This document shows, piece by piece, positions 1-64,000 of a DNA stretch of 64,000 nt; position 1 is the stretch's first letter, and every line of letters begins with the position of its first letter. The notes under the pieces are model-generated. The model was not told the origin of the DNA, did not search any database, and saw nothing but the letters and a program-made list of their open reading frames with translations. Both the position numbers and the translations under genes were made by a program. The stretch lies in contig JAQIBS010000088.1 of assembly GCA_027858965.1 (NCBI GenBank), positions 1 through 64,000 on the forward strand. Reading direction: 5' to 3'. The DNA is from Kiritimatiellia bacterium (GTDB taxonomy: Bacteria; Verrucomicrobiota; Kiritimatiellia; RFP12; UBA1067).

Positions 1-232
1 AGCAACTAAAGCATGATTCGGAACAGCCGTAAACTAGCGACCTTTTGGGACAAATATAAATGATTTTAACTATGAAAAACGTAGCGCAACATAGTCGCCT
101 GCCTGTGCGTTGCACGCAGGCGGCACCGCTGCTTTAGTAGGGTTATACCCTATATTTGAAAACCGGTCCTTAGTGTAACATATCCATAACTTGATGAAGA
201 ACACATCTCCATCGAGAGTGAAAGGAAACAGT

Positions 233-397
233 ATGAACTCTGAAAATAAAGACGACAGGAACAGCACCTCCGACAAGCCGAAACCGAAACATTTCCCAGA
301 CCAGGTCGACGCCAAGCACACCGATGGCATGCACGACGATCCGTCGGGCCGCGTCGGAATCGCACCGGCGAAACCCTTGTGGCCGTCCAAGAAGTGA
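233..397 (+). CDS. Small hydrophilic hypothetical protein (54 aa)
   Basis: I do not recognise this protein. It is very polar, rich in Lys, Asp and Pro, and has no signal peptide or membrane segment. The C-terminal half contains DGMHDDPSGRVGIAPAKPLWP, which looks more constrained than the N-terminal half. The ATG at 233 follows a purine-rich aaaggaaa Shine-Dalgarno (SD) sequence. The reading frame also extends upstream to a TTG at 191, which has no SD. A strong hairpin begins about 30 bases after the stop, so this looks like a monocistronic small gene. The evidence for coding is the SD plus the terminator, not a family match. Confidence 0.5.
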   Translation: MNSENKDDRNSTSDKPKPKHFPDQVDAKHTDGMHDDPSGRVGIAPAKPLWPSKK

Positions 398-427
398 CCC
401 ACGGAACCTGAAAAAGAACAAGAACAA

Positions 428-473
428 GGGGGAGACATCCATCGTCTCCCCCTGTCTCCGACCTATTTTTTTT
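428..473 (+). terminator. Rho-independent terminator of the 54-aa gene
   Basis: A perfect 9-bp GC-rich stem (gggggagac/gtctccccc, 428-436 and 444-452) with a 7-base loop is followed by an 8-T run at 466-473. The T run is set back about 13 bases from the stem. Confidence 0.6.
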
Positions 474-676
474 CGCAGTTCGGGCATTTGACAACCATAA
501 ATCAATGTCATCGCCAACCGAAGAAATATTACTAACTGCGACTTCGGGTGCGTCATCCTGACGCACAAAAGGCGCGGAGTGACGCGATGCACACCCTGAA
601 ATATTCCGATTATTACGGGGGTAAAGCGTCCAGACTCGAATCTTCGGACCTACAGAACTTCGCTGTTGAATACGGT

Positions 677-704
677 TTGCCTAAATGAAAAATTTTATTA
701 TAAT
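677..704 (+). promoter_or_regulatory. Probable sigma-70 promoter for rhaM
   Basis: A -35 box TTGCCT (677-682) lies 16 bp before a perfect -10 box TATAAT (699-704), about 70 bp upstream of the rhaM start. Confidence 0.5.
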
Positions 705-772
705 GATATGTAAAAGTGTGAGGGCGCTATATGACTATCAATAAGAATTTAAACAAAACATTAGGGATAAAG

Positions 773-1087
773 ATGATACGAAAAGCATTTGTGATGCAGG
801 TTGATCCTGATAAGCATGAAGAGTACGAAAAAAGACACAACCCTATCTGGGCCGAGATGGAGAATGCACTCAAAGCAGGTGGTGCCAACAACTACTCAAT
901 TTTTCTGCACAAGGAAACAAACCAGCTTTTTGGCTATGTCGAAATTGAAGACGAGGAGCGCTGGAAAACTATTGCCGAGACGGATATCTGCCAGAAATGG
1001 TGGGGCTACATGAGCGACATTATGCCATCAAATGCGGATGGTAGTCCTGTAGCCAAGGAACTGAACGAGGTCTTTCACTTAAGATAG
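773..1087 (+). CDS. rhaM: L-rhamnose mutarotase RhaM
   Basis: This cytoplasmic enzyme interconverts the alpha and beta anomers of L-rhamnose, feeding the isomerase that starts rhamnose catabolism. The protein is 104 aa, the usual family length. It shows the family pattern: N-terminal [22 protein letters not shown], a [12 protein letters not shown] strand, and a C-terminal pair of Trp residues in CQKWWGYM followed by MPSN. The start at 773 is chosen over the in-frame ATG at 731 because it has an AGGGA SD about 6 bases upstream and gives the canonical N-terminus. No other rhamnose genes (rhaA, rhaB, rhaD) lie in the window, so the gene sits apart from its pathway. The downstream permease is a plausible partner but not an RhaT type. 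Confidence 0.93.
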
Positions 1088-1171
1088 GCGTTGAATACGT
1101 TGAAAGCGTTTGATCCACAGCGGAGCAGTTGAACTTCCGAATACAGGATTATACAGAAAAAGGTTTTATAA

Positions 1172-2620
1172 ATGCATTCAACCGAAGAAATTGATAGCGT
1201 ACAGAAAAGCCCTTCACAAAGAAAGAGGAGCACTCAGAGTCATGACGAATTTGAAAGGCGACCTGTTGAGCCGGAGGCCCTGCTAGGATTCAAAAGTTTT
1301 ATTGGGATGTATGCAGGGGAACACTGTGCCGGCACCGAACTTATGATCGGTCCCCTCTTTGTTGCTGCGGGAGTATCGGCACATGATCTTATACTGGGAC
1401 TGCTGGTCGGCAATGCACTGGCTGTCTTGAGTTGGATGCTCTTCTGCGCCCCCATTGCCACGCGTGTACGTCTGACTCTATACTATCAAGCTGAGAAAAT
1501 ATGCGGCAGGTCCCTGGTGACAATTTACAACCTTGCCAACGGAGTGATGTTCACTATTCTGGCTGGAGCCATGATAACCGTATCCGCAACCGCTCTGGGT
1601 GTCTGGTTCGGGTTTAAGATGCCGGGACTCAACGATCTTCTGCCGAACAGTTTTGGTTGGGTACTGGCCGTGCTGGCCATCGGCGCTCTGTTTGCATGCG
1701 TGGCGTCATTCGGCTACAAAGCCATGTCCCGCTTTGCCAATATTGCCGCACCCTGGATGATTGTCGTGTTTATGGCCTTCGGCATTGTCGGCTTCAAACA
1801 GTTTGCAGAGGCAACGGGCACAGAGCTGAACTCGGTGGCAGATCTCTGGGAGATGTGTAAGACATCGATTTGGAAAGGCGGCGCACCTCTGGAGGGACAG
1901 ACAAAGTTCACATTCATGCATGTCATGTTCTTTGCATGGTTCTGCAACATGGCCTGGCATATAGGGATGTCGGATATGTCAATTTTCCGCTACGCGAAGA
2001 AAAGCTGGTACAGCCTTGCATCCGCAGCGGGAATGTATGTGGGACACTTTATGGCATGGATCAGTGCATCGGTTCTCTATGCCTATCAGCTCCACCTTGA
2101 TTCAACGGATATCAATGTACTTCCGGGTCCAATGACCTACCGCGCACTGGGATTAACCGGTCTGCTTTGCGTGATTGTGGCAGGCTGGACAACTGCCAAT
2201 CCGACAATATACAGGGCTGGACTGGCTTTTCAAGGGATTATGCCCAAACGTTCACGCTTTGCGGTAACTCTCGGCACAGGCGCCGTGGCAACCATTGCAG
2301 GACTGTTCCCAGCTGCCGCCATGAAACTGCTGGGGTTTGTGGCCCTATGGGGAATGGTTCTAATGCCGATGGGAGCAATCATCTTCATTGATTTCTGGCT
2401 GATGAAACGAATTGGACTTGAGGACAACTTTGCCGAAAAACGAAAAATCCGATTCAATTTCGCGGCAGGTCTGGCATGGCTTACATCCTGTCTGATATGT
2501 TCATGGCTGGTTTTAAGCGGACGGATGCAGATCTTCTTTGTATCCCTGCCGGGGTGGTTCTTCACAGCAACGCTCTACATACTGCTCAGTTTTATTTATC
2601 AGAGGAATCATTTTGTTTAA
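1172..2620 (+). CDS. NCS1-family permease (purine/cytosine permease-like)
   Basis: A 482-aa integral membrane transporter with about 12 hydrophobic segments after a polar 45-residue N-terminal tail. The first membrane segment carries GEHCAGTELMIGP, followed by GLLVGNALAVLSW, which matches the start of NCS1 (nucleobase:cation symporter-1) transporters. Members move nucleobases, allantoin, hydantoins or thiamine precursors with H+ or Na+. The start has a purine-rich aaaaagg upstream. The stop overlaps the next gene by 8 bases, so the two are translationally coupled. The position 84 bases after rhaM suggests co-transcription, and a sugar-related substrate is possible but unproven. The substrate cannot be read from the sequence. 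Confidence 0.8.
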   Translation: MHSTEEIDSVQKSPSQRKRSTQSHDEFERRPVEPEALLGFKSFIGMYAGEHCAGTELMIGPLFVAAGVSAHDLILGLLVGNALAVLSWMLFCAPIATRVRLTLYYQAEKICGRSLVTIYNLANGVMFTILAGAMITVSATALGVWFGFKMPGLNDLLPNSFGWVLAVLAIGALFACVASFGYKAMSRFANIAAPWMIVVFMAFGIVGFKQFAEATGTELNSVADLWEMCKTSIWKGGAPLEGQTKFTFMHVMFFAWFCNMAWHIGMSDMSIFRYAKKSWYSLASAAGMYVGHFMAWISASVLYAYQLHLDSTDINVLPGPMTYRALGLTGLLCVIVAGWTTANPTIYRAGLAFQGIMPKRSRFAVTLGTGAVATIAGLFPAAAMKLLGFVALWGMVLMPMGAIIFIDFWLMKRIGLEDNFAEKRKIRFNFAAGLAWLTSCLICSWLVLSGRMQIFFVSLPGWFFTATLYILLSFIYQRNHFV

Positions 2621-3080
2621 AATTTATGTAGATGCTGATGCATGCCCGGTTAAGCCGGAGATTTATCGTGTTGCAAAACGCTGCTCACTGGATGTAATGC
2701 TTGTGGCCAACTCCTGGATGCGTATTCCCCGCACACAGAACATCCAACTGCAGGTTGTAGGAGCGGGAGCTGATGTGGCAGATGACTGGATAGTTGAACA
2801 TATACAGCCCTATGACATTGTGATAACGGCGGATATTCCACTGGCCGATCAATGCATCAAAAAAGATGCCCGGGTAATCAGCCCCAAAGGAAAACCCTTC
2901 ACAAAAGATAACATCGGTGAGTCTGTAGCAACGCGGGACCTTCTCACCGAACTACGCGAGGCAGGCATGGAAACAGGCGGTCCACCACCACTTACACAGC
3001 GGGATCGATCTTATTTTCTGCAACAGCTTGATAATGTTATTCAGGCCGTACGTCGCAATAGACCAGATGACACCCCTTAA
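2613..3080 (+). CDS. YaiI/UPF0178 (DUF188) family protein
   Basis: 155 aa, the usual length of the family. It opens with the hallmark KIYVDADACPVK, and then has VVGAGADVADDWIVEHIQPYDIVITADIPLA, SPKGKPFT and the C-terminal GGPPPLTQRDRSYFLQQLDN. The acidic motifs (DADACP, ITADIPLA) resemble PIN-like nuclease active sites, so a nuclease role is often suggested, but the function is not established. The start is a TTG at 2613 preceded by AGAGG. It overlaps the permease stop by 8 bases and gives the canonical MFKIYVDADAC N-terminus. A longer frame exists upstream inside the permease but is not credible. Confidence 0.88.
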   Translation: MFKIYVDADACPVKPEIYRVAKRCSLDVMLVANSWMRIPRTQNIQLQVVGAGADVADDWIVEHIQPYDIVITADIPLADQCIKKDARVISPKGKPFTKDNIGESVATRDLLTELREAGMETGGPPPLTQRDRSYFLQQLDNVIQAVRRNRPDDTP

Positions 3081-3242
3081 ATCTTAAAGTTTGCCTCTTC
3101 CGCTAAATCTGTGGGTAAGATATGGCGTTGCGGATCACGGGATGTCGTGTATTCCGGGAGTCTTTGGCGGTATTTCTCGGTTGTGATGGTATAGGATTAT
3201 CTCGTAACAAGATATTCTGGGCGTAGATTAAGAGATATTTGC

Positions 3243-3278
3243 GTGTACGAGTATGTGTACGAGTATGTGTACGAGTAC
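3243..3278. repeat. 12-bp tandem repeat, three copies
   Basis: The unit gtgtacgagtat is repeated three times; the last copy ends in c instead of t. Confidence 0.9.
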
Positions 3279-3308
3279 GGAAAAAACAACCCAAAGGATT
3301 GAGGCGTT

Positions 3309-3338
3309 CCGTTCTAAAAAACCTTTTCGAACAGGCTC
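3309..3338. repeat. Inverted repeat, left copy, flanking the HTH-like gene
   Basis: This reads ccgttctaaaaaacc, then ttttcgaacaggctc. Its reverse complement matches 4233-4260 with a few differences. The two copies bracket the gene at 3647-4162. Confidence 0.7.
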
Positions 3339-3524
3339 GAGCTACACCGCTGTGTTGCAATCATGCTCACGGCAAAGGTGCGGACAATATCTGATACACT
3401 TGCACTCTTAACCGCCACACTTACTCGGATACACTTAACCGATTTGTTTCAACGACGGCCAAAGACGCTGCGGATGCGATTACACTAGGCAACAACAATC
3501 AACCCACAGATTCTGCGAAACATC

Positions 3525-3559
3525 TCTAAACTTAGACGTGTTCCATAAAATTCGATGAA
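3525..3559. repeat. Dispersed ~35-bp repeat, copy 1
   Basis: It consists of tctaaacttagacg and then ttccataaaattcgatgaa. It matches 28517-28551 at all but three positions. Both copies are intergenic. Confidence 0.75.
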
Positions 3560-3646
3560 GAACCGGATTTTCATGAAAATTAACGAAGAGCCCAAAAAAA
3601 CCAATGTCTCAGAAAATTATCAAATGGCTGAGTGTACGGCTTCTTG

Positions 3647-4162
3647 TCACATCATAAGAACAGGCTGATCGAATTCATATAACGCATCGTTGATCATAAA
3701 AAGATCATACACATCACGTTCCACGAAGTATCGGATGATCAGATCAAATGTTGCGCTGCCGGAGAGGGCGAACCCCGCCGAGGAGAGCAGTTCCCGCGTA
3801 TCTACCAACGAAAGGTGCAAGGCCAGAGCAAAGGCAATAACGGTCGACTTTTTAGGTTGATAATCAGGATTACTCCGAATTTTTGAGAAGAGCTTGCGGT
3901 CAACATGAGCACGCTTGTAGATTTCAACCTCACCCGAACCGCTATTTCGAATGAATTGCAGAAGGCGCCGCGAAAAAGGAAGAGCTCTACGAGCAACATA
4001 GGCGGAGAGCTCCGCAGCCGGTTCACAGACGCACGTGTCAACCGCAGAGAACTCCGTCAACCGCTGCTCATCGATGTAGGTACGGAGCAAATTTAAGGTA
4101 TCGACATCAAGGCGCGACGATGGCGACTTAATCCATTTATGTCGGGGTGTTTCGTACAGCAT
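3647..4162 (-). CDS. HTH-like hypothetical protein of the macro/Ter-associated type
   Basis: 171 aa, cytoplasmic, with no signal peptide. The C-terminal 110 residues carry a recognisable pattern: FSRRLLQFIRNSGSGEVEIYKRA, then VDRKLFSKIRSNPDY, then a helical region with SAGFALSGSATFDLIIRYF and a final EFDQPVL. From memory, this helix-turn-helix-like module occurs in proteins near macro-domain and tellurite/stress genes, and sometimes carries a sigma-70-like annotation. Its role is not established. The start at 4162 is chosen over an upstream ATG at 4216 because ggaa lies 8 bases before it. The gene stands alone between inverted repeats at 3309 and 4233, which suggests acquisition as a cassette. 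Confidence 0.6.
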   Translation of the reverse strand: MLYETPRHKWIKSPSSRLDVDTLNLLRTYIDEQRLTEFSAVDTCVCEPAAELSAYVARRALPFSRRLLQFIRNSGSGEVEIYKRAHVDRKLFSKIRSNPDYQPKKSTVIAFALALHLSLVDTRELLSSAGFALSGSATFDLIIRYFVERDVYDLFMINDALYEFDQPVLMM

Positions 4163-4232
4163 GGCGTTATTTCCAATATGTTTAAATATACTGTTTTTCA
4201 GAAAAATTACCAACAAGAAATTGTCTTAGCCA

Positions 4233-4260
4233 GAGCCTGTTCGAAAAAGTTTTCGAACGG
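4233..4260. repeat. Inverted repeat, right copy, itself hairpin-forming
   Basis: This is gagcctgttcgaaaa followed by agttttcgaacgg. It has an internal 9-bp stem (gttcgaaaa/ttttcgaac) and is the inverted partner of 3309-3338. Confidence 0.75.
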
Positions 4261-4292
4261 CAGGGATTAGGGAGCTGAAAGGTTTAAAGGCC

Positions 4293-4320
4293 AGGGTTTA
4301 GGGGTTAGGGGCTAGGGTAA
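4293..4320. repeat. 7-bp tandem repeat, agggg-type, four units
   Basis: The units agggttt, aggggtt, aggggct and agggtaa run without interruption in a 7-bp phase just downstream of the glycosidase-like gene's stop. Confidence 0.8.
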
Positions 4321-4342
4321 TGCGCTCTGCCTTGCTGAACAT

Positions 4343-5980
4343 TTAATCCAGATGCATTTCCAGCCAGGTGAGAGCCTGGTCATCCTTGCCTTTGTTGGTG
4401 ATGCTGATCGCGTTATAGCCATCCTTAAGTGCTGAACGGGCTACCTTGAACTGCATAACCCTGGCACCTGTTTCAGAGACATGGTTGACCACATGCCAGA
4501 CCTTGGTGTTATTATATTTATATTTAGGATCACGAGGCATATCTCCCAGTAACTGACAGGAAACCCCATTGACGATTACCGCCATCTCTGCCTTTGCAAA
4601 ACCATCCATTGATTCCAATCCCACATTAACAAAACAACTTCCGGTTTCCGGTTTGAGCCCGATATGAATCTTGAAATCTTTACTCTCTGCACTCTTCAAT
4701 GCAATCGGATTCTGAGGCGTTTTCGCCACATCAGGATCGTGATAGGTCAACACATGAGTACGTGGTTTGCCTAATGCCGTTGAGACTGCCCCGATCTCAT
4801 GCATAGCCTGTTTTTTATCATTGGTGTAGGTCACCTTGCCGTCAGGGGCTATCTGTTTTATTTTATAGGGAATCATAAAATTGTTGAAGATATAGATAGC
4901 ATCGGCCCCGCGGCTGTAGGAGGAAACAGCAAAACCACGCATGGTTTGAATATCGTTTTTCATCTGTTTAACCTGCTCCTTGTGACAGATTCCATTGGCA
5001 AAATCGGCTCCCACGGCAATAATAGCGGAGGACTCTGGGCCGATCTCCCTTTTCCATCGCTCCACGGGAATATCGAAGTCTGTCGGAACAAACCAGTTCG
5101 ACAATACCAGGATATCAATCAGATCTTCCTTTGCCCACTTCACTCCATCCAATCCGAATTGCTTTCCGATTTCCGGTGTTACGGGAATACGCACTGCAAT
5201 ATTTATGGAGTGTCCGCGTTCCGCAGCTTTAGCCTCTGTCATCTCCCTGATCTCACGCATAAACTGATCGATCAACTTCATGCCCTCAGCCGCCTGTCCA
5301 CCGGGAAAGAGATGCTGCGTGCGCATCCAGTCCAGCTCAATGCCATCCACATCGTATTTCTCCAGCACCTCGGCAATGAAGGCCTTGTAGTAGTCACGTA
5401 CCTCTTTCTTAGCGTAATTGAAAAGTCCATGCGGCGGATTGGTGCGCAGTTCAGGATGATCAAGCCATAAGCGGTTAATGCGGGTTGGGTCATTAAAGTA
5501 GTGATGATCATTCATACGGACAGAGATCCATGGTTCGATCTTGTCTTCGCGGCAGCGTTTTATGCAGACATCAAAAGCATCGATATTTTTCTTCTTGAGT
5601 GCCCAGAACATCCGTGGCCAACCGCTTATCTCCTTTTCTGGATCATCCAGGTTCCAGTAGGACTCCATCACCTTGCTGTCATAACAGGCGCGCTGATAGT
5701 TGACATTAAGAAACATCCCCTTGACCTGGGTATTGGCATAGGAATCGACAAATCCGTTTAATGCCTCGATTATCTCCTCCCGGCTGCTTCTATTATAAGC
5801 CTCATCCCTACTGACTCCTATTGTCAGTTTCGCAAGCTTCGGCTCAATCAGAATTGCATCAGCGGACATGTTGAGATAAATACAGTTTTTCTGCGCCTTT
5901 GCTGTGGGTGAAATCAAACGACACCCCGCCAGAAATATAATCGACAAAAACAAACCTTTAACTATTATTTCACAACGCAT
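4343..5980 (-). CDS. Exported lipoprotein with GHL10/DUF187-like TIM barrel
   Basis: 545 aa. The N-terminus is a lipoprotein signal peptide ending in the lipobox LAGC (cleavage before Cys20). A (beta/alpha)8-type domain follows, with GMFLNVNYQRA, WISVRMNDHHYF, and the diagnostic VDGIELDWMRTQHLFPGG strand, whose Glu/Asp pair is where retaining glycosidases of this clan place their acids. INIAVRIPVTPEIG and DILVLSNWF come next. The last ~120 residues look like a beta-sandwich. The likely role is cleavage or binding of an extracellular polysaccharide at the outer membrane; the substrate is unknown. The start at 5980 is chosen because GGGGGA lies just upstream; the ATG at 5992 contains that SD. 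Confidence 0.7.
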   Translation of the reverse strand: MRCEIIVKGLFLSIIFLAGCRLISPTAKAQKNCIYLNMSADAILIEPKLAKLTIGVSRDEAYNRSSREEIIEALNGFVDSYANTQVKGMFLNVNYQRACYDSKVMESYWNLDDPEKEISGWPRMFWALKKKNIDAFDVCIKRCREDKIEPWISVRMNDHHYFNDPTRINRLWLDHPELRTNPPHGLFNYAKKEVRDYYKAFIAEVLEKYDVDGIELDWMRTQHLFPGGQAAEGMKLIDQFMREIREMTEAKAAERGHSINIAVRIPVTPEIGKQFGLDGVKWAKEDLIDILVLSNWFVPTDFDIPVERWKREIGPESSAIIAVGADFANGICHKEQVKQMKNDIQTMRGFAVSSYSRGADAIYIFNNFMIPYKIKQIAPDGKVTYTNDKKQAMHEIGAVSTALGKPRTHVLTYHDPDVAKTPQNPIALKSAESKDFKIHIGLKPETGSCFVNVGLESMDGFAKAEMAVIVNGVSCQLLGDMPRDPKYKYNNTKVWHVVNHVSETGARVMQFKVARSALKDGYNAISITNKGKDDQALTWLEMHLD

Positions 5981-6305
5981 AAATTCCCCCATTGATTAAT
6001 TTAATAAGATTAAACCATAAAATGATGACTGACTCAATCTTCATAAACTCAATAAAATCAATCGGATGCATTTCAACTCCGTTGAACATCTCTGTGAGTG
6101 AATTAATGCAAGGAAAGTAGTGCAAGCATCCTGCTTGCCTCAATAATAAGCCAAGCAGGATGCTTGGGCTACCTCTAAATTGAAACTTAAATACGCCTGA
6201 ATCAATCCAGAACATTCTGCAAAAAAATGAAGCCCAGGCCTAAAGAAACTTCCCTCTACCAAAGATGGCTACAAAATGATATTATTCAGCAAACAAAGGA
6301 GATCT
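5981..6305. other. Divergent intergenic region with a palindromic element
   Basis: This lies between two divergently transcribed lipoprotein genes and must hold both promoters, but no consensus stands out. The only clear structure is the hairpin at 6123-6166. Confidence 0.5.
6123..6166. repeat. REP-like hairpin with 15-bp perfect stem
   Basis: caagcatcctgcttg (6123-6137) and its exact complement caagcaggatgcttg (6152-6166) are separated by 14 bases. Each arm is itself near-palindromic (caagca...tgcttg). There is no T run, so it is not a standard terminator. Confidence 0.8.
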
Positions 6306-6557
6306 ATGAAAAACATAAAAATGATAATGTTTGCAGGCATGTTAACAACTCTGGCACTACTGACAGGTTGTCAGTCAATGGAAGGTCATGAAGGCGCAAT
6401 CATTGGCGGAGCCGCCGGTGCAGCTGGCGGAGCCCTGATTGGATCAGCGGCTGCAGGCAGTGGCAATCGCGGCACAGGCGCCCTGATCGGCGGCGCAATC
6501 GGTGGTGTGGCAGGCGGCGTGGCAGGCGACCAGCTACACGATAAAAAGAATCGCTAA
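6306..6557 (+). CDS. Glycine-zipper lipoprotein (83 aa)
   Basis: A short exported lipoprotein. The signal peptide ends LALLTGC, and the mature part is dominated by glycine-zipper repeats such as IIGGAAGAAGGALIGSAAAG and ALIGGAIGGVAGGVAG, then a charged DQLHDKKNR tail. Such proteins (YMGG/SlyB-like) insert into or brace the outer membrane and often respond to envelope stress. The start at 6306 has an AAGGAG SD 4 bases upstream; the upstream ATG at 6276 has none and would spoil the signal peptide. It is monocistronic and followed by a terminator. Confidence 0.8.
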   Translation: MKNIKMIMFAGMLTTLALLTGCQSMEGHEGAIIGGAAGAAGGALIGSAAAGSGNRGTGALIGGAIGGVAGGVAGDQLHDKKNR

Positions 6558-6571
6558 GAGCTATTGAATCG

Positions 6572-6640
6572 AATGCCGAAACGAGGGTTTTCTCACCTAC
6601 CTCTTCTGAGATGAGCCCCCCCGTACTTCGGCATTTTTTT
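6572..6640 (+). terminator. Rho-independent terminator of the glycine-zipper gene
   Basis: aatgccgaa (6572-6580) pairs with ttcggcatt (6627-6635). Extra inner pairing is offered by the G-rich and C-rich stretches between them. A run of Ts ends at 6640. Confidence 0.8.
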
Positions 6641-6650
6641 AGGCTTTTAG

Positions 6651-7004
6651 TTAATTTGTTATGAATTCCAGTTTATCCCCGACTTTCAGTTGTTCAAGAT
6701 CAAGCCCCCCAGCCTGACTCTCAACCACCCGTTTTGCATGCCACCCACCGGACAACATTGGCCTACCGGGTTTCACATCACGTTTAACCGAGATAATACG
6801 CCACTCTTTATCAAGAAAGATCAAATCAATGGGAAACCGCATTCCCACTGTATGAACTGAGCTGCAATGCTCAATGACCATAGCCGCGCCTTTTTTCAGA
6901 CCATTCCGTACCAAAAGTCCCTTTAAGCGCTCAAAGAAACCAACAACATATTCAACTGGTTCGGCAAAAAGAGCGCCCTCCAGCATTAATATTCCATATT
7001 GCAT
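6651..7004 (-). CDS. DUF192 family protein
   Basis: 117 aa, about the size of the mature DUF192 domain. It shows the family order: a GLLVRNGL segment, then SSVHTVGMRFPIDLIFLDKEWRI, VKPGRP and a final VVESQAG with GDKLEF. Members are small beta-barrel proteins, usually exported, of unknown biochemical role. This one lacks an evident signal peptide, so it may act in the cytoplasm. The start has an AAGGGATC SD. It converges on the glycine-zipper gene, with the hairpin between them. Confidence 0.82.
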   Translation of the reverse strand: MQYGILMLEGALFAEPVEYVVGFFERLKGLLVRNGLKKGAAMVIEHCSSVHTVGMRFPIDLIFLDKEWRIISVKRDVKPGRPMLSGGWHAKRVVESQAGGLDLEQLKVGDKLEFITN

Positions 7005-7114
7005 AAATGATCCCTTTCAACTCCTAAAGCTGCTTTCATCCGCAAGCAAACCAAGCTCTTGTGATACACGAAACCATTTTGTTCAAATGTCTGTGTGTGT
7101 GTTAAACGCCGCAG

Positions 7115-7148
7115 CTTTAGTCAACAACGCTTCGCGTTGCATAGAATA
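7115..7148. repeat. Dispersed ~33-bp repeat, copy 1
   Basis: tttagtcaacaacgc followed by ttcgcgttgcatagaata, with an internal stem caacgc/gcgttg. It recurs without a mismatch at 29300-29332. Confidence 0.85.
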
Positions 7149-7258
7149 TTGTAACAACGTGCACAAGGTCTGAAATTAAACGGTTTATCAATTTTCAACT
7201 CTGTGTTCTTTGTGTGCTCTGTGGTTACAAAAAAACTACGTAGCAATAAAACTCTGCG

Positions 7259-8170
7259 TTATTCACTTTTCCAGCTAACCCAACGTTTTATAGAACTGCC
7301 TTTAGAGGGAATCAGCGACAGCACAGGTGAATAGCCATCTCGCAGCTTGTTAATATCATGCAGCAAGGCCTTCCAGTCATGGTGGCGATGCTTGCGGTCT
7401 TTCGCAACCATCTTTTCAAGCAGCAGCACAAATGCATTTGAGATTTCAGGTGTATAATGGCGGGGATCGACGGCCTGAGATTCATTCGCATGCGACTCCG
7501 CAATCTCATCAGGGTTTATACCTTCAAACAGCATATGACCGGTTACCAGGTGATACAGAGTTGCACCCAGTTCATAAATATCTGAACGACAATCCACATC
7601 GGGACTTCCGTAAACCTGCTCCGGTGACATATAAGCCGGCGTTCCCAGAATTTCTTCGCTGTCATCCTTCTCGGTTTTCAAGAGAGCCAGTGATCGACAG
7701 AGACCAAGGTCGGTGACCTTAAGCGAGCCATCTTCATCGACCATAATATTATCGGGCTTAATGTCATTATGGACCATCTCAAAACCTCCCCATGCATAAT
7801 CCAGAGCCACAGCCACAGCTTCCGCAATTATCAAAGCATCCCCCTCTGAGGTTTTGCCCTTGCGACGTTGCAGCTCACCCATGGTATAACCATCCACCAG
7901 CTCCATAACAAAGTAATAAATGCCATCCTTGAAGTTTGCATCATAAACCTGAACAATATTGGGATGCTTCAACCGGGCGGCAGCCCTTGCTTCCATACGG
8001 AAGCGTTCAAGATCATCACTCTCCTCTGAAAATTTAGAAGAGAGAATCTTTATTGCGACCATCCGATCCAGAGACAACTGCCGGGCTTTCCAGACCGAAG
8101 ACATACCTCCACGCCCAAGAAGCTCCAGTACTTCGAAATTCGCCATAGTAAAAGTGGGTTTCGCATTCAT
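7259..8170 (-). CDS. Soluble eukaryotic-type Ser/Thr protein kinase
   Basis: 303 aa, a bare kinase domain with no membrane segment or sensor domain. The glycine-rich loop is LGRGGMSSV (residues 18-26) and the ATP lysine is K41 in VAIK. The catalytic loop reads HNDIKPDN, with catalytic D136 and metal-binding N141. The HRD arginine is replaced by Asn, so this is a non-RD kinase that should not need activation-loop phosphorylation. The metal-binding triplet is DLG (154-156) in place of DFG. GTPAYMSPEQ, the P+1 loop, is intact. Its start codon overlaps the stop of the upstream CXXCXGXG gene (ATGA), so the two are co-translated and likely functionally linked. Its substrate is unknown. Confidence 0.92.
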   Translation of the reverse strand: MNAKPTFTMANFEVLELLGRGGMSSVWKARQLSLDRMVAIKILSSKFSEESDDLERFRMEARAAARLKHPNIVQVYDANFKDGIYYFVMELVDGYTMGELQRRKGKTSEGDALIIAEAVAVALDYAWGGFEMVHNDIKPDNIMVDEDGSLKVTDLGLCRSLALLKTEKDDSEEILGTPAYMSPEQVYGSPDVDCRSDIYELGATLYHLVTGHMLFEGINPDEIAESHANESQAVDPRHYTPEISNAFVLLLEKMVAKDRKHRHHDWKALLHDINKLRDGYSPVLSLIPSKGSSIKRWVSWKSE

Positions 8171-9300
8171 TTTGAAACTGAGCCCTCCCCTTTACAGGTT
8201 AGACACAAAAGCTCACCTTCGCCGGAGCACTTCGTACACACTTCCCCCCTATACTTCCCAGTTCCGTTACACTTTGAACAGGTTATTAAACCAACACCGG
8301 AACAGCGCTTGCAGCGCGGAGCCTCACCAGTCCCATTGCAGGCTTCACAGATAACACACCCCTTGCCCTGGCAAATTCGGCAGGGGATCTCTCCACTTCC
8401 CTCACAGCGAGCGCAAATCTGACTGATCTCTCCATTCAAACGTTTTTTCTTCATGCGGTTTTTAGATGAGCTACCTGATTCTTCAATCACACCATTATTA
8501 CAATTCTCAGCAGGGCACTTCTCCCACTTGATGCCCTTACAGGCGCGGCAGATCTGAAGGCCCGTGAACTGACACTTTTTACAGGGGGCGGGCATACCGG
8601 TCATCACCAGAACTTTCTCTCTTAATGTCAGCTTATCCGCTAATTCACGGCTCACATAAGCCCGACCTAATTTCTGATCTCCGGCAACCATACATTGCTG
8701 ATCAAAACTTTGGCGCCCTTTCAGAACATTCATTTTAATACGGTCTACAGAGAGATATTCATTTCTGTATCTCAGGCCTTTACAGCGTTTACATTGAACA
8801 CCATCCACAAACTTAATATTTTTTAAGCCATCAACCTTACCAAGATCAACTTTATACTTGCCGGTTCCCTTGCACATCCGACAGGGAACTCGTCCTATGG
8901 TCATGGTCTGGCGGCTCTGATTCATCTTTTTCAAAACAGCTTTACCGATACGTCCGGAACGTTCATCAGCTGGGATCAACCGCAAAACGGCAAATGCATT
9001 TTGATAATAAGCAAATGCGAGACCTGGATTATTGGAATGCTTCCCTGCCAGCTCATACTGCTTTTCAACATAAGCGTCAGCCAGTTCTGCAACTGAATTA
9101 TCCTCAACCACAACCTCTGGCAAAGGCGGAGGAGTCTCCTTTTCCAGCACAACAGCAGCTTTGCAATGAGGACAGACTTTTGCGCCATCCTCTATTTCAT
9201 ATCCACACTTACTGCAAATCGTAAGCGCATAAACCAGATTACAAACAAACGTGAGGGCTATAAACAACAAAAATATCGTATGTTTTCTAATCATAATCAT
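8167..9300 (-). CDS. Exported zinc-ribbon/DnaJ-type CXXCXGXG repeat protein
   Basis: 377 aa. An N-terminal hydrophobic segment (about residues 6-24, ending VYA) looks like a signal peptide or anchor. A zinc ribbon, CSKCG...CPHC, follows directly, then a Pro-rich linker and a short helical region. From about residue 135 to the end there are many CXXCXGXG-like motifs, for example CRMCKGTG, CARCEGSG, CRICQGKG, CEACNGTG, CKRCSGVG, CSKCNGTG, CTKCSGEG and CLTCKGEG. These resemble the zinc-binding centre of DnaJ but are far more numerous, and no J domain is present. Such modules bind unfolded protein and zinc. Having so many cysteines on the outside of the membrane is unusual. It is translationally coupled to the kinase downstream. 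Confidence 0.75.
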   Translation of the reverse strand: MIMIRKHTIFLLFIALTFVCNLVYALTICSKCGYEIEDGAKVCPHCKAAVVLEKETPPPLPEVVVEDNSVAELADAYVEKQYELAGKHSNNPGLAFAYYQNAFAVLRLIPADERSGRIGKAVLKKMNQSRQTMTIGRVPCRMCKGTGKYKVDLGKVDGLKNIKFVDGVQCKRCKGLRYRNEYLSVDRIKMNVLKGRQSFDQQCMVAGDQKLGRAYVSRELADKLTLREKVLVMTGMPAPCKKCQFTGLQICRACKGIKWEKCPAENCNNGVIEESGSSSKNRMKKKRLNGEISQICARCEGSGEIPCRICQGKGCVICEACNGTGEAPRCKRCSGVGLITCSKCNGTGKYRGEVCTKCSGEGELLCLTCKGEGSVSK

Positions 9301-9339
9301 TTTTTATACCCTTTTCCATAACATCACAAACTATGGTTC

Positions 9340-9556
9340 AGTGTCCAGTGTTCAGTGTCCAGTGTTCAGTGTCCAGTGTTCAGTGTCCAGTGTTCAGTGT
9401 CCAGTGTTCAGTGTCCAGTGTTCAGTGTTCAGTGTCCAGTGTTCAGTGTCCAGTGGTCAGTGGTCAGTGTCGACTGTTCACTGTAGACTGTAGACTGTTC
9501 ACTGTAAACTGTAGACTGTTCACTGTAAACTGTAGACTGTACACTGTACACTGTTC
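9340..9556. repeat. Array of 31 perfectly phased 7-bp repeats
   Basis: From 9340 to 9556 every seventh base starts a new unit with no slip. Units 1-19 are agtg-type (agtgtcc and agtgttc alternating, then agtggtc twice and agtgtcg). Units 20-31 are actg-type (actgttc, actgtag, actgtaa, actgtac). The array fills nearly all of the gap between the CXXCXGXG gene start and the response regulator stop. It is not a CRISPR array: there are no unique spacers. Confidence 0.97.
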
Positions 9557-9560
9557 TCTG

Positions 9561-10934
9561 CTACTCCGCTTCACGTACAGCATACTCCCGTAACTTACGA
9601 TGTAAAGTACGACGGCTAATTCCCAATTCCAAGGCTGCGCGCGTTTTATTGCCTCTATTCTTATTAAGCACAGCCATAATCTTGCGTTCCTCGGTATCCG
9701 CAAGTGAGCCACCCCCCAGCACAGTAGCACGGCTACCGAGTGCATACCCACTGGAAGCCTCGCGTATATTTGCAGGAACATCGCGCACTGTCAGTCGCTC
9801 CCCTCTTCCGAGAACAATCATTTTCTCAATGGTATTACGCAACTCACGAACATTCCCCGGCCAGCTATATGCCTGTAGCAGACTGACTGCATCGGCGGTA
9901 ATGCCGTCAAAAATCTTACCGTTCTTCTCCGAGAATTCTTTCAGGAACCGATCAACCAGCAACGAAATATCACCATCACGCAACTTCAGGGAGGGAAGTA
10001 TAATATCAACCACATTCAAACGGAAGAAGAGATCCTCCCGGAACTTACCTTCAGCCACATACTCACGCAAATCTCTATTGGTGGCGGCGATCACACGGAT
10101 ATCGACCTCTATGGAATTCTGCCCGCCAACTCTCTCGAAGATACGCTCCTCCAAAACCCGCAGAAGCTTCACCTGAACAGAAGGGTCAATCTCGGAAACT
10201 TCATCCAGAAACAGAGTGCCGCCATCAGCCATCTCAAAACGTCCCTTGCGCAGTATTTCAGCTCCGGTGAAGGCACCCTTTTCATGTCCGAAAAGTTCAC
10301 TCTCCAGCAGTGAAGCTGAAAGAGCCGCACAGTGCACTGCCACAAAAGGGCCCTTACTGCGTGTGCTCAGACGATGAATGGCCTTAGCAACCAGTTCCTT
10401 ACCTGTTCCACTGGGACCCTGAATAAGCACGGATGCCTGCGTAGGCGCGGTTTGCTGGATTATATCAAAAACCTGTTTCATGGCAATTGACTCACCGGTA
10501 ATATTTTCCATGCCGTATTTTTCATTCAGCTGACTCTCGAGTGATACAACCTTCTGTTCCATATCCCGCGATTTGATTGCGCGGGAGATCAGCATATCAA
10601 GATGATCCAGATTAATCGGCTTTGTTAAAAAATCGTAAGCCCCCTGTTTCATCGCTTCAACCGCAATCTCAACAGATCCATAGGCTGTCAGCAAAATACA
10701 GACCGTGCTGGGATGCTGCGCATGCACACGTCTCAACAAACCAAGACCATCTACACCAGGCATCCGAAGATCGGAGAGCATCACATCAACATTTGATTCT
10801 TTTCCAAGAATCTGCAGGGCGGCCTCTGAGCTTTCCGCTACTCTGACATCATAACTACGTTGTAAAGCACGCTGCAATCCATCACGTGTATTCTTATCAT
10901 CATCAACTATTAATATAACTGGCTTGACCGACAT
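9561..10934 (-). CDS. NtrC/AtoC-type sigma-54-dependent response regulator
   Basis: 457 aa with the classical three-domain layout. The receiver (1-120) has the acidic pocket DDD at 11-13 and phospho-acceptor D55 in SDLRMPG. The AAA+ domain (about 145-370) has Walker [22 protein letters not shown] (GAFTGA loop that contacts sigma-54), Walker [13 protein letters not shown] and the [11 protein letters not shown] sensor region. A Fis-type [15 protein letters not shown], ends the protein. It activates sigma-54 promoters after phosphorylation. Its start lies one base after the histidine kinase stop, so the two form a cognate pair. Target promoters were not identified. Confidence 0.95.
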
Positions 10935-10935
10935 T

Positions 10936-12150
10936 TTACTGCCCCCCTTTCTTCAGCATTCTAATACGGCGCTCGGAACGCGGCAACCTGATCTTAAAGC
11001 AGGTTCCCTCCTCCTGCTTACTGGAGAGTTCAATCTCACCGCCGTGGTCATCGATAATGCGTTGTACAATCATGAGTCCAAGTCCGCTGCCATCCTGTTT
11101 TGTCGTATGATACGGTTCAAAAATAAGGCGCATATTCTCTTCGGAAATGCCCCCGCCATTATCACAGAAAGCAATATTCACATAAGCATCATCAACACTG
11201 AAAACAATTTTCAGAGCCCCTCCATCCGGCATTGCCTCAAGCGCATTTTTGATTAGATTAAAAAAAACCTGTTTAATTAAGGAACGATCCAGATGAACCG
11301 TGGGAATATTATCGGGGATATCAACCGAGACTGCAATCCGACGGTTCTCAAATTCCGTTTTCAAGAGATTAAGAGTCTCCTGCATAACAACAGTTGGACA
11401 CTCGGCCTCAAGCACCGGTTTGGAAGGACGGATGGCACGCAGGAACTGGCTGATAGTTGTATCAAGTCGTTCCACCTCCATCTTGGCAACACCGACCAGC
11501 TCCTCCAGAGATTTCCGGATCTTATGATCCTTAACCTCACTCAGCTCACGTACAAGAAGCTGTAGGTGTATGTTGAGCGCATTGAGAGGGTTACCTATCT
11601 CATGGGCAACACCGGCAGCCAACAGTTTAACAGCATCGGATCTGCCGCTCTCCAGGGCCGAAGCCTCTTCCTGCCGTTCCTTCGTAATATCGCGTAAAAT
11701 TATAAGTATCCCGGCATCACTAAGATCTTCAACATCCAGTGGTCTGGCGGAAACAGCTACAACCCGATAATCCGGGTAGTTGATTTCAATCTCGCGCGTG
11801 ACCATTCGGGACCAGCCCTCACTAACTGAATCAGGCATTTCAAGCAGATGCTCCCAGCCCCAGTCTTTCAGAAAGCGCAAAATTGAACGACCCTTAACCT
11901 TATTATATTGAAACCCGGCCAGAGTCTCAGCGGCTCTGTTGGCATACAGAAGCTGCCCATCACTATCAACAACGATAATTCCTTCCTGAATACTCTGAAA
12001 GATTGTTTCCAAAAAACCACGTTCCTGATCCAGACTCGCCATATAAGTCTGAATACTCTCCCGATCAAGTTTATCCAGACGGGAAACTACTCTATCAAAA
12101 AATCCAGAGGCCAATTCAATACACCTTTCAAGTATGTCAATTTGTCTCAC
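10936..12150 (-). CDS. Cytoplasmic PAS-domain sensor histidine kinase (NtrB-like)
   Basis: 404 aa with no membrane segments. A PAS domain (about 45-155) contains FQSIQEGIIVVDSDGQLLYANRAAE. The HisKA domain has phospho-acceptor H183 in AAGVAHEIGNPLN. The HATPase domain has the N box LIKNALEAMP, G1 DNGGGI and G2 GSGLGLMIVQRI. The absence of a membrane anchor suggests that it senses an internal signal through PAS, as NtrB does. It directly precedes its response regulator with a 1-base gap. Confidence 0.94.
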   Translation of the reverse strand: MRQIDILERCIELASGFFDRVVSRLDKLDRESIQTYMASLDQERGFLETIFQSIQEGIIVVDSDGQLLYANRAAETLAGFQYNKVKGRSILRFLKDWGWEHLLEMPDSVSEGWSRMVTREIEINYPDYRVVAVSARPLDVEDLSDAGILIILRDITKERQEEASALESGRSDAVKLLAAGVAHEIGNPLNALNIHLQLLVRELSEVKDHKIRKSLEELVGVAKMEVERLDTTISQFLRAIRPSKPVLEAECPTVVMQETLNLLKTEFENRRIAVSVDIPDNIPTVHLDRSLIKQVFFNLIKNALEAMPDGGALKIVFSVDDAYVNIAFCDNGGGISEENMRLIFEPYHTTKQDGSGLGLMIVQRIIDDHGGEIELSSKQEEGTCFKIRLPRSERRIRMLKKGGQ

Positions 12151-12213
12151 ATTTTATAATGTCATCTGGTTGTTCGCAAGGACAAAATGTTACAGATAAA
12201 GTTAGGATAAGGC

Positions 12214-12258
12214 AGGTTCAAAAGGGTTGAAGTGGTTAAAATGGTTGAAGTGGTTTCC
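12214..12258. repeat. 9-bp tandem repeat, gttgaagtg-type, five units
   Basis: The units are aggttcaaa, agggttgaa, gtggttaaa, atggttgaa and gtggtttcc. The same 9-mer core appears inside the GspM-like coding sequence at 19222-19257. Confidence 0.8.
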
Positions 12259-12382
12259 GCATCCTGTGATATTAGGGAGCTGGAGGGGTTAGGGAGAGAA
12301 GTTCTCAAGTTCTCACGTGAATCAAAACCGCAATTCGGGATCAGGGTCGGGGTCGAAAAAAACAATTCGTGTCATTCGCGTT

Positions 12383-12449
12383 TATTGGCTCATAGAGCCA
12401 ACTCTACAGCGCTTCGCACGTTTTGGCCGAAAACTGTAGGGTTGCTTCT
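12383..12449. repeat. Palindromic intergenic repeat family, two members
   Basis: attggctcatagagcc with aactctaca (12383-12407) and aaactgtagggttgcttct (12430-12449) match, in reverse complement, elements at 31481-31510 and 37629-37759. Confidence 0.6.
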
Positions 12450-12658
12450 ATGAAACAAGGAAGTCGTTCGCTACATGTCACGCCGTATTGAAGAAGGCGG
12501 AAGCCTTGGCGACGGTGGATGCGGGCGACTAAACGAAATACAGCAATTACAACCTTTTATGGTCAGCCGCATCCCTCTTCATTCTACGAACTACGCCGGA
12601 CGCAGTAGCGACTGCCCTCCTCTATAGACAGCCCATTTTAATGAAAAATGGGCTGAAC

Positions 12659-12686
12659 ACTGTAAACTGCCGACTGTAAACTACCT
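12659..12686. repeat. 7-bp tandem repeat, actg-type, four units
   Basis: The units are actgtaa, actgccg, actgtaa and actacct. They are the same type as the second half of the 9340-9556 array and end at the helicase stop codon. Confidence 0.85.
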
Positions 12687-12687
12687 C

Positions 12688-14757
12688 TTACTGACCAGGA
12701 ACCCACTCTTCGCTGAACCGTGAGCCCTTTGAGACTGCTTTTGGAGCAGCGGCAGGCCTACTACTCTTACGAGCAGAAGAGTTACCACTACGTTCCGGTG
12801 CAGGTGCACGCCTTCCAGAAGCCGTATTGGCTGTACGCGGAGCGCCCCGGCCTCTAGGTGTTCTATCAGCTGCAGGAGTTTCCTCTTTGCACTCTGTTTT
12901 ATCTTCCGCTACATTCTTGCTATCCTGAACAGGAGCACTCTCTTTTTTTGTCTCCTCCGCAGGGGCATGCGCCTGCTTTTTAGCTGGAGATCTCGGCCGT
13001 CCTCTGCCTGGACGTGGAATATCAGCCATTAACGGGTCATCGCCCATCAGCATTGTGCACTTCAACGGTTGTTTGATAAAAGCTTCAATATCAGGAATAA
13101 TGAAAGATTCATCCTCATCAGCAAAGGAGATTGCTGTTCCCTGATGACCGGCCCGACCAGTGCGGCCAATGCGATGTACATAGTCCCCGGCTTCATAAGG
13201 GAAGTCATAGTTAACCACAAAACCGATATCATCCACATGAATTCCGCGTCCGGCAACATCGGTGGCAATCACAACACGCACTTTGCCCTCCCGGAAATCC
13301 TCCAAAACTCGCAGACGCCGGTTCTGATTCACATCACCACTCAGCATGTCACAGGAAACATTTAGTCTCTGCAATTTCCGGACAATTTTCTCAGTAGTCA
13401 CCTTGCGGTTGCAGAATACGAGAATTCGGGTATCGGGATACTGCTGCAGCAGGTTATAGAGGACGGTAAATTTCTCACTTGCAGTAATAACATAAACAAC
13501 CTGATCAACTGTATCGGTAGTCATGCTCTCAGATTCAATCTCAATATGAACCGGGGCGTCCATCCACTGAGAGGCCAAACGCATCACATCCTCGGAGAGG
13601 GTTGCACTGTAAAGCATCGTGCCGCGTTTATCCTTGCGAGGCAGACGATTCATAATCACGCGGACATCAGGGATAAATCCCATATCGAGCATGCGGTCGG
13701 CCTCATCAATAACAAGAGTATCCACATGAGAAAGATCAATCACGCGCTGACGGGTGTAATCTAACAAACGTCCGGGAGTTGCCACCAACAGATCAATCGG
13801 TTCAGCCAGCACCTCTCTTTTCTGGCGATCATAGTCCATCCCGCCATAAACGGCCAATGTGCGCAGACCACAATATTTCCCAATAGCAGCGGCATCTTTA
13901 CAAATCTGAATAACCAGCTCACGAGTTGGAGCAATCACCAAGGCACGTGGCACTCCGGACTTTTCATTCTTTTTCTCGGGAGAGCGTAGATAGCGGGTTA
14001 AGATGGCAACAAGAAAGGCCGCGGTTTTACCGGTACCAGTCTGAGCCTTGCCGGCAACATTTTTGCCTGCAAGAGCGTGTTCAAGGCTCAAAGCCTGAAT
14101 AGGAGTACAGTATTCAAAGCCCATGTCGGCCACAGCATGCATTATCTCTGAAGGAAGATCAAAGTCATGAAAACGCTTTTTATCTTCAGCAGGTTCAACC
14201 TTATAGCTATCCAGTGACCACTCTGCATGAGCAGCCAGCAGCTTATCACGTTCCTCCGCTGTTATAGCACCACCCGGGCGAACACCACCGGAGTTATGGC
14301 CGCGGGGAGGACGTCCATCACGTGATTTAGGCCGAGCGACTCCGCTTGTACGCGCATTTACCCGATCTCTAGGGTGTTCAGAACTTGAAGACCTTCTTTT
14401 GTCGTTATTCCTGCGTCTCTGCGGCTGACCAGAAGAGCTACCCTCCTCCGGCTTACGCCGACGGGATTGAGATTGACCACCTTCCTGAGACCTTTTCTGA
14501 TTACCACCGGCATTACGGCCTTTACGGGGATTATCTGACGAAGATACATCCCCGCTGGCGGGACTATTTCTGCGTCTAGAATTGGAATTACTATTACTAT
14601 TATTGCTACTTTTCGCATTCCTGCTTTTCGCAGGGCTGCGTTTTGCAGGGCTACTTTTTGCAGGGCTGCTTTTCGCAGGTTTTTTTTTCGCAATCGTCTT
14701 TTTACCGGAGGACTTTGAGCCCAGCAGCTTACTGACTAATTTTTTAATTATTTTCAT
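12688..14757 (-). CDS. DEAD-box RNA helicase with basic low-complexity tails
   Basis: 689 aa. The core (about 195-590) has every family motif: Q motif (PIQ), motif I AQTGTGKT near 238, Ia PTREL, Ib TPGR, II DEAD near 350, III SAT, IV VFCNRK, V ATDVAGRGI and VI HRIGRTGRAG near 527. It is closest to the RhlE/RhlB group that remodels RNA in ribosome assembly and mRNA decay. The ~150-residue N-terminal extension is made of KSSPAK repeats and Arg/Ser/Asn-rich sequence, and the C-terminal ~120 residues are Ala/Pro/Lys-rich. Both probably bind RNA non-specifically. The core is confident; the tails resemble histone H1-type sequence only in composition. Confidence 0.93.
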   Translation of the reverse strand: MKIIKKLVSKLLGSKSSGKKTIAKKKPAKSSPAKSSPAKRSPAKSRNAKSSNNSNSNSNSRRRNSPASGDVSSSDNPRKGRNAGGNQKRSQEGGQSQSRRRKPEEGSSSGQPQRRRNNDKRRSSSSEHPRDRVNARTSGVARPKSRDGRPPRGHNSGGVRPGGAITAEERDKLLAAHAEWSLDSYKVEPAEDKKRFHDFDLPSEIMHAVADMGFEYCTPIQALSLEHALAGKNVAGKAQTGTGKTAAFLVAILTRYLRSPEKKNEKSGVPRALVIAPTRELVIQICKDAAAIGKYCGLRTLAVYGGMDYDRQKREVLAEPIDLLVATPGRLLDYTRQRVIDLSHVDTLVIDEADRMLDMGFIPDVRVIMNRLPRKDKRGTMLYSATLSEDVMRLASQWMDAPVHIEIESESMTTDTVDQVVYVITASEKFTVLYNLLQQYPDTRILVFCNRKVTTEKIVRKLQRLNVSCDMLSGDVNQNRRLRVLEDFREGKVRVVIATDVAGRGIHVDDIGFVVNYDFPYEAGDYVHRIGRTGRAGHQGTAISFADEDESFIIPDIEAFIKQPLKCTMLMGDDPLMADIPRPGRGRPRSPAKKQAHAPAEETKKESAPVQDSKNVAEDKTECKEETPAADRTPRGRGAPRTANTASGRRAPAPERSGNSSARKSSRPAAAPKAVSKGSRFSEEWVPGQ

Positions 14758-14809
14758 GGATAATGCCTATCTTCTTAAATCCTATCATGTTTGCGAAGGA
14801 TTTATCTCT

Positions 14810-14845
14810 ACACACAAATAAGGGCGCCCTTGAAAAGAGGCGCCC
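14810..14845 (-). terminator. Terminator of the rplM-rpsI operon
   Basis: On the minus strand gggcgcc pairs with ggcgccc around a loop of about 10 bases (14822-14845), followed by a T-rich ttatttgt. Confidence 0.6.
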
Positions 14846-14882
14846 GCTTGCATATAATTGTATGCGCAGAACAACAATTTTT

Positions 14883-15275
14883 TTAACGTTTTGAGAACTG
14901 GAAACGTTTACGAGCACCGGGCTGACCAGGCTTCTTACGTTCTTTCATACGTGCATCACGTGTCAGGCAACCAGCCTTTTTCAAAACTTCACGCAAAGTT
15001 GCGTCCGCTTCGACCAAAGCTCTTGAAAGACCATGACGAATAGCTCCGGTCTGGCCACTAATGCCGCCGCCCTTTGCTGAAATCTTTACATCATACTTGC
15101 CTTCTAAACCAGTAAGTGTTAAAGGTTGACGAAGATACTGACGAAGAGCTTCACTAGGGATATATTGCTCAATATCAACATTATTAACAAGCCACTTTCC
15201 ACTACCGGGGAATAAGCGTACACGTGCTACTGCTGTCTTGCGACGGCCTGTGCCCGCTGAAAGTTCTTTTACCAT
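14883..15275 (-). CDS. rpsI: 30S ribosomal protein S9
   Basis: 130 aa, the standard length. It has [14 protein letters not shown] at the N-terminus, [19 protein letters not shown] in the middle, and the basic tail ending in KRFQFSKR, which reaches into the ribosomal P site. It follows rplM by 38 bases, the usual L13-S9 arrangement. Confidence 0.98.
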
Positions 15276-15313
15276 TCTTATTTTCCTTATCTTTAAAAAA
15301 GTATTGAAGCAGA

Positions 15314-15742
15314 TTAAAACGCTGCTACGTCAGGTTTCTGTGCCTCATGCGGATGCTCGGAACCACGATAAACCTTAACGCGGGTCATCATTTTACGGGC
15401 AATCTTGTTTTTAGGCAACATGCCCCATACAGCCTGCTTAATAACGCGGTCTGGATGGTTTTCCATCAATGTTTTGGCTGTGAACACCTTACGACCACCG
15501 CGCCATCCAGAGTAATAATCATACTCCTTCTGCTCTAGCTTACGGCCTGTCAAGCGAACTTTGTCAGCATTAATAACAATAACGAAATCGCCCTGATCCA
15601 CACTGGGATCAAATGTCGGGCGGTCTTTACCACGCACTGAATTGGCAATATTTACCGCTAAACGGCCAAGCGGCCGATCTTTGGCATCAACGATGTGCCA
15701 GTTGCGGGTTTCATCTGAACTCTTTGGTCTAAATGACTTCAT
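15314..15742 (-). CDS. rplM: 50S ribosomal protein L13
   Basis: 142 aa, the usual length. It carries [15 protein letters not shown], a [20 protein letters not shown] strand and [30 protein letters not shown] at the C-terminus. It is the first gene of the rplM-rpsI operon, with SD gagga upstream and a strong promoter at 15781-15809. Confidence 0.98.
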
Positions 15743-15780
15743 AATCTATCTGTCTTTCCTCTTCAAAAATTTGGTTTGTA

Positions 15781-15809
15781 AATATAGCCTATTCGGACGG
15801 AAATGTCAA
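15781..15809 (-). promoter_or_regulatory. Strong sigma-70 promoter of rplM-rpsI
   Basis: On the minus strand a perfect -35 box TTGACA (15809-15804) is 17 bases from a -10 box TATATT (15786-15781), about 40 bases before rplM. Confidence 0.8.
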
Positions 15810-15849
15810 CCGTACTGTTTGTGATTTTTTTACAGAAACTTCACTCTCA

Positions 15850-18732
15850 TCAGAATAATTTCCACCAGGAACGCTTTTCTTTCTTTATTTCGGGCCTCTG
15901 AGGCTCTATATTTTCATCCTCTTGAGTAACATTCTGAGGAACATTTGAACTCTCAACGGTCATCAAACCTACATTTGATTCCATATTTGTCGGCATCAGC
16001 TTATTATCTTGAATACCCAGAGTATTCTCCCGCTCCTCCTTTATCTCACTGTCTAACATATTCTGTTCACGGAGCGAATCTCCATACTTACGCCACTGTT
16101 CCTTCTTCTTCTTGTTTCGAGTCAACCTCAACTCCATCTCTTTATCACTTACAGGATCAGCTAAATCGGAGTTGGACCACCCCTTTGTCCATATATCATT
16201 GGCATCTATATACTCCTTACGGCGACGCGTCTCCTCGCGCATCTGCTCTGGATCGTCTATCACATAGGGAGTCAGGAAAACCAGCATCTCCGAGCGCTGT
16301 TCACTATCACTAACTGACCCGAAAAGGTACTTCCCTATATATGGAATATCCTTCAAGTAAGGCACACCTGACTCTGAGTGCTTCTTCGTTGTCTGTACCA
16401 ACCCCCCTAAGATAACTGTCTCACCATTACCCACTGAGACATCGGCACTAAGCTTACGTGTCGTAACTGTAGGCCATTTTTCACCCTGAATTTCCTGGTC
16501 AGTACCTATATTCTCAAAGGTCTCTTCAATAGTTAAGATAACATTCCCGTTGGGATTAATCCTTGGTGTCACTTTGACAGTTAAACCTACATCTCTCTGC
16601 TCCACATCAGGTTCATATGTTCCTCCACCACTACCATAACTACTTCCCATGTAACGCATACCCTTATACATATAACGTAACTCGGTAGCCTCTATTGAGG
16701 CCTCTTTATTATCAACAGTCAGTAAAACAGGAGAACTTAATATACGCGCATTAGCATCACTCTGTGACGCTTTCACTACGGCATCTAAATTTAGATTCTT
16801 AAGTGTCATAAAGTATTCAATTCCAGAGATAGGGTTACTCATACTAGCCAAAGCACCGCCAATAACATTTGCGGTGCTATTAGTACTACTGCCATACAAG
16901 TCCTCGGTTACGGCACCATCTATACTTCCACCACCAACTGTAGAGCGATAGTTACTATTTCCATTTATACGACGGACCCAATTAATCCCTGTCGAAATGG
17001 AGTCAGTCAAACCAACCTCAAGCACAACAGTTTCAATCAATACCTGAGAAAGCATGATATCCATACTTTTGATAATCTCGGTAATGGCCGCCAGATCCCC
17101 CATGCTTCCCATCATCACAATCGCGTTGGTCCGCTTGTCGGCCAAAATCTTGATGCTGTCTTTGCTCAACTGCCCCAGCTTGCTTTTGCCCCCTACGGCA
17201 GCAGGTGCATTAGAGGAACCGCTTACACGGGCCGCAGCAGCTTCAGCCAGAGATTTACTGCGCGAAGCAGATCCACTGACAGGCTTACCGGTTGGTTTAT
17301 TGCTATCATCTTTCTTGGATGTGGCATTCCCGATCAGTTCATTCAGCATGGTGGAGACCTCTTCCGCATCCGCATATTCAAGCCGCAGCACCTGGACCTT
17401 GACATCCGGTGTGGTCTCAACATCAAGCACAGCAATAATGCGCTCAAAAAACTCCATATTTTCTTTACTCGTAATAAAAATCAGCTTATTGGTTCTTTCA
17501 TCCGCAATAATCTGCACCTTGCCCCGAATCATTCCCCGATCGGCATCACTGATAAAAGTATCAATCGCGGCATTGGGTGTTACCGCCGGAGCAGCAGGTG
17601 CTCTGGCAGAACGCAAACGCGACAGACGCGATGAGATAGATGATGCCGTTGATGATTTCTTGGTAACCCCGGGAGATCCAGATTTCTTTGACCTGATCTC
17701 ATCCTTGGCAGTGGCCTTCTGCGACTCAGCCACCAGCTCATCAATGCGCTTCTTGATATCCTCTGCCTTCGCAAAATTGATTGGCACCACATGAACATCC
17801 TCATTAATATCAATCGGCTGATCAATAAACGTGATGATCTCCAACATACGATTGACATTCTCCTGGATATCGGTCACCAGCAGACTGTTGGTTCTCTCGA
17901 ATGTCTGAATCATGCCATCCGGCTTTTTAAAGCCCTCAATAGCCTTCTTGGCCTCTTCAAGAGCAATGAATTTCGGTTTAATCATCTGGCTGACAACCTT
18001 ACTCTTCTCGGGGTGTCCCCCCTCCGGTTTTTCCATTATAATCTTGATGCCTTCGGTTCTGACTGTCTTGCGTGCCAGAACCTTTATGAATTTATCACCA
18101 AACGGCTCCAGGACAATACCGTTCATGCTCAGAACAACCTCAATAGCCTCAACATACTCTTCGCGACTCAGAACAATACCAGGCTGGCTGTTCAAAGTTA
18201 TGTTAGCTTTGGGAGCATCAGGTGCCATCAGTAAGGTCTTACCGGTTTCCTGCGCATATGCCTGTAAAACAATATCAACAGGTGCTGCATTAAACTTCAA
18301 ACCGGGTGGTGCCTTAGAGCCGCCGTCCGCACCATCTCCATTATCCACAGGCTCAACAATACTGGCAGCGGCCTGAACAGCCAGATCGCTGGATGTAGGA
18401 TTGAGCATACGGCTTGGAGCACTCTCAGGAGATTTTATGCCACGTGAACGAGCCGCCTGTATTGCACGCAAACGGCTGGTTGCACTACTCTTTCTCATAG
18501 AAGCAGCTCCCGGCCGGACAGGAACAGGTTTGCGAGCAGCGGGAACTGGAGCTATCTGGGCCGGAGCCACCGGAGCCTGTGCCACCGGGGCCTGTGCCAC
18601 CGGGGCCTGTGCCACCGGGGCCTGTGCCACCGGAGCCTGTGCCACCGGAGCCTGTGCATCAGCCAGGAAAACGCTGAGAACTACCACCAGGCAGATACCT
18701 GTTGTCATCAGATGATCGCGAATTTTTTTCAT
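15850..18732 (-). CDS. gspD: Type II secretion outer-membrane secretin GspD
   Basis: 960 aa. It forms the multimeric outer-membrane channel of the T2SS. A signal peptide ends near residue 27. Six QAPVA pentapeptide repeats then lead into a basic linker. The N0 domain starts near 145 (KFNAAPVDIVLQAYAQETGK). N1-N3 modules follow, with long Ser/Lys-rich insertions that contain KKSGSPGVTKKSS and SGSASRSKS. The secretin core (about 560-800) includes VGNGETVILGGLVQ near 767 and VPYLKDIPYIGKYLFG, then LVFLTPYVI. A polar C-terminal tail of about 140 aa, ending KRSWWKLF, may bind a pilotin. It is the last gene of the T2SS cluster and is set apart by a 331-base gap. Confidence 0.95.
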   Translation of the reverse strand: MKKIRDHLMTTGICLVVVLSVFLADAQAPVAQAPVAQAPVAQAPVAQAPVAQAPVAPAQIAPVPAARKPVPVRPGAASMRKSSATSRLRAIQAARSRGIKSPESAPSRMLNPTSSDLAVQAAASIVEPVDNGDGADGGSKAPPGLKFNAAPVDIVLQAYAQETGKTLLMAPDAPKANITLNSQPGIVLSREEYVEAIEVVLSMNGIVLEPFGDKFIKVLARKTVRTEGIKIIMEKPEGGHPEKSKVVSQMIKPKFIALEEAKKAIEGFKKPDGMIQTFERTNSLLVTDIQENVNRMLEIITFIDQPIDINEDVHVVPINFAKAEDIKKRIDELVAESQKATAKDEIRSKKSGSPGVTKKSSTASSISSRLSRLRSARAPAAPAVTPNAAIDTFISDADRGMIRGKVQIIADERTNKLIFITSKENMEFFERIIAVLDVETTPDVKVQVLRLEYADAEEVSTMLNELIGNATSKKDDSNKPTGKPVSGSASRSKSLAEAAAARVSGSSNAPAAVGGKSKLGQLSKDSIKILADKRTNAIVMMGSMGDLAAITEIIKSMDIMLSQVLIETVVLEVGLTDSISTGINWVRRINGNSNYRSTVGGGSIDGAVTEDLYGSSTNSTANVIGGALASMSNPISGIEYFMTLKNLNLDAVVKASQSDANARILSSPVLLTVDNKEASIEATELRYMYKGMRYMGSSYGSGGGTYEPDVEQRDVGLTVKVTPRINPNGNVILTIEETFENIGTDQEIQGEKWPTVTTRKLSADVSVGNGETVILGGLVQTTKKHSESGVPYLKDIPYIGKYLFGSVSDSEQRSEMLVFLTPYVIDDPEQMREETRRRKEYIDANDIWTKGWSNSDLADPVSDKEMELRLTRNKKKKEQWRKYGDSLREQNMLDSEIKEERENTLGIQDNKLMPTNMESNVGLMTVESSNVPQNVTQEDENIEPQRPEIKKEKRSWWKLF
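18566..18658. repeat. 15-bp coding tandem repeat in gspD
   Basis: The unit gcctgtgccaccggg (last base g or a), about six copies, encodes QAPVA on the minus strand just after the signal peptide. The near-identity of the copies suggests recent expansion. Confidence 0.9.
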
Positions 18733-18803
18733 ACTTACTTATTCCTTAAAACAATCGTTCGGTTTACGTCCGTCATAGCTTTTCAGCCGTTTGCAACATA
18801 TTG

Positions 18804-18852
18804 AACATCCAACATTGAACATTCAACATCGAACATTCAACATCGAACATCG
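18804..18852. repeat. 7-bp tandem repeat, aacat-type, seven units
   Basis: The units are aacatcc, aacattg, aacattc, aacatcg, aacattc, aacatcg and aacatcg, in perfect phase. This is the left arm of an inverted pair. Confidence 0.93.
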
Positions 18853-18960
18853 AATGAATTACTTTCTGTTATCGTTTTTTCTGCTGTTTTTATGCTTGTC
18901 ACGAATATTCTTACCAACTCTTTTAGCGAAATTCGCAACTTATGCATTATTTTTTCCATT

Positions 18961-18995
18961 CAATGTTGGATGTTCGATGTTGAATGTTGAATGTT
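18961..18995. repeat. 7-bp tandem repeat, inverted aacat-type, five units
   Basis: On the minus strand this reads aacattc, aacattc, aacatcg, aacatcc, aacattg. It is complementary to 18804-18852, giving a potential long hairpin. Confidence 0.93.
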
Positions 18996-19063
18996 CGCTT
19001 TTTTCCTTTTCATACTTTTTCATAAACCACTGAACAAAACCGTACTTATCCGGACATACGCAC

Positions 19064-19786
19064 TCAGGGAGAGTCCCCTGACAAAGTTTTCAAAGCCGCC
19101 TTAACAGCCTCTTCTTCGTCCACCTCCGGCTGGACAGGATTGAGATTTTTCTCGTTTTCTGCCTCAGCAGACTCATCTCTCTCAACCACAGTTGGAACAT
19201 CAAGCTCTTCAATCGTCTCAACCTCTTCAACCACTTCAACCACTTCAACCACTTCCACATCACCACGCATATAGGCGCAGTGCAGGCTGAACGTACCTTT
19301 TAAATATCCGGGATTTGCTGCAGGACGAACATACAACTGACGAACATCCACCATGGCACCCTCTTGACGCAAGCCATACAGGAAGGTTACCAGCGACTCC
19401 AGAGTCCCCTCCCAGTTTTTACACTCAATCGGAAGCTCATAAACATCGCCGACCTCCTCCTCCTTGCCGGTCTGACGTCTCGATATACCCAGAGATTTTT
19501 CCGAAGCCACTGTATCCATAATATTCAACCAGTGGGTATCAACATCTTTGTCATAAGGGAAAATAGGCATCAGAGAACACATCTTCCGGTATTTTTCATC
19601 CCACTCAGTTTTAGCGGCAATGAGATCGCACTCATTCTGGAATTTTTTCTGAGCATTCTTATAAATACGCTCCTGCTTAGCCCAATTGGTTTTCTGCCCC
19701 CTGTAAAAGAGTGCCGCAGCCCCGTAAAGAACGAGCACCAGCGTAACCATCAGCATATTTTTCTCTTTGGGGGTAATTGTACTCAT
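19064..19786 (-). CDS. GspM/PilO-like T2SS inner-membrane protein
   Basis: 240 aa with one membrane segment (about residues 11-27, LMVTLVLVLYGAAALFY) after a short cytoplasmic N-terminus, then a coiled-coil region and a periplasmic ferredoxin-like domain of about 90-170. This is the GspM/PilO topology. It partners GspL to hold the assembly platform together. The C-terminal tail is acidic and begins with VEVVEVVEVVEE, encoded by four 9-bp repeats. The identification rests on topology and on gene order after gspL, with which it overlaps by 4 bases. Confidence 0.75.
   Translation of the reverse strand: MSTITPKEKNMLMVTLVLVLYGAAALFYRGQKTNWAKQERIYKNAQKKFQNECDLIAAKTEWDEKYRKMCSLMPIFPYDKDVDTHWLNIMDTVASEKSLGISRRQTGKEEEVGDVYELPIECKNWEGTLESLVTFLYGLRQEGAMVDVRQLYVRPAANPGYLKGTFSLHCAYMRGDVEVVEVVEVVEEVETIEELDVPTVVERDESAEAENEKNLNPVQPEVDEEEAVKAALKTLSGDSP
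19222..19257. repeat. 9-bp coding tandem repeat in the GspM-like gene
   Basis: Four units of ccacttcaa type (minus strand ttgaagtgg) encode the VEV-VEV-VEV run. The same motif occurs between genes at 12214-12258. Confidence 0.85.
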
Positions 19787-21174
19787 TCTTCTACCCCCTT
19801 AAAAACCGCGTTAATCTCAAATTTATGCTTACCTCGGCTAGCCGATGGTCCCGTTAAAGAAACCTCCTGAAACAAAGAATCTTCCGTAACCGCGTTTTTA
19901 AATTGATAAACCAGAGTGGGCTGATCAGCATCACCGGAAATTTTAACACCCTCCTGCTTTTTGAAGTTGAATCCTGTCAGGGTGATGCCCTGCGGCAGAT
20001 ACCCGGAAACAACCCGCAGCATCTCAAGAGGAGAGTGCTCCCGATTGGTATACGACAAAATTAAGTTTACACGTTTACGTGTATCAGAAACCGCCTTATG
20101 CTCACGGTAATGAAACTTGGCTTTTGCCTTGACCATCTTAGTCATCTGCTTATAGACCAAGGGACCGGAGAAAAGCACTGCCATAAAGACAGCCCAGACT
20201 GCAGTTGCCACGGCAACCCCCACCGTCACCCGTTTGCGAATAGCACCCTCTTTCAGGGAATCATGCCAATAGGCAGGGGTTAAATCAATGACCGACTCTT
20301 CAACACTGCGCAGAGCCACACCCTCAACACCGCCATCCAGCGAAGGAAATTCTTTGTAATCAGGTTCAATTCCCAGCAGAGCATGCAGCTTGCTGAAGAG
20401 TTCATTCTCCGGACGCTCCTCTGCCACAACGATCAATTCAACTACCGAGAGCGGTCCTGCCTCAATTTCAACATTAAGTAATGAGAGTGTTAATTCCCTG
20501 ACAAGCGCATCATACCCGCTGATATCCTTGAAAGAGCGGGCCAGAACCAGGGTGCCGTGATTCATAACCATCAGCATCCAGATATTTTTAAAACGGGCCA
20601 GGACCACCCGGCGTCCGGGACTAGCCAAATTAAAGGGACCACATAGAGTACGCAACCAGCCCAGCAAAGCAATATCAGTGCGAACAACCTTCCAACCAAC
20701 CTGCTGCAACGGCTCATTAACCGCATCAAACGTGGCCGAAGGGATTGCCGCGGCAAGTACCCAGAGAGAATCCTCATCCTCGCTAAGCACCTCAAAACCG
20801 GTTGTATAACCTCCCTCATCAAAGGGGGATATTTTATCCATCTGCAGATCAACTGCACCAGCCAGATCATCACGAATCTCAACCGGCATTTTCAGAATAC
20901 GCACCAGCAGTTGAGAGAGAGGAAATGCCAGCACAACCTCCCGTCCACCCAACTCTTTCCTGGCAACCTTCAAAGCTCGAAGAAGAGGAGTGTCTTCATC
21001 GGCATCCTCATCAACCACGACCGCTTGATCATCATCAACAGGCGAGGAATCCTCTTCAAGTAACCAGACACCTCCACCCGTACGTGTCATCCCGGAACTT
21101 CCCCGAGGTGAGTAACGCACTCCATAGAGAGCCTCATCATTCACTGCCAGTGCTATAACATCAGATTTCGCCAT
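19783..21174 (-). CDS. gspL: GspL-like (PilM-PilN type) T2SS protein
   Basis: 463 aa. The N-terminal ~300 residues have the actin/PilM-like cytoplasmic fold: VIALAVNDEALYGVRY at the start, a VVLAFPLSQLLVRILKMP strand, and LARSFKDISGYDALVRELTLSL. A single membrane segment lies near 316-340 (VGVAVATAVWAVFMAVLFSG), and a PilN-like periplasmic domain (YLPQGITLTGFNFKKQEGVKISGDA) ends it. GspL recruits the GspE ATPase to the membrane. It overlaps the GspM-like gene by 4 bases and follows gspK by 9. Confidence 0.82.
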   Translation of the reverse strand: MAKSDVIALAVNDEALYGVRYSPRGSSGMTRTGGGVWLLEEDSSPVDDDQAVVVDEDADEDTPLLRALKVARKELGGREVVLAFPLSQLLVRILKMPVEIRDDLAGAVDLQMDKISPFDEGGYTTGFEVLSEDEDSLWVLAAAIPSATFDAVNEPLQQVGWKVVRTDIALLGWLRTLCGPFNLASPGRRVVLARFKNIWMLMVMNHGTLVLARSFKDISGYDALVRELTLSLLNVEIEAGPLSVVELIVVAEERPENELFSKLHALLGIEPDYKEFPSLDGGVEGVALRSVEESVIDLTPAYWHDSLKEGAIRKRVTVGVAVATAVWAVFMAVLFSGPLVYKQMTKMVKAKAKFHYREHKAVSDTRKRVNLILSYTNREHSPLEMLRVVSGYLPQGITLTGFNFKKQEGVKISGDADQPTLVYQFKNAVTEDSLFQEVSLTGPSASRGKHKFEINAVFKGVEE

Positions 21175-21183
21175 AAATTATTC

Positions 21184-22317
21184 TCAAGGATCTTCGCGCC
21201 ACTGGAGATACCTAACCGTCTTACCATCAAATTCCGCTATGGCCTGTATCTTATGCGAGATACCAGCCGCCCGCCCCTCAATCACAAGTCTGAACGTCTT
21301 TGCCTGCGTATCAACAAACTGCGACACGCCCGTATCCAAACCAGGAATACGCGACATGAAATCCCCCGTGGATTTAAATGAATAGTCTTCATCTTCATCC
21401 ATAGAGGAAACATTGCCTGTTGAATCATTGGAGGAGCCTGAAGAGCTTCTCGACATTGATCGACCCAGTGTCGTCATGCCTGCATTAACTCCTTCACGCT
21501 CCTCTATAATGGCGCCAGCTGTTATTTCATCAATCCCGGGAACTGTCATCAAAACTCCCATTGGGGCTGAATTAACGTTTATCTTACCATCACCGTAGGT
21601 CGTAAACAATTCCTTTATTCCCTTAACTTGGATTTGCAACTCCTTGTTCTCCTCTTCAGGGTTAAGAATTCCCCCGTTCAAGATCGCATTTCCAAAGTTT
21701 TTAATCAGGAGCAGCTCGTCAACGGTGTCGATCTGCCGATTCCGAGCCGTATAAGGCTTTTCCAATGACTTATAATAATCATCCTCAGCACCATCCGAAG
21801 AAGACGTGCTGTCCGCATCAATCCAGTCGTTCCAACAATCAATCAGCTCGGAAAAATACTCCTGTGGGATTCCGGCATTGGTGAACATCCGCTCCCAGAC
21901 CTCATCATAATTCGATCCCACCAGCAGATTGATATTCCAGCGTGCCTCCTCAGGGATGATCTCAACATGCACCACCCCATCCTCAATCTCTTCATCAATA
22001 ACCGCATTCTGGCCGCGTTTCAAACGCAATGCCGGTTTTTTCCAGCGGTCTTCGTCATCATCCGCATATGAGCCACTGCTGACATTGTCTTTTTTTTCCA
22101 GCAGCATCTCGGCAATCGCAACCCCGGACTGAGTCAGATAATCCACCCGCCGACGCTGCCGCACGTAGGTACTGATACGCCCCTCAATCATGGCATCTAA
22201 AGCAAAGGACATCACAAGGATACTCAACAAACTGATGGTCCATAGCGCAATAATCAACGCCGAACCGCCCGAAGAGGAACGCAATTCAGTAATTCGGTTA
22301 TATCTGTTTATATCCAT
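21184..22317 (-). CDS. gspK: T2SS minor pseudopilin GspK
   Basis: 377 aa from the chosen start. The prepilin peptidase site is SSGG/SALIIALWTISLLSILVMSF, without the Glu5 found in other pseudopilins, as expected for GspK, which caps the pseudopilus tip. The large soluble domain has WNINLL, FSELIDCWNDWIDAD and, further on, NVNSAPMGVLMTVPGIDEITAGAIIEER, the helix-hairpin-helix-like part of the family. The start is uncertain. The ATG at 22317 gives a normal leader but has a weak SD. An in-frame ATG at 22458 adds 47 residues encoded by 7-bp repeats. A low-complexity leader of that kind is unlike any prepilin I know, so 22317 is preferred. Confidence 0.9.
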   Translation of the reverse strand: MDINRYNRITELRSSSGGSALIIALWTISLLSILVMSFALDAMIEGRISTYVRQRRRVDYLTQSGVAIAEMLLEKKDNVSSGSYADDDEDRWKKPALRLKRGQNAVIDEEIEDGVVHVEIIPEEARWNINLLVGSNYDEVWERMFTNAGIPQEYFSELIDCWNDWIDADSTSSSDGAEDDYYKSLEKPYTARNRQIDTVDELLLIKNFGNAILNGGILNPEEENKELQIQVKGIKELFTTYGDGKINVNSAPMGVLMTVPGIDEITAGAIIEEREGVNAGMTTLGRSMSRSSSGSSNDSTGNVSSMDEDEDYSFKSTGDFMSRIPGLDTGVSQFVDTQAKTFRLVIEGRAAGISHKIQAIAEFDGKTVRYLQWREDP

Positions 22318-22329
22318 AAGTTTTAGTGT

Positions 22330-22441
22330 GTAGCTCGTAGCCTGTAGCTTGTAGCTTATAGCTTGTAGCACGTAGCCTGTAGCTGGTAGCTCGTAGCTTG
22401 ACCTCTGACCTCTAACCTCTGACCTCTGACCTCTGACTTCT
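22330..22441. repeat. Array of 16 phased 7-bp repeats in the gspK 5' region
   Basis: Ten gtag-type units (gtagctc, gtagcct, gtagctt, and others) run directly into six gacctct-type units with no change of phase. On the minus strand the array is an open frame continuous with gspK and would encode RGQRSEV-type peptides. Confidence 0.96.
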
Positions 22442-22464
22442 GCGAGAAAAATTTCCATGGCGAT

Positions 22465-23268
22465 TTAATTGCTAACACTCGGCGGTCTCAGTTCCCGCTG
22501 CTGATTGACACCACCAGGTTGCTGATTGACACCGCCACCCACTTTGCGGGTACTCTGTGCATTACCCTTTTTCCGGGGATTTTGTGAGATATCCCAGAGA
22601 GGTATCTTGACAATGCGCTTGACCGCAATGGGATCCTGATCCTCTGCATTCGCTGGTGGTTCCATATAAAGAGAGATCTCCACCGCCTTGGGAATGCAGT
22701 TTGAAGAGGACCATTCATCCTGCCAGTTCGGCTCATCATCCTTCTCGGGCTGATCCTTATCCAGCACGCGACAGTTAAAAGCAATCACCCGTGGTGAAAG
22801 GCCAATGGGAAGAACATCCTCCTCCGGATCAAATTCATCCAGATGCAGATCAACCCTCCAGGCTTTGGCCAGGAGCCCGCCATCATCCTCATCATCACTG
22901 ATCGAAATACTCATGCGGTGAGGCGACTCTGCAAAACCGCAATCCTCACCGACCAGGGCACTGCCGAGTTTCACCCAGCTAATCGAATCCATGGCATCCT
23001 CATCTTCGCCATTATCGTTCAACTGAAAACCGTAATCATCTACCGACGTTCCCGCATCCGGATAGTAGGCGGAACGCAACCCTGAAACTAGCTGTTCCAT
23101 CACATAATCGGCCTGCCCCATGGCATCCGAAACCTCAATTCCCGCTGTCCAGCTCTGTACCACCGCATCAAAACAGAAAAATGACATCAACATCATGATG
23201 GAAAGTATCATGGTCGCCATCACCAGCTCAATCAGCGTAAAGCCCTTATCTATTGCTTTTTTAATCAT
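22465..23268 (-). CDS. gspJ: T2SS minor pseudopilin GspJ
   Basis: 267 aa. It has a short leader cut at KG/FTLIELVMATMILSIMMLMSF, with the conserved Glu5, and the longer soluble domain expected of GspJ with SWVKLGSALVG and DEFDPEEDVLPIGLSPRVIAFNCRVLD. GspJ binds GspI and GspK at the pseudopilus tip. The C-terminal 30 residues contain a duplicated GGVNQQ motif. Its start overlaps the gspI stop by 4 bases. Confidence 0.88.
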   Translation of the reverse strand: MIKKAIDKGFTLIELVMATMILSIMMLMSFFCFDAVVQSWTAGIEVSDAMGQADYVMEQLVSGLRSAYYPDAGTSVDDYGFQLNDNGEDEDAMDSISWVKLGSALVGEDCGFAESPHRMSISISDDEDDGGLLAKAWRVDLHLDEFDPEEDVLPIGLSPRVIAFNCRVLDKDQPEKDDEPNWQDEWSSSNCIPKAVEISLYMEPPANAEDQDPIAVKRIVKIPLWDISQNPRKKGNAQSTRKVGGGVNQQPGGVNQQRELRPPSVSN

Positions 23269-23654
23269 TTAAATTCTTTTTGAAGCACATAACGTACCAG
23301 CTCTTCAAACTGGTCCTCGCCGGTACCCCATGAAACGCGGGTCCTGACCGTATACAACTTGTCATCAACCACACCGGTCTCCTCCTCTTTCTCATCCACG
23401 GTGCGTTCAAAGGTATAACCCTCTACCAGCTCATCGTCAGGATCAACAGGGAGATCCTCCTCAACATCATCACTGTCATCAATGGGATATTTCAACTCAC
23501 CGAGAGAGAAAACATACTGAGCCTTCTGATACTCAGCGGAAAGAGTCATCATTAATGCACAGTTACTGACACCCGACATCAGGGAGATCAAACCAAATGA
23601 AAGAATCATAGTGGCAAACAAAATTTCAATCAGAGTAAAGCCATCACGTCTCAA
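23265..23654 (-). CDS. gspI: T2SS minor pseudopilin GspI
   Basis: 129 aa, the usual size for GspI. The leader is only five residues (MRRDG), cut before FTLIEILFATMILSFGLISLM, which includes Glu5. The acidic middle part is followed by RTRVSWGTGEDQFEELVRYVLQ, a beta-strand pattern typical of the family's C-terminus. GspI nucleates the tip complex. It overlaps its neighbours by 4 bases on each side. Confidence 0.88.
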   Translation of the reverse strand: MRRDGFTLIEILFATMILSFGLISLMSGVSNCALMMTLSAEYQKAQYVFSLGELKYPIDDSDDVEEDLPVDPDDELVEGYTFERTVDEKEEETGVVDDKLYTVRTRVSWGTGEDQFEELVRYVLQKEFK

Positions 23655-24337
23655 AACTCATCCTCCTCTTCGACCTTTGCCGCTCCCAGCATATTAACCG
23701 AGATAAGTTTAAACGTACTTTCATCTCCCCCGGCAATCACCCGCACCCGATAAGGACGACAGGTTCCATTGCTCTTGTAATGCACGCGGAATGAAGTAGG
23801 AGCCTCAGGATCATCGTCATCCTCATTATGAAACGATCCAAAAGACGAAATATTGCCTGCTTCATTACCTCCTTCAATCGTATCCGTATACCCCTCAAAG
23901 CGATAGGTGATCTGTTTGTACTCCTTCTCAATATTCAGTTCAGCCATCACGTATGTGGATCCACCACCGGAAAAGGACTCAGATTCCCCCTCCTTAACAG
24001 GAGGAGTTTCAATATCCTCTGCTTCGCCATCGGCATCATCCACTATACTGCTTCGCGCAAAAGAGTCCGAAGAAACCAGAGAATCCCCGCTGCTGCCCGC
24101 AGACTCAACGCTCAATTTGCCATCCGAGGAATAAACAAGATCTACAGGAGTCTGGTGTAGCAGCGCCATTGTTTTGGAGTAGCGGGAGAGCTGTACCACC
24201 CCCCTTGAGGCGGATTTCAGACGCGCATAGTCGGAACCGGTCGAAAACGATGGCCCCACCAGAACGGCCATAACGCCCATTATGACAATAACAATCAAAA
24301 GTTCAACTAAGGTAAAAGCTCTGCGCGATACTTGCAT
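23651..24337 (-). CDS. gspH: T2SS minor pseudopilin GspH
   Basis: 228 aa. The leader MQVSRRA is cut before FTLVELLIVIVIMGVMAVLVGPSF. The site has Ala at position -1 instead of the usual Gly, which prepilin peptidases tolerate. A GspH-like soluble domain follows (SASRGVVQLSRYSKTMALLHQTPVDLVYSSDG), then a Ser/Glu-rich insertion. GspH links the tip complex to the GspG shaft. It lies 176 bases after gspG and overlaps gspI. Confidence 0.85.
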   Translation of the reverse strand: MQVSRRAFTLVELLIVIVIMGVMAVLVGPSFSTGSDYARLKSASRGVVQLSRYSKTMALLHQTPVDLVYSSDGKLSVESAGSSGDSLVSSDSFARSSIVDDADGEAEDIETPPVKEGESESFSGGGSTYVMAELNIEKEYKQITYRFEGYTDTIEGGNEAGNISSFGSFHNEDDDDPEAPTSFRVHYKSNGTCRPYRVRVIAGGDESTFKLISVNMLGAAKVEEEDEF

Positions 24338-24513
24338 ATATATTCAATTTTTTTATGAACGTTTATTAACTACGAAAAACACTAAAAGCACGAAAGAAAA
24401 AAGTTTTCTTTATTGATAAAAATAATCGGCAAAACAATTTTCGTGTTTTTCGCGCCTTTCGTAATTAACTTATTTGAGTGCCCGCCTGTCCTGAGCTTGT
24501 CGAAAAGGCAGCT

Positions 24514-24921
24514 TTAGTTCGTAATATCATCCTCAGTACCCATCTCAACATCAGGACCGGCAGATGTAATCTTAAACTTTTTGCCCTGTTTGCTATAACC
24601 GAACGGTTCGCCCCAGGAGTCATTTAAAGAGCCCTCTTTTAAAAGCCCCGGACGATCATCCGTTCCAACAGTAAGCTCATCAAGGGTATCCGGCAGTTTG
24701 CCATTATGACGCATTGCAAACACCTGAACCGACTGTTCAATAGCAGCAATGCTGGTGCGTGTCGCCTGAATACGCGCCTCTTCATCATGGCCGATCACAC
24801 TCGGAATAACGACAGCAGCCAAAATGCCCAGAATCGTTACCACAAGCAAAAGCTCAACCAGCGTAAAACCACTGCGACGCTCGCCTTTTATCTGTTTTCT
24901 ATCCTTTTTGTTTCTTTTCAT
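24514..24921 (-). CDS. gspG: T2SS major pseudopilin GspG
   Basis: 135 aa. The leader is cut at RRSG/FTLVELLLVVTILGILAAVVIPSV, which is the canonical major pseudopilin N-terminus with Glu5. The remainder keeps the GspG pattern of a long alpha-1 helix, LPDTLDELTVG and a C-terminal calcium-site region GKKFKITSAGPDVEMGTEDDI. The start at 24921 has a perfect AAGGAG SD 8 bases upstream and is preferred to the ATG at 24969. Confidence 0.94.
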   Translation of the reverse strand: MKRNKKDRKQIKGERRSGFTLVELLLVVTILGILAAVVIPSVIGHDEEARIQATRTSIAAIEQSVQVFAMRHNGKLPDTLDELTVGTDDRPGLLKEGSLNDSWGEPFGYSKQGKKFKITSAGPDVEMGTEDDITN

Positions 24922-25003
24922 CTTTATAACTCCTTTTTTTTTGCAATCTTCTATCTTCTTTGCGACCACTCAGTGATCGCAAACATGAGTGTAAAAAATT
25001 CCC

Positions 25004-25051
25004 GACCTCTAACGTCCAACTCTAACCTCTAACCTCTCACCTCTAACACGC
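25004..25051. repeat. 7-bp tandem repeat, acctct-type, about seven units
   Basis: The units are gacctct, aacgtcc, aactct (one base short), aacctct, aacctct, cacctct and aacacgc. The array lies between gspF and gspG and is the same family as the second half of 22330-22441. Confidence 0.8.
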
Positions 25052-25106
25052 TGCAACAGCTCGTTCTCTGCGCCTCTGCGAGGAATAAACAACAAAGCGC
25101 ACCCAT

Positions 25107-25141
25107 CTTCGCTCTTCACTCTTCACTCTTCGCTCTTCTCC
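25107..25141. repeat. 7-bp tandem repeat, cttcact-type, five units
   Basis: The units are cttcgct, cttcact, cttcact, cttcgct and cttctcc. They end immediately at the gspF stop codon. Confidence 0.9.
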
Positions 25142-26386
25142 CTACCCCGCACCCAGCGAGGAAGTCACCTTGAAGACCGCCATCAGAATACTGATTGCCA
25201 CAAATCCAACAACAATACCGATCGCTACAATCAGAATCGGTTCCAATGCGTTGGTAAACATCGTAATATTGCGATCCATCTCACTTTCATAGCGCTTGCC
25301 AATATGCCCCAGAGATCCCGGCATATTGCCCGACTGCTCGCCAACCGCCAGCATATCGGTCATCATTTTCGGAAAAACTTTACTTCCCGCCAGCGGCCCG
25401 GAGATCGTTGTTCCATCGGTCACCCGCTCGCGGGCATTTCTCAGAGCCCTCGCAATCACCTCATTACCGCAGGTCTCCTCGGCAATCCTAAGAGCATGCA
25501 GAACATTCACTCCATTGGAGAGCAATGTGCGCATCGTATAGGCCAGACTTGAATAGGTGCCGCAAGCGACAATTCCTTTGATCAGCGGCGCCTTCAATTT
25601 AAGTCCATCCCACCAGAACCGGCCCTCTTGGGTTTTGATGTGTCTGCGAAACAAAACTATACCAAAAACCAAGGCTCCCAGCACAAACACTCCATATTTC
25701 ACCATGAAATCACTCGAACTGACCAATATCTGAGTCGGTAGCGGCAGGGAATCTCCCAGCCCTTCAAAAACCTTTGTGAACTGCGGTATCACCTTTGTCA
25801 TCGCAAAAATAACCGTCACAATCCCGAAAAACAGAACAATGACAGGATAGGTCATCGCGGATTTGATGCGGGAGTTCATATTCTCAGTGCGCTCGTAATG
25901 CTCTACCAGCCGGCGCAGAATTTCAATCATCGCACCGGATGCCTCACCTGCACTAATCATATTTCCATAGAGATTAGGGAATGTGTCAGGATGCGCACTT
26001 ACTGCGTCAGAAAGTTGCTCTCCCCGCATAATACGATCACGCAGGTCTGCTGCAATCCGACTCTGCGCTGAGTCATCTTCGCCCTGATTTGCCAGACAAT
26101 TCAAAGCCGCCCCAAGTGTCATCCCTGCCTCCAACAGATCACTCAACTCCGAGGTGAACAATAAGACCTCGATAGTCTTCATCTTGAGCCTGGGCCCGCC
26201 AATCTGCAGTTTCCAGAAAGAAGAAGAGCCCTGGGAGCCCTTTTTCTTAACGCTCTCCGTAACAGATACCGGCATCAGACCCAGCTTCTCTATCTCAGCC
26301 AAAGCAGAGCGACGGTCAGATGCATTAACAGTTCCATCTTTCTTTTTGCCATCTTTAGCTCTGGCTTTATAATCAAATTGCGCCAT
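25142..26386 (-). CDS. gspF: T2SS inner-membrane platform protein GspF
   Basis: 414 aa, the standard length. It starts MAQFDYKARAKDGKKKDGTV and has two homologous cytoplasmic domains, each followed by membrane segments. Motifs include the first domain's LFTSELSDLLEAGMTLGAAL and FGNMISAGEASGAM-like GNMISAGEASGAM, then the second copy in YTMRTLLSNGVNVLHAL and MLAVGEQSGNMPGSLGHIG. The final membrane segment is EPILIVAIGIVVGFVAISILMA. GspF couples the ATPase to pseudopilus growth. The start at 26386 has a CAGGAG SD and replaces a longer frame that opens at 26491. Confidence 0.94.
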   Translation of the reverse strand: MAQFDYKARAKDGKKKDGTVNASDRRSALAEIEKLGLMPVSVTESVKKKGSQGSSSFWKLQIGGPRLKMKTIEVLLFTSELSDLLEAGMTLGAALNCLANQGEDDSAQSRIAADLRDRIMRGEQLSDAVSAHPDTFPNLYGNMISAGEASGAMIEILRRLVEHYERTENMNSRIKSAMTYPVIVLFFGIVTVIFAMTKVIPQFTKVFEGLGDSLPLPTQILVSSSDFMVKYGVFVLGALVFGIVLFRRHIKTQEGRFWWDGLKLKAPLIKGIVACGTYSSLAYTMRTLLSNGVNVLHALRIAEETCGNEVIARALRNARERVTDGTTISGPLAGSKVFPKMMTDMLAVGEQSGNMPGSLGHIGKRYESEMDRNITMFTNALEPILIVAIGIVVGFVAISILMAVFKVTSSLGAG

Positions 26387-26526
26387 ATATCTCCTGAAAA
26401 ACGAAGCTTTTTTTAATATGCAGGAATCATTCCAAGCTCCTGCAAACTCTAACCTAACGAGGGCGTAGCCCGCAACCCAAAATCTTACCACGAAGAACTT
26501 AGCGAGTCAAAGCCGCAACCAACACG

Positions 26527-26547
26527 AACGTTCAACATCCAACATCG
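26527..26547. repeat. 7-bp tandem repeat, aacat-type, three units
   Basis: The units are aacgttc, aacatcc and aacatcg, the same type as 18804-18852, here in the gspE-gspF gap. Confidence 0.7.
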
Positions 26548-26655
26548 AATTAGTGGTAGCGTTCCGCGCTGTCAGTCAAAACCTGAAAGTGAAAACGTGC
26601 AAAAATAAAAAGAATTTGGTTTTACAGCAACTAACGTAGCTCTATTGCTCTACCG

Positions 26656-28344
26656 TCAATCCTCTGTAACACGCATGACCTCCTGAATTGAGGTCACCCC
26701 GTTAAATATCTTAACCCAGCCGTCCTCACGCAGCTTCTTCATTCCCTGCAAGGCGGCCTGAGCTCGAATCTCAGCCGAAGATTTGCGGGCAATAATCTGT
26801 GATTCAATCTCTTCCGAGACGACCAACAACTCAAAGAGACCACGGCGTCCGCGATATCCAGTTCCCGTGCAGGCCTCACAACCTTTAGTAGTCCAGACCT
26901 TATCCGACTGCGGCGGATACTCCAGATCATACCACTTCATATCAAGAGGAATCTCCTGTTTACACTCAGGACAGAGGCGACGTACCAAACGCTGGGCCAT
27001 AACACCTGCCACAGCCGAAGCCACCAGGAACGGTTCCGCTCCCATATCAATCAAACGAGCAAAAGCTCCCGCAGCATCATTTGTATGCAATGTACTGAAA
27101 ACAAGATGTCCTGTCAGCGAAGCGTTAATCGCAATCTCAGCAGTCTCACCGTCTCGAATCTCACCCACCATGATAATATCAGGGTCCTGACGCAGGAAGG
27201 CCCGCAATGCCCGAGCAAATGTCAACCCGATATCCGGACGTACCAATACCTGATTAATGCCGGCCATCTCATATTCTATGGGGTCCTCGGCTGTCAGAAT
27301 ACGCACCTGCATCTTATTAATTTCATGTAGAAACGCATAAAGAGAGGTTGATTTACCTGAACCGGTAGGCCCTGTCACAAGAAAAATTCCATTCGGACGG
27401 TTAACCAGCTTGATCACATTATCATAGTCAAAGCTGTTAAAACCCAGATCCTTAAGTTTCACAAAATTACCGGCTTTCTGTAGCAGACGCAACGAAATAG
27501 ACTCGCCAAAAGCCGTCGGCATAGTCGAAACACGGATATCAATATCATCATTGGCGAGCCGGATACCAATACGGCCATCCATAGGAAGACGCTTCTCAGC
27601 AATATCCAGATTAGCCATAACCTTTATTCGGGATATAATAGCAGCCTTCAGCCTGTTCAACTGCGGCGGAACATCAACCTTATGCAACATGCCGTCAATA
27701 CGGTAACGGATACGCAGCTCTGCATCCATCGGTTCAACATGAATATCCGTAGCCCCCTGCCGATCCGCCTCCGAGATAATCTGGTTAACAAACTTAACAA
27801 TGGAGGCTTCTGCACCAATCTCATTAACATCAATCTTGGAGATGGAGTCAAGATCCGAATCAACCGAATAACGGTCATCCGAGATCATTTTCTCAATTGC
27901 ATCAGCACCCACACCATAATATTTCCGGATCGCTTTATCGATTTCATCATGCGTGCTCAGCGACACCTCAACCGGACATTTGGCCGCCAGACGCAAGCCA
28001 TCGACCATGCTGGTATTAAATGGATTTCCAGCCACAACATTCAAAATACCAGCCTCAACACTGATCGGCAATACATGATATTGATAAACGGCACGAGCCG
28101 GCAAACTGGTAATAGCCTCATCCGTTGGTCGTATATCCGAGATCTCGGTATATTTAAAACCGAGCACCTCTCCCACCTTCTTCAGGAATTCATCTTCGCG
28201 AACCATTGCCAATCTAATAATGACACCTACTATACCGGTTCCATCAGTATCCTCGGCTGCTAAAATCTGAGAAATCTGGAAATCGGTAAAAAGCCCGGTC
28301 TTCTTTAATATTAATGTTACAAATGCATTCGCATGGTCGGACAT
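26656..28344 (-). CDS. gspE: T2SS assembly ATPase GspE
   Basis: 562 aa. The N-terminal T2SSE_N region (about 1-150) precedes an ATPase core with ATDIHVEP, RIRYRIDGML, Walker A GPTGSGKS near 330, an Asp box LTAEDPIE, Walker B LRQDPDIIMVGEIRDGETA and TGHLVFSTLHTNDAAGAF. A tetracysteine zinc module is present, with CPEC and then CEAC separated by about 28 residues, as is typical of GspE/PilB. It hydrolyses ATP to drive pseudopilus assembly. It is the first gene of the T2SS cluster. Confidence 0.96.
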   Translation of the reverse strand: MSDHANAFVTLILKKTGLFTDFQISQILAAEDTDGTGIVGVIIRLAMVREDEFLKKVGEVLGFKYTEISDIRPTDEAITSLPARAVYQYHVLPISVEAGILNVVAGNPFNTSMVDGLRLAAKCPVEVSLSTHDEIDKAIRKYYGVGADAIEKMISDDRYSVDSDLDSISKIDVNEIGAEASIVKFVNQIISEADRQGATDIHVEPMDAELRIRYRIDGMLHKVDVPPQLNRLKAAIISRIKVMANLDIAEKRLPMDGRIGIRLANDDIDIRVSTMPTAFGESISLRLLQKAGNFVKLKDLGFNSFDYDNVIKLVNRPNGIFLVTGPTGSGKSTSLYAFLHEINKMQVRILTAEDPIEYEMAGINQVLVRPDIGLTFARALRAFLRQDPDIIMVGEIRDGETAEIAINASLTGHLVFSTLHTNDAAGAFARLIDMGAEPFLVASAVAGVMAQRLVRRLCPECKQEIPLDMKWYDLEYPPQSDKVWTTKGCEACTGTGYRGRRGLFELLVVSEEIESQIIARKSSAEIRAQAALQGMKKLREDGWVKIFNGVTSIQEVMRVTED

Positions 28345-28516
28345 AAACTACCCATCTTTGACTTTTTAAAAAAATACTCTTAAATAATAACCAATAGCCC
28401 ACGCGAATGCCACACATAAGTTATGAAGATTTTCGTGGATCATGACTTAACAATAGCTGAATTCATGCCATATCAATGAATATCGAATATGGAAGGGGTT
28501 GAATGTGCGGAAAACC

Positions 28517-28551
28517 TCTAAACTTAAACGCATTCCATAAAATTCGATGAA
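28517..28551. repeat. Dispersed ~35-bp repeat, copy 2
   Basis: It consists of tctaaacttaaacg and then cattccataaaattcgatgaa, and differs from 3525-3559 at three positions. Confidence 0.75.
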
Positions 28552-28575
28552 AAGCTTTTTTTTTGCAATAAACCC

Positions 28576-28605
28576 GTGACAACTCCGTTTATATAGCTGT
28601 ACTAT
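28576..28605 (+). promoter_or_regulatory. Candidate promoter of the EF-hand gene
   Basis: GTGACA (28576-28581) and TACTAT (28600-28605) are 18 bases apart, about 42 bases before the start codon. Confidence 0.4.
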
Positions 28606-28647
28606 TTTCATATGGAGTAACAAACACTAAAAGTAAGGAACAAACTG

Positions 28648-29205
28648 ATGAACATTAAACAGACAACAGTGCTGATCACAATCGCAACCCTGGCCGCAGT
28701 TACACTGGCGGCAGAAAAAAAAGAATTCGCAGGAAGAGAACGCGGCAACAAAGACATGCGGCAGAAAATGATGATAAGACGCTTTGACAAAGATGGCGAT
28801 GGCAAACTCAACGAAGCCGAAAAAGCAGAAGCAGACAAGACAAAAAATGAGATGATAAAGAAGTACGATAAAGACGACGACGGCAAACTCAACAAAGAAG
28901 AGCGTAAAGCCTTTATGACCGAACGCCGCAAGAAAATGAAAAAAGAAGGCAAAGGCAAGAGAATAGCGAAAGGCGAGAAAAAAGGCAAAAATGCCAAGGG
29001 ACGCATAAATCCTGAACAACGCAAAGAAATGATGAAAAAATATGATACAGACGGCGATGGAAAACTCAGCAAAGAAGAGCGCAAAGCTATCGCAGCAGAA
29101 CGTAAAATGACCTTCGAAAAATTCGATGCCGATGGCGACGGAAAACTCAGCCCCGATGAGCGCAAAAAGCTGATGGAAAATATGAAAGCCAAGAAAGCTG
29201 AATAA
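28648..29205 (+). CDS. Exported EF-hand calcium-binding protein
   Basis: 185 aa. A signal peptide ending near ALAA-type VTLAA is followed by a highly charged, Lys/Glu-rich helical protein with four EF-hand loops: FDKDGDGKLNEAE, YDKDDDGKLNKEE, YDTDGDGKLSKEE and FDADGDGKLSPDE. Each has Asp at positions 1, 3 and 5 and Glu at 12, so all four should bind calcium. The pairs are separated by a basic linker of about 40 residues. Such proteins are common among exported PVC proteins, where they are thought to bind calcium or carry modules outside the cell. It is adjacent to, and divergent from, the T2SS cluster. Confidence 0.9.
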   Translation: MNIKQTTVLITIATLAAVTLAAEKKEFAGRERGNKDMRQKMMIRRFDKDGDGKLNEAEKAEADKTKNEMIKKYDKDDDGKLNKEERKAFMTERRKKMKKEGKGKRIAKGEKKGKNAKGRINPEQRKEMMKKYDTDGDGKLSKEERKAIAAERKMTFEKFDADGDGKLSPDERKKLMENMKAKKAE

Positions 29206-29299
29206 TAACTAAACCAGCGGAGCCGGAACCAAACTGAGCCTATGTGTTATGCGAAATCTTTTCTCTCTTATTGAACAGTTGTATGATATGCACCGCTGG

Positions 29300-29332
29300 T
29301 TTAGTCAACAACGCTTCGCGTTGCATAGAATA
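29300..29332. repeat. Dispersed ~33-bp repeat, copy 2
   Basis: Identical to 7115-7148 over the shared 33 bases, including the caacgc/gcgttg stem. Confidence 0.85.
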
Positions 29333-29405
29333 CAAAAAGAAAATAGTTTGATCACGAAACCATTAAACTCTGCGATCTCTGCGCCTCTGCGAGGGTTATT
29401 TCAAT

Positions 29406-29434
29406 TTGCGCTCAACAGATACGTTTGATATAAT
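29406..29434 (+). promoter_or_regulatory. Probable sigma-70 promoter of the 615-aa beta-repeat protein
   Basis: TTGCGC (29406-29411) and a perfect TATAAT (29429-29434) are 17 bases apart, about 53 bases before the start codon. Confidence 0.5.
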
Positions 29435-29487
29435 GAAGTTTAATTTTTCTCAATGTGTGTGAAATTCTAATATGATAAGGAAAAATC

Positions 29488-31335
29488 ATGAAAAATATCT
29501 ATACTTCTTTTCTCCTCAGCGTAATTATTGCGGGAGCAGCCGTTCAAATGAAGGCGGATACATATGTCTGGAGAGGCACGGTTGACTCTAATTTTGCCAA
29601 CAGCTCCAACTGGGATACAACACCTGGTCCAAGCCCATATAATGTCACTAACTTAGAGAGTCGGCTCACTGTAGCCAACGGCTCTGGCAGCCCTATCTAC
29701 TACACCACGGCAGAGGGACACACGATCTATCAAAACAGCAATAATCGTCCTCTCTTTATCGGCAGCGGTTCCGATGGTGCCATGTATATTACAGGTGGCA
29801 TATTCGAGGGACAGGCTTCAGCGGCTGGGGGTCTTTCATACAATGCAGACGGCAAACTCGTGATTGACGGCGGAACGTACATCCAGACAACCGGAACTAC
29901 AGTTTTCACCGTGAAATATGGAGATACTGGAACAGGCATGTTGACTGTGAGTAACGGATTGTTTGATGTTGGGGTTCTTATGTATGGAGGACATTCAACC
30001 TATAACACCAGCGGAAAAGGTGTGGTCAACCTGGACGGAGGCACTACCAGGGTTAGTAAAATCTACATGAAATCGAGTACACCTAATGGTGATTCTGTTA
30101 TCAATTTTAACGGTGGCATACTCGAAGCTAATAACTCTGAATCACTCTTTCTTGAGGGGTTGAAAGAGGCAAATGTGCTGGCAGGCGGTGTGCTTATCGA
30201 CACGGCAGGCTACAGCATTGGCATCAACCAGGATCTACTGAATGGGGGCGGCGACGGCGGTGTGACCAAGCGCGGTAACGGAATTCTGACACTAGGCGGA
30301 ACTAACACATTTACAGGAAATATTATCGTTGAAGGAGGCACCCTGAGAGCAGCGAACAACTCAGCTCTGGGAACCACAGACGGATCTACAACAGTAAGTA
30401 ACGGCGCCTCTTTCGAACTGAGTGGAAATATCACAATTACAAACCGATCAATTACAATAGCCGGCCGAACAAGCTCCAATTATGGTGCATTGGCTAGCGC
30501 TTCCGGGGATTGCACGTGGGCTGGCGATGTGCTGATCGATCAAAATAACACACGTATTACGGCCGGCGACAACACAACTCTGCGCATCAGCGGCGTAATA
30601 GATGATGGCCCCTCAAACCACAATGTTGAATTCCGCGGATACGGCACGGGAATAATGGTTCTAAGCGGAGAAAACACATACGGGGGCAACACGTACGTGG
30701 TTTTAGCCACCTTACGCCTGGATGGGGGCAACAATCGTCTACCGACTGGGACCAAACTATTCATCGGCAATGGTGCCAATTTAGAATACGCTACATTTGA
30801 CCTTAACGGGTATGATCAGGAGGTTGCTCTGCTCGATGATGTTGGAATCATGGACAACAGCGTGATTGACAGCGCAGGCGGCGGCACCCTGACCATAAAT
30901 GACGGTGAGAATCGAACCTTCGCGGGAGACTTCGTAGGGCCCCTGACATTAGCAAAAACAAACAGCAATGTTCTGACGCTTACCGCTGACATGCAGGCAA
31001 CAAGCTTAGCGGTTAACCAGGGTACATTGCAGGGCAGCGCTACATGGCACTGCCTATTCAACGACAGCGACACCCCGAACGGGATGACTGTAACCGGCGG
31101 CACGCTCGATATCAGCGCTATGACATTCGACTTTGACGAAAGCACACCGGTCAAATCAGGTACATATGTGATCGTGGATTACTCTGCAGGCGGTTCCCTA
31201 CTGGCCAACGCAGCTGCCCCCTTCTTTGCGGCAACTGTGGATATGCCGGATCGTAGCTCTCTCAGACATGACACAGTGGCGAAACAGATCCTGTTCTCCT
31301 ACTGGCTGGAAGGCACGCTCATACTCGTGAACTAG
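29488..31335 (+). CDS. Exported autotransporter-associated beta-strand repeat protein (615 aa)
   Basis: A signal peptide (to about residue 22, MKAD) precedes a long beta-helix-like protein. The first domain opens with TYVWRGTVDSNFANSSNWDT, a pattern that begins many large PVC surface proteins. Glycine-rich passages of the TIGR02601 type follow, for example GNGILTLGGTNTFTGNIIVEGG and TLRAANNSALGTTDGSTTV, then a second repeat near 385-410. No autotransporter barrel or PEP-CTERM is present, so export is probably through the T2SS or another route. The C-terminus ends in LEGTLILVN, similar to the ends of two other exported proteins in this window. Its role is unknown; adhesion or glycan binding is likely. 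Confidence 0.8.
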   Translation: MKNIYTSFLLSVIIAGAAVQMKADTYVWRGTVDSNFANSSNWDTTPGPSPYNVTNLESRLTVANGSGSPIYYTTAEGHTIYQNSNNRPLFIGSGSDGAMYITGGIFEGQASAAGGLSYNADGKLVIDGGTYIQTTGTTVFTVKYGDTGTGMLTVSNGLFDVGVLMYGGHSTYNTSGKGVVNLDGGTTRVSKIYMKSSTPNGDSVINFNGGILEANNSESLFLEGLKEANVLAGGVLIDTAGYSIGINQDLLNGGGDGGVTKRGNGILTLGGTNTFTGNIIVEGGTLRAANNSALGTTDGSTTVSNGASFELSGNITITNRSITIAGRTSSNYGALASASGDCTWAGDVLIDQNNTRITAGDNTTLRISGVIDDGPSNHNVEFRGYGTGIMVLSGENTYGGNTYVVLATLRLDGGNNRLPTGTKLFIGNGANLEYATFDLNGYDQEVALLDDVGIMDNSVIDSAGGGTLTINDGENRTFAGDFVGPLTLAKTNSNVLTLTADMQATSLAVNQGTLQGSATWHCLFNDSDTPNGMTVTGGTLDISAMTFDFDESTPVKSGTYVIVDYSAGGSLLANAAAPFFAATVDMPDRSSLRHDTVAKQILFSYWLEGTLILVN

Positions 31336-31480
31336 AGCGACGGAGATAGTGCGCGAGTTCTAAAATGCGAAAGTGCGCGAGTTTTACAGGTGCAATTCTT
31401 TGGTGACAGAAATCGGACAATGGGAAGTCTAGACTCCGTTCGAAATTAAGTCAACCTAAGCGGATATGCAGATAGCCATC

Positions 31481-31510
31481 TGTAGAGTTGGCACGGGAGC
31501 CAATTCTACA
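31481..31510. repeat. Palindromic intergenic repeat (tgtagagttggc family)
   Basis: tgtagagttggc (31481-31492) and gccaattctaca (31499-31510) form a stem with one mismatch. Relatives lie at 12383 and 37629. Confidence 0.8.
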
Positions 31511-31597
31511 TTAAAAAAAAATCGTAACCACATCACTCCGCTACTTTGCTACAATTGAAGCAAATTAAGCGTAACTCTCTATTGAAGGTCAACATAC

Positions 31598-34500
31598 ATG
31601 CATTTTTTCAGTAATCACTGCATCTTATTAGCCGTAACACTTAGTGTATTCTCTTTAACAGGATGGGGAAAACCCACCCATATCATCGAATCAGAACGCA
31701 AAATTCCTCTGTGCAGGGAGGTCGATGTTGTGGTCATCGGTGGTTCAAGCGGCGCTGTAGCCGCAGCGCAGAAAGCCGCCCAATCCGGAGCATCGGTTTT
31801 TCTGGCGGCCCCCCGTACCTATCTGGGTGACGACATTGCCGGCACACTACGGCTATGGCTGAACAAGGATGAAAAGCCCGAATCTCCACTTGCCCGCAAC
31901 ATCTATACTAAAACAAACCCGGCATGCTTATTCTCATATGAGAGTTCAATCAAATCCGGTGGCAGGCATATCGACAAAGGAAATATGCTCAATGACGGAC
32001 AGCATTTTAATGTTCAGCAGGAGACAGTTGAGTTTGCAGACTCTGTTACCTTTACCCTGAAACTGGATTCCGTAAAAAAGATCACCGGTATTAACCTGAT
32101 CGCTTTTCAAAGCAAAAATGACTATAAAACCGACAGCGCCAATGTTTCCTTCAGTTCAGACGGCAAGCAGTGGAGTAAGCCGCTTACAATGACAACCTCC
32201 CCCACCCCAACCGATAAGAACCGCATCTCTTTCACATCGTCCCAACAGCACAGTGCCAAATTTATAAAAATGGAGGTCCTCAAAAAAGAAAAAGCAAAAC
32301 GCATGCTGCTGGCTGAGATCATTGTACGTCAGAAGATGCCGAAAGAAGGGTGGCTGGTCACACCGACTCCACTACATGTCAAGCAGGCTCTGGACAACGC
32401 ACTCCTGGATGCAGGGGTCTCCTATCTGACAGGAACTTATGTAACCGACATTCTGCACGACTCCCAGGGCAACCCGGCAGGAATCGTAATGGCAAACCGC
32501 AGTGGACGCCAGGCAATTGCAGCAAAGATCATTATTGATGCATCCGAACGCGCTACCGCAGCCCGTATAGCTGGCGCACAATTCAGCCCCTATCCTTCCG
32601 GCCCGCAGACATTCAAACGCATAATAATTGCAGGAGCACCCCCTGACTCCAAAAAGATGAGCATCAGACAGCTACCCGGTGATTATGATTCAGCAATTAC
32701 AATTGGCAAGCGCAAAATGAATGGCAAACGCATTGCAGGCAAGGCATTTGAATGCACAATGCAGATTAATATGAAAGACGGCTCTTATAAGTCATTTGCT
32801 GAAGCTGAGCAGATAGCCCGCGACCGGACATTTGTGACATCGCTGCTGGAGGGAGCCGATAGCCTGTTCCATCTTCCACCAGACAAAATAAAGAGCAATG
32901 CATCTCTTAAAGGAAAGTGGCCTGAAAACGGAAGCATCGACACAGGCTGCTTTCAACCTCAAAACATCGCCCGAATGTATGTTCTGGGTGGATGCGCAAA
33001 TATATCAAGAGAGGCAGCGGAGAAACTGCTGCGCCCGGTAACGCTTATGTCAATCGGTGAAAAGATTGGTGCTGCGGCGGCTGCTGAAGCCAAAAAAATA
33101 AAGGAGCCAGCGAAAGTTATTTGCGCCGCAAAAAAATCAACTGAAAAAAATCAAGCTGAGATACGTGAATATCTTGCAGGAGTGCGACCATTTCAGAGAC
33201 CGGATAAGGTTGTTGAATCCCCCCGTCGCGCTCTACCGATTTTAGGCAGATACGATGTGGTTGTTGTGGGCGGCGGCACCTGCGGTGCACCGGCAGGCAT
33301 TGCCGCCAGCCGTACAGGAGCCCGAACACTGGTCATTGAGCAATTGTACGGCATGGGAGGCATCAGTACTCTCGGAATGATCGGCCAATACTGCTATGGA
33401 AACCGCTGCGGCTTCACAACGGAACATGACAAAGCCGTCAAGAAGCTCGGAGCGGAGGTCCATATAAAAGGCAAACGGGAGTGTTGGCGCAGAGAAAACC
33501 GCCTTAATGGAGCCGAATTGTGGTTCGGCGCTATCGGATGCGGCGCGGTAACTGAGGGGAACCGTGTCATCGGAGTTGTAGTTGCAACGCCTGATGGACG
33601 CGGTGTAGTGCTTGCAGAAAATGTTGTGGATGCCACCGGTAATTCGGACATTGCAGCGGTTGCCGGTGCCGAGTGTATATTTGTCGGCGATGATGAAATT
33701 GCCCTCCAGGGGGTGGGGCTATCTCCCCGCGAGCTGGGCGCAAGCTATATCAACTCCGACTTCGGATATGTAAGCGACAGTGATGTAGCTGACCTATGGC
33801 TTTTCGGTGTTCACGGACGGCACAGACTGGCCAACTCCTGGGATGCCTCCCAGCTGGTTCAGAGCCGCGAAAGAAAGCGTATTATCGGCGAGGTGTTTTA
33901 CACCACACTTGACCTAGTCAACAAACGAACCTTTCCAGACACTGTTGTACAGGCACGCAGCAACTATGACAGCCATGGTTATACAATTGCCGACATATGC
34001 TTTCTCTGCGGACCGGACACGCCTCAGGTTTTCAAACCAAATATCCCCTACCGCGCAATGCTACCCAGAAAAATTGACAACATCATCGTTACCGGACTGG
34101 GAATTAGCGCCCATCGTGATTCCATGCCTATTATCCGCATGCAGCCGGATATCCAGAACATGGGTTATGTTGCCGGCCGGGCTGCCGCAATCGCGGCACA
34201 GCAACAAAAAAGCGTAAAAGACATTGATGTTAAGGAACTGCAGCGTCATCTGGTTGAAATCAAGATCATCCCGAAAGAGGTGCTTAACTGGAAGGACTCT
34301 CGCCCTGTCTCAAAAGAACGCTTGACTCAAGCCGTAGTAAACGTCGGCAACAAATGCAAAGATGTCAGCATTGTACTGGAACATTTCACCGAAGCCCGCC
34401 CCCTGCTTCAAGAGGCTTACAAATCAGCGAAGACAGGCGAAGCCAGACTCTGTTATGCCAAAGTGCTTGGAATGGAAGGAGATGCTACCGGGATTAAATC

Positions 34501-34993
34501 ACTTATTTATGCGGTAAACAAAGATCTCGGCGCTGTTCGTGAAAAGCGGCATTGGTCTGAATTCCTGGGGCGCAGACTGAGCGATCACCAAATATACATA
34601 ATTGCTCTGGGAAGGACAGGTGACAAACGTGCACTAAAACCTCTTATTGCCAAAGCGAAAGAGATTAATGAGTCTGCTCCTCTCTCCAGTTTCCGCGCAA
34701 TCACCATTGCCTTGGAAAATTTACATGATCCATCCGCAGCCGCTGCATTAGCCCGATTACTTCAATTGCCTAAAATCAGGGGGAATGCACTCACCTCTAT
34801 AGAGGACGCAAAAATATGGAGAAGCATGGTGGAACGCCATAAAGCCCTGCGTGAACTCTCCGTGGCACGTGCACTTTACCGCTGCGGCGACTACAAAGGA
34901 CTAGCAGAAAAAACTCTTAAAGAGTATGCCCTTGATCTACGCGGAGTCTATGCTCTGCATGCCACAGAGTTACTCAAAAAGGGCAAGAAGTAG
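31598..34993 (+). CDS. Exported double FAD-dependent oxidoreductase with discoidin-like insert and helical-repeat tail
   Basis: 1131 aa. A signal peptide ends near residue 24. The first FAD/NAD(P) Rossmann motif is VDVVVIGGSSGAVAAAQKAAQSGASVFLAA (about 42-71). An F5/8C-like beta domain is inserted at about 110-250 (SSDGKQWSKPLTM and KFIKMEVLKKEK). A second complete FAD domain starts near 548 with YDVVVVGGGTCGAPAGIAASRTGARTLVIEQ and continues with GGISTLGMIGQYCYG, then VVDATGNSDIAAVAGAE and PRKIDNIIVTGLGISAHRDSMP. The last ~220 residues are HEAT-like (YIIALGRTGDKRALKPLIAKA). The second half belongs to the FAD_oxidored family, common in PVC genomes and of unknown substrate, probably a sugar or glycan derivative. 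Confidence 0.85.
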   Translation: MHFFSNHCILLAVTLSVFSLTGWGKPTHIIESERKIPLCREVDVVVIGGSSGAVAAAQKAAQSGASVFLAAPRTYLGDDIAGTLRLWLNKDEKPESPLARNIYTKTNPACLFSYESSIKSGGRHIDKGNMLNDGQHFNVQQETVEFADSVTFTLKLDSVKKITGINLIAFQSKNDYKTDSANVSFSSDGKQWSKPLTMTTSPTPTDKNRISFTSSQQHSAKFIKMEVLKKEKAKRMLLAEIIVRQKMPKEGWLVTPTPLHVKQALDNALLDAGVSYLTGTYVTDILHDSQGNPAGIVMANRSGRQAIAAKIIIDASERATAARIAGAQFSPYPSGPQTFKRIIIAGAPPDSKKMSIRQLPGDYDSAITIGKRKMNGKRIAGKAFECTMQINMKDGSYKSFAEAEQIARDRTFVTSLLEGADSLFHLPPDKIKSNASLKGKWPENGSIDTGCFQPQNIARMYVLGGCANISREAAEKLLRPVTLMSIGEKIGAAAAAEAKKIKEPAKVICAAKKSTEKNQAEIREYLAGVRPFQRPDKVVESPRRALPILGRYDVVVVGGGTCGAPAGIAASRTGARTLVIEQLYGMGGISTLGMIGQYCYGNRCGFTTEHDKAVKKLGAEVHIKGKRECWRRENRLNGAELWFGAIGCGAVTEGNRVIGVVVATPDGRGVVLAENVVDATGNSDIAAVAGAECIFVGDDEIALQGVGLSPRELGASYINSDFGYVSDSDVADLWLFGVHGRHRLANSWDASQLVQSRERKRIIGEVFYTTLDLVNKRTFPDTVVQARSNYDSHGYTIADICFLCGPDTPQVFKPNIPYRAMLPRKIDNIIVTGLGISAHRDSMPIIRMQPDIQNMGYVAGRAAAIAAQQQKSVKDIDVKELQRHLVEIKIIPKEVLNWKDSRPVSKERLTQAVVNVGNKCKDVSIVLEHFTEARPLLQEAYKSAKTGEARLCYAKVLGMEGDATGIKSLIYAVNKDLGAVREKRHWSEFLGRRLSDHQIYIIALGRTGDKRALKPLIAKAKEINESAPLSSFRAITIALENLHDPSAAAALARLLQLPKIRGNALTSIEDAKIWRSMVERHKALRELSVARALYRCGDYKGLAEKTLKEYALDLRGVYALHATELLKKGKK

Positions 34994-35184
34994 TGCGTAA
35001 AAAATGAGCCTTGCACTCTACACAGACAGCCAATGCAACGGCACCCTTCTTTGCAGCGACAGAAGATTTAGCACACAGGAACTGAATATCCAATATCCAA
35101 CAAAAGATCCGAGCTTGCGAGAAAGGCAGCAGCTCTTTTGGAGGTGGCGCCAGTGGAAGCGGGTAAAGAAAGGAACGAATAACA

Positions 35185-35871
35185 ATGCATAAGATTTCAA
35201 AATTTTTATTAAGAGGAGCACTCATCATGCTGAGCGCTGTGGCAGTGATTGGCGAAGATAATACCGGCAAAATGCTGACTGTCTACAACAAAGGCATTGG
35301 AGGACAAAACAGCCGTCAGGGACGAAACCGCTTTGAACGGAATGTCCTGAACCTGAAACCGGATTTTGTTTTCATCTATTTCGGTCTTAACGACACTCTG
35401 AATGAACCGCAATTTATTTCAGAAAAGGCGTATGTGGAGAATCTGGAATGGATGGTGGATCAGGCGCGAAGCGCAGGAATTAAACCGGTAGTCTCTACCA
35501 TCCATCCCATCGGAGAGGAAGCACTGCTGAAACGCCATAAGAAAGAGTCCTACGGAACAGAGGGACCAAATGGAAAAATCGACCGTTATAACAAAGCGCT
35601 CAGAAAACTGATTGCAGACAAGCAGGTTAAGGTCGCCGACTTCCAGGCTGTGGTTGCCAAAAAAAAGGAGCTGGTCTGCCCGGATGGTGTGCATCTCACT
35701 TCTTCCGGCTACAAAGCCCTGGCAGAGTGTTTCTATAAAACGGTTGCTGATGAAATCAAACCGGACTCCACCATTGTCTGCCTGGGCGACAGCGTCACAT
35801 GGGGTGCCCGCGTAAAAGGCTCAGGAACAACAACCGGTGAAACATATCCTTCCTGGTTGAATAAGAAGTGA
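35185..35871 (+). CDS. Exported SGNH hydrolase with circularly permuted catalytic blocks
   Basis: 228 aa with an N-terminal signal peptide (ALIMLSAVAVIG). SGNH esterases normally run block I (GDS), II (G), III (GxND), V (DxxH). Here block II (GIGG, 38-41) and block III (GLND, 67-70) come first, then block V DGVH (167-170), and block I GDSVTWG (201-207, nucleophile S203) comes last, ending in GETYPSWLNKK. The C-terminal sequence joins smoothly to the N-terminal TVYNKGIGG, as in ordinary members read in normal order, so this is a circular permutation and not a loss. All catalytic residues are present. It probably de-esterifies a polysaccharide. The start at 35185 is chosen because it gives the signal peptide; 35227 has a better SD. 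Confidence 0.8.
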   Translation: MHKISKFLLRGALIMLSAVAVIGEDNTGKMLTVYNKGIGGQNSRQGRNRFERNVLNLKPDFVFIYFGLNDTLNEPQFISEKAYVENLEWMVDQARSAGIKPVVSTIHPIGEEALLKRHKKESYGTEGPNGKIDRYNKALRKLIADKQVKVADFQAVVAKKKELVCPDGVHLTSSGYKALAECFYKTVADEIKPDSTIVCLGDSVTWGARVKGSGTTTGETYPSWLNKK

Positions 35872-36316
35872 AAATTATGCAGGCAGTATAGGTTTGATCC
35901 CTGGATACTTTGAGCCCATTCTGCTTAATGTAATTCAAAATCGTAAAAATTTTCGCGTCAAATTATTTCGCTATTTTACCCCCTAAATGCGCAATATTAC
36001 CATATCATTTATGGTTCTTTTCGGATAATCTTAAGATTGTTATAACTGCTGTGCTCCGGTTCGCGAAGGATGACGTTAGTAATGGCAACCACCTTTGTCT
36101 GAGCGATCCAAGTGCCAGCTTTACCGGACTAGGATTAAACCAATGCAACACAGTATAATTCGTACAACATAGAACGTAAAAAAAATGAATGTTATCCGGC
36201 ATCGGTATCGTGAAAAGCAATATGCGTTTTTTTGCATTGTAAACGAACACATTAATAGCTAATGTTTTACGCTTTAAAATGACTGAGTAAATTATCACTG
36301 AAAATCAGGAGAGAAC
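35872..36316. other. Gene-free upstream region of the Gfo/Idh/MocA gene
   Basis: AT-rich, with no recognisable gene. A TATAAT hexamer at 36154-36159 lies 157 bases before the start codon, with no good -35. No repeat from the families described here was seen. Confidence 0.5.
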
Positions 36317-37618
36317 ATGAGAAGTACACGTAGAGACTTTATGCGTATGGCTGCAGTGACAACCGTGGGGGCGGCCGCTGCACCATCGATTATCCCAGCT
36401 TCCGCTTTCGGAGCTGATGGCAAAACTGCTCCAGGCAATCGTATCTCGATCGGCCTTATCGGTATGGGCAAGATGATGTGGGGACACCTGCGAGGCTGCC
36501 TCGGTCGCGAGGATATCCAGGTGGTCGCCATCTGCGATGTAGAAACCGACCGCCTGAAAAAATGCTCAGATCTGATTAAAGAGACTTATTCCAAACGCTA
36601 TGGCAAGGATTACAAAGGCATTGCTGTCCTTCACGATTTCCGCGAGCTGATTGCACGTCCTGATATTGATGCAGTCATGATTGCCACCCCTACCAACTGG
36701 CATGCAATTATGGCGATCGAAGCTATGAAAGCCGGCAAGGATGTCTACTGTGAAAAGCCGCTGGCCCTGACTATCCGCGAAGCTGAAGCAATTGCTGAGG
36801 CAGCCCGACGTTATAACCGCATCTTTCAGACAGGCAGTCAGCAGCGCTCCGACTATAAATTCCGCTTCGGGTGTGAGCTGGTACGCAATGGCACCATCGG
36901 CAAAGTGAAGATGGTGCATGTGAATGTCGGCGGTCCCGCAACAGATTGCTATCTTCCAGCAGAACCTACTCCGAAAACACTAGACTGGGATATGTGGCTG
37001 GGGCCAGCCCCGATGCGGCCCTACAATGCCATACTTGCTCCGCAGGATAACTACAAGGTATTTCCTGCCTGGCGTCGCTATCGCGATTACTGCAACGGGA
37101 GCCTTTATGACTTCGGTGCTCATCACTTTGATATTGCCCAGTGGGGGCTGGGAATGGATTGCAGCGGACCTGTGGAGATCATCCCCCCACAGTTCAGTGA
37201 ACACAAACTGCTGACCTTTGTGTATGCCGACGGCACCCCGATGACCCATGGCGGCGCCAGCGGAAAGGCAGCCATTGAATTTATCGGTGAAAACGGAACG
37301 GTCAAGGTCAACCGGGGATATCTGGAAACCGACCCCGCTGATCTTATCCGACACAAATGGGGTGCTGGCGATATACGCGTCTATGAATCCAACAGCCACA
37401 TGACCAACTGGCTCGACGGTATCCGCACACGGCGGCCATGCATCTGCACAGCAGATGTCGGCTGCAGCACCCTCACCGTCTGTTCGCTGGCTTCAATTGC
37501 CTACCGGTTGAACGAACCGCTGAAATGGAATCCAGAGAAGAGGAACTTTGTAGATAACCCGACTGCCGGAAGATTCCTAGCACGCGGAATGCGCGCACCT
37601 TGGAAGATTTCTGTTTAA
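36317..37618 (+). CDS. Tat-exported Gfo/Idh/MocA-family oxidoreductase
   Basis: 433 aa. The N-terminus is a twin-arginine signal, STRRDFMRM, followed by AAVTTVGAAAAPSIIPASAFG, so the folded, cofactor-loaded enzyme is exported. The Rossmann fold has SIGLIGMGKMMWGHL, and the catalytic lysine motif is CEKPLAL near residue 150. The C-terminal domain has DFGAHHFDIAQWGLG and WLDGIRTRRPCICTADVG. These enzymes oxidise or epimerise sugars or inositols with NAD(P). Exported members in PVC bacteria probably keep the cofactor bound, as glucose-fructose oxidoreductase does. The SD is GGAGAG, 6 bases before the ATG. Confidence 0.93.
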   Translation: MRSTRRDFMRMAAVTTVGAAAAPSIIPASAFGADGKTAPGNRISIGLIGMGKMMWGHLRGCLGREDIQVVAICDVETDRLKKCSDLIKETYSKRYGKDYKGIAVLHDFRELIARPDIDAVMIATPTNWHAIMAIEAMKAGKDVYCEKPLALTIREAEAIAEAARRYNRIFQTGSQQRSDYKFRFGCELVRNGTIGKVKMVHVNVGGPATDCYLPAEPTPKTLDWDMWLGPAPMRPYNAILAPQDNYKVFPAWRRYRDYCNGSLYDFGAHHFDIAQWGLGMDCSGPVEIIPPQFSEHKLLTFVYADGTPMTHGGASGKAAIEFIGENGTVKVNRGYLETDPADLIRHKWGAGDIRVYESNSHMTNWLDGIRTRRPCICTADVGCSTLTVCSLASIAYRLNEPLKWNPEKRNFVDNPTAGRFLARGMRAPWKISV

Positions 37619-37628
37619 CCATCCCTCC

Positions 37629-37759
37629 TATAGAGTTGCTCTTAGAGCCAATTGTTTTTGCTACTAAGAAGCAACACTACAGTTTAAATGGCCGATTCAT
37701 TAGAATCGTAATTATGAACGAAAGAATTTGCTTCTGAGAAGCAACACTACAGTTTAAAT
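37629..37759. repeat. Three intergenic repeat copies, including a 30-bp direct repeat
   Basis: 37629-37653 is a tagagttgctcttagagcc palindrome. 37660-37689 and 37730-37759 are gct(a/t)ct(a/g)agaagcaacactacagtttaaat, matching at 28 of 30 positions and spaced 70 bp. All belong to the family seen at 12383 and 31481. Confidence 0.8.
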
Positions 37760-37796
37760 ATTTCCTACTTTTCATAACAGATAACGAGCAACAATC

Positions 37797-40700
37797 ATGA
37801 TTAAACATCTTTTAACTTTATTTATTATTTCTCAACTATTTATGACCGCTCTGGCAGCACCTAAAGAGCTCAAGCCACCTTCAGCTGAAGAGGTGACGCT
37901 CATGGAGAATGCAGCGCCAGCCAAGGCAACTGCGACTCCGAAAAAAGCACGCAAGGTGTTGATTGTCAACCAGTGCGAGGGCTTTCCTCATTCATCCGTT
38001 CCGTACGGAGCTAAAGCGTTTGAAATCCTGGGCCGTAAAACCGGGGCCTTCTCAACTGTCGTTGTGAATGATTTCTCCATTTTGGAAAAACCGGAGTTCG
38101 ACAGCTTTGATGCAATCGTCATGAACAACACCACCATCAGGCTGCCGTTGCTCGTAGATGCTGATGAAGTCCGAGAGGCCACGGCACAGAAACGTTTTCT
38201 CGACTTTATCCGCAACGGCAAAGGACTCATTGGAGTTCACGCGGCAACCGACTGCCTTTACAACTGGAAGGAATATGGCGAAATCATCGGCGGCTATTTC
38301 GATGGACACCCCTGGAATGAAGATGTCCGCGTCCATCTGGAAGACCCTGGACACCCGCTGTCAGCCGCATTCAAAGGGCTGGACTTCACCGTAGCAGATG
38401 AGATCTACACCTTCAGGAACTACTCCCGCAGTTCACTCCGCGTTCTGATGAGTCTGGATGTCACAAAGACCAATATGAAGAAGGATAAGATCAAACGCAC
38501 AGACAACGACTTTGCAGTTGCGTGGATACGTGAATACGGGCAGGGACATGTTTTTTACTTTTCGCTGGGTCATCGCCATGAAATCTTCTGGAATCCAGCA
38601 GTTCTGCAGTGCTATCTGGATGGCATCCAGTATGCGCTAGGAGATCTGGAAGCAGATGCCACCCCCAGTTCTGAGTTGTCAGAGCGCTACCTGAAAAAAT
38701 CCCGTGCAGCGGGCTTCAAAAAGGGAGTCCAGAGCATACTCACAGAACTGGCCGCATACAAACTCAGTGATAACATTGATATAGCAAAGCAGGTTGACAC
38801 CTTTGTTGACGAACATCTCATGGATAATGAGGATAACCTTGAACTTCTCTCCGAAGGGCTGGCCGCACTGGCGGCCAATCCCCAAGCCACACTGGAAGGC
38901 CGCGCCATGGCCTGTCGCAAGCTGAGTATGGTTGGATGCGACAATGCCATACCGACTCTGGCAAAGCTCATTGATGATGCAGAGATGGGCAACTGGGCCC
39001 GCTATGCCCTGACACGTATGCCCGGCAAACGGGTGGATAAGGCTCTTGTTAAAGCCCTGAAACGAACCAAGGGCAATGACCAGCTGGCAATTGCCGCCAT
39101 GATTGGAAATCGAAAAATAAGTTCTGCCGTATCCACTCTGGCCGATATCGCAGAAGAAAATGGTATTGCAGCCGCCACCGCTGCCGAGGCAATAGGCCAC
39201 ATCGGCGGCAGATCCGCTGTAAAGGAACTCGCAAAACTTCAACCCCGCGTTAGTATCAGACAGGCGGTTGACCGGGCACTGCTCAACTGCGCAGACTATG
39301 AACGAATTGACGGCAGCAGATCTGCTGCATCAAAAGCTTATGCGCTGCTGCTCTCAGCCGAGACCGCTCCGCATATCCGCGCAGCCGCATTTTACGGCAT
39401 AAACATCTCAGCCGGAGAAAAAGGTGCAGCAGCCGCATTGACTGCCCTCAAAAGCACGAACACCGAGATGGCCCGTGCCGGTGCTCTGCTAATCAGAGAT
39501 CTACCGGCAACCGACATAGCAGCAGACGCTGCCGCAGCACTGAAGAGTATGCCGAGAGACAACCGGATTATTGCCATCAGTGCGTTGGCAGCCCGTGGCG
39601 ACCGTTCCGCCCAGAGTGGAGTGCTGGCGCTGGTAGAATCAGATGACCTTGATATACGTATTGCCGCCCTTCAGGCACTGGAGAGCCTGGGAGATAAACA
39701 GGCGGTCAAGTGTGTGATGAAAATTGCCACTGACAAGGAAAGCGACAGAGATTTACGCAAGGCAGCCAGCAAGACACTCGGCATAATGAATGGTCCCGGT
39801 GTTGACCAGAAGCTTATCGCATTAATGCGTTCAGCCGATGTTAAGGCAAAAGCGGAATATGCTAAGGTACTTGGCACCCGCAAGGCCCGCAGCGCGATGG
39901 CTGACCTGCTGACAGCTGCCCGTGATGCAGACTCCGCTCTTGCCGGTGAAGCCCGTAAAGCAATCAGCCTGATGGCACGTATTAAAGATCTTCCGGTTAT
40001 CGTGGCTCTGCTTGTCGACACCACCGACGTCAGGGGAGAGCGATATCTGGAAAACGTTATTGTGAAAGTATCTAAAAGCACCGACGATGAGACGCTCAAG
40101 ACAGATGCTGTATTGAAGGGCTTAACCCAGGAGATACCCGTTAATGCCAGATGCTCATTACTCTCTACGCTTGGTAAGATGGAGGTATCATCCACTCTGC
40201 CCATCTTGATTGCTGCATCTAAAGACAAGGATTCGATAATACGCAGGGCGGCTCTCAAGGTGATTGCTGAGGACTGGCAGGATGCGCAGCCTCTGCAGGC
40301 ACTGCGTGATGCCAGCCGCAAAGATAGTGATGAGCAGTGCCGTGTGCTGGCTGTAAGCGGCTATGCACGTATGCTGACCATGCCGAGCAACCGTCCTATG
40401 AAAGAGACACTCAAACTCTATCGCGAAGCCCTTGATCTTGTCAAAGGCACCAAGGAAAAACGCGCGCTGCTCACAGGGCTGGGATCTTTAGTTCACAGAG
40501 ATGCCCTGGCATTTGTTACCCCCTATCTGAAAGATAAGAGTGTATCGGCCGAGGCATTCCAGGCAGCCCTGAGTATCACACAGGGAATGAATGGCGATGC
40601 CATCGTACTCACAAGCTGCGTACAGGGGGATGAAAAAAATGCACTCGATAATAACCCGAAGACACGCTGGACAACCGGCAGATCTATGAAAAAGGGCGAC

Positions 40701-41393
40701 TGGTTTATGGTGGACCTCGGCTACGAGGATACCATTAAAACGATTTTCCTCGATTCCGGGCCTGTGGGAACTGATCAGCCGAGGGGTTATGAGGTTTATG
40801 TTTCTCTCGATGGTACAAGCTGGGGCAAACCGGTTGTCAAAGGAGATGACCCCAAGAAAAAAGCATTCACCATTAATTGCAATAATGCATATGGCCGTTA
40901 CATTAAGATTGTTCAAATGGGGACAAGTGGGGGCTTCTGGTCCATCAATGAGATCCGGATTAACGGCATACCAAAAGACGACATAACTTACCCTGCGCTG
41001 GACCGTGCTGGCTGGAAAGCATCTGCTTCCAACTCGGGAGGCAGCGAAAAACCGGCCAATGCCATCGATGGAGACCTGACCAGGCGTTGGGGTTCCGGAG
41101 GCGCCATGAAACCTGAGGACTGGTTTGCCGTTGATATGGGTGCCGAACACACCGTTCACGCGGTTGTGATGAACGCAGCCAAGTCCGGCAATGATTTTCC
41201 ACGCGAGTATCAGATCTTCACATCCATGGATGGGAAAGATTGGTATGGACCTGTAGGCATGGGTGAGGGCAAGGGCGCAGTTACAACCGCCTCCATCCTG
41301 CCGACAAAAACCCGCCATGTCAAAATTGTGCAGACAGGCACCACCGAATACAACTGGTGGTCAATCTACGATCTACAGATCATGGGCGAATAA
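37797..41393 (+). CDS. Exported ThuA domain-HEAT repeat-double F5/8C protein
   Basis: 1198 aa. A signal peptide (MIKHLLTLFIISQLFMTALAA) is followed by a ThuA-like trehalose-utilisation domain (about 52-285): VLIVNQCEGFPHSSVPYG, GKGLIGVHAATDCLYNW, GGYFDGHPWN, and YGQGHVFYFSLGHRHEIFWNP. From about 300 to 920 come helical HEAT repeats (SAVSTLADIAEENGIAAATAAEAIG). Two F5/8C (discoidin) domains close the protein: KTRWTTGRSMKKGDWFMVDLG near 957 and DLTRRWGSGGAMKPEDWFAVDMG near 1098. ThuA domains sit in the class I glutamine amidotransferase fold, and PVC members pair them with sugar-binding modules. Carbohydrate targeting is likely; the reaction is not known. Confidence 0.85.
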   Translation: MIKHLLTLFIISQLFMTALAAPKELKPPSAEEVTLMENAAPAKATATPKKARKVLIVNQCEGFPHSSVPYGAKAFEILGRKTGAFSTVVVNDFSILEKPEFDSFDAIVMNNTTIRLPLLVDADEVREATAQKRFLDFIRNGKGLIGVHAATDCLYNWKEYGEIIGGYFDGHPWNEDVRVHLEDPGHPLSAAFKGLDFTVADEIYTFRNYSRSSLRVLMSLDVTKTNMKKDKIKRTDNDFAVAWIREYGQGHVFYFSLGHRHEIFWNPAVLQCYLDGIQYALGDLEADATPSSELSERYLKKSRAAGFKKGVQSILTELAAYKLSDNIDIAKQVDTFVDEHLMDNEDNLELLSEGLAALAANPQATLEGRAMACRKLSMVGCDNAIPTLAKLIDDAEMGNWARYALTRMPGKRVDKALVKALKRTKGNDQLAIAAMIGNRKISSAVSTLADIAEENGIAAATAAEAIGHIGGRSAVKELAKLQPRVSIRQAVDRALLNCADYERIDGSRSAASKAYALLLSAETAPHIRAAAFYGINISAGEKGAAAALTALKSTNTEMARAGALLIRDLPATDIAADAAAALKSMPRDNRIIAISALAARGDRSAQSGVLALVESDDLDIRIAALQALESLGDKQAVKCVMKIATDKESDRDLRKAASKTLGIMNGPGVDQKLIALMRSADVKAKAEYAKVLGTRKARSAMADLLTAARDADSALAGEARKAISLMARIKDLPVIVALLVDTTDVRGERYLENVIVKVSKSTDDETLKTDAVLKGLTQEIPVNARCSLLSTLGKMEVSSTLPILIAASKDKDSIIRRAALKVIAEDWQDAQPLQALRDASRKDSDEQCRVLAVSGYARMLTMPSNRPMKETLKLYREALDLVKGTKEKRALLTGLGSLVHRDALAFVTPYLKDKSVSAEAFQAALSITQGMNGDAIVLTSCVQGDEKNALDNNPKTRWTTGRSMKKGDWFMVDLGYEDTIKTIFLDSGPVGTDQPRGYEVYVSLDGTSWGKPVVKGDDPKKKAFTINCNNAYGRYIKIVQMGTSGGFWSINEIRINGIPKDDITYPALDRAGWKASASNSGGSEKPANAIDGDLTRRWGSGGAMKPEDWFAVDMGAEHTVHAVVMNAAKSGNDFPREYQIFTSMDGKDWYGPVGMGEGKGAVTTASILPTKTRHVKIVQTGTTEYNWWSIYDLQIMGE

Positions 41394-41453
41394 ATCTACT
41401 GTGGCGAAGCCGCCTGTCTTTGTGCTATGCACAGGCAGGCAACCAAAATAAGG

Positions 41454-41523
41454 AATATGCGATATGCGATATGCGATATGCGATATGCGATATGCGATAT
41501 GCGATATGCGATATGCGATATGC
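41454..41523. repeat. 7-bp tandem repeat, gatatgc, ten units
   Basis: One aatatgc is followed by nine perfect gatatgc units (41461-41523). It is the most homogeneous of the 7-bp arrays here, consistent with recent expansion. Confidence 0.97.
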
Positions 41524-41645
41524 GATTGATTATGGCACCATGTGGTGGTGCTATTGAAAACATAAATTACTAATGGTCAGTTAGCTGTACTCAAACATAA
41601 ATACAGAGTTGTTTTCTGGCTAAAACGAAAAGGACGGGACGTGTG

Positions 41646-44600
41646 ATGAACAGACAGCTACTAGGATTAGTATCGTTACTCGCGACTGCGAGTGCCTTTG
41701 GGACCAACTGGACCGGAGGAGGGAGCGACACCCTCTTCAGCAACGGTGACAACTGGGACGGCGCCGTGCCGCTCCAAGGAGAATCGAGCACATTCTCCAT
41801 AGCGGGGCCCTATGCGGTGACCTTCCCTGCCGAAGGGTATACAGACAAGAGTGTGACCGAGGTTTCGATCTCATCTGGGATCGTCTCATTTGACACGCTC
41901 GGAACCTGGTGGCTGAAACCGGCCGTTTCGACCTGGGGCAATCCGACCTTCCGGCTAAATGGAGGCGGTCACACCTTTAACATTGAGAGTGTGAATAATG
42001 CAAAACCCCAGATGCTGATGTCCAATGCGCTTTTTACGGCAGCTACCTACGGAGGGGTTGTGACCAACACACTGCATTCCGGACTTCTTAACTTTTATGA
42101 TCCTGACGGAACACCCAGTGATAATAAAGTCGTTATCGGCCATAACGACTCGCTTGATCAGACCCTGATATTGAAAGAGGGCAGCTCGAGTCGCTGGAAT
42201 GTTCTTGAGTTCAGGGCCAAGGGTCCGCGAAACCTAATTCGTATTGAAGGCGGCACCCACGAGGTGTTCAACGTGCTTGATATCGCCAACCAGAATAAGG
42301 CGGGCCGCACCGGCACCGTGTACATCGCCGGCGGTGAGCTGATCACGCACTACTACAGCCATATAGGCGCCAATAAGAGCCAGCTCGGCCAGGTCATCAT
42401 CGCGACGAACGGGCTTTGGACGGCGAACCAGACACCGGAGATTGGCGGTACCGGCGTGGGTGAGGTTAATCTGGTCGGAGGGACACTCGCCATGGGCCCC
42501 GACAACATCGACCTCTCCGTCGGACACAACAACGGCGGCACCGGCACCGTCAACGTTATCAGCGGGAACCTGAATGCAAACAACTACCAGACACTGGTCG
42601 GCAACGGTTCCACGGCGGTCGGTCACTTTAACGTCTCCGGCGGTAACGTGGCCACCAAGTACTGCCACGTCGCCAAAAACTCCGGCAGCACCGGCACTGT
42701 CACGATGACCGGAGGATCCTGGATCAACTCAGGAAATGGTCAGATGGGTAGCAGCGGCGTAGCGACGATGACCGTCTCAGGCGGCTCGCTGACATGGAAC
42801 GACTGGCTGATGGTTGGTGCCGGGGCGAGTTCCGTCGGGCATCTGACGCTGGCAGGCGGCACCACCCAGTTCAGCGACATCATGCCGGGATTCTACGGCG
42901 GCGACGGCACCGTTGACGTAACCGGAGGCAATCATCGCTATAACCGCATCCGCCTGGGAGGGGCAACATCCTGCGTGCGCAGTCTGTTTCGAATCAGCGG
43001 TGGAACAAACAGTTTTTACGGCGGTGATGGCATCACTGTCGGTGCGCAGAGTCAGGGCGAACTGATCATCAGCGGGGGCGAGAATGATTCAACCTCGATT
43101 CGCCTTGGACAATCCGCCAGTACAGATGCCAAACTTTCATCTTTGACCGTCAGTGGCGGTGTTACCCGTCTGGGTACCATCAACGTGGCTGATAACCTTA
43201 ACAACTCAGGTCTGCTGATTTTAAATGGCGGAGTATTTGCTGCCAATCAGATCCGTGGCTGGGCAGGTGCAGCAGTCAAAGGCGGTAATGGGCAAGCTCT
43301 GCTGGAAGCTGATGGCGGCACGGCCAGAGCGCGGCAGGCGAATACCGCTTTTATAACAGATTTGGATTCCGCCACACTGGGGGTCAACGGTCTTACAATT
43401 GATACCGCCGGATTTGATGTGACCATTCCTCAGATTTTCTCCAACCAGACCGCTGTTTCCGGTCTGCTGATCAAGACCGGTGAGGGCACGCTGACGCTTT
43501 CGGGCGCGAACAAGCATGACACCACGGTAGCTGCGGGCGGCACGCTGACACTCTCCGCCAATGATCGCCTGGACGGTTCCCTCGTGGTAACCAACAACGG
43601 CACTTTCTCCACTGTCGGCACGGTCGACACCGTCACGCTGCAAACGCTGACCGTCGGCGATGCTGAAAAAACCGGCTGGCTGGCTGTTGACAATGCGGAT
43701 ACGATCATCATTACGGACGCGTCCGGACTCTCGATGCCCTTTGCCAAACTGATCGTTTCCTCACCCGCTACCGATGGCGCCTATACGCTCTTCACCTGCG
43801 CAGGCAACGTGCCGGCCAGCGTCCTGCAGAACACCGAGGTCGGCAATCCGGTCGTTGGAAAGGTCTATACGCTCTCGGCTGTCTACACTGCGGGACCGGA
43901 CACCACGGATCTGATTCTCACCATCCAGGACAAATCCTCCTTTGTAATCACCGAGCGTGCCTGGGACGGTGATAGCGGCAGCGCGTGGAACACAGCCGGC
44001 AACTGGACCGGCGACATTGTGCCGCAGGCCGGCGAGGCGGCGGTCTTACCGCAAGCCCCGGTCAATAAGAGCATCACCACCACGGCAGGAGCGACCGCCG
44101 GAGTGTTGCAGTTCAATGCGATGTCCAGCTATACACTGGGCGGCACAGACGCACTGACACTCGACAACGATGGCCGTTTCGGCGAAATCAATGCGACAGC
44201 TGGTGTCCATGAGGTAAGCGCACCGCTGGCGCTTCCGCGCACCCTGCTGGCCGTGTCCGATGATGGCGCATCCGTCACCCTTTCAGGAGCTGTCACTGGC
44301 AACGGAGGCATCACAAAATCCGGTTCCGGTCAACTCACGCTCTCTGCGCCCAATACATTCAGAGGTATCACAACCGTCAATGGCGGCAGACTGACCCTTG
44401 CTGACAGCGACTCTTTTGGTGATGCCACATCTGACCGTGAAAACCTCGTGTTGCAATCCGGCACTCTGCAATACAGCGGCAGCACCGCTTCCCAAGTTCG
44501 CGGCTTCACCCTCGCTGCCGACACCCCCACCAACGCGGTTATCCTTGATGTTCAGGATAACCTGATCCTCTCCGGCCAGCCCTGGGCCAATGCCGGTGCG

Positions 44601-46148
44601 CTGATCAAACGTGGACCGGGAGTGTTTGAACTTTCCGTCTCCGGCACTGCCAACAAACTTTCGGTCGGCAACGGCATGGCGTTCAACAACACGGTTCAAA
44701 ATACGGATCTCATCTTCCCTGACAACGGTGATTCTCCAACGGATGGTTACACCGGTTTCACGGTGGCAGAGGGAATCTTCCGAGTGACCGGCACAGCGGA
44801 TTCCGTCACACGCATCGAAAATGTCGCAACAATCGGCGCCCGCACCACCCAGGGCACGGTAAGCCCTGCGCTTGAGATTGACGGCGGCACAGTCTATCTG
44901 GGCGGTGGCAGCATGCACTCCTACATCGGTGCGTACACCGCTGCCGGTTCAGTAATGACCAACCCGGCCCTGCGCGTCACCGGTGGAGCCACGCTCCATG
45001 CAAATTCACTGCACTTCGGCTACGGGGCATCGACACCGGTTTCACCTGAATTTCTAGTTGACGATGCCAATGCTGATATCTACTGGACAGTCGAGCTAGC
45101 TAATCAGAGCAGCGGCACAAGTTTCACCACCATCAGGAATGGCGGAGTGCTCTCTACCACAGCCAATGATATCATTGCTCATAACCGCTTCAACCTGCTG
45201 ATCGAGGGCGGCACCGTAACGGTCCTGAACCCGAGCAGCCGGTTCAGCTTCTACGGCAACGCGGGCGGCACGATCGAGTTGACCAACAATGGCAGACTTG
45301 CCGTACCGAAAATCAACATGGAGAGCAGTCAAGGTGTGACACTGGCCTTCGACAACGGCACCTACCAGCCCACAATCGACGGCATGCTGATCTTCCGCAA
45401 TGATGATAAGCACACCGTCGACATCCGCAGCGGAGGCGCCGTGTTCGAAGTCAACGCCGGAGTAACCTATACCGTAGCACGTCCGTTAACCGGTATCGGC
45501 GGAGTAACCAAAACCGGCACAGGTACATTAATCTACAGTGAGACACTGCAGGATAATGGAGCTACCTCTAACAAGACCGATCTGATCGCCGGCAACTACG
45601 AAGGTCCAACTCTCGTCTCTGCCGGAACACTGATTGTCAGCAACAGCACCATCCGCACAGATGCTCAGGTGACAGTTTCAGCAGGAGCCACGCTCGACCT
45701 GAGCGACAGCAACGTTATGTTGGACACACTTGCAGGTAATGGAACTGTTAACAGCGGAACGCTCTCGGCCAACACCATCTCACCGGGGATGAGCGCTGAT
45801 GACATCGGCGCACTGACAGTTGATTCACTGGCCTTTAACAGCGACTCTTTCATCTGTGATTTAACTCAGGAGGAGGATGGCAACGTTACAACCAACGACA
45901 CCATCACTGTGACCGGTACACTCACCGGTGCAGGCTTGGTTGACTTCGGGCGCACATCCATTGATGCAATGACCCTCCCCTGCACCGTTGATATTATGTA
46001 CTACAATCCTGTCAACGGCACCCCTGTTGTTTCAGGATGGAAGGTCCACAACACAGGAGTAAACGCCAGCTCCGGCGAATTCACGGCCGTCGATGGTATT
46101 ATCAGCGTCACCGTAGGTTATGGCGGAACTGTCCTCATGATCCAATAA
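41646..46148 (+). CDS. Giant exported autotransporter-associated beta-strand repeat protein (1500 aa)
   Basis: A signal peptide (LLGLVSLLATASAFG) is followed by the GGGSDTLFSNGDNWDGAVP opening seen in many PVC surface proteins. A second such opening occurs in the middle (RAWDGDSGSAWNTAGNWTGDIVPQ, about 775). Repeats of the form GGTGTVNVISG, HLTLAGGTTQF and GNGGITKSGSGQLTLSAPNTFRGITTVNGG (TIGR02601 type) fill most of the length and predict a long beta-helix. No autotransporter barrel is visible. The protein ends in GYGGTVLMIQ, close to the ends of the 615-aa and 439-aa exported proteins. The start at 41646 is an ATG directly after an in-frame GTG. Confidence 0.85.
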   Translation: MNRQLLGLVSLLATASAFGTNWTGGGSDTLFSNGDNWDGAVPLQGESSTFSIAGPYAVTFPAEGYTDKSVTEVSISSGIVSFDTLGTWWLKPAVSTWGNPTFRLNGGGHTFNIESVNNAKPQMLMSNALFTAATYGGVVTNTLHSGLLNFYDPDGTPSDNKVVIGHNDSLDQTLILKEGSSSRWNVLEFRAKGPRNLIRIEGGTHEVFNVLDIANQNKAGRTGTVYIAGGELITHYYSHIGANKSQLGQVIIATNGLWTANQTPEIGGTGVGEVNLVGGTLAMGPDNIDLSVGHNNGGTGTVNVISGNLNANNYQTLVGNGSTAVGHFNVSGGNVATKYCHVAKNSGSTGTVTMTGGSWINSGNGQMGSSGVATMTVSGGSLTWNDWLMVGAGASSVGHLTLAGGTTQFSDIMPGFYGGDGTVDVTGGNHRYNRIRLGGATSCVRSLFRISGGTNSFYGGDGITVGAQSQGELIISGGENDSTSIRLGQSASTDAKLSSLTVSGGVTRLGTINVADNLNNSGLLILNGGVFAANQIRGWAGAAVKGGNGQALLEADGGTARARQANTAFITDLDSATLGVNGLTIDTAGFDVTIPQIFSNQTAVSGLLIKTGEGTLTLSGANKHDTTVAAGGTLTLSANDRLDGSLVVTNNGTFSTVGTVDTVTLQTLTVGDAEKTGWLAVDNADTIIITDASGLSMPFAKLIVSSPATDGAYTLFTCAGNVPASVLQNTEVGNPVVGKVYTLSAVYTAGPDTTDLILTIQDKSSFVITERAWDGDSGSAWNTAGNWTGDIVPQAGEAAVLPQAPVNKSITTTAGATAGVLQFNAMSSYTLGGTDALTLDNDGRFGEINATAGVHEVSAPLALPRTLLAVSDDGASVTLSGAVTGNGGITKSGSGQLTLSAPNTFRGITTVNGGRLTLADSDSFGDATSDRENLVLQSGTLQYSGSTASQVRGFTLAADTPTNAVILDVQDNLILSGQPWANAGALIKRGPGVFELSVSGTANKLSVGNGMAFNNTVQNTDLIFPDNGDSPTDGYTGFTVAEGIFRVTGTADSVTRIENVATIGARTTQGTVSPALEIDGGTVYLGGGSMHSYIGAYTAAGSVMTNPALRVTGGATLHANSLHFGYGASTPVSPEFLVDDANADIYWTVELANQSSGTSFTTIRNGGVLSTTANDIIAHNRFNLLIEGGTVTVLNPSSRFSFYGNAGGTIELTNNGRLAVPKINMESSQGVTLAFDNGTYQPTIDGMLIFRNDDKHTVDIRSGGAVFEVNAGVTYTVARPLTGIGGVTKTGTGTLIYSETLQDNGATSNKTDLIAGNYEGPTLVSAGTLIVSNSTIRTDAQVTVSAGATLDLSDSNVMLDTLAGNGTVNSGTLSANTISPGMSADDIGALTVDSLAFNSDSFICDLTQEEDGNVTTNDTITVTGTLTGAGLVDFGRTSIDAMTLPCTVDIMYYNPVNGTPVVSGWKVHNTGVNASSGEFTAVDGIISVTVGYGGTVLMIQ

Positions 46149-46171
46149 CAGACACAGATTCACACAACTTT

Positions 46172-46206
46172 AAGGGGCGCAGTCTCATTGAGACGCGCCC
46201 CTTTTT
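46172..46206 (+). terminator. Strong Rho-independent terminator
   Basis: aaggggcgc and gcgcccctt flank an inner gtctc/gagac pairing around attg, followed by a run of five Ts. It ends the 1500-aa gene and also separates it from the converging amidohydrolase gene. Confidence 0.92.
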
Positions 46207-46304
46207 CTTCATCAGATATCGAATACACTGTACTCTGATCAAGCTCTTTAATTAACCGGATAAGCGAGGGAACATTACGCCTTTTGTCAACAATAAGTAG
46301 CAGT

Positions 46305-47324
46305 TCAAACAGTTTGTCTCAGTCCAAGAAGGAAATTCTTCACACAGTCTCCTAAAACATCAATATTGTAGCCACCTTCCTGGCATACTAATGTGGGTAT
46401 TGCCAGCGACTGAAACAGTTGACCCATTACAAAGTAATCTTCCGTGCGAAGCTTGAAGCCACCAATAGGGTCCGCCTCATGCGTATCGAAACCTGCGGCA
46501 ATAATAAGATATGCAGGATTAAACTCACGGATTTTATTAAGTATGTGATCTAAAGCCTGGCTGTATTGTTCTAATTGCGTACCCTTGGGCAAAGGTTCAT
46601 TATGATTTGTACCAATCGCCTGACCTTTACCTTTTTCGTCGGCATAGCCCCAGAAGTAGGGGTATTCATCTTCAGGATCACCATGAATAGATGCCGTCAA
46701 TACAGACTTCATATCATCAAAAAACTCCTGTGTTCCATTTCCATGATGATAATCTATATCGACTATCGCTACTCGACCTTCAGGTAATAAATACTCGGCC
46801 GCAGTCGCGACATTATTAAAGTAGCAATAACCGCCAAACACACGGGGCCCTGCATGATGTCCGGAGGGTCGGCACAGGGCATAGACTGTTTTTTCATGGC
46901 CATCGCGGATTAATTCAGCGCCGGTTAATGCCGTTTCAGCAGAGGCACGTGCAACTTCATAGGTCTTTCTTTTAATGGGCGTAACGGCATCGGTACACCA
47001 TATCCCTCCCCAGAGTGGCGAATCAGATCTTTTTCTGCGATGGGCACCCTCGCCAGGGAAAAGATCAGGATAAAACTCCTCCTCATCGTTTGGCAAACTT
47101 AATGATGTATTCCTGATATAATCGTGATAGGGGTGGAGTCGGGTGATTAGTCTTTCAGGAAAGGGCTTTGCTGTAAGAAATTCAAATCGTTCATCGGCGT
47201 GAAGGGATTTCTTAATAGCTTCAACGCGTTGGGGCGTATCTTTTACTTCGTACGTGTCCGGTCCAAGTTGATACTTCCAATATGGATTGTGCTGACTGTC
47301 GTTATATTTCTCAATTACTTTCAT
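46305..47324 (-). CDS. Acetylpolyamine amidohydrolase-like (HDAC superfamily) deacetylase
   Basis: 339 aa, with the arginase/deacetylase fold of histone deacetylases and AphA-type acetylpolyamine amidohydrolases. In numbering from the longer frame: the catalytic tandem histidines are H161-H162 in RPSGHHAG; zinc ligands are D196 and H198 in VDIDYHHGNG and D285 in GFDTHEADP; the transition-state Tyr is Y324 in EGGYN. The substrate loop SPLWGGIWCTDAVTPI and the FGGYCYFNN segment fit AphA-like enzymes better than protein deacetylases. The start at 47324 has a GGAAG SD; an upstream ATG at 47339 does not. It overlaps the end of the ATP-grasp/P1 fusion by 14 bases, so the two are translationally coupled. 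Its substrate may be an acylated polyamine. Confidence 0.88.
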   Translation of the reverse strand: MKVIEKYNDSQHNPYWKYQLGPDTYEVKDTPQRVEAIKKSLHADERFEFLTAKPFPERLITRLHPYHDYIRNTSLSLPNDEEEFYPDLFPGEGAHRRKRSDSPLWGGIWCTDAVTPIKRKTYEVARASAETALTGAELIRDGHEKTVYALCRPSGHHAGPRVFGGYCYFNNVATAAEYLLPEGRVAIVDIDYHHGNGTQEFFDDMKSVLTASIHGDPEDEYPYFWGYADEKGKGQAIGTNHNEPLPKGTQLEQYSQALDHILNKIREFNPAYLIIAAGFDTHEADPIGGFKLRTEDYFVMGQLFQSLAIPTLVCQEGGYNIDVLGDCVKNFLLGLRQTV

Positions 47325-49467
47325 GGATTGTTCTTCCATTTTTCAATAGTTCGATAATGCGTTGGTGTGGAACTGGCGGACACCAGCGTTGCTCACGTCC
47401 ATTCATTCCATTAGAACAGCAAATTGCATTCAAAACGGCCTCTTCGGTTGCTTCGATCACAGCTTCATAAACCAGGTTTATATGAGAATCGGAAATACAT
47501 TTTAAAGTTAAAAGCTTACTGCTGGTGGTGGGTTGCCGAGGCTTACGGTTACCAGTACTGAAAGCAATTATGATTTCACCACTGGTTGAGGCAGCATAAG
47601 AACCTGTTCGGCCAAGACCAAGCGCAGCCCGTTTGGCCACACGATTAAGTTGGCTGGTAATGAGTGGGAGATCAGTGGCAACCACAACGATGATTGATCC
47701 CTCTGACACCCCCCGACGTCCTGTCGGATCGGATTCCTCGTTCAGTTGTCTGCCAACAACGGCTCCATCTACAGTAAGATTATGCATCTTCCCGAAGTTT
47801 GAAAGCACAAGCACTCCAACGGTAAATGCATCGTTTTCTGAAAGGTCTAATATTCGGGAAGAAGTACCTATTCCACCGGCAAAGTCAAAAGTTGTCATTC
47901 CTGTACCAGCCCCAACTGAGCCTTGCATTACCGGTCCGGATACCGCCGCCTTGATAGCCTTGATGGTGTCTTGTGCTGAACAGGTTCCAACTCTTATATC
48001 ATTTAGAAAAGAGTCGTCGGCTTCGCCAACTACAGGTAGAACCACATCGGTTTCGGTTCCAAGAAGAGGGTACTTTTTAATCATCTGGTTGACAACGCCA
48101 TCATGTACCCGGCCAATTGAATGGGAATTTGTGAGAAGAATTGGAGTTTCCAGCCAACCTGTTTCCATAACCTGGGTAAGTCCAGCCATCTCTCCAACAC
48201 CGTTGAGGATAAAGCCACCGGCGACAATCCGATTGGCATAAGCCTGTCCAGCGGGCATAATGGCTGTAACACCAGTACGTATGCAACTGACCCCACTCCC
48301 TCCAGGAAGGGGAACACCATCTTCTATCCTAGAAAAGTGGCCCACACGAACGCCCTTAATATCTGTAATCGCATTATAAATTCCCGGGCGCATCCGTCCA
48401 ATCTGGATCCCCAGTTCTCTGGCAGTAGGTCGTGAGACACCTGATGTAATTTCACCGTTGTTGGGCTTCTTCACCGATCTGGTCGCCAAGCCGTATCGGC
48501 GAGCGGCAGAGCGAATGATCAACCGCATAATATCCCGGGGTTCGAGTCCACGCGATTTGGCCGCCATGATAAGAGATGCATTTGGATGAAGACTTGGCAA
48601 CGGATTAAGTTCAATAAAATAAGGTTTCCCGTTTGTATGTAATCGGATATCCACCCGGCCAAAATCAGGGCAGGACATGATATCGAAAACCGCACGGGCC
48701 ATTTTAACAACGGCTGTTTTCTCCTGGGAGTTAAGACTGGCAGGACAAACAACATTAACTGATTTTGCAGCTTCTCCTCCCTGTTTCATGTCGTAATCAT
48801 ATACATTGTATTTGCCATCAATCTTGTCCATGTCAAAAGTGTGTTCAACGATATCAAGTAATTTACCAGGAAAGCTTTCAAGGAAGGGAACACTAAGTTC
48901 TCGGCCGCCTATAAATTCCTCAACAACAAGACCTGAGGGATAATGCCTTAATAATTTGTTTATTCTTGCCTGGGCCTGATCATGTGATTCAACAACTGAA
49001 TCCTGTGTAATGCCTTTGCTTGACCCCTCAGAATTCGGCTTGATTATGAGGGGATATTGTAAATTACCGGGAAGCTTTTTTTCCTTCTCTGTAATCAAAA
49101 CACCTTTAGGGATGTTGATTCCGTGCGATGCCAAGACAGTTTTAGCAAGATGCTTATCAAGATTGAGATGAAGCAGTGATGCGTTTCCGCCAATGAAAGG
49201 AATGCCCATCTGCTCGTACAACCCGGGATAGAATGCCTCACGGGAACTGCCGATCGTACCCTCTGCCAGATTGAATATGAGATCAGGTTCACTTTCGATA
49301 AGGCGATCAATCACATCATTTGGTTTACCCGAAACCTCAACTTCCGTAACTTTATGGTGAAGACTGTTAATAGCACCGGATATCCGGCTGATGTCCGCCT
49401 TTGTGAGGAGTTCCGCAGTAGCTTCCGTATCATCCCTTCGAAGATTATATGCAATTGTAATTCTCAT
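47311..49467 (-). CDS. ATP-grasp ligase fused to a DmpA/P1-family peptidase
   Basis: 718 aa with two enzyme domains. Residues 1 to about 330 form a D-Ala-D-Ala-ligase-like ATP-grasp module: FNLAEGTIGSSREAFYPGLYEQMGIPFIGG, LIIKPNSEGSSKGI (ATP lysine and Gly-rich loop) and FGRVDIRLHTNGKPYFIELNPLPSLHP (metal-binding Asp, Glu and Asn). From about 345 to 718 is a P1 (DmpA/BapA) peptidase: GVRVGHFS, GGFILNGVGEMAGL, NSHSIGRVHDGV, GSVGAGTGM, and EGSIIVVVATDLPL. In that family the chain self-cleaves at Gly-Ser; here that is G590/S591, releasing a 128-residue beta chain, as in DmpA. A ligase and an amide hydrolase in one protein recall bifunctional glutathionylspermidine synthetase/amidase, which is unrelated in sequence. 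It overlaps the amidohydrolase. Confidence 0.88.
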   Translation of the reverse strand: MRITIAYNLRRDDTEATAELLTKADISRISGAINSLHHKVTEVEVSGKPNDVIDRLIESEPDLIFNLAEGTIGSSREAFYPGLYEQMGIPFIGGNASLLHLNLDKHLAKTVLASHGINIPKGVLITEKEKKLPGNLQYPLIIKPNSEGSSKGITQDSVVESHDQAQARINKLLRHYPSGLVVEEFIGGRELSVPFLESFPGKLLDIVEHTFDMDKIDGKYNVYDYDMKQGGEAAKSVNVVCPASLNSQEKTAVVKMARAVFDIMSCPDFGRVDIRLHTNGKPYFIELNPLPSLHPNASLIMAAKSRGLEPRDIMRLIIRSAARRYGLATRSVKKPNNGEITSGVSRPTARELGIQIGRMRPGIYNAITDIKGVRVGHFSRIEDGVPLPGGSGVSCIRTGVTAIMPAGQAYANRIVAGGFILNGVGEMAGLTQVMETGWLETPILLTNSHSIGRVHDGVVNQMIKKYPLLGTETDVVLPVVGEADDSFLNDIRVGTCSAQDTIKAIKAAVSGPVMQGSVGAGTGMTTFDFAGGIGTSSRILDLSENDAFTVGVLVLSNFGKMHNLTVDGAVVGRQLNEESDPTGRRGVSEGSIIVVVATDLPLITSQLNRVAKRAALGLGRTGSYAASTSGEIIIAFSTGNRKPRQPTTSSKLLTLKCISDSHINLVYEAVIEATEEAVLNAICCSNGMNGREQRWCPPVPHQRIIELLKNGRTIHESN

Positions 49468-49574
49468 TGCTCAACATCCTTTTTATTAATACTGATTCAC
49501 AGACTTAAAGTATAACACGCTGGATAATGATTTTGATATTAGTAAATATGCCGGCGGCTCCGCTTTTTATCCCT

Positions 49575-49807
49575 TCAATCCATATTCTCACTACCCAGAT
49601 CTGCGAGGATCGCTTTTGCATTCGCAAACTGCGCATCATCAAGCACCCAGATTTCAGGCAACGCAAAGTTCATCGGCCCGAATAACCCTGCAGCAGCCCC
49701 CCGGCGGATAACTCATTTTGAATGTAGCATTTGATGCCTTCACCCTCAAGTCTGACCTTCAGGTAATCGCAGCGCATCTGGTTTGGTTCTGTGATCCGTT
49801 TCTGCAT
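49575..49807 (-). pseudogene. Frameshifted DUF2007 (signal-transducing) protein gene
   Basis: From an ATG at 49807, preceded by GGAGG, the frame reads MQKRITEPNQMRCDYL, then EGEGIKCYIQNELSAGGLLQ, and meets a stop at 49670 after 45 residues. In another frame the sequence continues as FGPMNFALPEIWVLDDA and AILADLGSENMD, ending with a stop at 49575. The two pieces together have the layout of a DUF2007 protein (LE.EGI.C.I.NE... then PE.WVLDDAQF). The total, 233 bases, is not a multiple of three, so one indel separates them. It lies at or after a run of six Cs (49697-49702 on the plus strand), a likely place for slippage or a sequencing error. Confidence 0.75.
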
Positions 49808-49890
49808 AATCCTCCGTGCTCAATACCCACATTCAGACTTTTTTCAAACCGCAGGTTTGGCAAACACACTGCGGTGTTTGGTTAGGCTGT

Positions 49891-50403
49891 CTATTTCTGT
49901 GTGGGTGCCGCCGGTTTCGTTTTCATCATTTCTTCCATCATGGCTTGAATCTTCGGCATGACCTTAACCATCATTTTCTGACTCATCTCCATAGACCGTT
50001 TCATCAGCTCAGGTTGTTTGGCTGTGAACGCCTGCCCCGCTGGGGTTTTATAGAAGGCGATAATGCCTTTCATCTCGTCCAAGGTAAAGGTCTCGGCGTA
50101 GAGGGCGATGTACTCCTCCTTCATGTTGTCCCAACTGAGTTCCTCAAATATCATATCCATCATTTTTTCTGACTTGCTCGACACATTGGATGGCATATTT
50201 GTTTGCCCCATCGCCTGATTCATCTTCTCTTTCTGCGCCGGGATCATCTGTTTGATCATCTCAAATGATTTTCCTATAGACTCCGGCATGTTCATCACAT
50301 TCAGAAGTTCCTCTGCCATAGCACGCCGCGACACCTCCTGTGCATTGGCCCCCACCACACTTAACATTAAAGCGACCGCAATCAACGTCATCATCTTTTT
50401 CAT
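49891..50403 (-). CDS. Exported DUF2059 protein
   Basis: 170 aa. The signal peptide ends near VGANA, and the rest is helical with many Met residues. The C-terminal part has the family pattern YAETFTLDEMKGIIAFYKTPAGQAFTAKQPELMKRSM. DUF2059 proteins are small exported helical proteins of unknown function. It is followed by hairpins but no clear T run. The SD is aaggaac. Confidence 0.85.
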   Translation of the reverse strand: MKKMMTLIAVALMLSVVGANAQEVSRRAMAEELLNVMNMPESIGKSFEMIKQMIPAQKEKMNQAMGQTNMPSNVSSKSEKMMDMIFEELSWDNMKEEYIALYAETFTLDEMKGIIAFYKTPAGQAFTAKQPELMKRSMEMSQKMMVKVMPKIQAMMEEMMKTKPAAPTQK

Positions 50404-50647
50404 AACTGGTTCCTTTTTTTTGTTTGTTTAACTTATGCATTTAATCCTGATGTGAGATTGCCTGCACAGGGCATCCCTCTTCCGCAGACAGAGCGGCTGA
50501 CTGAAACTAAGATAGCCCCTGTCCTATTCCGAGAAGCAAAGACTCATCTCTGTGCCACCGCTGTGCCTCGGCATAGTGCCGTGACTGCGGTACGAAGCCG
50601 GGTGCCTCTGTGTTAAAATCATTTCTTTCTGTTTTTAACGTTGCGAA

Positions 50648-51097
50648 TCAGCGGCGCGGTTTACCGCGTATGCTGGATTTGTCTTGTTCGATTCTTCGTG
50701 TTTCATGCAGAACGATGGGCAGGTGCTTGGCGAAGAGGGAAAAGTCTTTGTCGGTCGTATAGATTGCAAGCTGCCTTCTCACAGCAACAGCGCAGATGAG
50801 AAAGTCTGTACTGGAACCCTGGATGCCCTTAGTGCGGCAAACATTGAAGAACTTGGCTGCCGTGACGTAGTCATCTACCATGAGCAGGATGTCTGGAAAA
50901 GCGGCAATGTGTTTCTCCAGTCTCTCGAATTGGACGGTTTCACGGAGACCGGACAGTAGTTCCTGCCTAATAGGGCCGATAATATCTACGCGATGTTCTG
51001 CAATCAGACAACGAAATTCACGCACAATGGCCGACTCAACCCTGTTCGCGCGACGGAGCGCTTCAGACCAGACACTTGTGTCAACTAGAATCCTCAT
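50648..51097 (-). CDS. vapC: VapC-type PIN-domain toxin
   Basis: 149 aa, the size of VapC toxins, which cleave tRNA, rRNA or mRNA. PIN-domain acids are visible: D6 in RILVDTSVW, E46 in GPIRQELLSG, D98 in SSTDFLICA and D116/D118 in YTTDKDF. Residues QELLSG and STDFLICAVA are typical for VapC. Its start overlaps the antitoxin stop by 4 bases (ATGA), the usual antitoxin-first arrangement. The last 15 residues are basic and variable. Confidence 0.93.
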   Translation of the reverse strand: MRILVDTSVWSEALRRANRVESAIVREFRCLIAEHRVDIIGPIRQELLSGLRETVQFERLEKHIAAFPDILLMVDDYVTAAKFFNVCRTKGIQGSSTDFLICAVAVRRQLAIYTTDKDFSLFAKHLPIVLHETRRIEQDKSSIRGKPRR

Positions 51098-51294
51098 GCC
51101 CTGGCCCGTTGCTTCTTGTAGTCGTACGTAGGGTCGAATTCCATCGAACCGAATAGCGAAAGGATATTATCCTGTTCAAGATGGTGAATGTAAGCAGTTA
51201 AAGCCTTCGTCACTGCCGCCTTTTTCGTGCGGTGATGCCCGAGTTTCACGGCACGTGTGATCAGTTTGTCATCTATCTGTAAGTTTGTTGCCAT
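51094..51294 (-). CDS. vapB: VapB-type antitoxin
   Basis: 66 aa. The N-terminal TNLQIDDKLITRAVKLGHHRTKKAAVTKALTAYIHH is a MetJ/Arc (ribbon-helix-helix) DNA-binding domain of the type paired with VapC. The C-terminal FGSMEFDPTYDYKKQR should occupy the toxin active site. The start at 51294 has a GAGGAAA SD and is preferred to 51321. It is first in the operon and lies just below an operator-like inverted repeat. Confidence 0.9.
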   Translation of the reverse strand: MATNLQIDDKLITRAVKLGHHRTKKAAVTKALTAYIHHLEQDNILSLFGSMEFDPTYDYKKQRARA

Positions 51295-51305
51295 TTCTAT
51301 TTCCT

Positions 51306-51343
51306 CCACACATATATTCACACAGATTTATGTGTGGTGTCAA
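51306..51343 (-). promoter_or_regulatory. Promoter and operator of the vapBC pair
   Basis: On the minus strand TTGACA lies at 51343-51338, with a TGAATA-like -10 about 17 bases on. A perfect 9-bp inverted repeat, ccacacata (51306-51314) and tatgtgtgg (51329-51337), sits in and after the spacer. This is where the RHH antitoxin would bind to repress its own operon. Confidence 0.6.
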
Positions 51344-51743
51344 TCGGATATTTTGAGACTCGAACGCTTAGATGAGGGTTCAAAGCATCAGCTTTAATAA
51401 CCTCCATCTGTTTGTTGAGGTAAAAGATTGTTGGTAAAATATAAGATATTATTTTCTGTACCTACCACACTACCACCTTCTTGGCGTCTTTGCGCCTTGG
51501 CGGGAAAAAACCTACCACGCTACCTTCCTTCGTGCTCTCTTGACGGCCATCTTGTCCGGCATAGCTCGTCTGCGTCCGCCAAAGCCTGAAAGGCGACGGA
51601 GGAAGAGCGACGACGGAAGTGCCGCTTTGCGGTACGACGGCTGTTTGTGGTTTAAAAAAGCACAAAAACAACAAGGGCTAGAGCCGCTTTTTCAATTTTT
51701 TTCATAATCCTTCCTGAGAACGCCTGCAACGGCCTTGTTCACA
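51344..51743. other. Intergenic stretch with a long inverted-repeat arm
   Basis: It contains the left arm of the 108-bp inverted repeat and a 51541-51640 segment with ggcatagctcgtctgc and ggaagagcgacgacgg, a type of degenerate repeat common in PVC genomes. An open frame at 51462-51674 is spurious. Confidence 0.55.
51427..51534. repeat. 108-bp inverted repeat, left copy
   Basis: The reverse complement matches 54029-54136 with few differences over 108 bases, including taccacacta, ttggcgtctttgcgccttgg and taccacgcta. The copies enclose about 2.5 kb. Confidence 0.85.
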
Positions 51744-52001
51744 TCATTTATATACATCCTTGCGATGTCCGATTTTAACACCCCATACTGTTAATTCTTC
51801 GTCTTGAATAGAGTATATTATTCGGTATTTTCCTTGGCGCACTCGATAACGCTCCAGCCCCGAAAGTTTCTCGCTCCCAGGTGGTCGGGGATCCTGTGCT
51901 AACGCAGAGATTCGTTGTATAATTCGTTGCAGATCACGCTTGGGGATCTTCTTAAAATCAAATTTAACTGATTTTCGGAAAAAGATGCTATATTTTTCCA
52001 T
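51744..52001 (-). CDS. RelE/ParE-family toxin
   Basis: 85 aa. It shows the RelE-type pattern: KSVKFDFKKIPKRDLQRIIQRISAL, then PPGSEKLSGLERYRVRQGKYRIIYSIQDEELTVWGVKIGHRKDVYK. The C-terminal block with RVRQGKYRIIY and GHRKDVY is typical of toxins that cut mRNA on the ribosome (RelE) or poison gyrase (ParE); which of the two cannot be told. It overlaps the antitoxin by 14 bases, so the two are coupled. Confidence 0.92.
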   Translation of the reverse strand: MEKYSIFFRKSVKFDFKKIPKRDLQRIIQRISALAQDPRPPGSEKLSGLERYRVRQGKYRIIYSIQDEELTVWGVKIGHRKDVYK

Positions 52002-52221
52002 TAGCTTTCAGTCCCTTAAGCATATCTGAATAGCTGATCAAAGGCTCGCTTGCACGTTCGTCGAAAGCCGCCAGATCTTCAGCATCTTCGCTAAGAAGTT
52101 GCCTGACTGCGTCATTTACTAGATCAGAGACAGACCGGGATATTTCAGCGGACTTAATCCGCAGTGCCTGATGCAATGCAGGATCAAAATATATTGTTGA
52201 TCGTTTTGTCATAATTGCCAT
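51988..52221 (-). CDS. Ribbon-helix-helix antitoxin of the RelE/ParE pair
   Basis: 77 aa. The N-terminal STIYFDPALHQALRIKSAEISRSVSDLVNDAVRQLL is a CopG/RHH DNA-binding domain; the C-terminal SDMLKGLKANGKI tail binds the toxin. It starts with ATG at 52221 after a perfect GAGGTGATAAG SD. It precedes and overlaps the toxin gene. Confidence 0.9.
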   Translation of the reverse strand: MAIMTKRSTIYFDPALHQALRIKSAEISRSVSDLVNDAVRQLLSEDAEDLAAFDERASEPLISYSDMLKGLKANGKI

Positions 52222-52244
52222 CTTATCACCTCATTTCTGCAATC

Positions 52245-52273
52245 ACTATGATATCATAACGTTAAAACGTCAA
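52245..52273 (-). promoter_or_regulatory. Promoter and operator of the RHH-RelE pair
   Basis: On the minus strand TTGACG (52273-52268) is 17 bases from CATAGT (52250-52245). Two inverted repeats overlap it: acgtt-aa-aacgt (52259-52270) and the perfect palindrome atgatatcat (52248-52257), suited to autorepression by the RHH antitoxin. Confidence 0.55.
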
Positions 52274-52338
52274 TCGTCATTTATGAACGCCTGCTCAGAG
52301 GGGCGCAACTCAGTTTATGTTAAACATTCCCTATTGTG

Positions 52339-52518
52339 TTTGCCCTGAAAGGGCTTGTCAAACTAGCCCAGGGCAACGCCCTGGGTATATACAGAACAAC
52401 GTATGTGCTCTGAAGGAGCACTTCAATGTTTTTGAGGACCCCTTACAGGGCTCATTTTTGATAATCAGTTACCCCGGACTCTGCCCGGGGCTAAGGTGAG
52501 CAGCCCTTTCAGGGCAAA
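52339..52518. repeat. Nested palindromic element with 17-bp terminal inverted repeats
   Basis: tttgccctgaaagggct (52339-52355) is the exact complement of agccctttcagggcaaa (52502-52518). Within it are further hairpins, cccagggc/gccctggg near 52368 and ccccgg/cccggggc near 52472. No transposase is present, so it is a non-autonomous or structural element. Similar elements in Bacteroidota and Verrucomicrobiota give spurious SPGQRPG-type open frames; the one here is 52317-52499. The 52222-52570 gap holds nothing else. Confidence 0.75.
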
Positions 52519-52570
52519 TATGCGTAGATGAAAATTTTGCGATTAGCAAACACTCTCCATCTTGATGTTC

Positions 52571-53008
52571 TCAGTTTGTTTTATTTTTAACTTCTGTATA
52601 AATTCGAAGAGTGAAAAACAGAATTGCAGCAAAAGAGCCATAGACAATTCCAAGGAGAGCCCAGACCCATGGGGTTTCATCACCTCTCTTAGCTGTCAAG
52701 TACTGCTTTATTACAGAACGTGCATTTTCTTCTTCATCGATAGACGAGAAGCTATTTTCTGGTAAGTTATATACTCTCTCAAACGTACGCGGATGGTAGT
52801 AGTTTTCGAGGCAGCTTCTCTTCAAGACATAAGCATGACCATCTCTTTTGGTTTCGCGAAAGTTTGCCGCCCGTTCCTCTTGCTTCTCGCTCTTGTTTTG
52901 ATGCTTGTCGCTGTCGATTACTAACATAGGAAAAATATTCAACCATCTATATAAATTCATCATTCCAAAGTTGACAGAGGAAATCAGTACTAGCGGGGTG
53001 GAATTCAC
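52571..53008 (-). CDS. Hypothetical protein, TOPRIM/OLD-like fragment with a C-terminal membrane segment
   Basis: 145 aa. I do not recognise a complete family. Residues ~30-80 contain MLVIDSDKHQNKS and, after a charged stretch, YVLKRSCLENYYHPRTFERVY. These resemble the DxD and ENYxxP motifs of TOPRIM domains at the C-terminus of OLD-family nucleases, but the ATPase half is missing. A membrane segment (WVWALLGIVYGSFAAILFFTL) near the end is not expected in that family. The start is a GTG at 53008 with a GGAG SD. It may be a fragment or a divergent standalone protein. Confidence 0.4.
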   Translation of the reverse strand: MNSTPLVLISSVNFGMMNLYRWLNIFPMLVIDSDKHQNKSEKQEERAANFRETKRDGHAYVLKRSCLENYYHPRTFERVYNLPENSFSSIDEEENARSVIKQYLTAKRGDETPWVWALLGIVYGSFAAILFFTLRIYTEVKNKTN

Positions 53009-53156
53009 TATTACTCCATTAATTTGACGATGGACATGTCACATATCCAGGAAATATGACGACGTTGCCGTCAATATCTGGAATTATTACAGAAAGAAAA
53101 GCTTCTTATATCATCCGAAAAACGGACGTCGAGGACGACGCCCCTCCCGCAATATG

Positions 53157-53945
53157 TCAAATTCCCAGTGGCAGGCGCAATGCCTTAAACCAGCACTCTG
53201 CAATCTTATCCAGCCCGACCTTATTGGGATGCACTCCATCTTTCATCAGATCATCGGCTGTCAGGGCCGCATACATATCCACAAATGTGATGTGATGCCC
53301 CTGCGCCTTGAGTGACTCAATCAACGAGGGAAGTGATGCGTTGTAAACCGGAACATGCTTCCAGGCCTTACGCGGCTCGCTCTGCGGCGTGATGTTCGCC
53401 ACCAGCAGCTCGCCCTTGAAATTTGCACAGATCGTCCTGATCAAAATATCACGATCTTTTGCACCAAATCCATTCGCACCGGACATCAGCAGCACCACAT
53501 CGGGGCTGTTACGTTTCAATGACTCCACAATTCCCGGCACACTGATCTCCTTCACCCCCTTAGCCGCCAGCACATCTTTCATCGTGGGCACAACACCCCC
53601 TGTCAATATGCGCTTGTTGCTGAAGCCAGCCAGTCCATGATGCCGGGGAGAAAAGGAGGGATCAACAACCCCGTCTTTGCCATAAGCCCAGTAGTCCAGC
53701 TCTCCGACAAATTCAAAGGCCACACCGGCCGCCCGCAATTGATCCTGCAAAGGTTTACGCCACCCGCCACCCAAAGGATTGGCCAGACCCGTTGATACCA
53801 GATAGGTACCCCGCGTAATCGAATCGCCAACCGGCATGATACGGATGGTCTTTTTATTCTCCCCCAACAAAACCACCGGCACTGCCATCAACATAAAAAG
53901 AGCCACCGTACAAAATGCCAGCATAGAACGTTTTCTATTTTTCAT
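53157..53945 (-). CDS. Exported SGNH/GDSL hydrolase
   Basis: 262 aa. A signal peptide (AFCTVALFMLMAVPVVLLG) precedes a normally ordered SGNH fold: block I PVGDSITRG, a GFSNKRI block II region, block III in MSGANGFGAKD (GANG in place of GxND) and block V DGVHPNKVG with catalytic Asp and His. It probably removes acyl groups from polysaccharides. The start at 53945 has GGGAAAT upstream; the ATG at 53963 has no SD. It lies inside the 108-bp inverted repeats. It has the opposite block order to the permuted SGNH protein at 35185. Confidence 0.88.
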   Translation of the reverse strand: MKNRKRSMLAFCTVALFMLMAVPVVLLGENKKTIRIMPVGDSITRGTYLVSTGLANPLGGGWRKPLQDQLRAAGVAFEFVGELDYWAYGKDGVVDPSFSPRHHGLAGFSNKRILTGGVVPTMKDVLAAKGVKEISVPGIVESLKRNSPDVVLLMSGANGFGAKDRDILIRTICANFKGELLVANITPQSEPRKAWKHVPVYNASLPSLIESLKAQGHHITFVDMYAALTADDLMKDGVHPNKVGLDKIAECWFKALRLPLGI

Positions 53946-54028
53946 ATTTCCCATCTCCCCCATCTTTAAACCAATCCCAATTATTTTTCACCCACATTTT
54001 TTACCCTTAATATTTTAACCACGAAGTT

Positions 54029-54136
54029 CACGAAGGCAGTTAGCGTGGTAGTTTTTTTCCCGCCAAGGCGCAAAGACGCCAAGAAGGTAGTAGTGTGGTA
54101 GGTGCAGAAAATAATATCTTATCTTTTACCAACAAT
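54029..54136. repeat. 108-bp inverted repeat, right copy
   Basis: Inverted partner of 51427-51534. It lies in the 53946-54221 intergenic region, which contains no gene. Confidence 0.85.
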
Positions 54137-54221
54137 TTTTACCTTAAAACAACGCTGCAACAGCTATTTTTCACCTCCAAAATTTTTCACCTCAACAACC
54201 TACCACGCTGCAACAGATCTC

Positions 54222-55850
54222 CTATTTCTGAACAAACTGCAATGCATAGAGTTTGGTATTATGCATAAGGATTTTAACGCGCACTGTACGACCGGCGAGA
54301 CTGGATACATCAGCGCCGTTTTTCCAGGTCACCACATAATTAACATCATCCGTATTGATACGGCGACACTCCCTTGCAGTAAAGCCCGGTATTTTTTTTC
54401 CTTTCTCATCAAGAATAGCTACTATGGCTGAACCGGAGCCGTGTGTATCAATGTTCAACTGCAATCGATTCCCTTTAAAACGGAACGGCTTGGTGGTGAG
54501 AACACCCCCTGTATAAGCGCTGTCCATTGAGACAAAGCCATCGAGTCTCTGTTTAGCACAGTAGATGCCGCCCTTATCCTTTTTAGTCCATTCAACAGCA
54601 TTCTCAGGTTTCTTATTCCATACATCCGGACGTCCGTGTGTATGGGTCCAGCCGACAAAGTACTGATATATCCAGCGTCCACGCCGTACCATGCCGTGTG
54701 TCATACTGATCAACCGCAGGTTCAGACCATCGTGGTAACCAGCTGCCACATAGGGCTGCCGCCAGCGTTTCCAGGATATGCCGTCCGCACTTGTGGCGAG
54801 CTGCGGCTCAAAGTTGCCATCATTTCCACTCAAAGCCGTCTCTTTCCATTCGGCCCCTTTGAACTTAAAGTATGTAGCCGGAAAAGCAAGGTACACATTG
54901 GGCGCAAAAGGATAGATCTGGGCGGTGCTGGTGTAAATATCCAGATTCTCAGGATCATCCGCATCACGGGTGATAACCGCAGGAAGCTCCGTACTGAGAG
55001 TCGGCGTTTTCTCCTTACCCCAGATATGCAGGGGTGAGTCCGACTTTTTATACGGCCAGGGTTTTTCGATATCATCAATCTCTATCCGACAAACCTGCCG
55101 GGACCTGACTGGTTTTACTGCCCAGGAACGCAGATAGGCAACATATTTTTTCAGACGCGGATCATAGAAGGCGGCATGCTGACTATCGGGAAGAAAAGGC
55201 AGAACCCGTCCCGGAGCACGTTTCCAGTGGATGCCGTCGGGAGAAAACTCCGTGCAGAGACCACCAGTGGCTGGCTTATCCATTCCGGCTGAGGCCAGCA
55301 GACGATAGCGTTTTTCCGGTGGTGCTGTTGGATCAATAAACACAGCGCCGTCAAAGGCACCGGTGGATATCTTGTTGTTATTTTTGTTTCCTTCAAACGA
55401 TTTAACCCCCAGGTCAGGACGCACAAAACTCATGCCGTCTTTACTGGTTGCCAGACAGAAATGACGGATCATCTTTTTCTGTTTCGTATCGTAGCTATAG
55501 CTACCATAAAAAAGTTGCATCACATCGCCGGCATCAATCACACTTGAGTAGAAAATGAATCCCAGAGTCTCCCATGGTTGATCCGGTTTCAGCACGCAAC
55601 GGATATCCTGCGGCGGATTCACAGTACGGGTAAGACCTCTACTCGCTGAAGATGCAATCAGAGTATCATCAATAAAAAGCTGCCGATCACTGCCAATCGC
55701 AACCACATTATTGGCCAGCCCCGTTTTCTCTTCAGCCCAGCCACATAAAGCCACACAGATAACTAAAACAGCTGAAACGCTCCTCTCAACTAACCCGCAT
55801 TTATTTACAAAAAAAACTCTTTTCAATTCCATAATGGATTCTTCTTTCAT
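54222..55850 (-). CDS. Exported glycosidase-like beta-propeller protein with C-terminal beta-sandwich
   Basis: 542 aa from the chosen start. The signal peptide ends near ALCGWA. The core resembles five-bladed GH32/43/68-type propellers: DRQLFIDDTLIA, FIFYSSVIDAGDVMQLFYGS, CLATSKDGMSFVRPDLG, FSPDGIHWKRAP, LATSADGISWKRW, each a blade signature. The last ~85 residues (RLQLNIDTHGSGSAIVAILDEKGKKIPGF) form a beta-sandwich also seen at the end of the 643-aa protein at 56057. Catalytic acids were not assigned, so substrate and activity are open. The start at 55850 has a GGGATAT SD; 55832 is possible. Confidence 0.65.
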   Translation of the reverse strand: MKEESIMELKRVFFVNKCGLVERSVSAVLVICVALCGWAEEKTGLANNVVAIGSDRQLFIDDTLIASSASRGLTRTVNPPQDIRCVLKPDQPWETLGFIFYSSVIDAGDVMQLFYGSYSYDTKQKKMIRHFCLATSKDGMSFVRPDLGVKSFEGNKNNNKISTGAFDGAVFIDPTAPPEKRYRLLASAGMDKPATGGLCTEFSPDGIHWKRAPGRVLPFLPDSQHAAFYDPRLKKYVAYLRSWAVKPVRSRQVCRIEIDDIEKPWPYKKSDSPLHIWGKEKTPTLSTELPAVITRDADDPENLDIYTSTAQIYPFAPNVYLAFPATYFKFKGAEWKETALSGNDGNFEPQLATSADGISWKRWRQPYVAAGYHDGLNLRLISMTHGMVRRGRWIYQYFVGWTHTHGRPDVWNKKPENAVEWTKKDKGGIYCAKQRLDGFVSMDSAYTGGVLTTKPFRFKGNRLQLNIDTHGSGSAIVAILDEKGKKIPGFTARECRRINTDDVNYVVTWKNGADVSSLAGRTVRVKILMHNTKLYALQFVQK

Positions 55851-55907
55851 ATATCCCGTCTTAGAAGGGTAAGATACCGCAAGGTGATATCGTTGGCAAT
55901 AAACATT

Positions 55908-55948
55908 ATACGCGCCCTCCCGCATTCGCGGGAGAGGCACGTCCTACA
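55908..55948. repeat. Palindromic intergenic element, copy 1
   Basis: atacgcgccctcccgc, then attcgcgggagaggc and acgtcctaca. The ctcccgc/gcgggag stem is internal. Its reverse complement resembles 58093-58124. Confidence 0.75.
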
Positions 55949-56056
55949 AGGAAAACCATGTGTCCTTTGTGGTTTCCCAAAACGCCGCACACCCATTTAT
56001 CTACCAACAAAACCTAACACGCTGCAACAGATATTTTACCTGAACATATTTTACCT

Positions 56057-57988
56057 TTAGAAACTCAGTGCAAAAACCTGCGCCTTTTCAACTGTCAAAC
56101 GGACCTTAAACTCTTTTTCAGGTAAACCGCCGAAGATCGGCGCATCCACTTTGTCACCCCTGAAGACCCTGCTGTAACCTTTTATAATCTTATTATTATT
56201 GTCCAGCAGTTCCACTTTAACATATCCATCCGCTCCTGTCCGGGCATTCAACTGCAATCCGCTGCCTGCACGTACAGCTCTGGTCACCAGAATCCCGGGT
56301 ATATCCTTAGCGGTCAAGGCAATCGCCCCATCCGGACGGGAGGTGAAAACACCCAGTGCCCGATGACTCCACGCTTTGCGCATATCAGCACATAACGCCT
56401 CATAGCTGCCGAACTTATCAAAAAAGGGCCACTCTTCAACTTTGCGATGGCCAAAACGGCGTTTAAAACTTTCAGGATCATTATCCTTTTTCTCATAGAA
56501 ATGAGGCGATGAGAAAACGGAATTCATACTATGATACTGAATATTTCCCATACGATAAAGAGCTTCCGTGATGCCCATTACGCGTCCGAACAGCCAGTCG
56601 CCCGGTATTTCGCTGTTGGCAAGAAACGGTTTATCACCGGGGCGCGTCCAGTTAAGCAAGTCACGGCTGTAGATCACATCAATGCCGATCTGCTGTTGAA
56701 CACAGTGGTAACTCAGCAGATATCCCCAGTAGATATCCGAATCAGGATCTTTGAAAATGCGTACACCATACTGCTGCAGAGCCACGGGATCGTTCTCGCT
56801 CTGTGGCAGAATAAACTTCTTCTTCCAGTTAAAGCCATCATGGGTGTAAAAAGCGGTCAGCATCCGGGAGGCATAGGGCAGATTGTCATACGGTACATTC
56901 AGCGGCGGAAACCGTCGCACCACACGCCCGACAATATATACGAGGGTCTTTCCATCTTCACTCAAGTGCTGGCCACCAAAGTTGTCATTAGTATCGATCT
57001 CTCCCTCAAAGCCATCTGATTTCCGCAGAGATCTATCCTGACAGAGAGGCTCACGGGAAAGAAACAGAATCTCGCCAGGTGTTTTCTCCCAGACCGCATA
57101 GGTACTCCGATAGGGAATCGGCGATCCGCTGAAATCTTTCTTCTCAACCCCTGTGAATTTGACATGGATCTCATTCAGCGGCGGAATACCATCGCGCTCG
57201 GCATCATAAAAACGAAAAACTGCCTTTTCATCCGGCACTTTCTGGGACCACTTCGGGGTGGCCTGCGGCGTCCGCTTTCTTTTAAGCTGCGGCAGATATT
57301 TGAAGGACGGAATGCCATCATGGATGCTCCAGTTATTTAATCCGGCCAAATCATCCGTGATTGCATAACGCCATTTGAATGCATCTCCCTCTGCATCCTG
57401 GTAGCGGATCACCGCCTTCCGCTCTTCTGTCAATAACAGCGTCCGCACCTGCGGCAGCCAATGGCTCAAACCGGGAACCAGATCCAGCCATGTGGCAAAA
57501 TGAGCTTTGCCTGGATTGACTTCAACGCTTACTCCGACGCGCATCTCGACATGATAGTCGTCCATCAGAAACAACTTTTTGCCGGATACATCCGCGCCCG
57601 GTCTCAATGGAGAGGCCGAAAACCCATTGTCGATCCGAAGCAGCCGTTTCAACTCTCCCGGCACCCTGGCATCCTGCGCTTTGATGCTGACAGGGTAACG
57701 CCCGGACGCAAGAGTTGCGATATGAAGAGCGCATCGGTTTTCTCCGCTTTGCAGATTAAGTTCAACCCTCTGAAGCACCTTCTCTCCCGCAGGATCATAA
57801 AGCGTTACATAAACCGGAAGCGGCTCCCCGGCCTCTTCATCCAGATAAAGCATTAAATCCGCCTGCCGGCAATGACCGTAGTAAGGAATACGGAAATCAC
57901 CATGAACAACCGAGAGGATATTATCAGGTGCCGCTGACAGATTTGTCAGAGAACACAAAGTAAAGAATAGAGCTGAAATTAATCGCAT
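56057..57988 (-). CDS. Exported glycosidase-like protein (643 aa)
   Basis: A signal peptide (ALFFTLCSLTNLSAA) is followed by an N-terminal beta-sandwich (about 25-125), then a middle domain with RVGVSVEVNPGKAHFATWLDLV. A propeller-like part follows with FYTHDGFNWKKKF, VIYSRDLLNWTRP and LFLSREPLC, again GH43-like blade signatures. The C-terminal LQLNARTGADGYVKVELLDNNNKIIKGY sandwich resembles that of the neighbouring gene at 54222, so the two are probably related. The catalytic residues are not clear. It probably acts on extracellular glycans. The gene lies between inverted copies of a palindromic element. Confidence 0.6.
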   Translation of the reverse strand: MRLISALFFTLCSLTNLSAAPDNILSVVHGDFRIPYYGHCRQADLMLYLDEEAGEPLPVYVTLYDPAGEKVLQRVELNLQSGENRCALHIATLASGRYPVSIKAQDARVPGELKRLLRIDNGFSASPLRPGADVSGKKLFLMDDYHVEMRVGVSVEVNPGKAHFATWLDLVPGLSHWLPQVRTLLLTEERKAVIRYQDAEGDAFKWRYAITDDLAGLNNWSIHDGIPSFKYLPQLKRKRTPQATPKWSQKVPDEKAVFRFYDAERDGIPPLNEIHVKFTGVEKKDFSGSPIPYRSTYAVWEKTPGEILFLSREPLCQDRSLRKSDGFEGEIDTNDNFGGQHLSEDGKTLVYIVGRVVRRFPPLNVPYDNLPYASRMLTAFYTHDGFNWKKKFILPQSENDPVALQQYGVRIFKDPDSDIYWGYLLSYHCVQQQIGIDVIYSRDLLNWTRPGDKPFLANSEIPGDWLFGRVMGITEALYRMGNIQYHSMNSVFSSPHFYEKKDNDPESFKRRFGHRKVEEWPFFDKFGSYEALCADMRKAWSHRALGVFTSRPDGAIALTAKDIPGILVTRAVRAGSGLQLNARTGADGYVKVELLDNNNKIIKGYSRVFRGDKVDAPIFGGLPEKEFKVRLTVEKAQVFALSF

Positions 57989-58092
57989 TTTTTCCTTAAA
58001 ACGCAGTTACGAAAAAATAAAGCAACCGTAACCCAATTGCGTTTTGCGTGCCCTCTACTAAAAGTACACCCAATAAGAAGTGAATCAAACAT

Positions 58093-58124
58093 TGTAGGAC
58101 GTGCCTCTCGAAGAGGGCGCGTAT
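58093..58124. repeat. Palindromic intergenic element, copy 2
   Basis: tgtaggacgtgcctctcg then aagagggcgcgtat. A shorter, inverted relative of 55908-55948, without the inner ccgcgaatgcgg stem. Confidence 0.7.
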
Positions 58125-58286
58125 CAGCAACAGACTGCTAACTGCCAGCTCTTCGTATCTTTCTCAAATTCTCCAAAACGCGCAGCGGTTTTTCCTAATA
58201 CGGTGGTGTCTGTCGTACAACCTGTTCAATGAGTGAGAAAAGATTCACATAACACAGAGTTTCAGTCTGGTTGCGGCTCCGATGCA

Positions 58287-59606
58287 TCAGTAAACTACAA
58301 TCACCGTTCCACCCGGAGGGGCAAGTCGCACAGCCGCACCAACAAGTATCAAGTAATCGTATGCAGCGGTGTCTTTGTTGAGAACGAACTCGACAGTGAG
58401 GTCATCGCCAGCAGTGCGGGGAGTGGCCGTCAAGGTATATACCGCAGAGTCCTTGTCGAAGGAGGGCACGGCACCATCCAGGAATTCGGTGTTGACATAT
58501 TGCGGCGCACCGGGCAGATAGGCAGTGAACTTGCCCTCTCCATTGTATCCCGCCACAAAAACCGAAACGATATAGGTGTCGTCGGTCGGCAGATTGATAG
58601 TCAACCCCACCCCTTCACCCACAAGGTTGGGTTCGGTATTGTACACCCCCGAAGGTTTACTCACAGTTCCGCTGGCCGGCGATGCACCCTCAGTATAGGT
58701 GAAGTCCAGAGTCGTATTATATAAACTTGTACTTGGCCTGCTCATACCCGTTCCAGTCCCGACGATGAAAGCATCGCTGATCAGGGACCCACCCAATTTG
58801 TCGTTACTCGGTGTTCCACCGCTGCTGCCGGTATGCCAGTATACCCAGTCCTCCGACCCAAGGGCTGTCAGGCTATAGATGCCGGTGGCACTCGCATTGC
58901 CACTGAAGTTTCCTTCGAGATAGGCAGGAGGCGCTAAGGACACGGCAACACCATTAATTATCACAATCTCATAATTACTGTTGGTGGAAACCTGGATAAA
59001 CTCGATGGCAAGATCATCGCCCGCCGCATCAGCAGTGACAAACAGGGTGTAGAATGCGGAGTCATTGTTGCCACCAGCAACGTCCTGAAAGTCAGTGTTG
59101 TCATAATCAGCCGCTCCGCTCAGAGAGGCAGTGAATCTACCAGCGACTCCACCGTATCCGGCGACAAAGATGGTGACCTGATAGGTATTGGTCGTCGGAA
59201 GATCGATGACTAAACCCACTCCATTCGATTCGACATTCGAAGTCGTATTAAACATACCAACCGAATTCGTCACGATGCCGCTTAAAGTTGCTGTGCCATC
59301 AGTAAAGCGGAAACTCATAGTTGGAAAAACGGCCCTGGAGCTCGGCCCCCGTACAGAACTGGATGTACCAACTCCATACATATCACTGATCAGCGAACCG
59401 CCCGACTTCTCATTGGTTGGATCGCCAGGCAGAGAGGTAGCGCCGGTTTCATCCCAATAAACCCAATCAACCGCACCAAGCGTTGTGAGATCATACGTGT
59501 TGGTAGCGGCAGCATTACCGCTGAAGATTCCGTCAATCGTGGCTGCTGATGTAATTCCCGCCAGCAGAGTGCCCGCTATTATTACTGTTGTTATTACTCT
59601 TTTCAT
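58287..59606 (-). CDS. Exported protein with two tandem ~195-residue repeats
   Basis: 439 aa. I do not recognise the family. A signal peptide (VITTVIIAGTLLAGITSAA) is followed by two repeats. The first opens with IDGIFSGNAAATNTYDLTTLGAVDWVYWDE, the second with LEGNFSGNASATGIYSLTALGSEDWVYWHT. Both then have SGGSLISDMYGVG or LGGSLISDAFIVG, an acidic segment, and a final YEIVIINGVAVSLAPP or YDYLILVGAAVRLAPP. The protein ends GGTVIVVY. The repeats look like all-beta carbohydrate-binding-type domains, but no catalytic or metal site is visible. The start at 59606 has a GGAGG SD and is preferred to 59618. Confidence 0.7.
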   Translation of the reverse strand: MKRVITTVIIAGTLLAGITSAATIDGIFSGNAAATNTYDLTTLGAVDWVYWDETGATSLPGDPTNEKSGGSLISDMYGVGTSSSVRGPSSRAVFPTMSFRFTDGTATLSGIVTNSVGMFNTTSNVESNGVGLVIDLPTTNTYQVTIFVAGYGGVAGRFTASLSGAADYDNTDFQDVAGGNNDSAFYTLFVTADAAGDDLAIEFIQVSTNSNYEIVIINGVAVSLAPPAYLEGNFSGNASATGIYSLTALGSEDWVYWHTGSSGGTPSNDKLGGSLISDAFIVGTGTGMSRPSTSLYNTTLDFTYTEGASPASGTVSKPSGVYNTEPNLVGEGVGLTINLPTDDTYIVSVFVAGYNGEGKFTAYLPGAPQYVNTEFLDGAVPSFDKDSAVYTLTATPRTAGDDLTVEFVLNKDTAAYDYLILVGAAVRLAPPGGTVIVVY

Positions 59607-59917
59607 AACTTCCTCCATTTACTCTTCAATAGTAATACTTATGAGCGCAAATACACAAGATACAATCATCGCAGAATCGGCGCATTCATAGCACTTTTGT
59701 AACAGAATGCAAAATCAGTTTGAATTTAAACTCGCGCATCAGTCTTCGCCAAGGCTACGCCCTGACATGGAGGCGCAGGGGCGCTGAGAAAGACCGGTAA
59801 AACTAAAGCTGCTTTCAGCCGCAACAAAGCTTGAAGCATGTAGCGTGTAGTTTGTAGGTTGCTCCGCCTTTTTGCTACCAGATACAGACTACAAGCTACA
59901 AGCCTACCAGCTACCAA
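59607..59917. other. Gene-free stretch with inverted 7-bp repeats
   Basis: Four gtag-type units (59836-59863) face ctac-type units (59886-59921) and could pair. The latter end just below the AraC gene's stop. Nothing else was recognised. Confidence 0.6.
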
Positions 59918-59921
59918 CTAC
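59836..59921. repeat. Inverted pair of 7-bp repeats, gtag and ctac types
   Basis: gcatgta, gcgtgta, gtttgta and ggttgct on one side; agactac, aagctac, aagcctac (8 bases), cagctac and caactac on the other. These are the same unit types as at 22330, in inverted arrangement. Confidence 0.75.
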
Positions 59922-60781
59922 CGAAAGCTCTTAGAAGAACGATGCCTGCCAGGAGGATAGCCATGAGTCCGGCGATAGAGACGAATAAAATAATTGGGCG
60001 AGCTGAAGCCACAGAGATAAGCGACATCGTTGATATTTAACGCAACATCAGCCAGCAGCAGCTCAGCTCGGTTCATGCGTGCCTGTGCAATGTACTGACT
60101 GAACGAAAGGTTATCAAAGCTTTTGAAAAGGCGTGAAAGGTGGTTGGGATGCAGCCGTAAAGCAGAGGCAATCCTCTGTCGGTCAAGCGGTTCCTGCAGG
60201 TGTTCATCCACATAGTGCCGAGCCGCCTGCCAGTGCTGCCACGCTTTACCTCCCGCCTGAATAATATCATCCGTCTGCACCAACCGCAGACATTCAGTCA
60301 GAAGAAGGTTGGCCGCGGCCCGCTCACGCAATGATGAAACAGAGTCATGCTCCGGTTTATTCAGCAATTCGAACAAACTTCCAGAGAGTTGTCCAGTCAA
60401 CGCCGTACGTTCGTCCGCAGCAAGCATAGTTGTATGCCAATCATCCTGTTCGCAGATTGACTCCATGATGTAAAGTCGAGTCAGATCGGGATGGAAGATA
60501 AAGCCCAGCGTTTTATATGGACGTGAAGGAACAGCCTTCACCCAATAGGTAGCGGGAACATAAAGACCTTTTCCCGGTTTGAGGGTGACTGTACGAATGC
60601 CATCACTGCCGGACAACTGAAATGTCGCCGACCCACACAGAGTCGTCAACAGGCGTGGCGCATTGATGATAGAGACATTATCTGGAATCCCGGAACGGGA
60701 AGCGCGGGCATACTGCAGATGCGTCAACCCACCCTGGTTAACGACATCCTGCACAGCCTTTATCGGCAAAGAGCGAATCAT
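59918..60781 (-). CDS. AraC-family transcriptional regulator
   Basis: 287 aa. An N-terminal cupin-like ligand domain (KGLYVPATYWVKAVPSRPYKTLGFIFHP) is followed by a C-terminal double helix-turn-helix: LDRQRIASALRLHPNHLSRLFKSFDNLSFSQYIAQARM, then LADVALNINDVAYLCGFSSPNYFIRLYRRTHGYPP. The second half is the canonical AraC signature. It is the last gene after a symporter and an FAD oxidoreductase and probably controls that group in response to a sugar. The start at 60781 has a GGGAAG SD and is preferred to 60802. Confidence 0.92.
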   Translation of the reverse strand: MIRSLPIKAVQDVVNQGGLTHLQYARASRSGIPDNVSIINAPRLLTTLCGSATFQLSGSDGIRTVTLKPGKGLYVPATYWVKAVPSRPYKTLGFIFHPDLTRLYIMESICEQDDWHTTMLAADERTALTGQLSGSLFELLNKPEHDSVSSLRERAAANLLLTECLRLVQTDDIIQAGGKAWQHWQAARHYVDEHLQEPLDRQRIASALRLHPNHLSRLFKSFDNLSFSQYIAQARMNRAELLLADVALNINDVAYLCGFSSPNYFIRLYRRTHGYPPGRHRSSKSFR

Positions 60782-60847
60782 GACACTTCCCTGTGTTAAC
60801 ATCCCTGAAACTCTTATATAAAAGATATCGATATTATAGCAGAAACT

Positions 60848-62380
60848 CTAGGTTCTGTCATACTTCCGGCCCAGTACACAAACCAGAAAACTGGCACCGC
60901 CGCCCACTACCATCCACCAAGGCCAGGCCAATTTAAAGGGGACTCCGAAAAGGAGGTTACTCCAATGAGGCAGACACCATGGCTGCACCATAAGCACGAC
61001 CAGAGCTCCTGTCCACAGAGCACGGACTGCTGAACGTTCGTTTCCTTGTCGAGTTAGAACTGCAGTCATGAAAACTCCGAACAAACCCGCATAGGAGAAG
61101 GTCAAAACACTTAACGCAAAATCAATCAGCCTTTGACCGCCCGCCTCCTGGAGAAAAACCGCCATTACCGCAAAAAATGTAAGAGCAGCGCCCATCAATA
61201 AAACATAGCTTCGGGAGTTGCCGAGCTCCTTTTTTTTACGCTCACTCTCAGAGAGTTCGGTCGGCAGATCCTTTTTCCGTAGATTTCCGTGAATGATACT
61301 GGCCAGGGCATTTACCGCTGAATCAAAACTGCTCATGGAGGCAGCCAGCATACCGCAGAGAGCCAGTCCCAATGCACCAGCAGGAAGTTGTTTTAAAATA
61401 TAAAAGGGGAAGATCTCACGGGTACCCTCCGGGACCACGGCGGGAGCTGCCGCCCCCATCACCTCAGGACATTGATAAAAGATATAAAGCAACGCCCCTA
61501 TAGCAAGAAACAGCAGAACGATAGGAACTTGAATGAGACGTGAAACCACAAGCGAAAGAGTGGCGCCCCACGCAGATTTGCAGGTCATCATTCGTTGTAC
61601 GCTATCCTGACAGCATCCGTATTGCGCCACATTCAGCAAGGCATAAGCACCTACAGCCGCCCATACTGTGTATGGCATATCAAAACGAAACTCAGGATTC
61701 CAGAAACGGAGTTTATTCCCAGTCGGTGCCTCACGCAGGGCATCTAAAATCCCGGAGAGGTCCAACGGAATTTGCGTAAACAACAGATATACGCAAAAAA
61801 CAGCCGCACCGGCCAGAATCAACACCTGCAGCACATCTGTCCAGATAACCGCCCTGATACCACCGCATACGGTATACAAAGTGGCTACTGCTCCGAGAAT
61901 TACAATCGAAAGAATCAGGGGCCATGTGTCGATTGATCCAAAAACCATGAGAGAGACCACAATTGAAGCAATAAAATGTCGGGTCCCCGCAGCCAGCAGT
62001 GTTCCGATCATAAAGAACCAGGAAGCCGCTATTTCAGCGCGAGGTCCGAATCGATTACGAAGATAGCCATAGATTGTCAGAGTCCCGGAGCGGTAGAGCA
62101 CCGGTATAATCAGAAATGCGGCAATCAACCCGCCTAAGGTACTGCCGATCAGCAGCATCATCCAGGTCAGGTCGCCGGTATATGAAACCTGCGGTACACC
62201 GACAAAGGTGCCTGCACTGAGAGCTGTAGCTGCCACGGAAGCCGAAGCTGCCCACCATGGCATATCACGATGAGAGAGAAAGAAACCATCGGCATCATCC
62301 GCTTTGCCGGAAAGCCACATTCCTATCACAATCAGCACTGTGAAAAATGCCGCAATAATCGTCCAATCAATCCATCCCAT
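60848..62380 (-). CDS. Sodium:solute symporter (SSS family)
   Basis: 510 aa with about 13 membrane segments. The N-terminal ADDADGFFLSHRDMPWWAASASVAATALSAGTFVGVP is the SSS motif, covering the first sodium-site helix. GYLRNRFG and YTVCGGIRAVIWTDVLQVLIL are further family hallmarks. Members take up sugars, amino acids or vitamins with Na+. It overlaps the FAD oxidoreductase gene by 14 bases and precedes an AraC regulator, which suggests uptake of a sugar or sugar acid. Confidence 0.94.
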   Translation of the reverse strand: MGWIDWTIIAAFFTVLIVIGMWLSGKADDADGFFLSHRDMPWWAASASVAATALSAGTFVGVPQVSYTGDLTWMMLLIGSTLGGLIAAFLIIPVLYRSGTLTIYGYLRNRFGPRAEIAASWFFMIGTLLAAGTRHFIASIVVSLMVFGSIDTWPLILSIVILGAVATLYTVCGGIRAVIWTDVLQVLILAGAAVFCVYLLFTQIPLDLSGILDALREAPTGNKLRFWNPEFRFDMPYTVWAAVGAYALLNVAQYGCCQDSVQRMMTCKSAWGATLSLVVSRLIQVPIVLLFLAIGALLYIFYQCPEVMGAAAPAVVPEGTREIFPFYILKQLPAGALGLALCGMLAASMSSFDSAVNALASIIHGNLRKKDLPTELSESERKKKELGNSRSYVLLMGAALTFFAVMAVFLQEAGGQRLIDFALSVLTFSYAGLFGVFMTAVLTRQGNERSAVRALWTGALVVLMVQPWCLPHWSNLLFGVPFKLAWPWWMVVGGGASFLVCVLGRKYDRT

Positions 62381-63941
62381 AATGCTCTCCGGTATTACCA
62401 GTTGCCATCTGCCGGCTATCTACACTGCCGTCACACTCGCCCGTACGCGGGTGGAGCCAGGCTGCTGTAGTACTGGAGACCTCATCGTAATCACCGGTAG
62501 TGGAGGGCTCTTCCAGCGGCAGCTGCCCCACTTTTTCAATCATCTGCACATTAGGAGATTCAAGAGTCCGTCCGATCTCAGCACCCTGTTTCTGTAAAAC
62601 ATCCTGGAGCTTAATCACCGAAACATCTCTTACATCACATCGTGATCGCACGGCCAACGCGGCTGCTGTTCCTACGGCCTGTCCCTGCCCCATGCAAATA
62701 GGAATAACGCGCGTCGAAGCAACCGCTTCATGCGTGGCAGACAAACATTTTCCAGCCATCATCAACCCATCAAGGCCGCGAGCGATAAGAGAACGGAATG
62801 GGATTGTGTACGGCAATACATTATGCGAATCCACCCAGGTCCCGGAGGGTCGATGAATATCAATGTGATAGGCCCCCATTGAAACAGCATCACAAAAAAC
62901 CCGCCCGCTGATCAGATCATCAGCGCTCAAAACATAATCACCGAGAATGCGCCGACTCTCCCGCACTCCGAGCATTGGAGCAATCTCCCGCAGATCAGCG
63001 GAGGCAAAACCAGGCACATACTTCTTAAAGAATCGAACCAGAGGTGGAATCTGACTATAAACGCAGCTGTAAGCATCATTCAGGCTTTCGGCATCTGTCG
63101 GATCCAGCCCAAGCACCCGGGTCATCACTACAAGAAACTCATCCGGTCGATGCAGCTTAACCCCCACGATGCGGGTTTGCGGCACATCAAGGTCTCCTGC
63201 CAATCTTGCTTTTTCCACCAGACTGGCAAAGCCACCGCAGACAACCACCTTCATGCTGTCCAGTCTGGCAGAGTTTTTCTTCAACAAATCAGGGTAGGCA
63301 CTCAACCACTCCCGATAATTCAGTTCAGGATCTTTGCATCCAGCAATAAAACCCTCACGATCAACGCCACCCAGCTTGAAAACGAGTGTGGGAGCCTGTA
63401 CCAATCCATCTTCCGTACGGCCCTTTGTCCACTCAGCTCCACCCATTACAGCAACATCTCCATCGCCACTGCAATCTATCACCACGGAACCAAGAATTTT
63501 TCTTTCACCGCTTTTATCGTTTATCACAACCCCGGTTATACGATCACCTTCGCGCAGAGTATCCACCACCTTGGCATGCATCATAACACGCACACCCGCC
63601 TCGGCACACATCTGCATGGCAATACATTTCCACCAGTGTCCATCAAAACTGAAGGCAGAGCTGCATTTTATATCGTATTCAAAAGGCGCGGCAGCTCCGA
63701 TACTCTGTAAGCGCTGCACAAACTCATACGGCAGCCCCTTCACAACCTGACGGTAATCGCGATCATGAAAACCCAGCCATGGCAAAGTAGTGGAGAGTCC
63801 TCCGAGAAAACCACTGGCTTCAATCAGGATGGTCTGGGCTCCATTACGCGCCGCTGACAGAGCTGCTGTCAATCCTGCGGCACCGGCGCCGACAACAATA
63901 ACCTCACTCTTAAGGTCTGTTTTATTTGGAAAAAGTTTCAT
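62367..63941 (-). CDS. FAD-dependent oxidoreductase (FAD_oxidored family)
   Basis: 524 aa, cytoplasmic. The N-terminal dinucleotide site is SEVIVVGAGAAGLTAALSAARNGAQTILIEASG, followed by FLGGLSTTLPWLGF. A second conserved block is VVIDCSGDGDVAVMGGAEW, and the C-terminal part has LIARGLDGLMMAGKCLSATHEAVASTRVIPICMGQGQAVGTAAALA. This is the same family as the second half of the protein at 31598, whose members act on unknown polar substrates, possibly sugars. It is the first gene of the operon that continues into the symporter. Confidence 0.92.
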   Translation of the reverse strand: MKLFPNKTDLKSEVIVVGAGAAGLTAALSAARNGAQTILIEASGFLGGLSTTLPWLGFHDRDYRQVVKGLPYEFVQRLQSIGAAAPFEYDIKCSSAFSFDGHWWKCIAMQMCAEAGVRVMMHAKVVDTLREGDRITGVVINDKSGERKILGSVVIDCSGDGDVAVMGGAEWTKGRTEDGLVQAPTLVFKLGGVDREGFIAGCKDPELNYREWLSAYPDLLKKNSARLDSMKVVVCGGFASLVEKARLAGDLDVPQTRIVGVKLHRPDEFLVVMTRVLGLDPTDAESLNDAYSCVYSQIPPLVRFFKKYVPGFASADLREIAPMLGVRESRRILGDYVLSADDLISGRVFCDAVSMGAYHIDIHRPSGTWVDSHNVLPYTIPFRSLIARGLDGLMMAGKCLSATHEAVASTRVIPICMGQGQAVGTAAALAVRSRCDVRDVSVIKLQDVLQKQGAEIGRTLESPNVQMIEKVGQLPLEEPSTTGDYDEVSSTTAAWLHPRTGECDGSVDSRQMATGNTGEHYGMD

Positions 63942-64000
63942 AAGATCATATTATCAAGCTTAGAGAACCCTCTTCAAACCCCAATCATTGCATAATCGTC

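Follow-up and report, generated by a model that had tools for sequence, protein, structure and literature searches.

The BapA-type β-aminopeptidases of peptidase family S58 remove N-terminal β3-residues, the class of amino acid to which β-lysine belongs, and the same family includes DmpA, an L-aminopeptidase/D-amidase. These β-aminopeptidases are used in biocatalysis, and we know of no agreed natural substrate for them. β-Lysine is made by lysine 2,3-aminomutase (AblA) and acetylated by β-lysine N6-acetyltransferase (AblB), the product being Nε-acetyl-β-lysine (NeABL), a known osmolyte or compatible solute. The 2009 treatment of ATP-grasp amidoligases by Iyer et al. may include ATP-grasp/S58 or KamA/ATP-grasp associations.

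Carnosine hydrolysis and synthesis have been described for DmpA-type enzymes (PMC9235088), and in the acetylpolyamine amidohydrolase (APAH) of M. ramosa the acidic residues E106 (PMC11532494) and E117 (PMC5454378) recognize the polyamine. A search of the open-access literature returned neither a NeABL deacetylase nor any other enzyme that modifies or recycles NeABL, and no description of the system presented here, in which an ATP-grasp ligase and an S58 peptidase share one polypeptide and a zinc deacetylase gene follows.

Gene architecture and domain assignment

The window, that is, the whole 64,000-nucleotide stretch of a Kiritimatiellia bacterium contig that was analysed, carries the two genes on its minus strand with the following features (the basis of each assignment is given in brackets).

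47311..49467, minus strand: ATP-grasp–peptidase S58 fusion gene, an intact ORF of 718 aa (calculated 77.3 kDa)
48493..49467, minus strand: Ddl-type ATP-grasp ligase domain, residues 1-325 (profile matches and alignment)
48436..48492, minus strand: variable basic linker between both enzyme domains, residues 326-344 (alignment)
47335..48435, minus strand: peptidase S58 (DmpA/BapA) domain, residues 345-711 (alignment to BapA)
47695..47700, minus strand: predicted self-cleavage site Gly590-Ser591, Ser591 being the expected nucleophile (homologue alignment)
49477..49480, minus strand: AGGA, a Shine-Dalgarno-like motif about 9 nt ahead of the fusion start (sequence)
46305..47324, minus strand: HDAC/APAH-fold zinc deacetylase gene with the conserved start MKVIEKY, 339 aa (Pfam, Foldseek and conserved residues)
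47311..47324, minus strand: overlap of the fusion and deacetylase genes, 14 nt (ORF coordinates; recurs in other loci)

As the first-pass annotation had proposed, a Ddl-like ATP-grasp ligase and a DmpA/BapA-type peptidase are joined in one chain: within the intact ORF, Pfam places Dala_Dala_lig_C (PF07478) at residues 128-318 (8.5e-29) and Peptidase_S58 (PF03576) at residues 365-694 (5.6e-106). Only weaker generic ATP-grasp models matched besides, and domains of the Gss (glutathionylspermidine synthetase/amidase) ligase type or the CHAP amidase type were absent from the Pfam matches of the fusion. The expected cleavage between Gly590 and Ser591, part of the same proposal, agrees with the finding of Gly-Ser at this position in the fusion and in 30/30 full-length homologues; the predicted products would have calculated masses of about 63.4 and 13.9 kDa.

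In the peptidase half, E133, N207, S250, S288 and E290 of BapA (numbering checked on the 3n2w chain), which we take to be its catalytic residues, correspond to E482, N557, S591, S629 and E631 of the fusion. Across the 30 homologues, E631 is conserved in at least 90% and the other four are invariant. The fusion has both the S58 domain and the serine nucleophile, at the N-terminus of the predicted β-chain, that define family S58 (P1). In the ligase half, the ATP/Mg-site residues of an ATP-grasp ligase (K143, S149, S150, R271, D273, E286 and N288) are likewise invariant among the 30 full-length homologues, and judging from these residues both halves look active.

Judged by the NCBIfam cut-offs, the ATP-grasp half is not a D-Ala ligase: the fusion scores far below the two D-Ala ligase models (143.3 against a cut-off of 243 bits, and 129.2 against 245.65). 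In the alignment, the first-substrate segment of Ddl, HGxxGEDG, is missing and AEGxxGSSREAFYPG stands in its place, AEGTIGSSREAFYPG occupying that position in the fusion itself. A Ddl-like gene separate from the fusion is present in the window genome. The AlphaFold model of the whole fusion is of low confidence (pLDDT 57), and the ligase pocket is not readable from it. The closest ATP-grasps that stand alone (about 30-37% identity) have a KamA-family aminomutase as neighbour in 7 of the 10 loci examined, often accompanied by a second ATP-grasp and a GNAT, and this ligase branch seems tied to β-amino acids.

The next gene had been called an AphA-like deacetylase, and its HDAC/APAH fold is confirmed by a Hist_deacetyl match to the ORF (5.5e-67) and by Foldseek, in which the best solved relatives are the acetylpolyamine amidohydrolases 6phr and 3q9b (probability 1.0, TM about 0.8). 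The zinc ligands, the His-His pair and the catalytic Tyr are accounted for by H156, H157, D191, H193, D280 and Y319, all of them invariant. The longest ORF (46305-47339, minus strand, 344 aa) starts at 47339, as against 47324 for the conserved MKVIEKY start; the 14-base overlap first reported therefore holds for the conserved start and becomes 29 bases for the longest ORF. An overlap of 14 nt was found in 11 of the 29 loci measured and one of 4 nt in 7 of them, and these overlaps suggest translational coupling of the two genes.

In the pairwise alignment from which the loop pairing is taken, the 344-aa deacetylase ORF has Pro108 and Val119 opposite E106 and E117 of APAH. Two positions ahead of the E117 site is an invariant Asp (D117 in the 344-aa ORF, D112 in the 339-aa numbering), which may have a shifted polyamine-recognition role. 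After HHAG-P, an invariant Arg (R161 by the 339-aa numbering) takes the place of the Asp in the HHAG-I-D segment of APAH. A site with fewer acidic residues and an added basic one would fit a carboxylate substrate, for example NeABL, better than a polycation.

Distribution and conservation of the cassette

When 84,980 species genomes were scanned for the fusion, 36 loci came up, of which 35 encode a relative by six-frame check. Full-length homologues number 30, at 62-91% identity and from about 14 phyla, and the order ATP-grasp, S58, HDAC is kept across phyla at this level of identity, which is far beyond chance. The first-pass annotation had asked for just such a domain-pair search, with an isolated frameshift artefact as the outcome that would count against it; a frameshift or chimeric origin is ruled out by the recovery of these 30 fusions from independent assemblies. 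It had also called for a tally of conserved neighbours, and this gave a deacetylase downstream of the fusion in 33/33 loci (window included) with DNA past the fusion 3' end, together with recurring abl, mscS and sss genes. No further neighbours recur across lineages, the other flanking genes being assorted.

The hosts belong to the Pseudomonadota, Thermodesulfobacteriota (cable bacteria, Desulfobulbaceae), Bacteroidota, Ignavibacteriota, Spirochaetota, Verrucomicrobiota, Kiritimatiellota, Lentisphaerota, Neomarinimicrobiota, Riflebacteria, Acidobacteriota, Gemmatimonadota, Sumerlaeota and Auribacterota, and many were obtained from marine, saline or soda-lake samples according to their record titles. 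Marinilabilia salmonicolor, Tangfeifania and Psychromonas are cultured hosts.

Among 388 genomes of the window's phylum, the full-length fusion is found in four others (67-71% identity), with a split copy in a fifth (G124) and a fragment in a sixth (G157). Relatives from the order and family to which the window genome belongs have only unrelated Ddl-like genes (about 30% identity) and no fusion. PLSDB holds stand-alone S58 sequences only (about 40% identity) and no fusion, so that plasmid carriage was not found. The fusion tree interleaves phyla, and in it the window protein forms a highly supported group with those of Electronema and Psychromonas (Gammaproteobacteria).

Association with the NeABL pathway

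Clustering of the genes around the cassette brought out AblA and AblB, both over their NCBIfam equivalog cut-offs (TIGR03820 and TIGR03827, respectively). By these models AblB is present in 33 of the 35 fusion genomes, the window's own included, and AblA in 30. The background for AblB is 22/388 genomes of the window's phylum and 6/149 in the order around Marinilabilia, a sample that contains one fusion genome only and so gives the base rate alone. Within the phylum sample, AblB is found in 7/7 genomes with a fusion sequence as against 15/381 others (Fisher p=7e-10, an indicative value since these genomes are phylogenetically not fully independent). All ten fusion genomes of the Bacteroidota and Ignavibacteriota have AblB. 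Co-occurrence with ablB is thus above background, as expected of a NeABL accessory. Two fusion genomes, an Electronema (G441) and a Riflebacteria genome (G469), have no AblB over the cut-off and five have no AblA, most of these being incomplete bins; in Psychromonas (G440), ablB is beside the cassette and AblA was not detected.

Direct adjacency to abl genes is limited to five loci. In a locus from Verrucomicrobia (L071), the order is ablA, MscS channel, SSS symporter, ablB, fusion, deacetylase, and in one from Kiritimatiellota (L082) it is ablA, MscS channel, ablB, fusion, at which point the contig ends. In L049 and L051 ablB adjoins the cassette, and in L083 ablA and SSS come after a fusion fragment. 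β-Lysine genes found together with a mechanosensitive channel are a signature of osmoregulation. In the window genome, ablA, an SSS symporter gene and ablB are together on a contig (G000:C1) apart from that of the cassette.

Ectoine synthase was detected in only 1/35 fusion genomes, so the ablB link is not a general halophile signature. Fifteen of the 22 ablB genomes of the phylum sample are without the fusion, which is therefore not needed for NeABL synthesis.

Co-transfer with ablAB was considered as the cause of the association and rejected, since genomes whose fusions share 89-91% identity have AblBs that share only about 50%. Between the window genome and Psychromonas, for instance, the fusion is 89% identical and AblB only 50%, which indicates that the cassette moves on its own and yet is retained where NeABL genes exist. 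A functional dependency would predict such retention. The link between the cassette and the NeABL pathway is strong.

Proposed function and alternative explanations

The fused architecture, the conserved catalytic residues, the obligate deacetylase neighbour, and the co-occurrence and adjacency of ablB and ablA together favour the explanation that the cassette is an accessory of the NeABL pathway. That it acts in NeABL/β-lysine metabolism is highly probable; that it is a mobile accessory of this compatible-solute pathway working by a full ligate-cut-deacetylate mechanism is a proposal towards which we lean with moderate confidence.

AblA forms β-lysine and AblB acetylates it, both being encoded elsewhere in the window genome. 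By the proposed mechanism, the ATP-grasp domain would turn the carboxylate of NeABL or β-lysine into an acyl phosphate and couple it to an amine (an amino acid or ammonia), so that a β-lysyl dipeptide or amide results. The S58 domain, predicted to self-cleave at Gly590-Ser591, would like other β-aminopeptidases hydrolyse the amide of an N-terminal β-residue, the reverse of the ligation, and the deacetylase would take the ε-acetyl group off NeABL or a NeABL conjugate to return β-lysine. Under changing salinity, a cell with the gene pair could in this way produce, adjust and recycle an osmolyte derived from β-lysine. We infer the substrates, the second amine, the direction of reaction, the self-cleavage and the osmotic role from the domains and their genomic context. 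Little turnover of NeABL has been reported in methanogens (PMC1224877), which counts against the proposal. More tentatively, we suggest that bacteria of many phyla make compatible solutes of a new class, namely dipeptides or amides of β-lysine or NeABL. A single self-processing protein would both form and hydrolyse the β-peptide bond, coupled to a deacetylase dedicated to NeABL.

Turnover alone is an unlikely explanation, though the strongest of the rivals. Here the S58 domain and the deacetylase would mainly degrade NeABL-containing material, the cell's own or imported via the SSS symporter, while the ATP-grasp would build a different storage peptide from the freed β-lysine and no new osmolyte would accumulate. 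Hydrolytic activities do make up two-thirds of the predicted set, ablA comes with an SSS symporter gene in the window's own genome as well as in L071 and L083, and NeABL deacetylation followed by reverse AblA would give back lysine. The retention of an ATP-consuming ligase in the chain of 30/30 full-length homologues, with all its catalytic residues present, argues instead for real synthesis.

More unlikely still, in our view, is a correlation by habitat, in which the cassette would serve an unrelated function (e.g., the metabolism of D-amino acids or cell-wall peptides) and be found with ablB only because saline, anoxic habitats suit both. Direct operon adjacency with ablA, ablB and mscS in several lineages, the near absence of ectoine synthase and the KamA genes beside the nearest stand-alone ATP-grasps all speak against this, even if marine, saline or soda-lake sediments are the source of many hosts, the cassette spreads by horizontal transfer, and its domain relatives carry the names D-Ala ligase and D-aminopeptidase.

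The make-and-break logic of the first-pass annotation, with a ligase and a hydrolase in one chain and a deacylase beside them, is supported, as are the parts themselves. Its suggested product was a peptide-polyamine or β-peptide conjugate, and the second of these is close to our best explanation. The first, a functional analogue of Gss with an acetylpolyamine deacetylase, is very improbable: the ligase-amidase fusion recalls Gss and APAHs are the nearest relatives of the deacetylase in fold, but the polyamine-recognizing acids E106 (PMC11532494) and E117 (PMC5454378) are replaced by Pro and Val, an invariant Arg stands in place of Asp beside the active-site His pair, and the genes that recur in linkage are β-lysine and osmotic genes. 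No more credible is a D-peptide or cell-wall system, in which a D-Ala-D-Ala-like ligase and a D-aminopeptidase would make and trim D-amino-acid peptides, as the Ddl-type fold and the inclusion of DmpA in S58 might suggest, given the D-Ala ligase scores far under the cut-offs, the replaced HGxxGEDG segment, the separate Ddl-like gene and the lack of recurring cell-wall genes beside the cassette.

If bacteria do make the proposed β-lysyl solutes, these would give S58 β-aminopeptidases a natural substrate. The association with NeABL genes suggests an undescribed modification or recycling of NeABL in bacteria, and the two-gene cassette makes both gaps (the natural substrate of S58 and the enzymes of NeABL modification or recycling) testable. 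It is also a metabolic add-on that has spread across at least a dozen phyla and yet remained with a single host pathway.

Comparison with known systems

Gss follows the same general plan, a single chain combining a ligase with a hydrolase for one type of bond; however, its amidase domain is unrelated and its ligase is arranged differently, and there is no indication at the fusion locus of either of its substrates, glutathione and spermidine. With the Ddl and Van ligases, the fusion has in common the fold and the ATP-site residues (K143, R271-x-D273, E286-x-N288), but it falls below their equivalog cut-offs, has another first-substrate segment and is joined to a peptidase. The deacetylase has the fold and catalytic zinc site of APAH but lacks the two acidic polyamine-recognition residues, has the invariant Arg and occurs in another genomic context.

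The known AblA/AblB pathway covers synthesis only, and the ligase, β-peptidase and deacetylase steps were not found for it in the open-access literature; it is present in nearly all fusion genomes, adjacent in several, and would supply the proposed substrates. BapA and DmpA belong to the same family as the peptidase half and have in common with it the five BapA catalytic residues and, in the case of DmpA, the Gly-Ser scissile bond, whereas their known members stand alone and the S58 domain of the fusion is preceded, in all full-length homologues, by an ATP-grasp ligase at the N-terminus. In carnosine synthase and the DmpA-type enzymes, an ATP-grasp likewise makes, and an S58 enzyme cuts, a dipeptide that starts with a β-amino acid; there the dipeptide is β-alanyl-histidine and the proteins are separate, whereas here both activities are predicted in one protein that is linked to β-lysine.

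Other genes in the window

The window contains several further genes besides the cassette, that is, the gene fusing an ATP-grasp ligase to an S58 peptidase and the deacetylase gene 3' of it:

29488-31335 and 41643-46148, large passenger-associated-transport-repeat (PATR) proteins
49891-50403, minus strand (that of the fusion), upstream of the fusion, DUF2059 protein
50648-51097 and 51744-52001, upstream of the cassette, VapC-type and ParE-type toxin genes

No homologue of the DUF2059 protein recurs in the cassette neighbourhoods of other genomes.

Incomplete fusion copies and abl genes elsewhere

In two loci, L076 (9986-12153) and L074 (415-2567), two ORFs take the place of the single fusion reading frame, the break falling near residue 438 in Electrothrix and near residue 550 in NIOZ-UU71; these split frames could reflect assembly error or decay. 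A truncated remnant (L083:10001-10339), covering about residues 1-112, immediately precedes ablA (lysine 2,3-aminomutase) and an SSS symporter gene, and a search of that genome for further fusion sequence found none.

The acetyltransferase gene ablB adjoins the cassette in Psychromonas (G440, locus L049), in whose draft genome no AblA above the cut-off was found. In one Kiritimatiellae genome, ablA-ablB is followed immediately by a gene for a PurF-like class II glutamine amidotransferase (L131:9575-10975).

Related enzymes in other settings

The next-closest deacetylases (40-46% identity; L154, L155, L156, and L157) carry an acetyltransferase-like region at the N-terminus, making each a single polypeptide that may attach an acetyl group as well as take it off.

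A KamA-family aminomutase clusters with one or two Ddl-like ATP-grasps in seven loci from PVC genomes (L134, L135, and L139-L143), frequently joined by a GNAT and, in L141, by a proline-racemase-like gene. These clusters likely represent a separate β-amino-acid peptide pathway.
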